The position numbers and the translations under genes are program-made. From assembly GCA_021234155.1 (NCBI GenBank), contig JAJEKV010000027.1, positions 707,109-771,108 of the forward strand: 64,000 nucleotides of DNA, written 5' to 3'. The notes under the pieces were generated by a model that saw nothing but the letters and a program-made list of their open reading frames with translations, was not told the DNA's origin and searched no databases. Source of the DNA: Isoetes taiwanensis. Its lineage: Eukaryota; Streptophyta; Lycopodiopsida; Isoetales; Isoetaceae. Below, in pieces: positions 1-64,000 of the stretch; the stretch's first letter is position 1; each line of letters starts with the position of its first letter.

Positions 1-3000
1 GGACACCTGAGAGGATATACCACCGCAACACATTGTTGTGCACCACCCACAAGCGAAGGGTTGCAGCAGCCCAGCCACAGAAATAAGATATAGAAGAGAA
101 GACAGAAAAACCACCACCCTCAAAATGTAGGTGGTTTTCTATGGCCAAAACCTTGCAATTCATGTTCACTTAACAGCACGTTAGTTATGATGCCTGAAAA
201 GGAGTCGTATATTTGGGTATTTTTAAACCTTTCTGTGACCGAAGAGTAGTGATCGGCATGAAACGCAATGTTCCTGCCTTAATACTTCGATTGTTTTAGA
301 AAGCAATTGATCAAGGTTTTAATTGTATAGATTGTAAATACAGAAAGCAATCGCTGGTTGGAAGGGATTGGCTTGTAAAATGAGGTTGTGTTTAATTGGT
401 TTGTTTTGGTGGGTACAATTGGATAATGGTTATGATTTTGCAACGTCAATGTTTAGAATTCAATGGTTGCAACCTCCAATGGCGAATTCCTAAAACTCAA
501 AGGGCGAAATTGGGAATAAGTAGGAATTTCAGAATTGTGAATGGTTTATACCATCATTTCATTTTTTCTTTTTTGAAACCTTTGTGGCACCGCTTTGAGC
601 CTTAGATGGATTTAACCGATCTGAAGTGGGATAGAGAGGAGGTAGCCAACATCCATGATGTGATCATGCACATCTTCACTGTTTCCATAATTGGCATTAT
701 TTATGATGTAAGAGTAAAGTTCGGCTAGAACTAAATGATCAGAACACTATGATCAGATCATGCTCCAAAGAACTCAGATCAGAAATTTCCAATGAACTTG
801 TAGTACTTTCCCTGCTAGGTACAATTTCTATTCCTACAAACTTCGCTAAGATCCTTGTATGCTTTCACCAGGTTGAACCTCAGGTGCATTTCGTAATATA
901 AAATTCACTAAGGCGGTGTAGGTTTTAATCGTGGTGTTATCTCACCTCGAACACCGACTTCCCATTCGTGGACTCTATAAAACAGAATATCACCGGCCTA
1001 TCTTTATCTATCTGTCCAGTTCAAAAATCTATTTTCCTCTGCTTGGACATCATGATTGGCCAAGCCAATCAGGCGTAAACAAGAATAATTCAGTAAAAGT
1101 GGCTGAGGAATGACTGAATAGGCCCGATAGGAAATGATTGACCAACTAGAGCAATAAATTGCACCTCGCATTTCAAGGAATCACTAATTTATGAATTAAA
1201 ACCTGCAGTTGCAAACATAGAAGATCATACAAAGAGAATGACTAATTAAATCAATTCCTATCTCCCAAAACCTACAGAAGCCACAAGCATAGAACATTCA
1301 AACATGAATTGATATATAGTGTTTTATATAATAAATTAGTTCTCTCAGACTGGAAAATATTTTGAAATACTGTACAAAAAGCACTAGACGAAGGCATTTT
1401 CTCAATGGTGTTGAATTCCTCTTTAACATTTCATGAGTTAGTTTCTTAATGACAAATGCACCACCATGTTCACCGCCCCAAGAAACACCTAATGCATAGA
1501 AGCTACAGCATAAACGAATAAAACATTTTAACACCTTTCCATGGTATGAAGCAAAATAATTCTGAACTTATTGAGTTGAAATTCTACCAAGGAAATAAAA
1601 ATGGCCTGCACCTTTAAACCGATGAGAGAGCATCTACTGTACTAAGAGGCCATGAGATTATATCATCATGGGGGAATTGTAAGGTTGAGGGCAGAGCAGT
1701 CAAATAAGTGTTCCTATCATATGAGTGAAATATTTTGATAATTTCTATTCTCATCTAAATGAGGATCACCCAATTTTACGATGTCTCCTCGTATGTAATG
1801 TGTACCCAAACAGGCAATCGACTGCTCCTCCAGTCAGACTTTCTGGGATTTCATGACTTAGTATAATTTGCAGTCAACAAAACAATGCAATCCTTGAAAT
1901 GCATAAACAATCTCAAATTGTTTGGCATGCCTCCTGTGAAGTAAAGGGAGCTGAACCTGGGATCAGAATTGCCTTATTCAAAGATTCAGAAGATCAGCGA
2001 TCTAAACCCACTGGCGCATCATGGAATTCTGAGAACTTCCCCATTCTCTCACACCGTGTCGCAGGTCAGGCACCTGAAGCAGAAACAGAACCAAATCCAG
2101 ATTAAGAACCGAAGAGTAATCTCACCTCAAGAGGCCTCCAAATTAACTGACACTTTCTATACATGTCTTTATATTAAATTTATTGGCCCAATATTTTAGA
2201 TGAAATAAACACCACTATCCACTGTGATTCTATCTTAGTATACTTGAGAATCAATGAAGAAGAGAAAATTTTGACATGTGACATCCAGCTCACAGACTTA
2301 TATGAACTAAGATGTCTACTGAGACTGTAATTTTATAAAGTCCGCCATACAGAGACGTCCTTAACCTTCCAAGGAGGTCATGGAATAGGAAAAGAGACCA
2401 AACTTTGAGACATTCTACCAAACAAGTAGAAGGACTCCAGAACAGAGAAATCTGAAGAATTAGCATTATGACATTTTGGAAAACAAATTCAGAAGAAAGA
2501 AACAATCAAAGGACAAAGAAGGTTCATGTTAAAGATTTCTAACCCCAGCCTTTCGAAGAAGGCCAGGATATAATTTTTCTTCCTTAGAATCATCTTTTAA
2601 ACATGTTTCGGAAGAGACACCTCAGCTGTTGTCTCCAAACAACGCAGACCACCAGAAGTTGTCAATTTGTGCCAACATGGACCAGGCCACGCCCAGGCTC
2701 TGTGTGATTCGAACCGGCTTAACCGTGAATCGTAGTTAAATTTTCCTGCCAGATCATTTGTTTGGCAAAAGTACACTGGCGCAGATTTCAGATTTAACCG
2801 TAAAGAGTATTTCAGACTTCGCCTCCAAGCATCGCGCCTTTGCGAATCCCTGAATCATCTACTGTTTCACTTTCAGGCACGAACAATTCAGTTCAAAATC
2901 ACTGGCAGCACCAATTTGATTTCCTTTTCACACAGAGTTAGCTTTTTTCAAAATCTGATCCAGTTACTTCCTACTTTTCGTATGTTTTTCCTGGAGGCAA

Positions 3001-4740
3001 ACCTTTTTTCCTGTAGAGCTGTAACGGTCCAGACGCAGCCTTTTTCTTTTTTTCCGCCTTGAATCCTCCCACTGCAGCCTTATGGAAGGAGAATCGGGTT
3101 AAAGGCAGGTAGATATGTTCCTCGCCAACCTCTATCCAAGCAGAACTTATTCCATCCAATTTAATCTAATGGAAAAGAAGGAAAAATAACAGAGAGAAAA
3201 CAAGCTGAGGGCATCTGGATTGTTTGAACATCTGTCTCCAAGATCCCATGCAAACAGTCCGAAAGTGAAAGATTTCGAATTAGAAATAATACATATATTG
3301 AGGAAACAAACCTTCTTAGTTCTAAATGAAACGAATCCATGAAGATCAATTAACATTTGAAGTAGCATGAAATCAGATGGAAGTATTTATACTATCAGAA
3401 GATCCATGATCAGCAACAACTGATCCCAGAATTGGAAGAAATTAAATTACCAAAGATAAAATATCCATTCAGTTTGAATGTAATACTAAGTAAACCTGAG
3501 ATGATATAAAACATCAGAACTCAGAGAGTAAAATTTGTGTAAAGGTAAATAAGATTTTATTACCATTTTCAATGCATGTATAAATAGTTTAGATATCAAG
3601 AAAAGAAGAGATATATAATCAAGTTATCTAGTACTTGGTTTCATAGATGTATAAATTTGAAATATAGAAGGTGCAATTAGTAGGAACCACTAGATAACAT
3701 AGTAAAATTTGTAAACTTTGACTATGAATATCATTTATATCAGAGATTATAGATTTTAATTTTATTCACAATTAGAAAGTTTAAGTTTGGCCGAATATTG
3801 ATTAATAACCTGTAGTCATGTTCGTTAAATGGAAGTTTTCTGCCTCTAGATTTCAGCAATTCTCACTAGGATTTGCACTATGTAGTTTGTCTGAGTTTTA
3901 AACCAGCTCTGGAGCTAAACATTTCTGCACATGTTTGCTAATACATTAAAATAAACTGGTCTGGCGAAGATTTAATTTGGAATTGTGCGCCACGCCCACA
4001 AGAGATATTCACCGCAATTTACCAGAATTGCCTCTGAACGAAGCATTGAATCTAATGATTTTAAATGGCACATAATGTTATTATTGATTAAATTATAATA
4101 TTTTACCCTTTAGATACAGGAAGAACATTTCATTACTTTTAATTTATGTTCGATAAAGAACCAGAATGGGTAATTTTTCTAGTTTTCAAGAGGCAAAACT
4201 TTGCTATTCCTGAAAATGGCCCATTCCCTGCAGGAGCCTTAACTTTCGTTGTTGGCCTGGGTATTTTATCAACCCTCCATTTGAACACAGAAAAGATAAA
4301 TATATTGATAAATTTAAGGAACCTGACTATGGTCCGCTTATATGCAAATCTTTAGAATGCATGTTATCAAGGGTCAAAGAAGAGGCTAAATAAGAATCGA
4401 AATGACTGAAACTCACTGAAAATACTAACCATGATTTCTATTCGTTTTATCTTTTCCTACCTATGCCACAAAAGTAGTATTCTTGGGAGGCCTTTATTTT
4501 GCTTAGCATTGAAGGCACATGCAGAAAGATCATCCTAAAAAAGGGATTTTAAAATATACAAGATCATTACAAAAAGTAGAATCTGTTAAATGGAGACATT
4601 ACTATCAAATAATTGGAGGAAAAGCCTGACAAAAATAAAGTGCGAGAAACCCATGGTCAGCAGTAGCATATGGGCAAGATATTTGAGGAGACAACAAAAA
4701 TCTGGAGATACTGAGATCAAGAGATTCAAAAGGGCTCAGA
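1..4740. other. AT-rich intergenic DNA, no gene recognised
   Basis: Both strands hold only short open frames (under about 80 codons) without recognisable motifs. The stretch is AT-rich with scattered short A or T runs. I see no terminal inverted repeats, long direct repeats or RNA gene. A decayed transposon or the distal flank of an unseen gene cannot be excluded. Confidence 0.5.
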
Positions 4741-4759
4741 GATTTTTAAATTGATTCTG

Positions 4760-5345
4760 GATCTCGAGACAAGATCCTACCTGATCCTGTAAGACTTCTG
4801 GCCTCATGGGACTGCTTGGACAAGACGGTATTGGACTGGCCATGGCCCATCATCCTCGTCCAAATCCCTCGTGTACATCAAGGCTTGGCTCATACGAGAT
4901 CCTGTGGCCGGATCACCAGTGCATCCCATCCCAGATCCTGAGCCATTGAGGAGTGGTGAATTACGGAAGTTTTCGCCGATGATCTCAGCCGGATCCCCGC
5001 ACGAGCACGATCCTCCGATCCTGCCTGAAGTCGATAATTCATGACGCCAGGGATCGCTTCCTCCAGATCTCGGCGACTTAGCTGACGGCGACGGCCCGGA
5101 TCTCCCCCAGGCATCATAATCTGCCAATCGCGATTCGCTGAGATCTCTCCTCCGGATCCTCGCACTTTGACGGGATCCTTCGATGACGCCATAATAACGG
5201 CGACGCATTCGCTGAGATCTCTCTGATTCGAAAAATTTTATCGGCGATCCCGCCCTCCGTGATCACCGCTGCGGTCGCGAATGCATGCAAGCGCGTATTC
5301 CGTTGCAGTGGTCTCTCCTCCTGATCCTGGCGCACGTGATCCGTC
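4760..5345. repeat. GATC-crowded GC-rich block
   Basis: This block is much richer in G and C than its surroundings and contains 21 GATC tetranucleotides in about 585 bases, where two or three would be expected by chance. Many sit in GGATCC, AGATCT or GATCCT contexts. A phrase near ATTCGCTGAGATCTCTC occurs at about 5154 and again at about 5208, and a looser version (CTCTCCTCCTGATCCT) at about 5313, so the block looks like a degenerate internal repeat. A 134-codon minus-strand frame at 4804-5208 is open, but its composition (Arg, Ser, Gly, Asp) is what a repeated GATC-type sequence would give; I do not call it a gene. It could be part of a decayed retroelement leader or a satellite relic. Confidence 0.6.
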
Positions 5346-8300
5346 CGAACTGAGAGGGGCAAGGCTTAAGTGGCAGGGCTGCTGCACCAGCCATAAGCTT
5401 ATCCCCGATAAATCACATATTCCCAAGACACCACCTCATACTATCTCACTTATCTGTCAAGACTTCCTCTTTCTCGCGCCACAAGAGTCTCCCACGAGAG
5501 GGCCTCTAATGGTGGTTGGCTTTGTAAGGTGTGACTATGGGATGTAGGGTAGCGGTGATTTATATCAGTTCCTTTGGTGGTCTTTGAGGCTTTAGCCTTC
5601 GAATTGATTAACAGGTTTAACCATCTGCTAATGATGGGGCGAATTTTCTAATAGCCCCACGCCTTTTCGCTCATCCGTAACGCATAAGAATTTACCGCGT
5701 AGCCTGAATCAGACATCCCTTCGCCTAACCGTATAAGGTCCGATTGAGCACAGCGGACGAAAAGAGAAGGCATTTTAAAAGCTTTGGTAACTTTGAACTT
5801 GCACCCGCTTCCTGGCCCAGGCTTGCTCAGTAGCCTTTCCAATGGAAGATGGTATTTAAAACCTTCCTTGTATCCTTTTCTGCCATTCCATAGATTTCAA
5901 ACTGTATCCCGGCCGAGTTGTGGATTCCCGTGATTCAAATTTGACCTCGATTACCATCAAATTGGGCCAATTTCCTATTCTTCCGCAGCACTATGGTCAG
6001 ATCAACCGCTTTACTTGCATTCTTGTCCCGATGGCATGCCCGATGGCACAAACACACTTGGACCTAAGTACATGGGAGGAGGTGGCACCGTCTCCCTAGA
6101 GGAGCCTCGATGACGCTTGAACTAAGGCTCTGTGACGCAAAAGCAAGGATCGAATCTGTGGCTAAGGTCAAAAGAATGAAGGTAATGGAGGTAACCCTAA
6201 TGGCCTTTCTGGAGAGGCCGCCATAATATTTGTGATATAAGCCCGTGAAATCAACGAGGCTTTTCATCAACAGCAGTTCCTCGCTGGGGTTGCAACCCAC
6301 CGGGCATTCAGGAAGGGCTAAAGCATGGCGCTCACCATCTATAATGGAGCAGGAAAGGAGAGAAGTAGACTTAATGAAAAGCATCAAGTCTGCATAACAA
6401 GATCACTGGTATTGAAGCAAGAGAAGATTGATTTGTAAGTCAAACAATCATGAGACGAAGAACTTCACACCTAGATGAAGATTACTAAAGTTACATGTGG
6501 CTTATATTGGGTATTTTTAACATAAGATTAAATCGAGGTCCAATTTAGGCCTGCACAAGATAAGGGCGAATCTTCTCGTACCTCACTAACTCTCAGCGAA
6601 AGCCTGTGCCCGAACGACATGTTGGTAGTCCTAAGGTAACTACGAGGAGGTTAAAAGAGCCTCCTTAAGGCATAGAAGACGGTTACTAAAAAGCCTGGCA
6701 TCCTCGAAGCCAGGTTCGGACATACGTCCCAATAGTCCCATGTGCGGGCGGCGTCTCGCCTTCGCCGCCAGCGCCCGTTTCCCGAGAATGTTAACTACCT
6801 CCATCCCTTGTCTCGATCATAAGGTTTTTCTCGCTCTGTGGAATTCCTCCATCTCATAGTCACCATCTCGTTCGGTACTCCCATATCTTGGCCGTAATCT
6901 GGCTCCGGGAGGCCTCGATCATCCCTTCTGTACGTGCCTGCACTGCTCTTCATACTCCCGAAAGTGTCTCATCTCGAGAAGACCTACGTGAATAAATATA
7001 TATGTTATTTGGAACAATTTTCCTATATCTAATTTTTAAGGAAGAGAATTAAACATTGAAGAGAAAAGCACACCAATGGTTTTCATTGCACAAGAAAATA
7101 TAAGGAAAACCCGATATATATATATAAGAGAAGAGTATTAGATGTGTGATGTCTATTGGGAAGGTAATGGCAAAATTACTTAAACTAGATATATAATCGT
7201 TCGTTTAAAAACTTAGAACCAAGAGGTCGGCCCTTCAACATCTTGTGCTTGGGTACAAACCAAAAAGTTCGTCGATGTCGTTGCAGAGTAGCACACCAGG
7301 ATTAACCGATGAGCAGTCGATGAAGCCATCTGAAATACTGGTGGAAATAATGGCGCTGCAACCAGCAGACTCATGTTCATCCAAGAACCAATGTCATGGT
7401 CAAACACCGCAATGGCTAGATCACGATTCACCCTGTGACGACCCTGCTCCGCGTTAGAGCTAATTTATGGTGGTCGGGTCGCGGGTTGAAAGTGCCTCGA
7501 AAGTGCCCATGCCACCGCCTCGCCAGTAATACCGAGCTTTTAGCAGAAGAGAACCCTCGTCTCGCTGTGAGGAAAGTCGACACAAGAAGAACGGGTGATA
7601 TGGCATTTCAACCGAACCATCTGATGGGCTATGAAGAGGCCAACCCGTGACCCGTTCGCGCTCCCTCCTCCATGGCAAAATCCTTCTTCTCCGGAAAGCA
7701 CAATCGCTCTCATCACATAAATCCTCCATGGTTGGTCGCTCCCATCTTGACCCACTTATTATCGTTGATGTTGGGCACATGTGGCCCGTAGCATTGAAAA
7801 CCGATTCTGAACCGAGGATGGAGTACCGAATCATTAACCTACCGTAGCGGATAATGCTAGTCGATAGGCTCAACATCAAGAGGTCGATAGTTGAGCGCTT
7901 GAGTGTATCTCCCAAGCACATAGATTCGACAAGAATAATCAATGAAGTCATGTTGACCCCGATTAAATCATAGAGAAGATGAGCCGCCTTTTGCTTGCCC
8001 TTATTGGCGATGTGCTGATACGCCCATTGAATGTCGCCGAGCAGCAACAATCTTGATCCCCCAACCTTGATGGTAGAAAGCTTCAGCTTGTCGACAAGAG
8101 CTGGTCCTTACCACGGTGTTGCTTCTATTAATAATTCCTTCCATCTACAAAGTCGGCATAGCGACCGTCATCCTCCCGATCCGGAGGAAGTGGGGACTTG
8201 GCTTGCTCTAAAGTCGGTCGTACCGTCAACATACCTATCTATAATAAGAGCAAGGGCAACCGGCCTCAAAGTACGTACCGCTAGAGCCACAATCAATAAT

Positions 8301-11300
8301 TAGCGGTTTAGCGCATCGCCTCGAATGCCCTTAAGAATATCATAATCGGTGGCGGTCATCCCCAAACATGTTCTCTAAGATATCCTTATGAAGATAGGTT
8401 GAGGCGCTTCCCCGAAAGCAACTCTGTCTGGGGCAGGATTTCCTCATCGGCAAAACCTAGGAAGGTCTCTTTACATAATCGTGGTGTAAGCAGACAAGTC
8501 AAGTTTTATGAGGTCGACTGCAGACACCCGCAACATGGGATCCAAGAGGTAGGGGAACCGATCCCATTGCTCACCTCCCATGTACCATGCTAGCGCCCGC
8601 CGTAATATCGCAGACGAGAGGATGGGAGGAGGAAGAAACTGCAGTGAGTAAGAAATAATGAAACCCTAAAATGAATGTCGGGCGAAAGTCAAGACGACGC
8701 TCGAGTAAAATTATTATTGTTGTTATATTTTATATTTATTTATTTACCCTCATTTTTATTCCTAAAGAGGCTCGGCAAATTCACCCTGCCGAGATAAGGG
8801 CATGTTGGCTGTGTGAGCGATCCTACTCTCATGCAGAATTGTCCTTATGTTTCCAGACCGCCCACCGGGCCATGGCCTAATCTTGATTGGGACATCCTTC
8901 GAGTCCGCCAACTAACATGTCGCGAGGACTGTGCCCCGGTGCACATTCACTCATAAGGCCTCATATTCTTGCGTACCATTGAAAACCCGCCGAAAGTCGC
9001 CTCCGTTATTTCCAAATTCATAGGTAATAAGTAGACAAAGAAGCTCTTCAGAATTACGGATGTCGGTAGCACAATAATATAATTTTGCTTCTCCGAAATG
9101 GCCTGTATTGGTGCCTGAAACGTTGATCCCGACCAAAGCCGACGTTAGCTGCTGGTAAGATCCCAAGACAATTTATGGCCGCCGCAGATAACCTTAAGAT
9201 GCGCTGCCGTGCACCCCGCTGTTTCGGGTGCCGAAAGCAATGATGGCAAACAAGGATCTTATTGTTGGTAGCGGAATTTTTGGCAATCAGCGGCCGGGTC
9301 ATGCAGGAAATGAGGTTACCAACGCCACGGGGCACGCGACTATAAAAGGTGATCCATTCAACCCGCTAGTGCCTATGTCTATTGCGCAGCTAAGAAAAGC
9401 CGCCACGCTAAGGATAAAGCTCCCTTGCGCCGCTTGTGGACTTTGCTCCATTGAGTCGGCGTTAACCGTAGCGCCACCGACACCTGCCGTAAGGGATTGC
9501 TAACCTTCTCCCGAGAATTTAGCCATCTTTCCATGAGATCCGGCTTCCTCCTTTAGAGGGTAGAATGTGAGATAGCTCAGAACCGTACAAGTCACCAGCA
9601 AGGGTCATACCCATGAGTCCTCCTCCAGACCAAAGGGCGAGCTTTGCGCCAACTTCAAAGAGTTACTAAACCTAGGTTTCATTCTGACCGTGAAGTGTTT
9701 CGCTTTACGCCCTATCCTTTGTTAAGAAAAAGATTTTCGGTCGCAATGAATTCAAAACCATGACAATGATAGGTTCCCTTGTAGATTGATTTTCTTTATT
9801 TATATAGGGAAGTGGTCCCTTCCAACACGAAATTCGTTATATTATTGATATATAACGACGACATGTGCCACGAGCGCTCGCGGGACCAGCCCATGTATAG
9901 AGGGTTGCCGGATGACCGACCCTTCAGATCCTATTGCCTCATTAGCTGTGTCAATTTCGTTGTTTATCATAAGCCAAACGGGACTTTGGTCCTTAAACTC
10001 TTTCCGATGATAAGTTGTAAGATGCACCTTGGTGCCGACACTCGCGGTTATATTTTCAACTTCAATGTATTACCGTCCAATAATTAGTATTTTCTACTTC
10101 AGTCTCTTCAAATAACTCCGCCTCGACATTCAACCCCAATGCTTGCGACAAGATTGCTTTTAAAGGGAGGGGGAGAAATTTATTCACGTTGTTTTTAAGA
10201 TAGATTTAACGATTTATATGGTGCATAACGAGGAATATCGACGCCTCACCACTAAAAGCGGGCACGCCACCATGGGGTATTGTAACTCCCAGGTGGTTGA
10301 TGTCTTTGGTATGGATTGCACTTTAGTTAATTTGGATCATTAAAGATAATAACCCATAATCTAAATTAAGGGTTAAACGGATTAATTAGGTTAATTACCG
10401 CCTGCGTCGTTCCAGCTCAAATCGACACGATGGGACTTCAAAATGGTCAACCTGACCTCATCCCACTGACCCCGTACCCAAAAGGAAGTGGAGCCGAGCG
10501 CCTACCTCGCTGCCAAGCCGAGCCACCACAACAAGCACTTATACCGTAGTCAAGGTAGAGCATCAAGACCTGTGAAGATGAAGCACCAAACTAACGGGTC
10601 CGAACTCGTGGGTGGCTAGTATAGCCTGGTGACTGCAGGGAGGAAGGCTGGGCACTCCAGTTGTGCTTGTTCAGTTTACAGCTTACTTGTGAACCACCCC
10701 TTATCAAAGCAGTGAGTTCTCTATTTCCTCGACTGGCCCTGTTCTTAAAGGATGGATTGATAGTTCTCGGTATTAGTATTACTTGAAATGGGATTACGGG
10801 GAGACCTCGAGCCATTTACCCGTAGTATGCCCTAGATAGAGCCTCAGATATCCCATTAGATGCGTCAGTACAAGAGTATCAACGCCTAGATGCTAAGGCG
10901 GATTGGTTTAGCACCAAAGAAGGGACGCAAAGTGGTGAAGTGGGGGTGGGTCCACCCAATACAAAGGCCCCGGGCATAGACCCGATAGCTTCCGCCGTCA
11001 GAGGGCTTGGTATGGGTCCGGGACACCGGTGTGTAGAGGTGTGATCCGTGATGGAGCATCTTGCACCCTGAGCAGATTTAGGGTGAGGTGCCCGCACGGA
11101 TGCTGGTCGACAAGCAAGACGATTCTCTAGCTCACCCATGGAACCACCGTGATCCTCGAAGCGGTTTCTTTCCCCGCCTGCCTTCATCGGGATCGCGGGT
11201 TCATAGAACCCTCCCCGGAGTAGGCTCAAGTGGTGATGGCCGAGCCTCTCCCGAAGGCATGGGTTATTACAGCGTGAATCGACCCATATGCAAAGTGTGC

Positions 11301-12060
11301 ACGGGAGGGCTGATGGAGTGGACAACCCTACTGACAGCCTCTATGTTGTATCAATCCACAGTTATACCTCGCTCCACGATCTCTTTGAGTGTCGAGCCGC
11401 CGGCCTATCCTCACGAGTCTAACCGGTAGAACTCGGGGTTTGGGGGTGTTTTCTTAGTTTAGATGCATATTCTTTCGTCGCTGGTATTTGATGGATGCGC
11501 GCCCACCCCTTCGTGGTGGTTATTTATATATGCATTTGCGCCGGTGGTGCTAACATGTATTCACACGCTTCCGCTTAGGAGTCCCACTCTAAGGGTAATG
11601 AATGACACCTCCGGTCCTTTCACCGGGCATCTCCCCATGTGGCTCCCGGATAGACCAGGGCTCGCTCGCGGGCGGCTATGGTCGCCATGGAGGAAAGTTC
11701 CTTTATGTATACCACGGGTCGATATATTCGAGCCACATTCTTCACGTAGTGCGGATTTTATGTGCATTTCATGGTATTTTATAGGGTATCGGAAAGCACC
11801 TTTTCGTCAGGAAACGCACATAAACTTTTATTTCGCCCTAATGACGGCATTGTTTAAATGCACTTAACGGCTTTGTTTATTGCCAATTTGCAAAGTCAAT
11901 TTTTTGTTGTAGTGCCATAAACCTAGACTTCTTATTCGCGCTTTACAAATGCCTTTCTAGAAACGTGAAGATTGTAGGTGGTGTGTTTTAGGGTAAAATT
12001 TGATTTATAAGTGCACTTTTATGTTCTTTATTGCCTATGCATAAATATAGGAGATGCTTA
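5346..12060. other. Gene-poor, moderately GC-rich stretch, probably decayed repeats
   Basis: Composition is more GC-rich than the first 4.7 kb and CpG is fairly common, yet no frame encodes a recognisable domain. The longest frame is 196 codons on the minus strand (7460-8050). It has no retroelement motif I can recognise (no Y-x-D-D, no integrase HHCC, no RNase H core). I found no LTR pair by eye. Old DNA from nested transposons is the likeliest reading, but this is inference. Confidence 0.4.
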
Positions 12061-12136
12061 ACATTTATTCATTGTTAGAACAAAACATTTATTCATGGTC
12101 AAGATAACTTAACATTTATTCATGACATTTATTCAT
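12061..12136. repeat. Four copies of ACATTTATTCAT
   Basis: The 12-base word ACATTTATTCAT starts at 12061, 12085, 12112 and 12125, separated by short unlike spacers. This is a small local expansion in AT-rich sequence with no visible coding role. Confidence 0.8.
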
Positions 12137-13767
12137 GGGCGACCATCATCGGATTTACATAATAAATATCGTTGTGTACGTTTGGACTTCTTTGTATGTA
12201 GAATCTAGAACCAATTGGATATTTCTATTTATGAATTATCTCCAAGTAGTCCTATGTTTTGTGCTATGCCCTAGAATGTCTCCAACGATAGAAAAATCCC
12301 GTGAATAGGCACACAATCGGCCACCCACAAGGTGGGCTATGAATTTGCACCATAGAAATGGCACTGTCCCATCAAATTGCAATCGATGTACCAATCCTCA
12401 CTAAGCACGAACGACTCTCAACTGATGCTGGCCAGCACAATAATGGGAGCCCATACCCAAATGGTTACCCCTACTATTGGCTTCCGCACTACCAATTTAT
12501 TCTTACAATCCCTACGTGCTGAATGGACAACTTTTCAAAAACTAAATGCCCCAAAGCTTGAAGCAAGTTGCAAACAAATAGCATTCTAACGCGAGTCAGG
12601 TAGATGTAAGATAACAAATCACATTATATCCGGTGCCACACAATACAAAAATAACCTTGGCATAATCAATGGACCATACAACTCATGTTGCTACATAAAG
12701 ATTACACCCTTCCACTTATCGTAATCTGGTGTACAAACTGGTCTCAAATTTCAACTCATCTTTATAGCAAGGGCCCAAGTCTATTTTTAAAATACACGTC
12801 TAACCACCTTTATTAAGATATTCAAACCCTCTATAAAAATTCTTAATCACAATGCACACTTTCCGCTGCACCTTGGCATTGCTATCCACCCATCCTCTTT
12901 GCATCATATTAAGGTACTTGATCAGGGGCCAAATTCAAAATAAAATACGTACTAGCAAATATTGTCACTCCCTCGGTCCCATTCAACACCAACCCCATTG
13001 GTTAAGATGGTTATTTGACGAAATTTTGAAAATAGAAAGTTATAAAAACCAATTTAGAGTTTACACCTCAAAAAATGTATCAATACCCTAAAATAAAAAA
13101 TCATGCCTGCTGACCTCGCTTCTCCTTTGCCCCAATTTACTCTGCATAACTTGTATATATATATATATAGTAATAAAAGCAAAATGTAGTTTAAAGTAGC
13201 ATTCAGTCATTAAAGTTTTTTCTCAATAACCTTCATTTTGGACCCAACATTAGTTAGCCCGTATTCCAATCGGGCAACATTGCGGAGGAGCACTGGATGC
13301 TGGAACAAATGGCCACTGACTGCTGTTGGGATTCCACCGCAGTGGAAATTCGGTGGAGTCGGCCACAGGATTTTTGTGACCTGGGATGCTGTCTCTAAGC
13401 AGATGGTCGAAGATGCACTCCAAAAGATGACAGCTTGCTTCAAGAAAAGCTTCAATTACAAAACTTATCACTACCAGAATGTCAAGCGCTCCCAAGACTT
13501 TGATTCGAAGAGGTATTTGTTGCAAGCAAGGTTGCAACCGGCCGTGAATGGTGAATCGTGGGTCTAGTTATTATTTTGAGAAACTAGTGAACGATTTTGT
13601 CTTGATTAATTCTTGTTTTAAAGGGTTTGTCGGCCACCATTGTCCCGACAAAAAGACATGCGTAGGGTGCATCTTCCTCGACCTAATTTTTCTGGGATTT
13701 CCGCCATGCTAAAGATCCACAACCCTTATATAAATCCATATTGAATTTACAGAGCAAGAGTGGAAGT
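12137..13767. other. Intergenic DNA with a short TA microsatellite
   Basis: No gene recognised. A TA-dinucleotide run lies near 13153-13168. A 109-codon plus-strand frame (13238-13567) overlaps a 95-codon minus-strand frame over the same GC-balanced stretch. Neither shows a known motif. The absence of stops over about 300 bases on both strands hints at old coding sequence, but I cannot name it. Confidence 0.4.
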
Positions 13768-13888
13768 CTTATGGCATGCTTTTCACGCTAGGGGTTCTGC
13801 CCCAAGATTCTCATCGGCCATAACACCGCCAGATAGACGCCTTATGGCATGCTTTTCACGCTAGGTTCTACCCCATTCTCATCGCCAT
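13768..13888. repeat. Tandem duplication of about 50 bp
   Basis: A segment beginning CTTATGGCATGCTTTTCACG occurs at 13768-13821 and again at 13841-13888. Both copies continue with GCTAGG, a TTCTxCCCC core, ATTCTCATCG and CCAT. The second copy lacks a few bases. The 19-base spacer is unrelated. It looks like a local duplication that has drifted slightly. Confidence 0.8.
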
Positions 13889-16800
13889 TTTGCTCCTGGC
13901 AACGTCTTATTTCATATTATGGATCGTGACACTAAAAATTTTGCTTAGCTATTTTTTGTTACAAATTGCCATAGGCAAACGATTTGTTACCTTTTGGGCA
14001 AATCCATTTCAGAGCCAGTTCTTCAAAGACTTCCATGCATTCGCTCATCTCACACCTGTTGTGGCCTTCATTTCTGCGGATATTTTTGTAACCGAGAACA
14101 TGTTTTGTTGGTTTTGTCATTCTTATCTCTGCCTTAATTTTCTTGAAAGCATATCTCCTCATGCACTCATTCTATTTTAGTGTTATTACCAAGATCACCT
14201 GTGTCTAATTTGAGCTTTAAAGTCAAGCCTGGATGCCTAAGTGGAATGTTGAAAAGAGGCAATTTTGATGCATCGCTGCATTTGGACCCCGACAATATAT
14301 GCATTTCTGCTGTGCTTCATCATCTCCATGTATGCTCGCCCCTAAAGAGGTAAGTTTCCAACAGATTTTATTGTTATTACTAATTCAATCGCATGTAGCA
14401 CTGGAGCTCTTAAAGCTGTAGTTTCACGTCAGAGAACAATAACAATTTTCCTTTTCCTCCTTTCCTTTGTTCTCATCCCTGTGAAAGATTTACCTTTGTG
14501 CTCAATAATGCTTCATATTGAGTTAGGCACTGGCCTTCCAGCTATGTGGGTTCGGCCAAGGCAATTGAGATGATGCCTATGTAATGAAATTCAAAGATAT
14601 CTATATCAATCGAGATGGTGTGTAAGCAATGAATAATATATTTGTATGGGCCTCTGTCAAGACATAGCACCTTCCGCAAAACCTCAGACAATATAATATG
14701 AGGCAGAGAACCTCAGAGGGCTATGAGGCGCTCGAGGCATTCTTCAAAAGTTTCAATGGCTGCAGGCATCTAATATGGAAAGATCTGCTCGTGATATCTA
14801 TTTCGCTTTTAATTGTTGAAGCATCCCATGAAAAGTCGCCTACGCACCATCATCACAAACGTAAAAGGAATATGCCTTACCACCGACCCAAGCTAATATC
14901 CACCCAGATTGTGCATGGAATAAAGGCTTCTGTTTCATGTGGTCCCCACCAGCTTCTTTGTATTTATATGTTAGCTTGAGCCACAAAGCTGCCTTTTTTC
15001 ATGCTTTCTATTTCTACTATCCTGCTTGCATTTGGTATTTTTGTTTTTATAACGTTTGTGCCTCATACTAGCAAGTTGGTCTCAATCTATAATGGTAAGT
15101 TATCTTGTAAACATAGCTATGCTTTTTGGTGATAGTATAAGTTGGCGCCGTTGTTGGCATGTTCTCAGGAATCAATGCATTGATTTTGTATTTTTGCCAT
15201 TTTTGCGCACATTGTGCTGTAATCACACGAGGAGGGTAAAGAACTTGGGCCGAGTAGTTTCCCACGAAAGTAGCTGTTGAGCAATCGCATCGGTGGGCAT
15301 TGTGATAATAGAGCGTCAAGACCGTGGACCATTGGCCTTCATAGAACTGATAAATTAGAATCATTTGAAGTTAGACCAAATAATAAAGTTTACCCGGCAC
15401 GCAAAGAAAACGCCCAAACTTGGGAAAGCATCCACTTTGTGTCTTGATGCTGAGGAAGGTGTTGTTTCAGGTGACTTGCCGGGTATCCTTAAGGTAGGTC
15501 CTTGTTGCTTGTGTGAATGTACAAGCTCACAAATGTACCCATGGATTAACCGGGTCGATCATATTATATTCAGAATAAAGTCGCATTTATCGCAACCTAT
15601 GCTCCGGACACATGCAAAAAGCTCAACACACATATTTTTGCTCAACGCTCAACGCTGCAGGGTTCAGAAAATTGTGTGTGTCGAGATTCAGAAGTTACCA
15701 AGATTCACATTTAACTGATTCTCTTGGACATTATACTCCAAGAATTGTATTCATCATTGTGTAGTGTCGAATTGTGTAGCTTACAGTATTCGTTGACTTG
15801 TGATTTGATTCCCTTTGTGATTATATTTCAAGAATTTGTGTTCCAATTTATATTGTTCTGATCCCCATTTGTGCTTGCATCCCATTCAATTGGGAAACGC
15901 TTTTATTTTGCGGTGCCTCATGGATATTTCTCGAGATATAAACCCTTGCGTGTTCTTGGTGTACCCGGACATTGGTCTTAAGCCTACTTATAAAGTCGGC
16001 CATGCTATTTGGTGGGATTTATGTTCGCATGACCCATTATTGAGCAACACGTAGATAATTAAGGAGTAAATGTACACCAACAAGAGATGGACGTGGTCAA
16101 ATGTAAGATATTCTTCCTCAAGTGGATTTGGTTCTGGAAGCCAACTTGGAGACTGATTGAGAATTTTGAATAACAAATAACTTGAAAGTCGAAGTTATAA
16201 GGCGTTAAGCAAAGGTTTGAAAAAGGCCTCACTTGTCGTGGAACTCTAAGTTACGCATGATTTTAGAACTGTAGATGTTACTTATTGAGGTGAGATTCCA
16301 TGTTCTTTTTGTATCATCACAGGTTTTAGCATTTAGAAAATGCTACTAGGTAGTTCCCAAATACAATATCTCAACATGTATGGGTGGATATTGTGATGGA
16401 AGTTGAGAAAAGGATGCAAGAGATTGAACTATAAGCTACATCCTGCTTTATCTTAGGCGTGATTCCCGCCTCTGCATCGCAGCCGCCGCGATCACCCGCC
16501 GACAATTCATATTCACCTGGTTCAAACCATATCCCCGATGATTCAACAAACCCCGGTTAAGGTGAAGTCTATATTCAAACACACGGGCATTTCTTCTTGC
16601 TTATATTCTTTGCATGTTCAATTTCGCCTTCTGTTGACACTGGCTGGCATCAACATCCGCCTGTGCCCCGCATCTTTCATTAGCCTTCCATACCTTGTGA
16701 ACCGAGAGCTTGTCTTGTATTAGACCGTAAGAAGTGAGCAATTATGCTATTCATGTTTTGAGTTGCATTGTTGCAGATTGAGGTCATGGTCCGTTATTTT

Positions 16801-19800
16801 TTGCAGACCCATGATGCCCCGAAAGACAATGAAGATGTTCAAACCATAGGAACCCGGCCGGAAGTACAGATACAGACTGCGCAGAAAATTGAGAAGCTGG
16901 CGTGGCGTATGTGCCGCAATTAGCTCTATAACATCATCATCACAATATCACCAGCTCTTTTACAACAAAACCTCCAACACCGGCCTTCGATTCATATCCG
17001 AGGGGCCTGAATGGGTTTTCAGCCTTCTCCCATGGCGACCATACTTGAAGTCACACAAGAAGAAAGAGAGTTCGTTGAAGCAAAAGTTCTTAACCAGCTT
17101 GAGAGCATAATGTCACGTGTAGTCTGGCCTTTTTATCTACTTGAAATATAAGATTTTATTCCAACCTACTTAAACCACTTTTAATTGGTGGTCTGAGCAA
17201 GATTATGGCTGAGAGATTCTCTCGTGTAAGGACTTCGTTGAAGTTCACTTCTGATGCGTGTTCTTCTCGACATTAAACCAGATATGATCACTTGCAAGAG
17301 TCGAATGATGCAAACAAAGTTATAATCTCTTTCAATGTATTTTTACCGAGATCTTGGGATGTTTACGCCACTAAGCTGTTAATGCATTGTCATTGTTACA
17401 TTTAGGTTTATCATTGATAGACCCCGATGAGTTTACTTCCCACTCCAAGCAACCCCGGGTTCAATTCTAGTCGCAAAATGTCGACAACATTTGCCGCGGC
17501 ACCTCAAACAATTTATCTCGAATCCCGTGTTTTGACATGGCAACAAACAACACAACCTTGATAGATCCACTTCGCCAACCGTAAGAGCCGGTCATGTACC
17601 ACAATCTCATCCTTCGACGATCAGACTTTGTATGAGAATGACCCGTGCCCATGATGGCGCATATGTCTTCAACTACCATGGAACCATCTATTGATAACGT
17701 GTTGGATCAAGAAAAATGCCGACTCCAATCATAATCCCTTGCTTTCACTTGATGGCTTGCTCAGCTGCCCATAGTTCCATAATCATCCCACAAAGAGTTG
17801 TAAATATGGCTACCCAAGTAGCAAATATTCGCTGATTTTGCTTACATGAAATCAAGCAAGTGGGTTCTAGGAAGGTTAGACTGCAGTTATTGCATCTCTG
17901 CTACTCATCGAGCCCAAGCACACATTGTATCATGTAATTGAAGCATGTATCTTAGTTTCCAATAAACTTCCTGATATATGCAAAGTGGCAGAGCACGTAA
18001 ACACACCCTTTATTTGAAAATACTCCAATCCATTCGGGAATTCTTGAACCGCCCCTTTCAAAATTACCCCAATCCATTTGCGTATTCCCTTTGACCTTAA
18101 TCCTCCTTTCTTGAAAATTATTATTTCTACTAATTCCCCTGCCCGGATATACCCTTGTTCAAGAACTCGCTCCTCGCTAATCTTCCGCATGATACAGTAC
18201 CCTTTCTTTGTTCAAGAATTCATTGCAAAGAAGATAATCCATTGTTCTGAGTCCACCTCGGCCACAACAACACGCCCTTACAGCGAATTGGGTTCGTGGA
18301 TTCCCTACTAAATTTGAGGAATGTTTACACCGCAGTAAGGAAGTATTTGCCCTTGGTTTGTGGTACTTTTAAGTTCTAAAAATTCTTTTGAGAAATGTTG
18401 AACGAAATAATTGAAAAGTGCTTTGATTGCTCTACAACCGCATCGAATAGAGTCTCCCCGCATCAAATCCCAGAGCTTGAATTCTTTGCTAATGAAGCTG
18501 AAAGTTTTTTCCGGGCCGGAAACCATAGCTTTCCTCGCCTCCAAGCAAGAAACACACTCGCATCAAAGAAATGTTACTTCCTGCCAATTTCCATTTCGAA
18601 GCAACCTACCCTTCCAGGGGCCGAAGTTGGTTTCATAATCAAGGTCCTTGATTGATCTTGAAGGCTGAATCTACTCCTCCGCCTCGAATAGTTATGGCGG
18701 TGATTTAAGAGAAGGGTGACGTTTTTGGTGAAGGGTTGAAGAAGGCCGAACATCACTACCCGCAAAGACTAAAGTCGCGACATAAGTTTGAACATACAAA
18801 GTCAAATGAAAATACACCCATGTAAAGTCCTTTAGCTTTATCATAGGAAACAAAAAAATTATATATGAAAATAAAATCCTATTTGAAACCCTCTCAAAAT
18901 TATCATGCTATTGATTGCGCTCCATCCATCCTTACGATAACAAATCGCTGATGAAACAAAATTGTTTAATCTAAGCCTTGATTGGCATCACAAAAAGAAT
19001 TTGCGCTCCGCACGTTACTATTCCTCAAAGAATAATGACGACAAGGGCCGCTTCACTTTAATAAGCTTTTCTTTAAGGAACCCCTTATGATAAAGTTACA
19101 CACATTCAATATTTATATTTTATAATCCCAATCAAATGAGAATTAAGACTTACAATGCCAGCACCTAAATCAAAGGTGATTGCAATACTGGCAAAATGGT
19201 TCAGCATTGCGAACATTAAGTTTTTATACGCTTTTGACATGGTTTTCACATGATTTCATGGGCGATTGCAGAGGCAAGTATACTAATCAAAAAGATCATC
19301 TCAATATCTCAATGGTCGCTTTTTCTCAAAGATATGGGGGACTCAGCTATTTTGGTCTAAGTGAAAACCGGTCATTATCATGCACACATAATCCCATCTT
19401 GGCACCGTGGTTCCCAAACTTATTTGTTTGCTTCATTGTCCAGAACAAGTCAGCCATTGCATCACCCGCACCCGGTCCCACGGTGCCGAGATTGAGATAA
19501 CAGATGGGAGCGTCGCAATTGCCGCGAGGTGCTGACCACATGTGCCGCTGCTGCCACAGTTATTGAAGATGAAAGCCATACTCGAGTTGCCCCCGCTTTG
19601 AGCAGTCCTAATCATTTGACCTTAGCATTCCATTCCACGCCACAATAACCGAGCACCATCTCGGCATGACTGGCATTATACATACTTGAGGTTCTAGATG
19701 CATGCACCATCGCAGCCTCAATAGTCATTATCTCCGCTGTTCAGTATCATCACACGCAGCTGTTTTTCCCTTGAAAACCCTCGAGGCGTGAGTTTTAATC

Positions 19801-22800
19801 CCAAAGTAGTAATGATTGTAATAGCCTAACAAAGGGTCCCATGACCTGCTTTGGTTCCTCGCGGACGAAAACTATTCTGCCCCAATCAATATATCTAGAG
19901 GCTCATTGGATCTGGGCTTGTCATGTCTTTGCATTTTTATGTTGCTCCTGCTTTAGTTGAGAAGCTTGTCGTCCTTCAAAACCGTGATTTTTATTGTCTA
20001 AATCTATATCCTTATTGCTTACCCCTTTTATTTATTTTTTATTATTTTTATTTTTGTGTTAATATTGAGCAAACGCAGACACTTTCACTTGAGTGTCCAT
20101 CGCTAAGCTGCCGTGTGAGACTTTTAGTGTGTGGATGCAACTATAAGCTGCTGACCATCTATGGTCAGAAAATTGAAGAAAATTCCAAGTGGGATGTCGT
20201 TAACGTGGAATGCCGCCCAATTCGAGATGTGTCACATGAAGTATTCAAACTCATAGGTATTTTTCTTTTTCTTGAGCTGTCTCTCAGGAGATGTGCAAAT
20301 CCGTGAGTCGCTCAAATTCGTCCGCCTCCTTGCACATGGTGTGGAGCTTCTAATCTTCGATGACCGGCAAGCAGCTCCGAAAGGTGCTACTTGCTCAGAT
20401 GTGCCATTTATAGTCAATCTTGTTCTTTCAATTGTTATAAGCTTGAACCTGCTCAATGGCAAGACTTTAGGGTCGTGCGTAGTTTATTAGACATGCCCGA
20501 TCAGTCAGCTCCTCATCTTAGATGTTCTCTTTATTGGTGTCCTGCAGTGACGAGATTGAGTAAACCCACAATAGATGACTGAATGCATGTTGAACAAGTT
20601 CTTTGCCTTGCCCACAAAGAAATTAATATTTAGTTGTGTAATTGTTCCGCGCATGCACATATTGTTGCACAACTGGCAGAATAGGGCTTGATAGACCACG
20701 ACAAGCTTTGCAAGATGTCGGAAGAAAGAGCCTCGGCATTAGGGGCAAGTAAGACAAGCTGAATGTAGACATTTTGCAACCAAAAATACTCCAAAAGAAT
20801 GGCTCTATCTTCTAACTCGATAATTCAAGTGTATACAGAGATCCTTGAAAAATAAAAAGGTTCTTTTCCTTCTAAGTAACCCAAAACTAGAACACTTATA
20901 TGAGGTGCCTGGGCCCTAGTGATGCTTAAGGCAAACCCATAGGATCTTACATAACACAATCCCAAGATTCTCCCTTATCGTTAATAAAATTGTTGTGTTT
21001 CCACCAACGTAAAGAAAGCTGGTTACAATCTCCCAACTATTGTTTGAGTATAAAACACATAGTTGAGTATCGTGATCAATGGATTAGATTTTAAGCTTCA
21101 ACTAGGTCTCAATTTGACCGCCACTTCCTTTCAATATTCAAATATTTACCTGAAATGAAAGCCGCCATAAGTTTAACCCAAATGTTTGTATTCACAATCA
21201 TCCTCGATGGGGCCGCTTCTCCTCTTGTTTTCGGAAGCTTTAAAAGGTCGGGTAATAACTATCCGCTCACGTAGTTGATTATTAGCAACTTTGATTATAT
21301 TTTCACAGCTACTTACATATGGTTTTTGCTTGTTCTTATGGTCTCATAAAAATGCATTAGCATGGTTTCGCCGAAATAGGACTTTTGTAAACCAATCTGG
21401 CTTAGCTTTGTTCAGTTGCATCTGTGTAGAGGGCACCACCATCAACAAAAGCTTATGCCTAGCAAATGATGATGATGATCTATTACGGAACAAATGTTTC
21501 GGTCCATGGTGAAAGTATGTCGGGTATCAGCATACAGCCCCGGACGCATGTCAGAGCATTTATAGCGGTTTAGCCCGCTAAAGCACCCCTCGCTTTTGCT
21601 TAATTGGTGTCGCGGGCGTAATCGCTCATATTTTGACGCCCCTTCACAAGACGTCCACCTTTCACCAACCAACCGTTAGGAAAAATGATTGTTGGATTTT
21701 GGCTGGATTTTCAGGCGAGTGGTAAGTGGCTTGCAAATTGCTGGAGCCCGAACTACCACGCCCACTCCTCAGCGGGGTTCGCCAGTAGCCCTCCCTCCAC
21801 CACCACCTCCCTCTCGAATTTCATGGCGCCCTCGACACGCTCGAGGCAATATCGGTTAGCATTACCTCCTTACCGACGAATTCAATACGTTCAGATTTGT
21901 TGGCTGCCACTGCAACACCCGAAATGGTCATGGAAGATCCGCCCGCACTTACAAGAAATTGGATGCGTAGAGAAAGAGAATACGACACGGAATAAGACGA
22001 GAAAGGGGTTGAACTGAGAGGTTATGAGCACGTAGGACGTAGTAAGAAATAGCTAAGCTTGTAGTTGATTACTAACAAGCTTCACCAAAAAGCATTCAAT
22101 TCAACTCAGTCGAATGTGATGAAGAGGGTGGTTCATCACCACGAAATGGAAATCTCGTAATCCCGAATTTTTCCAACTAAAGGAGTGTAAGGCAGCGTCG
22201 CTTCAAGAATCTTGAACAGACATCGGCAGCCGCTGTAAAGAGGCAAAGGAACCATGGATGTTTGGAGAGCCAACTCGACCGGTGATGGCTTCCGACAAAA
22301 ATCGAGATGCAATTCCACCATGGCGTATCGTGTTAGGCATCTACCCCAAGCCTTTCATGCCCCGTGTTTCCAGCAAGCTTTTGGGCGTTTTTTGGCGTTT
22401 GTATCTGCCTTCGAAAGGATGCCGATGGGATATGTTCATTGATTAATGCAATATTTCTTATGATAGGTTGCATGAGGTCAACACCGCAACCGGCCGGTGA
22501 TAGAAAATCGAAGCCGTCCTGAAATGCATGGGTTCGGCTTCCAAAGGAGGTTGAGGTGCTATTTTCCTCACCCCGGCCAGGCAGCATAAACACTGAAACA
22601 AAATAGCGTAGCCCTCAGCATTTGAAGAAAGCTATTGAAGGAAAACCTATTTCTTACTTGAGTGCATGACAAGCTCATGACACTCTTTGTGCAGCACCTG
22701 CCTGAAAGCACACCATGCTTGTATCAATGGTGTAGAGCTCCGTGCATCTAGTTTGGTCGATGGTTGTTCTAGCCAATTCAAATCTCGTCTCTACCATTCT

Positions 22801-25800
22801 ATTTCCCACCAAGATATCACCATGAGCTGGTGGAAGGAAATAGTATGGAATTTCTTTTGGGACCCGCCCATGGTAAGGGAGAGCACCATGGCAAGGCAGC
22901 CCCAAAGGGCATTCACTAGAGAAAGCAGCTCAAGTGCCGAGATGGGTGAGATTTAGGGTGTGCCGGGCCGATGGCTGTGAATTAACCGTTGGAATGAAGG
23001 TACCGAACAATCCGGGACATCAAAAGGTATTAGTTTATCCGTTGTATTCGCTGAGTAGTGTCGCTCAGAAATCGTCAGAATAAGCTGAATAGTGCTTTCA
23101 TCTCGGGCGAAGTGCCGCTCCAACGGTAATGTGATGTGAGTAGTGTTGTGGCTATGTCATTACAATAGATGATGCAATACTTGTTGTCTCCTTGCGTACT
23201 TCCTGGTAATGGAAAGGATGAGTTGATAGATTGCACTGGGCTGGACCGTGCTGTGGTGGAAGGACCAAGCAAATACACGCGATCCTGAAGGTACTTAGCC
23301 AAATCACAAGGGGTGGCTCATAGAGGTTTAAGTTGTTTCTGGTGGTAACCTGCTTGAAAGGAACCCGGTCATCTTTGTGTGAAATGCTACATGACATTGA
23401 AGAATTGTAAAATATAGCACTCAAAGCCGATAAGTTCATCGGTGAAGGTACCGAAGACGCGAAACGTGATGAGGCATTTTTTGAAGGTGATGAGAATGGT
23501 CAGTCCTGGAACGTAGAAAGAGGAAGGGTGAGGATAACCTGTCGTTGTAGCCGAGGAGGGAAATCGAGAATGCAGATTTCTATGTGGTCAAATGTGTTAA
23601 GTCAAAAGCAATATCCCCGACGTAATTCGTCGGGCGGCTAGCTGGGGGTCGACCTCTCAACGTGGATGAATGATGTGTTGGCTGGTTTGTACCATGTCGC
23701 CCACTGCATGGTAGTTGGGAGCTACTTGAGCGATGGGGTCTCCCGACTCTTCCAAGACAACATCACGCATCGCCCATCAAGTTTGAGATGAATCGATTCC
23801 CCGGCACCAACAGATTTCAACAGTTACTCACCGTGATGATCCCTGACGCCCCGCCATATGAAGGTTGAATATGCTTTGGCTCAGTTGTTTCTACCATTGT
23901 AACAACTGAAGTTACTTGTGTACTTGTCTCAAATTTTGATCATTGTATTGAGACAATGCTTGTGAGACAATGTTTGTAGTATTGGACCTGTCAGATTGGA
24001 GTATTTAGTATTGAAACAATGCTTGTGGTATTGAGAGCAAGTTGCTATATATTGCTTAAAAATTGTACACTCAAGATTAGGAGAGATGATCACTGAGATC
24101 ACTAACACCGAAGATAAGACAAAAGTATTCATACATATATTACAAAAAGTGCGTAATAATGGTTTTCATGAGTCATCGCAAGTCTTCGTAGTCATGTCGG
24201 TCGTCGAGAAGGTCGCCCAAAGAACGCCTTTAATTGTACTTAATGGAGCATTGAGGATATAGTGTAGGTCGCAGATGGGCAGAAGCTGCCGTTGAGGCAA
24301 GACCAAGACTACAACCTGCCTCTTCCAACCATGCATCCGTGATGTCAATGCGGAGATCGCTTTCCTCGCATCGTATGAAATATCAAGTATTCCCAAAGTT
24401 GGACACACAAACCTCGCAAAAGTTGTCCTTCTTCCCTTGAAAGGCATAATGGGAAGGGTTGTGTGTGCGGTGGTTTAGAAACCCTTGTAGGTCGGTCATC
24501 AACCAAGAAAATCATACCATATTTTGAGGAAAATCCCTCGCACAACTCAACTCCTTGAAAATCGGGCTTTTCTCGGGTTCTGCTTTGGATGCTCGCATGG
24601 CAATGTTTTGGACCATATACCTTCAAGAATTGTCTCTGCACCGTGAACAATGCATCCACACCATATCCCTTGTATTCGAAGTAGAGAAGCACCCAAACAA
24701 TAAATATCAAACCGCGCCCACCCACAAACTCATGATACCGTCTCCAAATGAGGTACTTATTTGCGCTTACAACATGCTTGGTTTTTTGGTGGAGGCAAGA
24801 TTTTCCCTCGCTCATTCTCCTCTCGTTGTGTCTCGGTAAGCCAAGAGATTGATGCCCACGCTCCAAAGACCATCAACTTCCGTCCGTGGGTGTGTCCATC
24901 CTGGACGTTTGCAACCACCGCGATGTGTCGTGATCGCTTGTCCGGTGGCCGCAATGTGTGTCGGACTCCCCACTGGCGGCAACGAGAGGTGCTGCCGGAC
25001 AAGGCCGCAACCCCGGGCCGGACTCGGCTTATCTTGCTACCGTATGATGGAGAGCGATAGCCATAGCTCCACACATCCTTATTAGTATCTCCCCGCCCAA
25101 TGTATGGTGTTTCGGCTATCAGTAACCCTTTTGCTTAAGCCTTTGTCCTCGGTTTCTTCATATCTTCACCACCTTGTTCTCCTCGCATGCAAGGATGAGT
25201 CTAATTTCAATAACCTAAATTTGTAGAGAATACACATTCTGAAATGTAATGATAACAGCAATCTTTGTGTGTTAGAGTTTGTGCCGGCATCTTTATCTTG
25301 TATTGTCTTTCAACGATTCACTAAGTAAGCAACCATTGGCTGCCTTCGCATGCTTTTACAAAGCCTAAGTTGAATGAATAATCCAAACCAAAATTTGCAC
25401 ATTAAAGGTGGAATAAAACAGGATCAAATATATACTGTTTGAACAAAACCTGGACTGATGGTTTAGGGTTGTCATGCAAAATCAAGGTTTTGCACAAATA
25501 CATAAAGGCAAAAATTACATTAGCCATGTTTTTCTTTCCAAATGCTACTTCTATGGGGATGCCTCATCAAGGTCATTTCACCACCTCACTTTCTTCTTTC
25601 CACAACCTTCTCGCCCTCGACCGTGTCAACTCAGTTTCACCGCTTAACGCATCGCCCGTTCAATCACGCTTTACATTCGCCGCATCGCCTTCCCCGCAAT
25701 GGAAAGAGGAGGCTTTAAGAGGCGCCTGCAGAATTTAAACTGCGTTTTATAATTGTTGGCACCAATGTGCATTACTTGAATTCCAGCTGATTCGTGGGAT

Positions 25801-28800
25801 GCTTTTGGTGTCTCCGACTGGCCGCTGTGTGTCGCGAAGTAAATAAGACTACCGGTGCTTCGCCAGTCGCCCAATGCTCCGGCTTAATTTCATCGCCGCC
25901 GCCAATTCAAAACCAGGCCGTACCTTTTTCCCATGCCCCTGATTGTGGAGTGTGAAACCGTGGATCTGGTGGCAGGCGATCGGGGGTCCTTTTACTTTTG
26001 GTGTGATTTGTTGTTTCCTTTCCTGCTGCTACTTGGAGTTGTGGCTACATGTAACAAAGCCAACATCAATTATCTTCTTCGGTTTGTGCGAGCATTTCGG
26101 TACAACACTTCTGCTTTCGCGTATTAAGCTTACCTATTTCTGCACTAACCACAGCCAGGAATGGTCTCGTGCACTTCGAGGCGGCATCCTTTTCCATGAA
26201 ACTGGCCCGAGATTGCAGCTAGCGTGATAATGATGTCCACACTTCATCCGCTTGGGTGAGGTGTAATCATCTGGAAATACAAGACCCACGGGTGGAGCAT
26301 CTCCCTCATCTCAATTGGCAATCCGAATAGTATTGGGTGATCTTTGACGCCAGATGATCATTTCTCTTGGTCCTCGGCCACGGTGACGTGCAGCATGTAA
26401 GTCTTTGTTGGGCTTTGCAAGGAGGGACTCGTTGTTGGCAATCTCGGCCGATTAGTGCAGCCACCTTTTCTACCAGTTTGATCTATTGGCCCACCCCATT
26501 TCAAGTAGGGACTTCAACATATGATATTAACGCCATATCTTTCTCCACTCCCAAAGGCCCGAATCTCAGCGAGGAGACACACTGCATTAGGATGCATGCG
26601 GTGCTTGGCGTGCAATATTATCCTTTATGGTCTTCAACTTCCCCTCTGCCCGTAGGAAAAGCTTCCCTTTGCGAGAGATTGTGCAACTGTTCCTTCTTTG
26701 ACACTAGGTCGTCATTGCGGCAATTTTAGGGCTTCACCTATCTTGGATCATGCTTTCAGGGCGGGAAATATTTTTCCCATAAAATTTGAGAATCTTCTTT
26801 GGACACATTGAAGTACTCTGAATGACAACCTCCCTTCTAATTTTTACTGGCCGGTTACTTTCTTTGCTACACGCAATGCTTTTTACCAGTCTTTGTTATG
26901 CTGCTTTGTGATTTCTTGGGCTCTGGCTACGTGTTCCGCAGGCAGTCTTTGGGTTCCTCTTGACCTTGCGGGCGAATAGGCTCACGCTTTTTCTTTACCA
27001 ACTTCTTTGCCCAATTGACAGAAATTTTTGGATCCTGCTTGGCCCTCGCCCCCGGTTGTTGAATGCAAATAAAAGGAAGCGTCTTCCTTACTTCTCGTTC
27101 TTCAACCCTTACGGGTATATCTTGCTCAAGCAATTAGAGCTTCTTAGATGCTCTCTTTGGCCTTATTTTTGTCGATGGATGTCTTGTTGAATGGCTTACC
27201 GGTTGGTGTCCCAAAACCTCATTATATTCTGCTGCGGATATCACATCACGTTTCGAAATTGAGAGGGATGCACACCCTCGTTTGATAGACCCGCGTTGGC
27301 ATGGAAGTCCTCCTCGGTTCAATCGGCCAGTCGGTCTTAGGGGCCGTTCATACGGGCTGAAAGAAATCAAGAAAAACAAATTAACGGGCACCATAAGCCA
27401 TCAAAATTGGATTTGCATTTTGCTTACCTAGCATGGCATCCATTGGAATTGCCGGGCGAGGATTAACAACCTTCTTCACCATAGTTTTTGGCGTTTGAGT
27501 TTTGGAATACTAGAGTGAATCCGGAAGGGAACCGCGGTTCCGAAATTACAAATTCAAAGTTAGCTACCACTTTCGGTCCACATCGTGAATTACGGTGGGC
27601 GGTAAGAAGGTTATGATTGAAGCGATGCACGCCCTATGTGAAGTGGCGGGCATAGCATAGGTTACACTTCAATTGGTGAAGGGTGGAAAAATAGTATGAA
27701 GGTCTTTAGTCTTTGTGTCTTTGTGTCAGTTTTTGCTACCCACCAGCAGCATACTTTTCACCCCATGACATCTTGCAAAGAGAGGAAACTAAAACAAGAG
27801 GGAAACAAAAACGAAATTGGAATTACCTATATGGCGGTCATGGTGATTGATAATATCAGTATTAGTCACGGTTTTAAAAATCCCATCCCCGATTTTCTGC
27901 CAAGAAAGAATATGGTTCATCATAATGTGCATGGCAAAATGAATATGACTAACATCTTAAGTGCAAGCGCTGCCGAGCGAGATCAAAGATAAAGTTATTC
28001 ATCCTACTAGGATGCAAGAAATCTGCCGCAAGATAGCAACCAATTTCTGTACTCTAAAATCAAGACATGTGCCGGTCTATGATTACTAGCAAGTCAAAAC
28101 CAAAAACCCTATATTAGCACCTATTTAAGGAATACTCTTTCTCTATTATAGAAAGACGTTTGATCATTCAAGATTTACTTTTCTCGTGTTTGATCTCAAG
28201 AAGTGTTCATCACGTCTAACTTCTAGAACATTGTAAAAGCAAAGATCGCGGCCACAAAGCTGATCAACGAGCAGGGATGTCTTTGAAGCACATGCAAAAA
28301 TATTAAATTTGTAAGTTGACACACTAAATGTTTAATATAAGGGCGCATTTAAGCGTAGCTTTTTGGACCGTGCAATGTCTTACGACATATGCCTTGCGAC
28401 CTATTGATTTTACTAAAGTTCTTAGTTACAATTATGCTTTGTTGTATATTATGCATGATAGTTCCCTTATTCTCAAATAGATTGGACTTTAATCTTCTCA
28501 TACAACGTTTTGACTCGGATTGAATCAAGAAATAATGTCTTGGAAATGCAAATGCAATATAACGAGGTATTAGTTGAACAAACTTAAGGTTTTTTACAAA
28601 TGCCAGGGTTCTACTTACTAATAGCTACGGACTAAGTTATCGAGAAAACCCAGTCCATTATCGCCCAAATCATTTGAGCCACCCGTAGTTTATTTTATGC
28701 AAAGGGATATGCCCCTCTTTATTTGATTTCTAGTCTCTTATCTTTTATCTTTAATTATCAATTTGTAGGTGACAAAAAGGGAAACAAGCGAAGCCTAATC

Positions 28801-29585
28801 CGCCTTCCCTAAGGAGCAATAGGGCTATCTTAGGAAGAATAAAAAGGAAGCACAGATTGGAAATGGCGATAGAAATTGAAGACTTGCTCGCTGAAAGCGA
28901 GAAAAATAAAATAAAAATAGTGGCGGTTAATTTCCTATGTACATTTCGATTGTTTGTTGTGATGTCGGTCTTGTGCGAGGCCAAAAAGTAAAAATTTGTT
29001 GTCGAATGATGAGGACCATAATTCTAAATGTTGGTCAACCATTTTCGCTGCACTTTGTGATATTCGGTTGTTGTCCTCCAAAGACCTCATGACGGAATGC
29101 CAACATGTGGTGCTTTTTGATGTCCGTGGAAAAGGAAAATTAAAAATTAGGTATGAAAGAGAGGCGGTAAAAAACTGGGATATGTATTCCCCATAGCCTA
29201 CATGATCAAGATAAACGAGTCACTTATTGATTTTGTGAAATCAACATCTAAGTATTCAAATTTCGGTAAGCTTAGTAAGCAAAACATCCGTTGCTCTTTA
29301 AAAGTCATGAAACGGCGATTGCATCATCCTATGAGGATTCATCGGTTTGGGTTTCAATCAACAAATCAATTTACATCCATTCGATGGCGACAAAGTTTTG
29401 TTTCGGCTTAATCGTTTAATTTATGTCATTGGACTATGGCGTGATATCTTATATTATAATGTTATAAGTAAGGAGTCGCGGTGCATCGAGCCCTAATTTG
29501 AATGGCGAGATCATGCGGATGCATCCGAAGGCCTAGATTTATTACCGCGACTTACCAACACTGCGATTGGTCATGCATCGATCTC
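13889..29585. other. Long gene-poor stretch, no convincing coding region
   Basis: Nearly 16 kb hold no frame I can tie to a family. The longest, 173 codons on the minus strand (24345-24866), has no motif I recognise. Short words from this region recur locally: forms of TGAGACAATGCTTGTG lie at about 23949, 23963 and 24012. A roughly 95-bp segment at 19101-19195 recurs at 35115. The mix of AT-rich and GC-richer patches with broken frames suggests layers of old transposons. I saw no paired LTRs, no polyprotein motifs and no RNA gene. Confidence 0.4.
19101..19195 (+). repeat. Dispersed repeat, copy 1 of 2 in the window
   Basis: About 95 bp beginning CACATTCAATATTTATATTT and ending near GGCAAA match 35115-35210 in the same orientation, with only a few substitutions and small indels. 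Shared words include GAATTAAGACTTACAATGCC and AGCACCTAAATCAAA. Similarity stops sharply on both sides here, so this is a member of an interspersed family rather than a segmental duplication. It has no coding content. Confidence 0.85.
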
Positions 29586-31275
29586 TTAAAGGGAAAGGAG
29601 TAAATGAAAAGGGGGGAAAGAAAAAGGGAAGTGGAAAGAGAGAAATGTGAAGGGAAAAAAGGCATGGGGAAAAGGGAAAAGGGGTAAAAGGGAAAAGGGA
29701 AAAGGGGTGGGATAAGAGAAGAGAAAAAGGCATGGAAAAACGAAAAAAGGGAAAGGGAACACGGGAAAGGGCAACGAGGGAAGGAGGAAGAGATAAAGTG
29801 GAAAAAGGTAAATGGAAAGGGCATGAAAAAAAAAGGAAAGAGGAAAAGGTTGAAAAAAAAGGAGAAATGAAGGAGAAAAAAAATAGAAAGGGGGGGGGAG
29901 AAAAAAGGCATGGGGAAAAGGAAGGAGCATGGGAAAAGGGGGGAAAAGAAGCGTTGAGGAGAAAAGGAAAAAAGGAAGGGACAAATGGCATAGGAAAAGG
30001 GAAAAAGCGAAAAGAGAGGGGAAGGGAAAAAGCATCAAGAAAAAGGGAAGAAAGTGAAAGGTTAGAAAAAATGAGGAAAAGGGGAAGGGACAAAAGGGGG
30101 GAACAAGAAAAGGATGGGAGAGGGGAAAGAAAGGGGCATAGAAAAAAAGGAAAGTGAGAAGAAAGAAAAAAGGAAAGGGAAAAAAGGGGGGAAAGGGAAC
30201 CCTAGGTAAAAAGGTCCACAAAAGGAAAAAGAAAAGAGGAAAGAGAAAAGGGAAGGGGGAAGGGCATGAGAGAAAAAAGGGAAGAGGAAATGGTGAAGAA
30301 AGGGGAAAAAAAGGGGAAAAGAAAAGGGGCAAAGAGAGAGAAAGGTGGGGAAAGCAGGGAAAATGGGTATAGGAAATAAGAGAATAAAACAAATGTGCAA
30401 AGGCATGGAAAAGGGGGGAAAAGGAAAAAGGAAAGGAAGGGAAAAAAAGGGTCAAGGGGAAAAGGATCGACAAAGGGAGGAAAAGCGGGAAGAAAAAAAA
30501 TCCATCAAGAGAAAAGGAAAGGGGGAAAAAGGAAGGGAAAGGGGAAAAAGGACATGAGGGAAAGGAAAATAAAAAAAGAAAAAGGAAGGGGTTGAAAGAA
30601 GGGGAAAATTGCCGCAGGGGAAGAGGGAAAAGAGGTGGGAAAAGAGGAAGAAAAAAAAAGCACAGGAAAAATAGAAAAAAAGAAAAGGTAGGAAAAAGGG
30701 CATGGGAAAAGGGAAATAGAAAAGAAAAAAAAGAATGGAAAGTAGGGGGAGAGAGAGGCATGGGAAAAAAAATGGAAAGAAGAAAATAGAAAAGGGGAAG
30801 AGAAAAAGGAACATGGAAAAGGGAAAGAGGGGAAAAGAGTGAGGGGAGATGGAAAAAGGGAAGGTAAAAAGGGCATGGAAAGCGGGAGGAGGAAAAAAGA
30901 AAAAATGGAAGGGAAAAGGACGCAAAAAAGGAGGAAAAGAGGGAAAAGGAGAAAAAAGAGAAGGAAAATAGGCATGGAAAAGGGAAAAGAGTAAAAGGTT
31001 GAGGAAAAAAGGGAAGACATGGAAAAAGGGTGGGGAAAAGAGAAGGCATAAAAAAAGAGAAAGGGGAAGGGCAAAAAAGAAAAAGGTGGAGAAAGGAGCA
31101 AAAAGGAAGGGAAAAAGGTTATCAGAACGAGGGGAAAAGGGAAGGGAAAGGGATGGGGAAAACAAGGAAACATGTGAGAAAGGCGAGAAAAAAAATGAAA
31201 AGAAAAAAAAGTAGAAAATAAAAAAAAAATGAAATGCGGGATAGAGCAAAAAGGGAAAGGGGAAAGGGATAGGGC
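29586..31275 (+). repeat. Polypurine tract of about 1.7 kb
   Basis: The plus strand is almost only A and G here, built from runs such as GGGAAAAGG and GAAAAAGG, with an interrupting GCATGG or GCATAG word every few dozen to hundred bases (for example near 29664, 29909, 30403, 30700, 30758, 30971). The regular interrupter suggests growth from a purine minisatellite containing a GGCATGG unit. The minus strand is all pyrimidine, so it cannot spell stop codons; this explains the very long minus-strand frames (up to 487 codons, rich in Phe, Pro, Ser and Leu), which I reject as genes. Long homopurine mirror-like tracts can form intramolecular triplex DNA and often impede polymerases. Confidence 0.95.
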
Positions 31276-33198
31276 TTTTCTCAGCGCATCCCAAAGTATT
31301 CTGATCAATTTGTTATCTATTTTGAAGCTATTCTGAGCACTATGTTTTATAGCAAGACACGGGCAATTCATTGAATGCTCTCAAGGTATACTATCGGTTT
31401 TAGTGTTCTACACACCAAAAGATGCAATTCAAGTGCTATGGAGATATGCCTATCCCTCTTTCGGTGGCGGGGGTATATTCACTTCTTCCCTGTTGTATAT
31501 TTTATTATTCCATTTATTGTCTAATGTAAAAGGCATCTCAATTTAGGGAGATGATTTATTAATGTCTTTGTCTCTTTTCTTGATTGTGTTGGATGAATTG
31601 TTAGGTGTGGATGCGGAATGGACATGTTTTTGTAAGATAAAGGTTGGGCGTGTTTATGTGCAGTTGAACACTTGAATTTGTTATCAGATGTGTCCAATCG
31701 TTCACGAACATGTCAATAGTCAACACATTTCAAGTACCACATGTCAATAGTCAACATTTCAAGTACCAGCAATTTTAGAACTAATTATCAATGTTGTGAG
31801 CACATTCTTATACAATTTGTTCAAGCAGCAATTGCCAACATTTATGGAATCAATACGAAGTGTGACAAATGGTAGTAACATCACAATTTGCTAGAAAATG
31901 TTAATGCTTTAAAACTCATCTTTAGTGATTTGCGATTTGGTGGTTTCCTATTTGAATAGCAATTATCCCAATCATCAAAACATTTCATCATTTTGGCAAA
32001 CATTGCTTTGAGCAATTGGGACAGTAAAAAAAACATTGATTTGAAGTATTGAGAATCTCGGACAATAAAAGGCACTATTCTTGAGTTAAGGTACCAAGCC
32101 ATCATGTGCTACATATAAGTATATAGCAATTTGGGTACATAACTCTAAATTTGATAAAAACACTGCCATTGGTTCCCCAATTCCAATTCCATGTCGAGAT
32201 ATTTTTTTGTGGGGAGGCATTTTATGCCCTATAAACTGTTGAGGCAATGCTCGTACGAGCATCACGAATGGTGAAGCCACGCGTGATGGCAAGTCCGGCA
32301 GCCGCATCAACACCATCTTGGCAATTCCACCTGATAACAACGGTAAGAAAATAGATGTAATTTGAGCTAAATATGCATTACATTAGAATAATTCCCATAG
32401 AAATGAGTTCAATTGCATCCAAAACATTATACATTATTCATTCGCTCTCAAAAAAGAAATGGCATTCTTGCATTTCATCATATCCCCTCCATTTCGTTCT
32501 AGTGGGCCATTCTTGTGGCTCGTGTTTAACCAGCCCATTGCAATTCCAAATTTCGTAGCACAAAAACCATTCTGCACAAACATAGAATTAGAGAAACAAC
32601 TCCCATTTTGGACAATCTAAACAAATCACCAATTGTAGTAGCCGCCCTAGCATTCAGCCATGCTAGTTAGTGAATATCACACAAATTAGTTATGTGCCAC
32701 CACATTGCACCAAGGATCAAAGTAACTTAATTACCACGACTCCAGGTGCACCATGATAGTATACCTAGAAATTAGCTCTGCTTTTGATGACATTGATATA
32801 GGGAACTTCATATTATAAAATACAGAGGCAAAAGAAAATTATCAAAACATGTAATTTCTGTAAAAATAATCAAACGTGCTTTTGACTAGTTATTTTTATT
32901 TTCACTTTAGGTTATTTTAGGGTTAGCCCATTTTGCTTTGCTTGAAATGTTTCAGGCCTTCGGCTTTTTATTCTTTTGAGGCCCTTTCCTTTTCCATTGG
33001 CGGTCGCGGCATCTCTATGCATGCTATGGCGGTGAGGTGTCTCCTGTTGCACTCTCTATCCACTGTTGAGGTGTCTTAGAAACGGTGTTTGCTTCAGTTC
33101 CGGTTCTAGCACTCTATGCATGCGATCTGTCTGATGTACGGCACAAAAGCAAGATAGCTACAAATTTGGTTGATGCATGCCGTGGAATCAGGATGAAT
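31276..33198. other. Intergenic DNA, no gene recognised
   Basis: AT-rich sequence with short frames only. A minus-strand frame at 32086-32340 (84 codons) has a balanced composition but no motif I know. A direct repeat lies at 31709-31768. Nothing else stands out. Confidence 0.4.
31709..31768. repeat. Two tandem copies of a 30-bp unit
   Basis: CATGTCAATAGTCAACA followed by TTTCAAGTACCA occurs at 31709-31739 and 31740-31768, head to tail. The first copy has an extra CA. It is recent enough to be nearly identical. Confidence 0.85.
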
Positions 33199-33250
33199 GC
33201 TCTTCTAGGATAAAGGCTCTTCTATGATAAATTCTCTTCTAGGATAAAGG
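33199..33250. repeat. Three copies of a 17-bp unit
   Basis: The unit GCTCTTCTAGGATAAAG is repeated three times in a row at about 33199, 33216 (with TATGATAAA) and 33232. It abuts the end of the alcohol oxidase fragment on the opposite strand and may have been generated at a break point. Confidence 0.75.
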
Positions 33251-33793
33251 CCCCTTTCCTTTGTCTCTGGCTATGGCTATTATGTGGGCTGTTCTTGAAT
33301 ACCCGCTCATAAATAATTTAGATTGGATTCCTGATTTCCAAGGACTTAATGCTGCAAATGTGCCTGGAGCCAACGCCAGAACTTCCAAAATAGCTCCATA
33401 GCCACTTTCTCCTTCTATTTTAGTCATGACGGTCATGATTCCCCCCTCATAAATTTTCCTTCCCCACTGCCTTCTGGAAAAAAGCCCATGCAAATTGGTT
33501 CGGTGGATATGAGATTCCGGCCAATATTAGGGTTCTTGAGGCCGCTTCTCTGCAGCAGAACCGGAGTTTGGAAAGACCCACAAGCCACTACGGTGCATTT
33601 AGCATTGATTATGATTTTCAATTGTGGGTTTCCTTCTACTGATGGAACCACACCTTGGGCTTTAAAGGATTTACCAGATTTGCTCCCAAGCTTAGGATTC
33701 TTGAATATCGATTTGCTCCCAAGATTAGGGTCCTTGAGGATTTTTTCTGCTCTGCAGCTTGCCAGAATAATCGCTCCGGCCTTCAATTGTTGA
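33239..33793 (-). pseudogene. Long-chain-alcohol oxidase (FAO-type GMC oxidoreductase) fragment, frameshifted
   Basis: Plant fatty alcohol oxidases are flavin-dependent membrane enzymes that oxidise long-chain alcohols to aldehydes. The minus strand reads first in one frame (33786 to about 33460), with the family patterns VVACGSFQTPVLLQRSGL and KNPNIGRNL followed by GFFPEG. It then continues in another frame (33493-33239) with YEGGIMT, GYGAILEV, LAPGTFAALSPW and SGYSRTAHIIAIARDKGKG. These correspond in order to the stretch after the flavin-binding domain in FAO proteins (AGGALxTPxLLxRSGL, GRNLxxHP, YEGGIIT, GPGSFAALxPW, YSRTAHxxALxRD). A frameshift near 33455-33475 separates the halves. Only about 180 of the usual roughly 750 residues are present. 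The N-terminal FAD motif and the C-terminal catalytic His region are absent, and the HLHP motif is replaced by ISTEP. It is a decayed fragment, possibly one exon. Confidence 0.85.
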
Positions 33794-33903
33794 AAGCCTG
33801 TTTTGGATTTTTTTTGAAGATTTTACATGCGATTTCCTTCTCAAGCTCGGAAAAGCAAATTAGGTATCTGCTTCAAATGATGGATTCATTGACTTAAATA
33901 AAC

Positions 33904-34061
33904 ACATTCGTTCATTTTACAGAATGGTTTAACTCAGGTTTGTGTTTCAGAAATTAAAGATGTTGTTGAAATGGAAGAAGGTACATTCGTTCATTTTACA
34001 CAATGGTTTAACTGAGGTTTGTGTTTCAGAAATTAAAGATGATGTTGAAATGGAAGAAGGT
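33904..34061 (+). repeat. 79-bp head-to-tail duplication
   Basis: Two 79-bp copies (33904-33982 and 33983-34061) follow each other without a spacer and differ at only a few bases. Each begins ACATTCGTTCATTTTACA and ends GGAAGAAGGT. Each contains TTTGTGTTTCAG followed by AAATTAAAGATG, which looks like a 3' splice site, then an open stretch reading EIKD-V-EMEEG ahead of a GT. So what is duplicated may be a small exon with its acceptor. The host gene is not identifiable. Confidence 0.85.
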
Positions 34062-34528
34062 AGAAAGAAGCGAATAATCTTCAAAGCATTGCGCTATTCA
34101 ACAACAGTTGCATGTCAGCCGTGTTTATCAGGAATGCCATGAGCATCGGAAAGGAAACTTGAGGATCTGTGAGGAAACTTGAGCATTCTTTTCTTCAGGA
34201 TCTGTAATGAACGGCACCTTTAAATTATGCCATTATTCTGCCAAAATTATAATGCAGAATAGGACTCTGTATTCTCAGGAAACATTGTCAAATAGGACTT
34301 TGTGCATTTCAAATGTTTCTAACATAAAACATTGTCATATCCACATGAATGGTCACATTGCAACAAACTATTTCAGCTAAAAATGCATTGTATTAAATGA
34401 AAATGTAATGTAATGTCCTTGATGTTTTATACAATCTCTTGAATTAATAATTAATATTTATGCCCTTAAATTTTCTCTACTTTTCCTTTTCTTAGGGCCC
34501 GAATGGCCCAAAATTTTTTTTGATATAA
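34062..34528. other. AT-rich spacer, no gene recognised
   Basis: The exon-like frame from the preceding duplication continues to a stop near 34142. Beyond that the sequence is AT-rich, with A- and T-runs and a T-run at about 34513-34521 directly before the MITE. I see nothing else. Confidence 0.4.
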
Positions 34529-34966
34529 CAACCAATACATAATTACCATTAACAGTATTAACACAAACCATTGCATTCGATGCATTTAAATTAAAATCCC
34601 CCTTAAACCCCCTTTGGTTTCGGTGCATATCCACACGATGAGAGCCTCAAAAAATTTACAATACATGTACAAAATTAACACCATTAAGTACATTCTCTCA
34701 AACCTTATAGTATTTTTGCAAACCTTAATATACAGTATACAAAAACTTGTACATGCATACCCCACAAACGAGGATCGCTATGTACGGTCCAGATCTTGGA
34801 ATAAAGGGCAAATATGCCCATCCGACAGCTCTCGTTGCCCGAAGTAACCCCCCGTGTGAATATTCACCCAAACCAAACCAAAGGGGGTTTAAGGGGGATT
34901 TTAATTTAAATGCATTAAATGCAATGGTTTGTGTTAATAATGTTAATGGTAATTATGTATTGGTTG
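34529..34966. mobile_element. Foldback-type MITE with arms of about 110 bp
   Basis: The left arm (34529-34637) and right arm (34853-34966) are inverted copies. From the outside in, both read CAACCAATACATAATTACC, then ATTAACA, ACACAAACCATTGCATT, ATGCATTTAAATTAAAATCC, a CCCTTAAACCCCCTTTGGTTT-like C-rich stretch and CACACG. The arms differ at scattered positions and the right one has a small GGTTT insertion. The 215-bp centre has no coding capacity. A length of 438 bp, long arms and no gene fit a MITE or foldback element. The target duplication is unclear; ATATAA on the left and AAATATAA just outside the right arm are possible remnants. No transposase family can be assigned from the termini alone. 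Confidence 0.8.
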
Positions 34967-35355
34967 GCAAATATAATGGAAGGTCACAGGATAGTACTGC
35001 TGTATTATCCGATCCAAAATAACAACCCTACAACTTTATAAATTTGTAACGTATGTTAGAGTAATGTTAGCAATATTGGATCTATTTTGGTGATGTTATT
35101 ATTAGTTATGATAGCACATTCAATATTTATATTTTATGATCCCAATCAAAATGAGAATTAAGACTTACAATGCCAGCACCTAAATCAAAATATGATTGCA
35201 TATTGGCAAATATAATGGAAGGTCACAGGATAGTACTAAGAGCTCTCTGTATAATCCGATCCAAAATAACAACCCTACGACTTTGTAAATTTGTAACGTA
35301 TGTTAGAGTAATGCTAGCAATACTGGATCTATTTTAGTGATGTTATTATTAGTTA
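34967..35355 (+). repeat. Direct repeat of 145-150 bp split by a dispersed 95-bp repeat
   Basis: A unit beginning GCAAATATAATGGAAGGTCA, containing CCGATCCAAAATAACAACCC and ending TTATTATTAGTTA is present at 34967-35108 and again at 35206-35355. The second copy has an eight-base AGAGCTCT-like insertion and a few substitutions. Between them lies the 95-bp dispersed repeat whose other copy is at 19101. The order is unit, spacer, unit, with the MITE where a further spacer would be expected. This suggests an original short tandem array with a period of about 239 bp, interrupted at its left end by the MITE. There is no coding content. Confidence 0.8.
35115..35210 (+). repeat. Dispersed repeat, copy 2 of 2 in the window
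   Basis: This matches 19101-19195 in the same orientation, including CACATTCAATATTTATATTT and GAATTAAGACTTACAATGCC. Here it forms the spacer between two copies of a longer direct repeat, whereas the other copy stands alone. Confidence 0.85.
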
Positions 35356-35562
35356 CAATCATGCAGACTTCCAAGTTGCCAATTTTGTTTTTAAATGAGA
35401 ATCCATAATACTATTGCATTTGTAAATATAGATGTTTGTGGAAGAAACATGCAATAGAAGTGAGGAACTAATTATACACAAATATACACACAACTTTAAG
35501 TTTTTGGGATATCATGAGACCTTCATAGTGGGAAATATAGGCCATATGCAGGGAATATGGAT

Positions 35563-35974
35563 CTACAAAGGCTTAAAATATGACCACAAACAATAGCAGT
35601 AATATTGAGTAGGTTGTTTATAGGCTATTTTAAGGGGACTAGAGTCCATAAATTGTTGCGATTTTCGAAGGGTTTCCTTTGGCCGTTCAATTTCAGCCAA
35701 AGTGCTTCGTTTTTTCTTGTCTACTAGAACAGAAGGAGAAAAGACAAGCTCTCGATACATAGTAACTCCAGCCAGGCTTAGGGCAACACCCATCATCACA
35801 AATAAAGGGGTCAATTCTGGTCTTATATATCTACAAAAGAGAGCGATATAAATCCAATTAGACATTAGATCAACAAAAGTCTAAAGCAAATGATCTTTTC
35901 CAAATATAGAAAGAACACAAGCATATTTTACAATACCTCTTGGCAAAAGTGATCTTGGGCGGGATGTTAGACAT
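35563..35974 (-). CDS. B12D / MLRQ-subunit-like small membrane protein, two exons
   Basis: Exon 1 is 35974-35937 (ATG, 12 codons plus two bases) and exon 2 is 35830-35563, joined across a 106-base intron with GT-AG ends. The spliced frame is open for 101 codons. The start chosen is the only Met before the conserved core, and a stop lies upstream in frame. The product begins MSNIPPKITFAKR, then RPELTPLFVMMG, one hydrophobic segment (about residues 18-33) and R-E-L-x-x-x-P-x-V-x-V-x-K. This is the pattern of the plant B12D family and of the MLRQ/NDUFA4 respiratory-chain subunit: a PE-x-x-PLF entry to a single transmembrane helix, then R-x-(8 or so)-P-x-V. Length also fits (about 85-100 residues). 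Plant members are small, single-span, probably mitochondrial proteins induced by senescence or low oxygen. The last 30 residues do not resemble family members I remember. It looks intact, though expression is unknown. Confidence 0.72.
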
Positions 35975-36405
35975 CCAATTATCTGTGGCTTGAAACAAAT
36001 GAGGCCCAAGAGTGGTGAAGGCGCTCCTCTTTGCTGTCTATTTATGGTTCAAGTTCACAACATGAGTATTTATTCATGTAGCCTACCCTCCACCTTACAT
36101 TTACACCCAAGCTACAAATGTTGCAAGCTTCACAAGGTTTGTTCATTTGTGATCGTGGAGCGATTGTAGAGGACCGTAGAGCTGGGAACTATAGGCATAT
36201 GTTCTATAGGATCAATGTCTACTCCCACTTGGGTTCAAGCTAATCTACACTTGATCCCAATTATGCTTAGAATGTTGGTTTAGTCAATAGACAGACAATT
36301 CCTTTAGCAAAGATGTAAAGTTCAATGCAACTATTAGTCACAGTTGTAGACTAACAACTTTTTCAAATTCAATAAATATCAACCTTAGTTGCAAAGCAAA
36401 CAACA

Positions 36406-36413
36406 CCTAGCAC
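36406..36413. repeat. Left target-site duplication of the hAT element (CCTAGCAC)
   Basis: CCTAGCAC lies immediately outside the left CAGTGTTGT terminus and is repeated exactly at 37301-37308 outside the right terminus. Eight bases is the hAT hallmark. Confidence 0.92.
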
Positions 36414-37300
36414 CAGTGTTGTCAGGTACGTTAAGTACGGTACGGGTATTATACGTACTTAACGTATTAATACCGTATGCATACCTCTCATTTAAAAAGT
36501 ACTTTAAATACGTTTTTTGGAATTATAAAATACTTATTAAATACATAAAATACGTACTTTATGTACAGTACGTTAAGTACTTCCTGTAATTTTTTAGAAC
36601 TATTATTTCTTGTATTGCAGTTGAAATAGTTGCAATAACAACTAGTATGAAGAACTTCAAGTTTTAAATAATGAACCAGTACTCTAGAAGCAGTACCAGT
36701 GATATATTCTAGTTTGCAATCTACACCCACAGATAAATAAATTTAAGTAATGTTGCTCATTTGTTGCATCTGAAGCTATTAACTACCGCCGACCTCTGTA
36801 TTTCTTTCCTTGCATGAATGCAAAGCTACTGAAGTATTGAGGAGACGGCCTGCCTCCTGCCATGACAAAAGAAGGAGAAAGGTGGGTCTGCATCTCCATC
36901 TTCATTGCGATTCCGCGGCTAGGGTAAGAAGAAAGAGGGGGAAAATGCAGAGGTTTTGGGTTTTTATTTGCAAGAAAATTGTTTTTTTTTTAAACTACAA
37001 TTCCATAGTTTCCCTAATGTCTAAAGTCTCCTAATGTATTTTTTACTCCTATTCTATAATATATAATAATGTATTTTCTCTAATTTATAATTTCACCAAT
37101 TTTATAGGTCTAATGTCATTTGGACGCTTTTTTTTTTAAAGTACGTATCATACGTACTGTACGTATTAATACGTTAAGTACGATATTAATAAAACAAGAG
37201 CTCAATTTGACCTGTCAACTTATAGGTATAGTACGTATAGTATTGTGAGGAAGGTACGGGACGTATGTCAACATAAAATACGGGTACGTAAACAACACTG
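36414..37300. mobile_element. Non-autonomous hAT transposon (887 bp)
   Basis: The element begins CAGTGTTGT and ends ACAACACTG, an exact nine-base terminal inverted repeat, and is flanked by the perfect 8-bp duplication CCTAGCAC. Short CA-starting termini plus an 8-bp duplication define the hAT superfamily. The outer 180 or so bases on each side are crowded with GTACG or its complement CGTAC (13 occurrences by my count), as in the subterminal transposase-binding motifs of Ac/Ds-like elements. The centre is AT-rich and has only short frames, with no transposase or BED zinc finger, so it would need a transposase in trans. Perfect target copies indicate a fairly recent insertion. Confidence 0.93.
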
Positions 37301-37308
37301 CCTAGCAC
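37301..37308. repeat. Right target-site duplication of the hAT element (CCTAGCAC)
   Basis: Exact copy of 36406-36413 directly after the right terminus. Confidence 0.92.
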
Positions 37309-37345
37309 CAAGGAAGCCAAATTGTGGTCACTAATTCCTTGGTGC
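37305..37345. repeat. Short inverted repeat at the hAT insertion site
   Basis: GCACCAAGGAA (37305-37315) is exactly complementary to TTCCTTGGTGC (37335-37345) with a 19-base loop. The left arm overlaps the hAT target duplication, so the element landed at the edge of a potential hairpin. Confidence 0.7.
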
Positions 37346-39573
37346 AATAATAAACTTCACAACACAATTTCTAGGCAATGATCAAGCACTATTGATCCTT
37401 ACATTCAATAGCTATCACCTAGATATAGTCAATAATCATTTTAACCATTGAAAATATCACTGTTCATTCTGCATTGACTTAATTACTGTTCACTGGTTGA
37501 CCGAGCATGTATTCAGCTATTCCGGCATACTTCGACCTCGAATCACCTATGTACCTATGCCTCAGCACCGTTTGTAGCTGCTCATTCTTTCTTTATAGCA
37601 TCAACCGACGGTTACGGCTAGATTCAAGTACCTTAGAATAGTATTTCAATCTGTAGCATATATCCCACAGGCCAACAGAAGAAATATGGCTTTTTCATCG
37701 ACCATTGGATTTTGCATTTCCTTTTGCAAACAAACATGTAAACAAGAACCTTTACATTTAGCCCTATTGTTCTTGGCAACTTACATATGAGTCCATCTTC
37801 AAGTTAAGGAATACACTTGTCTTAACTTTGTGTGCTGCCTCATCTTCTAAGCATGCATAATCTTATCATGAAACAGGGTTAGCTGATGCATATAATATAA
37901 CATGATATACATTAACATAGAATTTATCTCAATCAAGATCTCAATGGTTTAACTCAGGATAGTACCTCAAATTCACGTTTAACATTTTCCATAATATTCA
38001 ACACATTCTATAATATTCAAATAAACAAAATACAAAATATGCTATATGCATAAAAATATTCCAGCCTCCATTTAAATGTTCGTTATTACAAAATCAATGA
38101 TATGCTCTTAGTGTTTTCCTTTCCATGATCCACAAGATAATCTGCAAAATTATTTACTGGAATGATATACACTTTATTTTACTACAACTGTCTTTTTGGG
38201 TGGCGCTATGCACTAGCTTAATGATATTTGGAGCTATCAACGTAAATAAATATGCTTTGACTTTCTACTATAATGGAAAAAGTACATATAATTCATATAA
38301 AATTTAAAGCTTCAAGTGGAATCAAACTTCAAGCTTAAATCCGATTTTATGGCATGCAAAACAGGACGTCTTAAGTTAAAAAATGCGCCCAAAATCGATA
38401 AAAAGAACATTTTACTGCCTCGAACCTACTGGTTTCAACCATTAAAATCATAGAAACAAAAGCACAACAAATGGTGCAAGGGAGCTTATAAAGGAATCTT
38501 CTGCATGGCTCTTTAGACCTAGGGTGGGAAAAGCTTCCACCTTCCAGCTTTCTTGCCACTAGGGCTCTTACCAACTGCAAAAACTCCAACCACTTCGATG
38601 CTGTGACGACAATGAATAATAGGTTAGAGGATTGGGCAACACAACTAGCACTAGACATATAATGCAATGACAATGCAATGACAATGCAAGGACATCCAAT
38701 GTACGTTGTTCAATATAGTTGTACTTATCAGTTCCTGGGAAAAAGTCGAAAGCACGGCCATCTTCTAAGTGCCACGCATCATCTTATTCAACTGCTCGAC
38801 AATCCTGAGAGAAAAATCATGATAAATACAAGACATATATGCCAAAACAATGTAATTAAGCAAAACAGCTCTCTAAATTTCATTATATTACACATTGACA
38901 GAATTTCATAGAAACGTTTACTTATTCTGTCAGATTGTATGTGCCATCTAAGAATCTTGGAACCTACATGTTGTCTCTCTAAACCAATTAGGAACACACA
39001 CGTCAATTCAAATGAGAGCTTAGCAACCATGCAAGCCAAAGGAGTATATACCATAACCAGATTTTAAAAATGACCCAACTGATATGTAACAACAGATTAA
39101 TAGAGCAGCTTACGAAGAAGCTGAGCTACAAATATTAAGGAGAATAAGCTTGGTATTGGAATAATACCATCATAAGTTCAACATGACAAAGTGTACCAGA
39201 CCAAATATATCAGCAAGAGCAGATGAAATATTGATCATGGAAATTTAGATGCATGGATCAGAAAGCATTATTTATGGGTTCAGACTTGTAATATTATATA
39301 CTAGTAAACTGATTCCCCAAATCAGCTGAGTAGGCACCACTAACTTGGTATAAATCCTATATATGTGGTCCATCGGCCAGAATTAAGAAGCAATAAATTT
39401 ATGAGGGTTTGCACAGAACTATTTGGGACAACTAGGCACATAGCATAGCTGGCAATAAGCTTCTTAAGATATTTCATAAGCCCCACTTATGCATCACCAA
39501 AACCTGTAAAAGAATACAAGGCAAAACGACATGTTTGAATAGATAAGCATATTTAGATTAATGCCAAATAAAC
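37346..39573. other. Intergenic DNA with a short CAATG microsatellite
   Basis: AT-rich sequence. A small array of CAATGCAATGA-type words lies near 38660-38695. A minus-strand frame of 100 codons (38371-38673) has a plausible composition but no motif I recognise. No other structure seen. Confidence 0.4.
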
Positions 39574-39673
39574 CTGAAGGACTTCGTCTAATGGCGTTTT
39601 TGTACAGCTCCTCCATGTCATGAAAACTTGAACCAGGTGTAAGCTGCATAAATTCATTCATGACTGCTTCAAC
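39574..39673 (-). other. Possible internal exon, product unknown
   Basis: On the minus strand 100 bases read VEAVMNEFMQL, TPGSSFHDMEEL, YKNAIRRSPS, preceded by TTGCAG and followed by GTTTAT, so both splice-site dinucleotides are present. The reading phase at its start would match the end of the inositol oxygenase exon at 40566, but that enzyme should continue with a short YFP-containing tail, not this sequence. It may be an exon of another gene or chance. Confidence 0.3.
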
Positions 39674-40565
39674 CTGCAATTTGGCAACATAAAACATACC
39701 GCAAAGAAATTTGCATCTCTACCATTTATGATGCATATGTGATCATCCATATGTTGACAAGTAGTAAATAGTGAAGGCAAATAGTGCAAAGTCCAGAACT
39801 TAAACATGCAGAAAATGATGGTACCAATCTTTGCCTCAAACTGTCCAACGTTCACCTAGGCAGGCTATGGCTATGATAGGGATTGCCCAAATTGGTTGTC
39901 GCTGCTCTGTCCGCTAAAAAAAATCAACAGCAAAGGAGATCGTGATGGTAACCTTTTTTTTTCTCCCTTTTTTTTTTAAATCAATTGACGAAGCCATTCA
40001 GAAAGCCGGAAATCAAACGTTAGAATGCCGCTGGAAATGACACGTGCTCCAAATATAATGTTGCTGTATGATTATATATGTTTTAATAAGTTATGTTCCC
40101 CTTGCCACTCAAGTTTTTAGGCAGAAAGATGACACCATGATAAGCAACAAAGTTCTCTTATGCTTTACCAGAAAGAATGAATTCAAAGGTATTATGAGTG
40201 GCCTTGTAAATGATTCCTGCATGCCAGTCGAATATGAGTTATACCCATGCATCACGACTTAAACTAGCAAACATATTCTGTTTTCACCGCATTACCCTTC
40301 ATCGCCTTCATTTCACTAGGGATAGTCTAGTTTTCGACTTCAGCCATTATCGCCATTCTTTTGAAGTCCTTGACCTGAGATCTCTTTGTTGGAATTGAGT
40401 TTTAAAAAGTTGTTTTTTCTTTTATCTATTGTTGGAATCGGTTGTCAAATTTATTTATTGCCACATCTACCATCTGAGTTTTTTGGGAAAATACTGCATC
40501 ATTCAAATCAGTACCATAAGAAAACGGATTGATATGGTTCAAGCAATTTATATACACTAACTTAC
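39674..40565. other. Intergenic or intronic AT-rich DNA
   Basis: Two T-rich runs near 39955-39980 are the only obvious feature. No exon completing the inositol oxygenase C-terminus (tyrosine-phenylalanine-proline and a basic tail) could be found here. Confidence 0.4.
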
Positions 40566-40793
40566 CTTTTGAATTAACGAGAGATAATACGGCTTCAGGC
40601 CTTCTACATCCACCCGTTGTTTGCTCTTGCTATACAAATCGTATTTGCTATGGAAAATCCGGAAAAGAACATTAAACTCTAATAGATTCTAGAAAAACTG
40701 GACAATGAACTTACTTAAATTCTAATAACCATGGAAACATCTGTTTGTCAAAGTCGTCCATGAATTGCTTATATGCTCCGGACTTGTTCAAAG
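40566..40793 (-). pseudogene. MIOX: Inositol oxygenase C-terminal exons (partial gene)
   Basis: Myo-inositol oxygenase is a di-iron enzyme that opens inositol to glucuronate. Two minus-strand exons, 40793-40715 and 40647-40566, are separated by a 67-base intron with GT-AG borders and join in phase. The first reads LNKSGAYKQFMDDFDKQ then WLLEFN, the second KYDLYSKSK, VDVEGLKPYYLSLIQK. They align without a gap to the family's end: H-x-(A/S)GAYKHLM then WLKVFNKYDLYSKSK, VDVExxKPYYxSLIxK. The changes from family residues (DDFDKQMFP for DEDRENLK-type sequence) are notable. The upstream exons carrying the iron-binding histidines are not visible, and the terminal YFP exon is not found. The LINE target site lies only 56 bases before the first exon's acceptor, so the LINE sits in what was an intron. 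It is most likely a truncated, non-functional copy. Confidence 0.8.
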
Positions 40794-40848
40794 CTGCATT
40801 AGATACAAGTTAAATATTAACTACCTACTTAAGAGAGGCATCCGTTAG

Positions 40849-40862
40849 ACAGCATGAGATCT
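40849..40862. repeat. LINE target-site duplication, 3'-side copy (ACAGCATGAGATCT)
   Basis: ACAGCATGAGATCT is repeated exactly at 50444-50457. It lies immediately beyond the A-rich tail, as expected for target-primed insertion. Confidence 0.9.
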
Positions 40863-40888
40863 TTTTTTCTTTTTTTTCTTTTTTTTGA
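40863..40888 (-). other. A-rich tail of the LINE
   Basis: On the minus strand the element ends in three runs of seven or eight A separated by single Gs, directly abutting the target duplication. This marks the 3' end made by target-primed reverse transcription. Confidence 0.88.
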
Positions 40889-41267
40889 AAGAGTGAAGCT
40901 TTTTAGTCATTAATTATGGAAAATAAATAAACATAGAGTTGAGATCAAAGTTATGATCATCATAAATAGGAATCCTCAATTCAAAATTAGCATGTAATTT
41001 AGTATTTAAACCTTATGCATGAAATAGTTTTCATGTACATAAGATTCAAAACTAGATGTTATGAGATCATTTCAAAATTGCCTTTCGTGAAATTGCCTTC
41101 TGTTCAGTTGTATGTAAGAACTCTTGTAAAAACCTTCCATACAAGGCCGGGTTGCTCCATGAGGCAAGTATGACTTAGAAATATAGATTGAGAAGCAACT
41201 GTCGATACCTAAACCTGAATAAAAACCTGTGTAAAAAATAGCCAACAGAGGTAAGACAGAAAAGGCA

Positions 41268-41588
41268 TCAGAATTCATAGATGTCCAGGAAGTGGAAGTA
41301 GTCTCGGAACTGAGGCTGCAGAATGGGTCTACCATTGTTTCCCCAGTTAACTAACTCGATCAACCTGTCTGAGTTACAAGTGGACATGAGGTGGATCATG
41401 GTGCCATAACAATCTGCCCTAGCCCTATGGTAATAGTAGCATTCTCTATAGAACCCAAACTGTTGATCTGTCATGTTTGCACTATTATTTTCCAAAAACC
41501 AGAAGAGAATGAACATGAGATATGTTTCCTTGCAAAATTCACTGCCCCATGTGATTTCCTTCAACCCCTTGAATACCTTGAATTAATC
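41268..41588 (-). other. Open frame in the LINE 3' region, function unknown
   Basis: A minus-strand frame of about 105 codons ends in a clean stop at 41268. It includes EITWGSEFCKETYLMFILFW, MTDQQFGFYRECYYYHRARA and a terminal RDYFHFLDIYEF. It is downstream of the zinc-binding domain of ORF2, inside the LINE boundaries. It does not match the RNase H domain that some plant LINEs carry there (no DG-S, E, D catalytic pattern). It may be ORF2 tail sequence after a frameshift or a captured host fragment. I do not recognise it. Confidence 0.4.
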
Positions 41589-41608
41589 TTCCCTTACTGA
41601 TCCAAATT

Positions 41609-44600
41609 TTATTGATTGTAGTCCCAAATTTTAGAAATGCACAATTTCCTTGGGTGTTGATATTTGGATACTTCAGCATCATCCAGGTCGAGGTTAAGCT
41701 TGACTTTACAATTCCTCAGATAATCTAGCATGAACAGATTCAGGATTAGGTAATGCTTGATTACAAAAGAGTTTAAAAAAACCATAAGATCCTGAGAATT
41801 TGTCAACTATTATCAATTTGTGAGTCACCATTTTTATGTTTATAAGCAGTAACAGTCAGCTCAATGTCATAAATGACTTGCAATTTAATCCGTAATGTAG
41901 CGTTGGTATGCCTCCCATGCAAACATCTATTTCTATGTTTCCAAATATTCCACAAAGGTGGTGAAAGAAATAGAGTTTTTAAATTTATTATCAGATATAA
42001 GAAAATTGACAATACCCCTTGGTCTGCTGACTTGGAAAACATGTTCAAACCCGGTTCGAAATGTAGACAGTTTAGGACATGAAAAAATATGGCCAATGTC
42101 CTCAATATTATTGCAGAGAAGAGGGCAAGATGGATTTAAGACAGGATTATTAGGGACATTAGCATTGGCAGACGAGAAGTGTCTACGTAAAGTCTCCAGA
42201 TTAGGAATGCTTTTGTTAGCAAGCAACCAGATGAAATAAGATATTTTAGGAGCACAATATGAGTTCCATACATTCTTAAAAAGAGAGATTCCAGTTTCAG
42301 CAGGAATATTCCAGTAAAGACAAGCTTTAGAAATTTGATTGTTATTTGCTAGGAACTTATAAATAAAGGCAACTTTATAAAGATATTTATCTTTGTAATT
42401 CCAATCAATATGAGTTGAGACAGAACCATGCAGACTGTAAGTGGACACCTTATTTAGAATATGCTTAAAGAGAGTCTTGTCTGAAGAGGTACCATTGACC
42501 ATGGCTTTGAATCTTGTCCAAGTAATCCATCTGTCATTAAACCAAATGTCCCCTAATGTTTTAATAGAATAGAATATGATTTTATCGTCCCACGGAGACC
42601 AACCGCCTATGGGACCCAAGTACAAAGAGAGAGCAAGCGACATTACTACCGTGATTAAAACCCTCACCTGAAGGGGTTTCTGGGAAAAACCTTAGTAGCA
42701 ATAAGGATGCCGACATACCGCATGCTTATATACATAATCACAAGTACACCAGGTTAATGCCTCGGACGAGGGGGGCATAACTGAACGTCCGCTATCCATT
42801 ACCTCCGGAGGTAAACATCCCAACAAGCCTACAGAGGCCGTGCTCAGTAGCTCATGCAAGGCCTCGATGGGGCATTAACTAACCGAGCATACCGAGCCCG
42901 ATATGCTCATACGGACAGCCCGGAGGGCGCGACTTTCATCCTCAATGGCTCCGCTGACGCATTGACGACTCGCCCCTCACGCCGCCCCAATCCATCTCCC
43001 CTCCAATGCGGAGGTGGTGTGCACCGTGCTGAATGGAAGCAATCACCCCGCGGCTTTTCATGGGTAGATGGGTGCGTAGTGGTGTTTTTAATGCCACCAA
43101 TGTCTATTTCTTTGTACATTCTAGGATGATTAATTGCCGAGGAGGGACCAAATTAGCTTTAGCCGTATTGAGGGATTCCAAAAATACTCATACCTTTATG
43201 AGCCCGATTAATGGCACTATGGGGAGTAAGTCAGGTGCACATTATTCCAAGATGTAATAAGATTTCTCATTAGAGGAGACGAAGTTGGCAAATGGGTTTA
43301 AGCCTATTAAAGGCGTAAGATGGCAAAGCATGCTCAATTGTAGGATGACCATCTATTGTGCTTCGTTCACCTAATAATAGATAAATTTAGCGCAAGGTTA
43401 TTTTGATTAAGTAAGGCCCTCCAAACATATTTACCGGCTAATGCATAGCCCCGAGTTGAAGGTTTTGCATCCAAGACCTCACGCTTTTTACCCGAGAGAC
43501 ATATTTCCAAATTGACCATATGGTGTTGCCCCAAATGAAGTTTCTAATTATCTTTCAATCTGCAGTAAATGCATTTGGGAGCAAGCAAGGCAGAAGAAAA
43601 ATAAATATGAGAACTTGCTAGCACGTGAAGATGCAATAATTGTTCTCGCACCGCAATTGAAAGACAACTACCATAATTATTTAGCTTCCTTCGATTTTAG
43701 AGACAATAGGAAGCCATAAATCTTTAATTGAAATATCCAAGGCCAAAGGCATTCCTAATAGTGTGGAAGTCCTGATTTACCGGTATGCATTTGATACCTA
43801 AGATATCCGGGCCGATCATTAGCTCCAATAATAACACACTTAGCCATATTAAGGTAGATACCAGATGCTGCACTAAAACCCTTTAGTATCTTGATGAAGA
43901 ATTCAATATTGTTGACATCATTGTGAAGGAAGCTGAATGAATCATCTGCATATTGCAGCATAGTAAGTTGAGAATTATCCCCTGGCATATCTAAGCCTTT
44001 TAGATTACCACAATTTTGATGGTGCATAATGATTTTGGTAAGTTGTTCAGCCATCGTGATAAATGTTATGGAGCCAAAGGACACCCTTGCCTCACCCCTT
44101 TCTGTAAATTAAAGAATTTGCCAGGACTGCCATTGACTAGAATTGCAGATTGAGCACAAGAATTGAGTCCCATGATAAGATCTATAATTTTTGTAGGAAC
44201 ACCTATTTTTCTTAGAGATAGAATCAGAAAATCCCACCTAACAGTGTCAAAAGCTTTGGAAAAATCAAGCTTGAGAAGAACACAATTTTGATTTGAAGCT
44301 CTGGCCCAGTGCAAACCTTCCATAGCAGTAATATAATTATCTAAAATGAACCTGTTGGGAAGGAAAGCAGACTGATGCAAGCTAATATTCTTTTTTTTGC
44401 GAAAATCCTTTGATCCGATTTGTAAGTGGAATTGGTCAAGGAAATTGGTCTCCACTCATTGAACATAGATGGGCTATCTACTTTTGGGATAAGAGAGATA
44501 AGCCCAGAGGAAATAGCAGGGTGAAGGTGATTGTTGAGCCAGAATCCATGAACCATAGATGTAAGATCAAATTTAAATTCCTCCCAAAATTGAAGATAGA

Positions 44601-46050
44601 ATTCTGGAGGTAGGCCATCTGGACCCGGACTTTTACCTTTGGCAAGGGTAGAAGGAGTAGATTTGACTTCATCTTCTGAGGGAGGAAGATCCACATTGGG
44701 AGATAAAGGATCAATGATGTTATCAGGCAATGAGTTTAAGAGATCAATGAATTCTGAAGCAGGAGCATCAGACCAAGGAATATCAGAGCTGGAGGCAAAG
44801 ATATTCGAATATTTAGAATAGAAGAAGTCTGCAATATCTTTAGATGAATCCAAAATATTACCCTGATCATTGGTAATGGATGTAAGCTGACTCTTGAGAA
44901 GTCTATTTTTGGCAATTCTAAAAAAGAATTTGGAGTTGCTACTATCCATTGAAGAGTAAAATTTCACTTTAGACCTAATGGCTGCACTTTGGCCTCAAAA
45001 TCCTCAATGTTTTTAATTGATTGCTCTAGAGCACTTTCTTGCAAGTGTAAATCAGAATTTAGAGGGTCTCCATTGGAGATTTAGCCCCGATAGTTTGAAT
45101 TTGCATAAGGTAGTTCATCTTTTCAGCTCTCTTTCTCTTCCAATCAGATCTGGACCATTGCTTAATCCAAGATTTGGTTGATTTGACTTTGGCATAGAAG
45201 TCTTTCATAGAAGAGGCAGCTCTAATTCTGGGAAGATTGGCATAAAAAGATTTAAATTCTCTACAGAATTTATCATTGCTGAGCAAGGAACAATTAAATT
45301 TAAAAGGAATATTCCCTGACCTCTTAATAGATAGGAGATGTTTAGTTTCAAGAAATTGAGGCTGATGATCCGAGACTGAAGTTTTCTCATAACTGAAAAC
45401 AATACAATTATCCCAGAAATCATGACTAGAATTGTTTATATAAAATCTGTCTAGAGCACAAAAGACTCTGGAATTCCCCTTTTGCTTATTAGACCATGTA
45501 AATTTAGCAGTGGAAGAGGGAATATGAGTAAATAAGAAGGTATCAAGAAGACTTCCCCAATTTAATTTCTCTGTCACAGACATATTGATATTTTTCCCCA
45601 CCTTAAGGTCCCAGGTTGGGGTATTATTGAAATCTCCAGCCAAAATCCAGGATATAGAATTATGGTTAAGTAGCCAAGTTTTGATATCAAGCCAAAGCTT
45701 TTCTCTTTCTTTGGAGCTTGTGGAAGCATAAATATTTATTATGCCAAATTGGGAATCATTATGATTAAAAATCACAGCCTGCCAACACTTACAAGGACTG
45801 TTATAGACCAAACTATGACTAATATTCTTCCAAATAATTATTAGACCACCAGAGGTCATATAGTGGCATCAATCCATAAGGAGGAGAAACCAGGGCCTAT
45901 CCAATTTGCTAAGTTAGAGCATTCGAAATTTGGGAGTCTAAGCTCTTGGAGTAGAATAATATCTGCATGATAATCCCTAATTTGAGAAATAGCCCTTCTC
46001 CTTTTAACAGGCCCTTTGATTCCCCTAAAATTCCATGTCATAATCTTCAT
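41609..46050 (-). pseudogene. LINE ORF2: endonuclease, reverse transcriptase and zinc-binding domain, frameshifted
   Basis: Read on the minus strand, the start MKIMTWNFRGIKG lies 31 bases after the ORF1 stop. The endonuclease (46050-45059) shows NFRG, LLQE, LAGDFNN and VSDHQP, the catalytic signatures of the APE family. The reverse transcriptase (44967-43500) shows GKSPGPDG, WRPISL, HQSAFLPNR, LDFSKAFDTV, RQGCPLAP and LQYADD, then GMPL and WLPIVSKIEG. The zinc-binding domain (42480-42060) shows WNSYCAPKISYFIWLL and CPLL-C...H-x-F-x-x-C, followed by WKHRNRC. Frameshifts or stops lie near 45856, 44395 (a T-run), 44079 and between 43500 and 43130. The 468-bp insertion splits the linker before the zinc-binding domain. 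The protein would nick target DNA and reverse-transcribe the element's RNA; this copy cannot make it. Confidence 0.9.
42652..43133. mobile_element. 468-bp insertion in LINE ORF2 flanked by TGATTAA
   Basis: TGATTAA occurs at 42652-42658 and 43127-43133, and the 468 bases between them (42659-43126) do not belong to the LINE: the reverse-transcriptase linker reads FWNPSIRL just before and resumes at YLGPIGGW just after. The insert is far more GC-rich than the LINE and has no long frame and no clear inverted termini (AACCCTCACC against TCCTAGAATG). A TATATA word lies near 42728. A solo LTR or a short non-autonomous element are the options; I cannot decide. Confidence 0.65.
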
Positions 46051-46262
46051 GGCATAAGATTAAAGACAAGGAAAGCAAGGTCACTAAATGTATTTTCTAG
46101 ATTGGCTTCTAGTGGATCTTTTAGATTGATGTCTAGTGTTGGAAGCTGGGGTGTCTAATATGGAGACAGTTTTCCTCATGTTAATCCCTTTCTTGCCAGG
46201 TTTAGCAATTTTCTGCTTTGATGTGCTTGGAGCAGAGAAAGATAAAAAGTTATCATCATCCC

Positions 46263-46272
46263 AATGAGTTGC
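46263..46272. repeat. Left 10-bp target duplication of the Mutator-like element (AATGAGTTGC)
   Basis: Exact match to 47339-47348. Nine to eleven bases is typical of the Mutator superfamily. Confidence 0.88.
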
Positions 46273-47338
46273 GGTGCTTCGATCGGCTCCCAAAATTGAG
46301 TTCGGGAGCCAGCTGGGTTCGCCCAAGCGAACCCAGAAAATTCGCTTAAGCGAACCCACGGATGTTGATGGCAGACTGAGGTGGCGCTACCCACCGGGTT
46401 AAGCTTACTTAACCCGAACCCGGTTAAGCCTAGAGGCTTCGATTCTCCATAAATTCATACACAAGGAGTTTTCTTTTTATTATCCGCATAGAAACCAAGC
46501 AATCCTACAATATGAGGAGAGTTGATCTTGCCTCCAATGATAGAAACCTCGTTTTGGAACTCTCTTTCACCACCTTGTAAGTCAGATCAAATCTTTAACA
46601 AGCAATTTCTTGACCATTTTTTCGTAATCCCTTTGAAAACGGGAACCAAATCCACCTTGTCCAAGCTTTACGGCATCATAAAACCGCAGTGGCCTTTTTT
46701 TAGTCAGTCGTAGAAGAAAATTTATGAAGCTTTTAGAGAAGGAACCACATCATGGGGCTCGCGTTTTATGAGCTCTAAGCCTTCGTGAAGAAAAAGAAGC
46801 ACAAAACAAGCGGAATAACGGCAGGCTCTCCTCCTCCTATGGCCAATCCCAAAACCAAGCTCGCTCTATGGTCACGGAAGAAGATCCAGTTCGATTTGTG
46901 CCCTAGATTCAACCTTGTGAGAAAAAGCATGGTGGGTCGGTATTTTTCCTGGCTATGGCGAGGTCGGGCATTGGGCCTACCGTAAGCCTCGATGGCATGA
47001 TCCTGCACAAAACCTTCAAAATCTCATACTATTTTAACCATGCATGAATCATCCGGTCGTGCCCTTGATTCGACCAGCAATCAGTGCTCCGTGCTGCGGA
47101 TCCTTTGCTCGAGAAAAGAGGGCGTAAAACGAGGATCTCCATACGCCAGTGGGCGGACCACAGTTGCTGGGCGTTCGCACGCCCTCCTTATTTAACCACT
47201 GGTTCGCTTTGGGCTTAACCCGGTGGGTAGCCCACCCTCCACCGTCAACATAACGGGTTCGCTGGCGAACTCCAGGGGGGTCGCTTGGCAACCCGCTTAG
47301 GCGGTTTGACCCAATTCCGGGAGCCAATAAAGCGGGCG
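46273..47338 (-). mobile_element. Pack-MULE-like element inside LINE ORF1, with captured receptor-kinase sequence
   Basis: The insert is flanked by an exact 10-bp duplication (AATGAGTTGC) and has long, diverged terminal inverted repeats of about 130 bp (46273-46404 and 47213-47338). Both arms contain GGCTCCC followed by AATTG, TTCGC-AAGCGAACCC, ATGTTGA and GCTACCCACCGGGTTAAGC. Long inverted repeats with a 9-11 bp duplication identify Mutator-like elements. There is no transposase. The core instead holds part of a receptor-like kinase gene, which makes this a Pack-MULE. Excising the element plus one target copy rejoins ORF1 of the LINE in frame (ALATH to WDDDN), proving it arrived after the LINE. 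The arms carry small palindromes such as TTCGCTTAAGCGAA at 46341. Confidence 0.9.
46436..46985 (-). pseudogene. Captured receptor-like kinase fragment (membrane span and kinase N-lobe)
   Basis: On the minus strand a hydrophobic, single-span segment SLVLGLAIGGGEPAVIPLVL with FFFF (46985-46775) is followed, after a stop and frame changes, by GPLRFYDAVKLGQGGFGS (46695-46640), the ATP-binding glycine loop of a plant receptor kinase. Then come FKGITK, LQGGERE-type sequence, EVSIIGG-like and HIVGLLGFY in broken frames, and LLVYEFMENRS-like sequence near 46440. The order span, juxtamembrane, glycine loop, alpha-C region and hinge matches receptor-like kinases. The catalytic HRD and DFG parts are absent. 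Several frameshifts and stops make it non-coding. The source gene is not in this window. Confidence 0.8.
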
Positions 47339-47348
47339 AATGAGTTGC
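47339..47348. repeat. Right 10-bp target duplication of the Mutator-like element
   Basis: AATGAGTTGC, identical to 46263-46272. Confidence 0.88.
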
Positions 47349-49920
47349 CAAAGCAGAGATGACATTTTCATTGTTGTTTTCTTTCTCACTAGAATCAAAG
47401 TCATTAGAGTGAGAGCAGGTCCAGAATTTAGATTGGCAGCAAGAGTGGTTAATTCCTTGGGGTGTCACCACAGAATTATTATTAATTTCAATCAAACAAG
47501 GAGATAGGTTTAGATATTGCCTGGAATGTGTGTCCCCTGCCACCATTTCATCTCGAGCATGTGAATGAGTTGAGATCTGATCTGAGCAATTTTGAGAGAA
47601 TACTTTTAAATCTGACTTATTCCCTTCTGTTATGCTATCCAAATTGCTTTTCACCATTTGATCTAACTCCAATATTCCACTATCCATATTACTGACCTTA
47701 TGACCAACCTGGACAATCTCATCTTCCACTTGTAACTCAGAAAGTTGAATAGCAATTTTTCAGAAATGGGATTGTGAGGAAGCGAAAATATAGGGGATGT
47801 ATAAGGAGATAGATCAATTAAAGGGATAGGAGATTGCAACGAGTGTTCATGTGGGGGAGGAATACAAGTTTTGGGGGGTGATTTAGGTAAGGCCAATGCA
47901 AAAGTAGAATGGTTATTATTGGCAGTTTTTGGCTCTTCAATATCTGCACAATTCTCACCATTTGTGTCAGTCAAAACCTTAAATCTATTAGAGCATATTA
48001 CCTTGTCTGAGGAGGCATCATTGTTGACTGCCATTTTGCAGCTATAAGGATGATCTTTGACAATTTCCTGAGCAGTTGCTATTTTGAAAGGTGGTTGGAC
48101 CACAGAAATATCCAAGATATTTTTATTTTCCATAATTAATAACTCCTCACCCTTTTTCTTTTGAGCCACAGGAGAGTTGATCTTAATACCATGCTGAGTT
48201 TTCTTGGAAGATCTCTGCAATTCTTTAAGTACTGTCCTGTTGTTAAGAACTGCATTTGCCTTAGAGTCTTCAAGGATATTATTTAGAGTCTTGTGCAAAT
48301 CGAAATGCATTGGAGTTTTCCCTTTGGCAATCCATTTATGATCATTGTTCTCATTTGCTTTAACCTGATTGCCAGAAGTCTTGGGATTTGTATGCTAGAA
48401 GAACTCCCCCCTATTTAGAATTTTGATCCCACCAGACATTTGAAATGTGTCATTAAGAACTTCTGAGGAATCTAATTCTTGTGAAGCAATTCTCTGCCTT
48501 TGTTGCCTCCTCTTTTCAATTCTTCTTTTACTCCCATTAGATTTAATCCAAACTGACTGATTCTTATAATTTTGGCCAGCATGTTTTTGATAAACTAGTT
48601 CATGACTTCCAGAATTTAAAGTCCTGATATCTTTCTTGACCTCCATTGGAATCTTAGCTGAATAATCCACAACTCCATCTCCAATTGCAGATATTGCAGA
48701 ATTTTTTGGAACTTGTCCAACAAAGTATTGACAAGTATTTGAAAAAAAATGTCTTGAGTTGCAGGTTGGGCAGAAGGTAGGCAAACCAATCCATCTCAAC
48801 TGAAGTTTAATTTCTTTGCCAAAGAAATCTAACATAGGAATGGATGTGGGAACATGCTTGGAGATGTCCAATTGGATATAGCATTTGGGAGCCTTATATG
48901 GAGAATATTCTGTAGATATATATGTTCCAATGGTATTGAAAATGATAGAGAAACAATCCTCATTCCAGTAAATAGGGCTAAGGTCACTCATACTGACCGA
49001 GGCAATATAAAATTTACCAAAGTCATTAAATGATAGCTTAGGGTCCCATTTGATGAACACCAACTGGAAAGTTTCAAAGGTCGATCTGGCTGTTTTTAAA
49101 AGGAAATTGGCAGTTCGAGAATTGACACATTCAGCCAAAAGGTAGGGATAATTAAGCCAGAAAATTGAATTGATAATGACACCTTTATTAAGCTTCTGAA
49201 GATGGTCCCATAGTTTATCCAATTTAATCCCAACTTTATCAACACAGATTATAACAGCAGTTGAAGATAAAGAGCTAATTATTGATGCTATTAGAGGGGA
49301 ATCAAGTTTGATACCTCAACAAATGTAACATTGGCCGAGTTCGAATTTGCAAGTTGTTGAATTCTTCAAACAAATTACCGGTCCGAAGAACGGGTTAGGT
49401 GCCTTGGATTTCCATATGGAATAGGAACCCCTTCAAAGATTAAGAGTGTGGAATGCCATTGGGACCCTGGATCCTTGAAAGATTATCCCGTAATGGAACA
49501 TCCGTGGATAGGTGGTGCATATCTTTGGAAAGAAAGTTTAAATCAGAAAAATCTCCAAATTTGAGAACACTAGAAGGATTCTGGTGATAAAAACTTAACT
49601 GGGCAAGAAGATCGGAATGCTTTGATGAAGAAAGGAGCATAAACTTGTGAAGAAGAATGAGGGAATTTGCGTTTAGGTTTTTTGAAGTATTCGAGTTTTT
49701 TTGGGTATAAGTTTTTTGGACAATTTGTGACATTTTGGAAAAGTTCAGGTAGAAACAGCAGAAGGACAAAAACAGGAAAAGGAAGGGGCAAAGGAAGATA
49801 AGAAGAAGAATTTTGAAGATCCTAAGGCAAAGAAATTAAATTACAGTAAAGAGAAATTTGGAATTTAAGGTAAAACCCAAAACCATACCATTCCAAGCCA
49901 AATCAATTTAGGGCACGGAT

Positions 49921-50238
49921 CTAGCATTCCAATTCCCCCAAGAGTCTCTCATTGTAGACTTTGACCGTGATTTTGTGATGTAAATTTTCTCTATAGACCC
50001 TGAAAATGCCTGTAGCAGCAATATCTTTGTGTCCAACAAACTCTTCCAACCAAGATTCAACAATTTGGGTTTCAAATTCGGCACAACTCGGTGAGAATGA
50101 GTATTCGGTTTGAAATAGTTTATCTGGGAAGATTTGATTGCAAATTAAACTATTCCAAAGGTCAGACTCTTTTCCTTTAAGAAAACCACAGATGATCTTC
50201 GATTCCTGCCACAAAATTGCAAAAATCTGGCAGTCCAT
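49921..50238 (-). other. Open frame in the LINE 5' region
   Basis: A 105-codon minus-strand frame (MDCQIFAILWQESKIICGFL, then ESWLEEFVGHKDIAATGIF) lies inside the LINE, upstream of ORF1. Its composition is protein-like but I know no match. It may be an ancestral extension of ORF1 or untranslated leader. Confidence 0.35.
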
Positions 50239-50443
50239 TAGATGCTAATTCATCACAATGCTAACCTCTACAGGGGTAGCAGGTAATTAGCACAAATTTC
50301 GATCGATTTGATGCAGAATTGGCTGATCTCAAGCAGATTTGTCAAGAAATAGGTTCAAACAGAAAAAATCGCCTTTTTCAAGAAAATAGGCGCTCGTCAT
50401 TTTTCTCATTTCCTTCGACCGCTGGAGATATCTGGCAAACGCC

Positions 50444-50457
50444 ACAGCATGAGATCT
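50444..50457. repeat. LINE target-site duplication, 5'-side copy (ACAGCATGAGATCT)
   Basis: Exact copy of 40849-40862. It marks the 5' end of the LINE, whose first bases on the minus strand are GGCGTTTGCC. Confidence 0.9.
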
Positions 50458-51188
50458 CACCATAAGTATTTGATGATGAACAAAGCTTGGGGAGGCAGTT
50501 TACAGCCATTTTTAAGCCCCGGGGGGTTCACCTAGATTATGCGGTATGAAACATGTGAGTGCACCAAATGGGTTTTTTTATTGCCTCTCTAGTACCGTAT
50601 ACATAAGAAAAATATAAGGTTCTTATAGTTTGAATGTCATACGGATACCAGAGGGAGTGTGGTGGCGCCAGTGTTCGATTCGTATTCATATTATAAGGGT
50701 CTGTCATTTTTGGTGAGCTTCTACTGTTGGGGATTCTGTGATAATATGATATGACTATGATACTAGGGCTGCCTGACCGCTGATAATTGGGGCCATCTGG
50801 GCCCTTGATAATTCCACGTGTCGATATGAGCGGCTGGGATTGGTTGGGACATTAACGTGGGTATCGTTGGTGTCGTGCAGGTACCAGACATTAGGCCGAA
50901 GGGAGAGATCTAACTGCGGAGTTTGTGTTTGGATTCTATTTGTGTCTGGTAGTTGAACCAGCTTGCCGGGCAGCAGTGGATGGAGCCGGGCAGCAGAGCA
51001 TAGTTGTAGATGTGGAGTTTTGGATGGTCGAACCTGGTATGTGTTTTTTAGATTTCTCTTCTGTAGGTGCCGTTCACCTCTATTTTGCTCCGACTAGCAG
51101 AGATTTGGGTCGAACTTAGATACACAGCCCTTCTATCACTGCCGTCCATATCCCGTTTTTGTAGCTTGCAGGGGCAAAGCTTCCGAAA
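50458..51188 (+). promoter_or_regulatory. Upstream region of the cyclin pseudogene, with one possible MSA core
   Basis: About 730 bp separate the LINE from the cyclin start codon. Plant B-type cyclins are driven in G2/M by MYB3R factors at MSA elements with an AACGG core. One AACGG core (as CCGTT, in GTGCCGTTCACC) lies at 51070-51074, 115 bp before the ATG. A single five-base match is weak. I see no clear TATA box. The LINE replaced whatever lay further upstream. Confidence 0.3.
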
Positions 51189-53746
51189 ATGGCTCCCAGA
51201 AGTGCCCAAGTTTTCCATATAGGTATTTGTAAAAATAAGTATTTCTCAGACTCAATTGCATTCAAATGACATAGCTTGCAAATTCTCTTCATGGGCTGGA
51301 CCTTAGGTCTTGCGGCACTGCCAGCTTCGATCTCAAGCCGATGAAATGAGACCCTGAGTTACCCAATAGCATATTTCACCTTATATGTGCCATATTCAAC
51401 TACCCTGCGTGCTGAAGCCATCGTCATTTATCTCAAGACAATGATGTTTATAAAATTGCATCTTGGTGGGCAACTCGCTTGGAATCAACCATGTCCTGGA
51501 TTTGTATAAATATGCCAGATCATATCGGATTAACTGATTCATATCTCTTTAGAGTCCCCTTTTAGCTCCAGGTTATGTAGCATTATTGGCATGGAAAGGA
51601 GGCAAGCTTCCAAAGCCAACTCCCAAGGCAATGCCATTGCAAACATACATTCTTTGACTTTTTTTTTATCCAATTTTTTGAAGCCTTGAAGGCAATCCAT
51701 GGAAGTCTGCTTTGATCTTGCTGGATTAAATTCTGATATTTAGCTGATTTATTTGGTATTACTGTTTTTCAGCTGCAGGTAATGGGAAAGCAGTTGGCAA
51801 CAACAGACGGACATTAGGAGACATTGGAAATCTCGTGGATGCACTTTCTGTCAGATGAAATGTTAGCAAGGATGGGATCGTCGAGTAAGAATTCAGATTC
51901 CTAGGGTTTGAATTATTTGTTCTTATTACTAAGTTCGGAATGCTATTTGCATCAGAATACCAAAGCAAGAACCTGCACTGGACAGACCAATTACGAGGTA
52001 TTCTATTATTTCTTTGTTGGCTTCTGCATTTCTTCTTTCATGGAATACAGAAGAAAGAAGTTGAGGTATATAAGTGAAGCCTAAAACTCATATATGCTGT
52101 TTTTATGTATTGCTGCCATTAAACCCTTACTTCAACCCTTACTTCATATAGGGCAAGGAGACAGCATGGGGCACAAAACAGAGGAGAACTACAATCACTG
52201 AGAAAGTGCAACTTCCGGGTCTCGCATTAGACCATGGAGTAAATGTGGATCAAGTTTCAGGGCCAGCCTGCAAGAGTGAAAGGTGTGAAGTAAGGAACTA
52301 GTTTAAACGAAGCTTTGTGAGTTGTTTACTTTGGGCTGTGTTATAGCATTTTGCAAATGCTTTTTATTGTTGACCAGGCTGCATGTGGGCTTGGAGATCT
52401 AGAAATGCGAGATGCAGAGGATCCTTTGCCAGATATTGATCAATCAGACTCTGATAGTCAGTTAGCTGTGGTGGATTATGTAGAGGATATCTACAGTTTT
52501 TACAGGAAAATGGAGGTATTCCTTTGCTGTTAGCATTAAGTTAGCAAAATTCCTGCCTATCCTAACCTCAACCATACATATCAGATTCAGAGTTATGTCT
52601 CACCAGATTACATGTCAAAACAACCTGACATAAACCACAAAATGAGAGCCATCCTAATAGAATTGGCTGATTGAGGTATTTGCCTTTGCTCCCATGTTCC
52701 TAATTGTTGAAGTCATGTTCTTTATCAACCTCTAACAAATTTTGATCTGTGATATTCATAGGTTCATTACAAATTCAAGTTGATGCCTGAAACGCTCTTC
52801 TTAACCATCAATATCATAGACACGTTCTTAGCCTATGAAAGTGTCTCAAGAAAGCATCTACAACTCGTTGGATGCACTGCCATGCTACTTGCTTCAAAAT
52901 ATGAAGAAATCTGGGCTCCCGAAGTAGTAACAGTACTCAATTTGACAAGCATGTCAATGATACCATTTTAAACATACTCATTGAATGGGCTTTTGGCTGC
53001 TGCTGTAGGCACCAGATTTTGTATTCATATCAGACAATGCGTACACAAAGGACCAAGTATTATCAATGGTATGTACGTAACAGAGTATGATTTATCCTCT
53101 TTTAGCCATAAGGATATGACATGACTTCTTCGGATTTGCAGGAAAAGAAAATGCCCAACACACTGTCTTTTAATCTGACTGTTTCAACTCTGTATGTCTT
53201 TATGGTTAAGCTTCTGAAGGCTGCCTCTTCTAATGAACAGGTGTTGTTTGGTGATGCTAGCATTCAGATTTTAATGCGTTGCAATCTAAAGTGTTGCTTC
53301 ATACTCACATGCAGATGAACATGTTAAGTTTCTTCCTCGTAGAACTTTGTCTCACAGACTATGGTGAGATTTCCACCCTCACATCTGGCAGCAGCAGCAG
53401 TCTATACTGCACACTATGCGCTTGAAAGGCCACCATACTGGAATTATGTGCTGAAGAGACATTCTGATTACAGCGAGTGGCAATTGAAGTATGGATTTTG
53501 ATTTATTTATTTATTGTATTTATATCTTTCTTAAAATTCTGCTACTAGTCCTGGTTTTATTGGATCAAGGCAGTGATATTATGTTGGTTGCAGGGAGTGT
53601 CAACGATGGTGGAGCTTCACAAGAAGGCAGCTGAAGGGTCCCTTAAAGTAGTTTACAAGAAGTACTCCATTGCCAAAATGAGCTCAGTTTCGTTGCTTTC
53701 CCCAGCCTCTTTACCTTTACCCTCTGTCAGCAGCTTTTGCTCTTAA
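51189..53746 (+). pseudogene. B-type cyclin, 11 exons, disabled by a stop and several frameshifts
   Basis: B-type cyclins activate CDKs for mitosis. By splice signals and homology the exons are 51189-51222, 51773-51884, 51956-51997, 52152-52289, 52378-52515, 52585-52675, 52762-52923, 53009-53068, 53142-53240, 53315-53488 and 53594-53746, all with GT-AG introns. Family landmarks in order: [163 protein letters not shown]. Faults: TGA at 51856 in exon 2 where a residue should precede NVSKDG; a phase conflict inside exon 4; one extra A near 52661 that spoils IDWLIE; a shift near 53360 between LTDY and MVRF; and one missing base near 53605 before VELHKKA. Introns are kept, so it arose by DNA duplication, not retroposition. 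Sequencing errors could explain single-base shifts but hardly all five faults. Confidence 0.9.
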
Positions 53747-54539
53747 GTTCACAACACACACTATTTATCCTGCTCAACAATCTTCTGTTGTTGTAGCTGT
53801 ACCATAGTCCAATTCTTTATTCTTTTTAGTTGCTCGCTTGCCTATTTATTCCTGGGACAGAAATTGCCCGAAAGCATATGTTGTATATCAAAGTTGATAT
53901 ATTCTTCAAACTGTACATATTTCCACTAATTGAATTCTATGTCTTTCTAATTAGTGCAAATTTTGTGATATAGGCAATGTTTCCATTGATTGTGTTGTTT
54001 TAATGGGTAAATGTTGTAAATGGTACGGCAAAATTTAGACAGATTCTGCGAGCTAATGGATGGTGCATTATGGGTCATGTAAAGTAATCAATCAAGGAAA
54101 CCAATGCTTTGTTTCTGCAATATTAGTGAAATTCAATGAAAATTAAGTTTGTTAACGTGAGAAGCGGTGGGCTAGTCAATGTGATTCTAGCAATCCTGAA
54201 GTTCGCAAAGGATTTAACTTAAGGCTTCATGACTTTGGTCTAGATGAATAGTCCCATTAATGTGAAGATGATGAACTCGATTTGTCATGTAAATATTATC
54301 AAAGCAAGCAAAGCAAATAGAATTTTGTTATTTACTTATTCTTTTTAATCTAAAGTAAACGCCTCTGGACTACTATTTACATTTGCATCATGAAAACAAC
54401 ATAATTACAAACGTTGCACCCTATTCATGAACTCTTCTCACATGGACCCAATGGTGCTTCAATTCCATAGATAAATTTCATATAATTGACATGCAACAAC
54501 TGTAACTACATTCTAATGCACAAATTCCTAATCCCATTA
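53747..54539. other. Downstream flank of the cyclin pseudogene, nothing recognised
   Basis: AT-rich sequence. T-rich runs after the cyclin stop could be the remains of a 3' untranslated region. No repeat or gene seen. Confidence 0.4.
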
Positions 54540-55240
54540 AATTTTGAAAAGTTCCTTAAAAATAGTAATTTTTTTTGCTAGAACCTCATGAAATCTAAAG
54601 GAATGTTGTAGAAAGATCTAGAGTGAGCTTTGACTGGTCAACTAGCAAGATATATTTTTAAAAATTCCTAAAACTAGTAATTTTTTGCTGGAACCTAAGC
54701 GAATCTAGCGAAATGTCATAAAATCTAAGGGATTATTCTAGAAAGTTCTAGAATGAGGTTTGACTGGTCAACTAGCGCTTCAATCTAAAATAGAAGTTGC
54801 TTAAAAAATAATAAATATTGAAAAGTCCATAAAAATAGCTAATCTTCATAAAATCCAAGCGAACCTCCAAACCCCTAAGGGAATCTTAGGGAATCTTATA
54901 AAATATAATGAAATGTAAGCTAATCTCAACGAATCTAAGGGCACATTCATTGAATCTAAGGGAATCTAAGGGAATTTTCATAGAATCTAAAGGAATCTCA
55001 CAAAATCTAAGAGAATCTGAGAGAATTTAATGGAATCTCGTAAAATTTAAGAGAATATAAGTTCTAGAATGAGTTTTGACTAGTCAACAAGCACGGATGA
55101 ACACCTCAACCTAAAATAGAAGCTGCTAAGAATAGTAACATTTGAAAAGTCCCTAAAAATAGTAATTTCTGGCTGAAATCTAAGGAAATCTCATAAAATC
55201 AAAGGAAATGCAAGGGAGAATTTTCACAAACTCTTAGAAA
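54540..55240. repeat. Degenerate minisatellite
   Basis: Two repeat scales are visible. Short words of the AATCTAAGGGAATCT type recur throughout 54840-55060 in drifting form. A longer unit, AAAAATAGTAATTTTT with GCTxGAACC and ending TTTGACTGGTCAACTAGC, occurs near 54555-54650, 54675-54775 and, more diverged, 55060-55100 together with AAAATAGAAG-TGCT. The first two long units are about 124 bp apart. There is no open frame; this is a decayed tandem array. Confidence 0.75.
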
Positions 55241-55416
55241 ACTGGAATATGCACAAACTGGATTATGCATAAACTAGAACATGCACCGTAAGATAAAAAA
55301 CTTGTATATGTATAAAATAATAGAGATATCATATATGTATGGAAGGGGTTGTCAACTAAAAGTGTTTTGGGCAAGTAATTATATGATATGGGTTGCATTC
55401 TTTTACAAATAATGTA

Positions 55417-55467
55417 GTCGTATACAAAGGGTTTTTCATATGGAACTGTCGTATACAATGGGTTTTT
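55417..55467. repeat. Two copies of GTCGTATACAA-GGGTTTTT
   Basis: GTCGTATACAAAGGGTTTTT at 55417 recurs as GTCGTATACAATGGGTTTTT at 55448, 31 bases on. Local duplication without coding role. Confidence 0.75.
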
Positions 55468-55539
55468 TGGCAACCTAAGGAACGCACATGGCATATATAT
55501 CTTCTTTATTAAAATGGGAGGGGTTTGATTTTCGTGCCT

Positions 55540-55573
55540 GGAACGCCGCATGTAACGCCGCATGCGGCGTTCC
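55540..55573. repeat. GC-rich hairpin with 13-bp perfect arms
   Basis: GGAACGCCGCATG (55540-55552) pairs exactly with CATGCGGCGTTCC (55561-55573) across an eight-base loop. An inner palindrome GCCGCATGCGGC overlaps the loop. A diverged relative lies at 56857-56892. Both are followed by a CCCT-TCC-C-CTTGCG stretch, so the resemblance extends past the hairpin. Possibly a transposon end. Confidence 0.75.
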
Positions 55574-58500
55574 CTCTCCCCCTTGCGACAGATTTTTTCC
55601 CTTTGCGTCTAGGCTACGGCGATGCCGACCGAAGCAGTCTCTCTGTGACCCACTGCAAGAGAGTCACGGATTAATCAAAACAAATGGCTGCCACATTGAA
55701 CCGGTGGAGCCTAAGATTCTTCGATAAAGGTCTTCGAGCCCATTTTGCTGTTTGGGCGCCTTCGCTTTGCCAATGTGGATATGAGGATTCAGATCTATGT
55801 CATCCGCCAAAGCATTGCCAAGAAGGAAATAAAGGAAATCTTGCAGCAGTAATGGCCTGGTAGAGAACATTATCCATAACAAAAGGGAAACGTTCTTGCC
55901 ATTTGTTACATTTTCTTCCTTCCACCATCAATATGAGAGTAGCATTTGCTCTCAGGTAAGGACTCTGAGATGCCGATCTTTTGCAGGTTTTGCAATTTGC
56001 AGATGTAGCCATGGCATTCTTTTGGGCATCCATTGATTCTTTATTCTACATGCAGGAGCTAAAGCTTCTGAAAGAGAATCACAAGCAATTATCACGATGC
56101 ATACTGGCAAACCAGTGTTTTGCACTTTCTACGGCTTTTCTACCTTCTGCTTCTCGGAAACGTGTATGCTACAGCATTTCTTTTGCCCATCCGGTAGAAC
56201 TCCTGTTTAAATTGGATTTTCTGCTCTGTTTAATTTTCTTATTTTGCCACACCTGTATATTTTGACCTTATGGCTGCTAAGCGACATCACTTATCTTCTC
56301 AGTCTTTGGCTACTAATTTTTTATAAGCAAGAAAGGGATCGTGGAGGCTATAATTTGATCTGGAGAATACATGGTGCTAATAAGGAGGGATATGGCATGG
56401 AACAGGAACAGATGAAGATTTATAAAGGTTATGATGTATTGGAGGTAAATCTGTGGCAACAATTCTGGCTTTACTTTATAGGAGGCTAATTTTGTGACTG
56501 AATGCGTCCTGAGCAATGTAAAGGTCATTTCCCATTTCTCTTTTCTTCCTTTTTCCTGTATCTCTCTCTTTACATGTACTTTTTGCAGAAAGAGCAATAA
56601 GCTGAGCAATAGTCTTCATTCCAGAGGAATTGCATTGAGATCTTTGATATATTTGGTAGTTGCACACACGAACTTTGAAATCTATTGAGCTGGAACTGTT
56701 CAATTTGGGTGGTTTGTAGGGATGCGCTGATGGCCATCAAGTCTTCAAGGATCTTATGGCGTTCGTAAGGCAGGAACTATGTTTCTGGTAGAGAAATATA
56801 GAGATAAAACCAACATGTTTTATCACAATCATAATTGGGATGGTGTTGCGAACTAGAATGCCGCATGTAACACCGTGGCATTCCCTTTCCGCTTGCGGCT
56901 CCACTATGGGACGTGAGTTTTGAATGCAGTGCTACTATCTTGCGACGACAGCTTCTTTGGTCTAAAAGGCAGCTTCCTTTGAAACCTTTATGGCAAGCGA
57001 GCTTCTTCAAGCTCCTTGGATGCGGTATCTCTACTCTCCGTAGCCTCTCAAGTATCCTTCCCTTCCATTTCTATTTCCACAGCTGATATCTGGTTGAAAA
57101 CGACAAGAAGAGCGGCCATGGCAGAACCCTCAAGGAGTCAAGAAATGGAGAAGCAGCAACATAATGAGACTTCGTTCTGTTGCTATATTTTCATTGACAA
57201 GTAAGCATTATAGTTTTGTCTTGGCAAGTTTTTTACTATTTCCCCATTTCACATCTATTTTGTGTGTCCATGAGTAATAGATCAATATTTTTTTCAGTAC
57301 GTCAAGAGGAGATGCTTCTTCCAGTTTTCAGAATGATGCATGCAAGTCGATAAACAACAAGTTTTTTTGCATGATTTGTTGATTATCTTTGAATGTCGGA
57401 TGAAGATTGTGCAAGTTCACCATCAACAGCTTTCTCAGGAACAGGAACAACTCAGCTTTCTCAGTTTTTCTTCTCACTTAGGTACTTTCTGTTTCACTGT
57501 TTCTACTATGGGATAATCCTTCTCAGCTCTTTCATTACACATGATTCTTTCGGTAATGCTTTTGTTGAACGTGAAAAATATTTCAAGGATGTTGTCGTAT
57601 TTGTCTATGTATTTACATAAAGCACTAATTATATTGGTTCATGATAATTAGAATGGATCTGATCTTGGTTGTTTGGAAGGTAACAACGTTAACGACCTGA
57701 GCAATTCTATTGATTCGTCTCCATTCTTTCCATCAGTGATTAGCTATTTAATAGGCTAATAGTTTCTTAGTTGTCCACCTGCATTTGATCTATTTCAAAC
57801 TTTTTCACCATTTGTGATGCATTATGATTTATTAATGCATTGCATTATTTTCAGTGCTTATATGGCTTTTATTTTCTTATTGTGTTGCATCACATCTTTG
57901 CAACTAGGTTATTCTTTATGAGTTTTTATTTATTGATTCCACTTAATACATTCTTTCAAGATGTGTCATTTTTATTAATTTTTTAGATGCGGACATCCAT
58001 GGGTGCCTTATGTATCTTATTTTGAGATGTTTGAATCTGTCCTGGAATGCATCTGCAAGAAATGCAGTTGCAACATCTATTGCCAAAATAGTACCTCTGC
58101 ACGTGCTTATTTTGATTTGATTGCATGAATGACATGATGTTCTAGATGTGAAGTTGACTCTACTATTTTAATCTGCTGGTAGTAGATGCTGCTTTTCTGA
58201 TTCTTCGTTTCATATCCATCCTTTTGGTAGAAACCAAAGCGGTTCTTAATGAACTATCAGGAAGAGAGCGATTATAAATTCGGGCTCTTGCTTGATCATG
58301 TTCCATCACAAAAGTACTGTTTTAAGGTAAATAGTTCATCTTTTTTGTTTCTATGTCTTATCATGTTTTGTTTTCAAATCTTCTGCAGTCTATGGAAGAG
58401 ACGTTCTATTTTCACAGTCTTCTTGACCAAGATTCATCTAGAATGGTAACTTGATTGGCATTTAATTGTTTTAATGGGTGCACGAGGTATTCTTTGAAGG

Positions 58501-58640
58501 TTTACTTATTGTTCTTTGAGGTCCCTGCTTCTGCTGTTGGATATGCTCAAGAATTTGCTATTATTGATCATATCCACCATGATGAAATGGACGACTTCTA
58601 TTATTCCTATAATGAAGTTTTCTAGAGTCTATAGATGATG
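55574..58640 (+). other. Exon-like fragments of an unrecognised gene or genes
   Basis: Several plus-strand segments are bounded by AG and GT and stay open, but none extends far. About 56058-56160 reads ELKLLKENHKQLSRC, and about 56340-56445 reads GANKEGYGMEQEQMKIY. About 57120-57200 reads MAEPSRSQEMEKQQHNE, and about 57300-57360 reads TSRGDASSSFQNDA. About 57990-58095 reads CGHPWVPYVSYFEMFESV then CICKKCSCNIYC. About 58235-58325 reads NYQEESDYKFGLLLDH. The cysteine spacing of CICKKCSCNIYC recalls CXC motifs of tesmin/TSO1-like proteins, but the surroundings do not match, so I do not assign it. These may be exons of one gene in decay, or fragments carried by a Helitron whose end lies at 59680. 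Confidence 0.35.
56857..56892. repeat. Diverged copy of the 55540 hairpin sequence
   Basis: GAATGCCGCATGTAACACCG and GGCATTCCCT match the 55541 sequence (GAACGCCGCATGTAACGCCG, GGCGTTCCCT) with C-to-T or G-to-A differences. These are the changes expected from loss of methylated CpG. Confidence 0.65.
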
Positions 58641-59650
58641 TGCATAAGAAGATTAAATGCAGTAAGAATTTGTAATTCCATCTCCATGTTTCATAGGGCA
58701 TGCACCTCAACGACGATTATTTAGACAAACATAATGTCATAGAAAGTTGTCATTGTCATTATACTGAGAAATCTGTTAGTGTCATTATACCAAAATGTAT
58801 GGGTTCTTACTTGAATTTTATTTAGGAAAAGCAAAATATTTGGAAATGATGGCCTGCCTTAACTGCAACATTTGGTCGTCAAGCATATCTAAAGCTATAA
58901 ACCCAAAATCCTGGCTGGTATCAATGTGGCTTGCTGTTCTTGCAAGCTTGCAACAAGAAATGATGTCATTAAGCATCTTTAGAGCGACCAAGTCATATGC
59001 ATTTCTTACAAGCTGGCAATAGTTAAGCTTCTTAACTACAGGCTATGGTGCCTATAGTTATGGTGCCCAAATCTATGCTCACTGTAGTTATTCTTTAATA
59101 ATTAAAATGAAGTATACCACAACTACAACTATTGTTTGAACAATTTGTTATATGGATCTCATTAATCTCCCTAAGCAAACAAACAAACTCATGAACATAG
59201 TCACACAAACACATTACATATTCTGATCATTTCACCTCAATTGAATTCATGATTTTTGTTCTTCGACATCTTCCACAATATTTCCTGAACTATGATCACA
59301 TTGCAAAATTTTAATTCCATTGTGTATATCAGGATTTCTTTAGTTTTTCAAGTCACTGTCCCCCATAACCCCAAAAAACTAGATAGTTTAGAACAGGCAA
59401 TATATTGCAACAATATGTTAATTGCAGGTGATGTGCTTTCACGCCCAACCATCTCGCATATTCACTCATATGAATGGACATACAAAACATATGAATCGTG
59501 CCAGTTAAATCGTCCACTCCCCATTTTACACACACACTACTATAGTTTACACATGTCCAACATCCATTCCTTCCATTTTATCCCATATTACTTCCATTAG
59601 AACCATTCTATTAATTATCGCACCTACCTAATTCATGCATCTACGGCTAA
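58641..59650. other. AT-rich DNA leading to the Helitron-like terminus
   Basis: Short frames only. No gene recognised. If the terminus at 59680 is real, this stretch is inside the element. Confidence 0.4.
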
Positions 59651-59680
59651 TGCCCGGCATCGCCGGGCACACGGTTCTAG
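59651..59680 (+). mobile_element. Helitron-like 3' terminus (hairpin plus CTAG)
   Basis: TGCCCGGC (59651-59658) and GCCGGGCA (59662-59669) form a perfect 8-bp hairpin with a three-base loop. It is followed after seven bases by CTAG (59677-59680) and then T. A GC-rich hairpin shortly before CTRR, with insertion ahead of T, is the diagnostic 3' end of Helitrons. The 5' end (A followed by TC) cannot be fixed by eye; a weak candidate, TCTCTACT after A, is at 57028. No Rep/helicase sequence is seen, so it would be non-autonomous. Confidence 0.72.
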
Positions 59681-60055
59681 TACCTATAATAGAGGTGAAT
59701 CCCCCGGGTTTTAAGCAGAGCCTATTGAATCATTTATATATCAGTAATCCAAAATCCAAAAAGATAAAGACAATTAAAGAGACAAAAAATTATCTGAATG
59801 TCAACCCACTTGATACAGATACTCATCATGACCCCATGACATCACCACCTTGTCTAGTCCGCTTCCTTCTTCATATATTCCATTCTTATCGTTGAATTTA
59901 GCATTATGTGTATCAGGGTTTCCCTTAAAAAACTAGCGGACAAAAACAGATGAGAACAAAAACGAGAGAATCCAGAAAAAAACATACAAATTGGGCATAA
60001 ATAGAATAGAATAGTTTTTTTAACGCAAAACAAATAGCTAAAAATGCAAAACAAA
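59681..60055. other. AT-rich spacer, no gene recognised
   Basis: Short frames only, between the Helitron-like end and a small inverted repeat. Confidence 0.4.
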
Positions 60056-60132
60056 ATTTCACGCCGGATCGGGGGTCAGCTGTCACCGTAGTGAACAATG
60101 GATTTATCGAATCGGACAGCCAAGCGTGAAAT
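60056..60132. repeat. 77-bp imperfect palindrome
   Basis: ATTTCACGC (60056-60064) and GCGTGAAAT (60124-60132) are exact inverted copies, with a further CAGCTGTC against GACAGC pairing inside. It is GC-richer than its flanks. It could be a tiny foldback element or a regulatory relic; no target duplication was found. Confidence 0.55.
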
Positions 60133-63100
60133 GTATCTCCCCGCAACACCGGAATATTTCATAAGGTCAATGTTAAATAACATGCCGTGTTGAAATATGG
60201 AACAACTATGTTAGACATACTTACCCACAACGGCCCATTCAAGTCTGGCTAAGGGGCCCAATCTCGTCCCTTTCTCAGATCTTTGAGCTTGAAATCCCAC
60301 CAAGGTTCCTATATTCCACCCGCCTCAAATGGGCATCCCTTCACACTCCACAAGGAGCCGCATCTCATGCATCCGAACCACATAGTCATTCGCTCCAACC
60401 ACAGAAACAAGATTGCGATTAAACGGGAGCAAATCATCCAAACGAGAGCGAAAGGAATATTCCTCAAAGATTCCTTTTTACAAAAGGGGGTGAAACTAGG
60501 TTAAAAAAAAGATGCATGAAATTTATTTTGACCCCCCAAAATGACTAATTTTTTTGTGCAACCAAAGAATTGACATTTTTAAAGTGTCACTTTTCTTTAG
60601 CAAATAGAATGTTCTTTGAAGTATATTTTACTGAGAGAATCTTTAATTTCGAGGATAAAATATTTAACAAAAAAATTGAAGTAAGTCCAGAATCTAAATC
60701 AGAGTATTCTCAAAATTTGAAGATAGAATTTCATATTCACATGTAAAATTTACGCCTTTTTCTAAGACTCTTTATGCAAAGTATGAGGAGTGATGAAGCA
60801 GGGATCTGTAGACGCTATCATGTTCATTTATGCCATCCCTTATCACCTTCACTTCCTTCACACTGGCTACTAGAGGAAGTGCTTTGAGTTATCTTCCTTA
60901 TCACTATCAATCAGATGGTGAAAGCATTGCCACCACCTTCTTCTTATCCTCTTCTTCGTAATTACAAGCTTTTTGCAAATTGATAGTCCTCATGACGATT
61001 GTGTCGATTTCAATGGTAAATCATAAGATAATATAGTCACGCCATTAAGGATCAGCTTTCATCCCTACAACCCACCTTCTTGACTTTCTCCCTTTTCCTT
61101 GGCTTCTCATTTCTAACTCATATCTACCTTCAAAAGCATTTTCTCGAAAGTTGGTTGCAAGCCAATGAATCTTGAGTTTAGTGACTAAGCCCTCCTTGGA
61201 TCGTATGTCAAGCACTTTTGCTATCCAGAAGGTCGCACCTTTTGTCATCCTCCTCAAGAGGGGGATAATTAGCATACCCTTGGTAATTTCATAAGGTCAT
61301 TCCTCAAGGCCTTGTCCGGGAGGTACATGATTTTCTTTCTTTCATCAAGAAAAGCTAGCGTGGCATTGTTGGACACCTTGGTGCTGCGGGTTGATGGAAG
61401 GTGTGTTAGGCCATTGAAATGGTTTAACAACTGCCTTAGAACTATATTTTTCACAACAATTTTAACACGTTGAGAAAGTTGCTCCACCACATTAGATCTT
61501 CTTCACAACTTAAAGCCCGAGGAAATTCCATTTTCTATGGCTTTAAGTGATGACCTCAGTCACGCTTGACCTTTAGGATTTTGAGAGGAAGTTGCCCAAA
61601 GACGTGCTCTATTTAAGGAAGTGTCCGAATATATTAAGGAAGCTTAATCCCTCCTGTGGACTCCAAATTCTTAGTTGTGGTATACTTTGCCCCTGAAGAA
61701 ACTCCTGGTCATCCCTTCAATTAGAACTTGATGTGATGTTGAAAAAGGTGAGATCATTCAATTTGTTCCGCGACTTGTTCTCTCAGTCACGAGCGTTGAG
61801 AGAAAATAAACCCTCCCGAAATCGGTGATCTCTTTAAGAAGATCGATCACCGGAGGGAGTGTAAGAATCTTCAATAATTCAACTAAAGGGAAGAGAGAAA
61901 GCCTTCTTCCTTCCGAGGCCAGAAAATCTGCTGGCAACATTTGGGTCAATTTGATCATGAGTGCGGCCTACAAGTAAGAAACCCGCCTTCACTTTTCAAA
62001 GATCCTAGCTCCACTAACATGGCACAAAGACGCAAAGAGTGTTTGTCTCTTTTGCTCTCTCGGTATTGCTTGCTGGTGTAAAGCACCGGGTGTAATTGCC
62101 TGCCTCGCATGTGACCTTAAGAAAGCAGGAATCATTGTAATTGTGAGGTCTTGGGTCACCATGTGCAAGTTTCTGACACGCTAAGAATACTTTGTACTTT
62201 AGACTTTGAAGACCATAGTCCTACAAGGTGGACTTTAATAAAACATTCTCCGCACATCTTTAGGAATGTTCAAGAAATGCGTAGAGGGCTTTTTTTGTCC
62301 ATTCCATCAATCACAATGTATATATTTGCAAGTGACGCTCAAGAGCTTTTTTCTCGCGGTTTGGTGCGCTTTTCTTCCTCACGCTTTGTTGTTCACTTTA
62401 TGTCTGCAAGGTTCTGCTGCACAATATCCTGAGAAGAAATCAGTCAAAAGCATTATCTTTAAACAAGTGAGATTGGAGAACATGAGCTTACTTTCTTCAA
62501 TTGCCTTTGCGCTTTCTTTTGACTTTTTAATTGTGACACTTTGAACAAAAATGTACATTCTATGTCTCCGGGAATTTTCACTAAACCAAATTCACTTTCC
62601 ATGGGGCCCGTGAAGTGGAGAAGAGATGTGTCAGCCGAGTGCAAGTCTCTTTGTACTCATTAAAAACATCTTTTTGGTGATGTTATCGCAAATGATACAT
62701 GTTCACCGCGGGCAGCCTTCTCACATGTTTCTAAAAATATTTCTCCATCCATTTACAAAGAAGGGGCATGCATGGTTATAAATCTTCTTGTCCAATAATG
62801 ATCATCAATTGCTGGGATTTTGTCAAATTTTGTGTATTCTACTAGATATTCCGTGGAACCTAAAACGTGGACAACCATAAAAGCATTTCCTCGCAAACTT
62901 CTTGACTGCTAATGTAGTGCAAGAAGGTGTTGCGGGTCTCCATCTTACATGAAGGCCAAATAGGCATTCCGTCAGCAATGTCATTGAACCCGTAGTTGTC
63001 TCAATTGCTCGAATTTAGCCATGTTAAATTTGTTGATGCAACCTAATGAGCAAAAGATTTACTCTCTAAAAAGTCTTCTCATTTTGTGCCTCTGCCCATA

Positions 63101-64000
63101 AGGTTTCTTCTTCTTACAGAGGAGCATGCTCTCGTAAACCAAAATCCACCTTGAATTTCTTGGTGGATTGGCTAGAGAATGGGGTACCCCCGCTGTACTC
63201 ACAGGTTCCCCATCCTCCTCAAGAGAGTTCTACCTGGGGTGACATCTCCCACCCTTAGTGGTGTGTGCTTTCAGAGGAGAAAATAAAACCACGGAAGTCG
63301 ACCCTGATAAGTGAGGTGCAAAGTGGTTGAATGAAGGAGGCCACCATATGATGTGCCAAATGAAAGTTGTTGTAGCGGCCTTCTGGCTGGAGTTCGCTCA
63401 AACATAAGTTCTTAAAGCAGACTGAATCAGAAACCCATGTGCTGTCACCACGTTTAGTGAAACAGGGTGTGTATTTGCAGGGTCGCCTTTCATTTGTAGT
63501 GAAACTGCAGTGGGAGAAGCATGGAGGATCCCCTGCAGCCCCCGAACGCAGCCAGACCGTATGTAAGTGAAGATGAGAAACAACAAACTACGTGAGGTAG
63601 TTTGCTCAAAAATTTGCTGAGGTCGGCCAGTGTCGGGGATGGTACAAATGCAGGGTGGAAGATTGCTACGTGCACTGTGTGAGGGTTGAAAGGTGTGGTG
63701 GCAAACGGTTTCCTACCGGACTTGGTGAGGGAAGGGGAAAGGTGGTGGCAGTCTGCTAGTTACTGGATCGGAGTAAGCCTCGAAGCAACAAAGACCTTGT
63801 CGAGGTAGGTGTTGAAGTTACACATCTCCGCCTTGTGTTCCATCCGGGCGTAGGTACTACGCAAACAAATGGTGGTGGAAGTTTGTTCAATAAGCTTGCT
63901 AACCATGTCAAACAACCCAAGAAAAATTGTGGGTCACATTAACTCACAAGTCGATTGGACTAATGATATTCAAGAATAAGCAAATGCTATTCCGGAATAG
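60133..64000. other. No gene recognised; possible decayed coding traces on the minus strand
   Basis: The only protein-like trace is on the minus strand at 61490-61045, across a change of frame: LLRRMTKGATFWIAKVLDI then KLKIHWLATNF and FEGRYELEM. The F-W-x-x-K-V with IHW and F-x-G-x-Y-x-L pattern recalls chromatin-reader-like tails of some plant transposon proteins, but I cannot place it. Elsewhere frames are under 95 codons. No repeats, RNA genes or termini were seen. Confidence 0.35.

Follow-up and report, generated by a model that had tools for sequence, protein, structure and literature searches.

Within the window, a stretch of 64,000 nucleotides from the genome of Isoetes taiwanensis (C1031:707109-771108; genome of 1.66 Gb in 1110 contigs), ORF1 of a LINE is interrupted by DNA that contains part of a receptor-like kinase gene, which raises the question of how a piece of a cellular gene came to lie there. 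An earlier note, made from the sequence alone, had read the interruption as a Pack-MULE. That reading is supported by ends shared among elements of varied cargo, by a donor gene and by LINE loci that have neither arms nor cargo, and the element is almost certainly a non-autonomous Mutator-like element (Pack-MULE) carrying a receptor-kinase gene fragment. Its features, in window coordinates, are as follows.

45462 to 46271, minus strand: LINE on the low-coordinate side of the insertion, the stretch tested (empty-site alignments)
46263 to 46271, no strand: left copy of the target-site duplication AATGAGTTG, a site uninterrupted in seven LINE relatives
46272 to 47338, no strand: whole element, 1067 bp, with ends like CGGTGCTTCGATCGGCTCCC ... 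GGGAGCCAATAAAGCGGGCG that are common to the family
46282 to 46404, no strand: left terminal inverted repeat, the outermost 10 bp pairing only loosely
46396 to 46415, no strand: GGGTTAAGCTTACTTAACCC, from comparison with sister copies, eight of 11 of which read TTCGCCCAAGCGAACC at the same place
46434 to 47149, minus strand: captured receptor-like kinase gene fragment, 88.8% identical to the donor at L013
46642 to 46668, minus strand: glycine-loop motif KLGQGGFGS, from the sequence and matches to the donor protein
47213 to 47328, no strand: right terminal inverted repeat, from the arm alignment
47339 to 47347, no strand: right copy of the target-site duplication AATGAGTTG
47348 to 48400, minus strand: LINE ORF1 region on the high-coordinate side, the stretch tested (empty-site alignments)

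The borders of the element are framed by an exact direct repeat, AATGAGTTGC, at 46263-46272 and 47339-47348. The repeat had been described as a 10-bp target duplication; it is exact, but the duplication is the 9-bp AATGAGTTG, since the elements of family members start with C (CGGTGCTTCG...), so that the first C is part of the element and the tenth base matches by chance. Elsewhere in the family, the sequence is CGGTGCTTCGATCGGCTCCC at the left end and GGGAGCCAATAAAGYGGGCG at the right. The inverted repeats, put at about 130 bp in the earlier note, were recovered as arms of 116-123 bp that align with 72% identity over 128 columns, at a score of 57, whereas 300 mononucleotide shuffles reached no more than 26. 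Across 25 other elements, arm length ranges from 20-22 bp (L025, L027) to about 310 bp (L042); arms of 100-500 bp are characteristic of Mutator-like elements. The arm motif GGGTTAAGC, which had been offered as a sequence by which to search for the family, probably does not represent the family: judged by the eight of 11 sister copies, it is more likely a deviant or corrupted reading. No transposase was seen between the arms of the window element, as had been stated, the cargo there being the donor fragment.

The host is a LINE, as indicated by RVT_1 at 44069-44455 (E 1.1e-14), zf-RVT at 41936-42691 (E 3.6e-6) and weaker matches to an endonuclease domain and DUF4283, and the insertion interrupts its ORF1 on the minus strand. 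The empty-site query joined 810 bp from the left flank to 1053 bp from the right, with the duplication included once. Eight other LINE loci were fetched, the rest of the LINE matches being left out; L055 stops before the junction, and the seven that cover it (L054, L056-L060 and L066) are all uninterrupted, so that the arms and kinase region are not a continuous part of these LINE copies. When the flanks are joined with one duplication, a 199-aa frame spans the junction on the minus strand, and removal of the element thus re-creates ORF1, as the earlier note had it. From the empty sites and the restored frame it follows that the element is younger than the host LINE copy. Beyond the part shared with other LINEs, window positions 50518-50765 (about 248 bp) hold a high-copy repeat found at 94-99% identity at many of the 40 places listed.

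The parental receptor kinase, for which a search had been proposed, was found at L013 (C1035:13050599-13053489) and has an open frame. Among the 48 matches listed, which came from scoring the best 40 of 66 candidates, the full 2891-bp donor query is matched by its own locus only. Counted from the first ATG, at L013:4383, its product is 866 aa long, with a Pfam kinase match in two stretches (E 1.2e-36); BAK1 is the best solved relative of the protein, which presumably resembles the Arabidopsis At4g25390/At2g45590 group. Family arms are absent from the donor locus. The captured 730 bp (L013:4224-4953) run from 159 bp upstream of the ATG through codon 190 and thereby comprise the 5′ leader, start codon, membrane span and kinase N-lobe, stopping short of the catalytic loop. 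Over these 730 bp, identity to the donor is 98.8% in L005, 96.0% in L012, 88.8% in the window and 88.0-94.1% in the remaining nine copies. The captured DNA is 45.3% GC compared with 43.6% (the donor's other coding part) and 43.2%, figures that concern one cargo only. At the left junction of L005, about 2 bp past the matched part are common to element and donor.

Three matches to the donor protein extend over 46998-46433 of the window, on the minus strand; the strongest is at 46937-46470 (E 3.6e-38), and they lie in three alternating frames with stops. The earlier description of a kinase fragment with a membrane span therefore stands as to receptor-kinase content and the KLGQGGFGS motif, but the span is only partly legible and there is no open frame; the window cargo is unreadable as protein. 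A 236-aa ORF that extends into the element gave no kinase match in a Pfam scan. The cleanest copy, L005, has a 137-aa stop-to-stop frame. Fragments of the donor's 5′ region also lie dispersed at L014:3922-4356 and L061-L065, at 75-97% identity, without family arms and in mixed contexts, as if another element type had captured this region too.

The same cargo is present in at least 12 copies (L001-L012) at nine sites, three pairs of copies having common flanks (100% identical in L006/L007, 96.0 and 94.5% in L002/L011, 94.1 and 91.9% in L005/L010). These counts are lower bounds, as the DNA search scored 40 of 529 candidates, giving 66 matches, and matches to arms alone (C907:50800319, C1048, C1026, C1007, C1072) were left out. 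A duplication of 9-10 bp accompanies seven of the nine sites, those of L003 and L004 being counted by inspection of the ends; a clear duplication was not found at L009, L010 and L012. The L005 copy (L005:1007-3023) lies inside a retrotransposon polyprotein, between an integrase zinc-binding domain (E 2e-19) and RNase H (E 1.2e-29).

The family is considerably larger than this one cargo. The 20-bp ends have 219 and 390 exact matches in the genome, and reversed controls have 0. From the first 100 places of each set, 25 same-strand pairs were picked by eye, of which 20 are bounded by an exact 9-bp duplication, four by an exact 10-bp duplication and the last (L027) by a 9-bp duplication with one mismatch; at least one further pair (C905:185601-192234) was left out of the 25. 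Three of the pairs (L035, L047 and L048) have one duplication, ACCTTGGCA, hence the pairs are not 25 independent sites, and L024, for which only the left end was found, enters no count. Among L016-L023, which were found by similarity and not by pattern, duplications are present in all eight. Left and right ends are not alike in their outermost 13 bp, and the left form is kept in 13 of the 20 elements not selected by pattern (L001-L012 and L016-L023), with one change in L016; the deviants are L003 and L007-L012.

Same ends with different cargo had been named as what a Pack-MULE family should display, and this was found: the cores of 29 elements (the window element, L016-L023 and L030-L049) fall into about 24 cargo groups when sharing is set at 150 bp or more at E 1e-10. 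Shared cores are confined to L020/L021, L022/L023 (partial), L030/L046 and L039/L047/L048. Pfam matches above cut-off were obtained for four of 13 short elements, namely a kinase in L022, a sugar-binding glycosyltransferase domain in L016, exostosin in L023 and leucine-rich repeats in L043; the other nine gave none in the one or two ORFs scanned per element. Some family elements look like chimeras, judging from L022 and L023, which have one half in common (97.5% over 684 bp) and the other half different. L035, L047 and L048 sit in a tandem minisatellite with ACCTTGGCA as target. Exchange of cargo in situ was considered for these three on account of the joint duplication and rejected, as the flanks are tandem minisatellite and L047 and L048 stem from duplication of one locus; L035 is most readily explained by an independent insertion in a similar repeat.

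A candidate for the mobilising enzyme is found in longer members of the family. Of five long members with both exact ends, four (L026-L029) contain tblastn matches to one protein, a relative of a MULE-like transposase, and L025 has none among the tblastn places; the search scored 114 of 816 candidates and gave 117 matches. The transposase frames of the long members are broken, none with an unbroken frame having been seen, and the ORFs of L026 and L029 gave no MULE match in Pfam. The relative L051 matches PF10551 (MULE) at E 3.4e-5 and 24.6 bits, below the cut-off of 27.6. Among eight further relatives picked for few or no stops, five match PF10551 at E 6.3e-5 to 1.4e-4, L074 does so at 0.017, and L068 and L071 have no match. 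When a profile of seven relatives, with L026 and L029 left out, was compared by hhalign with eight PF10551-positive sequences of the same genome, the two aligned over 85 columns at a probability of 93.8% (E 1.8e-7). A search of solved structures with the transposase gave four weak matches, to unrelated dehydratases (E 0.15 to 0.3). On these sequence comparisons, the protein in the long members is here taken to be a putative divergent MULE transposase, and the ends common to long and small elements suggest that the enzyme of the larger relatives is probably supplied in trans to the small ones. Many of the transposase copies switch frame near query residue 180; programmed frameshifting or an intron was also considered, and sequence error or decay is enough to account for the change.

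Pack-MULEs of rice, tomato, maize and Arabidopsis are described, in the accessible parts of two papers, as non-autonomous elements with long inverted ends, duplications of 9-11 bp and captured gene fragments (PMC3310237, PMC4858842). The window element is like them in being non-autonomous and in having long inverted ends, a duplication and a captured fragment of a cellular gene, whereas the outermost 13 bp of its family differ between left and right, although each form recurs within the family. The reported GC preference of rice Pack-MULEs is not evident in the window cargo, which is a single cargo taken from the 5′ region of a gene. As with the PM-ZIBP Pack-MULEs of tomato, one captured fragment occurs in several copies with different 9-10 bp duplications, as far as the available portion of that study goes (PMC3310237); tandem ends occur in PM-ZIBP, whereas those of the window element are single and its cargo comes from a receptor kinase. 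The long members L026-L029 resemble autonomous MULE or MuDR-like elements in combining the family ends with a relative of the MULE transposase domain, and differ from them in that the domain does not reach the Pfam cut-off and the observed frames are interrupted. Neither the kinase cargo nor the family was found in the portions of the Pack-MULE literature searched, and both may still be published. What is described here is a well-delimited family of an already known kind of element.

Other accounts of the interruption have to be set against these observations. The fragment lies within LINE ORF1 on the same strand, as a part of the LINE or a processed pseudogene might, yet there is virtually no chance that it is either, as it is absent from all seven covering LINE loci, is bounded by inverted ends and a 9-bp duplication, has sister copies elsewhere and includes DNA upstream of the start codon. 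The weak match of the transposase to PF10551 leaves a slight opening for another class of DNA transposon such as hAT or Helitron. Such an assignment is highly improbable, because the transposase relatives align, profile against profile, with PF10551-positive sequences from this genome and the element has both a target-site duplication and inverted ends, of which a Helitron has neither; moreover, duplications of 9-10 bp and arms of about 100-200 bp fit the definition of MULEs in the accessible part of PMC3310237. A leader, start codon, membrane span and N-lobe, together with the 137-aa frame of L005, are what a working chimeric gene might be built from, and the element could alternatively act as a regulator of the donor kinase, for example via small RNAs. 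There is little chance of a function of this kind, given that the window copy is frame-broken and that the captured part stops at codon 190, short of the catalytic loop.

On the Pack-MULE reading, a non-autonomous element with long inverted ends would have taken up about 730 bp from one receptor-like kinase gene, possibly during repair synthesis, and would then have been amplified to the 12 or more assembled copies at nine sites. One copy would have entered ORF1 of an already resident LINE, giving rise to the 9-bp duplication, presumably through cut-and-paste transposition by a DDE transposase acting in trans, for which the probable source is larger relatives that combine these ends with a MULE-like transposase. 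The copies may have been silenced by CHG methylation.

There remains the matter of when this took place, as the copies are apparently 10-15% divergent. Very probably the divergence consists mostly of base-calling errors in and around methylated positions, chiefly CHG sites, with capture and spread being recent and the copies probably silenced by methylation. In a comparison of the 12 copies with the donor, in which long deletions were left unmasked (raising the rates of L009 and L012), 236 of 348 CWG site-copies differ (68%), as do 81 of 216 CG site-copies away from CWG, against 3.4% of positions not beside CWG or CG. Among the 32 trinucleotide classes the highest rank belongs to CAG/CTG and the next to CCG/CGG; outside CWG, the reversed motif GWC is no higher than background. 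None of 727 circular shifts of the CWG mask reaches the observed contrast; the largest comes close (0.178 against 0.180), as expected of a one-base shift that mostly overlaps the mask. L012 has almost no CWG effect. The changed positions comprise 267 deleted, 159 inserted, 127 transversions, 102 C>T/G>A and 100 A>G/T>C, a spectrum in which over half are indels and which is not that of deamination.

Comparisons between copies give a similar picture. CWG columns differ more than the non-CHG rest in seven of seven element pairs, at the following rates (CWG against non-CHG rest).

L006/L007: 0.345 against 0.093
L002/L011: 0.331 against 0.109
L005/L010: 0.245 against 0.058
L047/L048: 0.258 against 0.075
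L020/L021: 0.261 against 0.071
L030/L046: 0.187 against 0.055
L022/L023: 0.067 against 0.009

In the flanks, the corresponding rates are 0.178 and 0.275 against 0.008 for L002/L011, and 0.137 and 0.268 against 0.038 and 0.025 for L005/L010. Disagreement at CHG sites thus reaches beyond the kinase cargo, being seen in the L002/L011 flanks, in L047/L048 and in L020/L021. The CHG sites are not the whole account, since 9.3% of the non-CHG columns of L006/L007 are discordant as well; the control motif GWC is likewise elevated in L002/L011 (0.203 against 0.109). In the LINE comparisons, the rates are 0.115 to 0.240 for CWG, 0.112 to 0.158 for the rest and 0.176 to 0.241 for the GWC control, so that CWG has no clear excess over control motifs; L066, in which three of 144 positions near CWG and eight of 939 others differ, leaves this unaltered.

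The differences between copies could instead be real mutations, accumulated in old copies by ordinary mutation and by deamination, methylated cytosine being mutable. The apparent divergence of 10-15% and the differences of L006/L007 away from CHG would suit such an origin, which is nevertheless decidedly improbable: the spectrum is unlike deamination, the flanks of L006 and L007 are identical over 995 bp around elements that are about 15% different, the L002/L011 flanks differ by 0.8% away from CHG compared with 18-28% at CWG, and L066, the empty LINE locus closest to the host among those fetched, matches it at 99.0% over 1083 bp. The scrambling centred on CHG might also be biological, the plant mutating methylated extra copies of a captured gene in a repeat-directed manner, with indels; we know of no such process from plants, and this is scarcely credible. 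The preferred explanation remains base-calling error. The identical flanks of L006 and L007 point to error whatever the motif (the elements themselves being about 85% identical), whereas we infer the CHG specificity of the error and that the assembly rests on such reads. Plant methylation is given as a likely cause of lower nanopore accuracy in the accessible part of one study (PMC9749173), methylation-caused errors in base reads appear in what is available of another (PMC7501810), and the internal parts of MULEs are methylated in CG, CHG and CHH according to the portion seen of a third (PMC4858842). In the portions searched of the literature on CHG and nanopore base-calling, no description of CHG-specific consensus errors was found, and one may still be published.

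The analysis documents a sizeable Pack-MULE family, with a donor, an empty site and likely helpers, in one plant genome. Its most useful addition is a warning that some repeats of the assembly appear to carry errors that cluster at CHG sites. As these disrupt frames and make copies look older than they are, the frames, arms and divergence of these repeats need checking. Conversely, disagreement between copies at CHG sites may serve as a crude map of methylated repeats.
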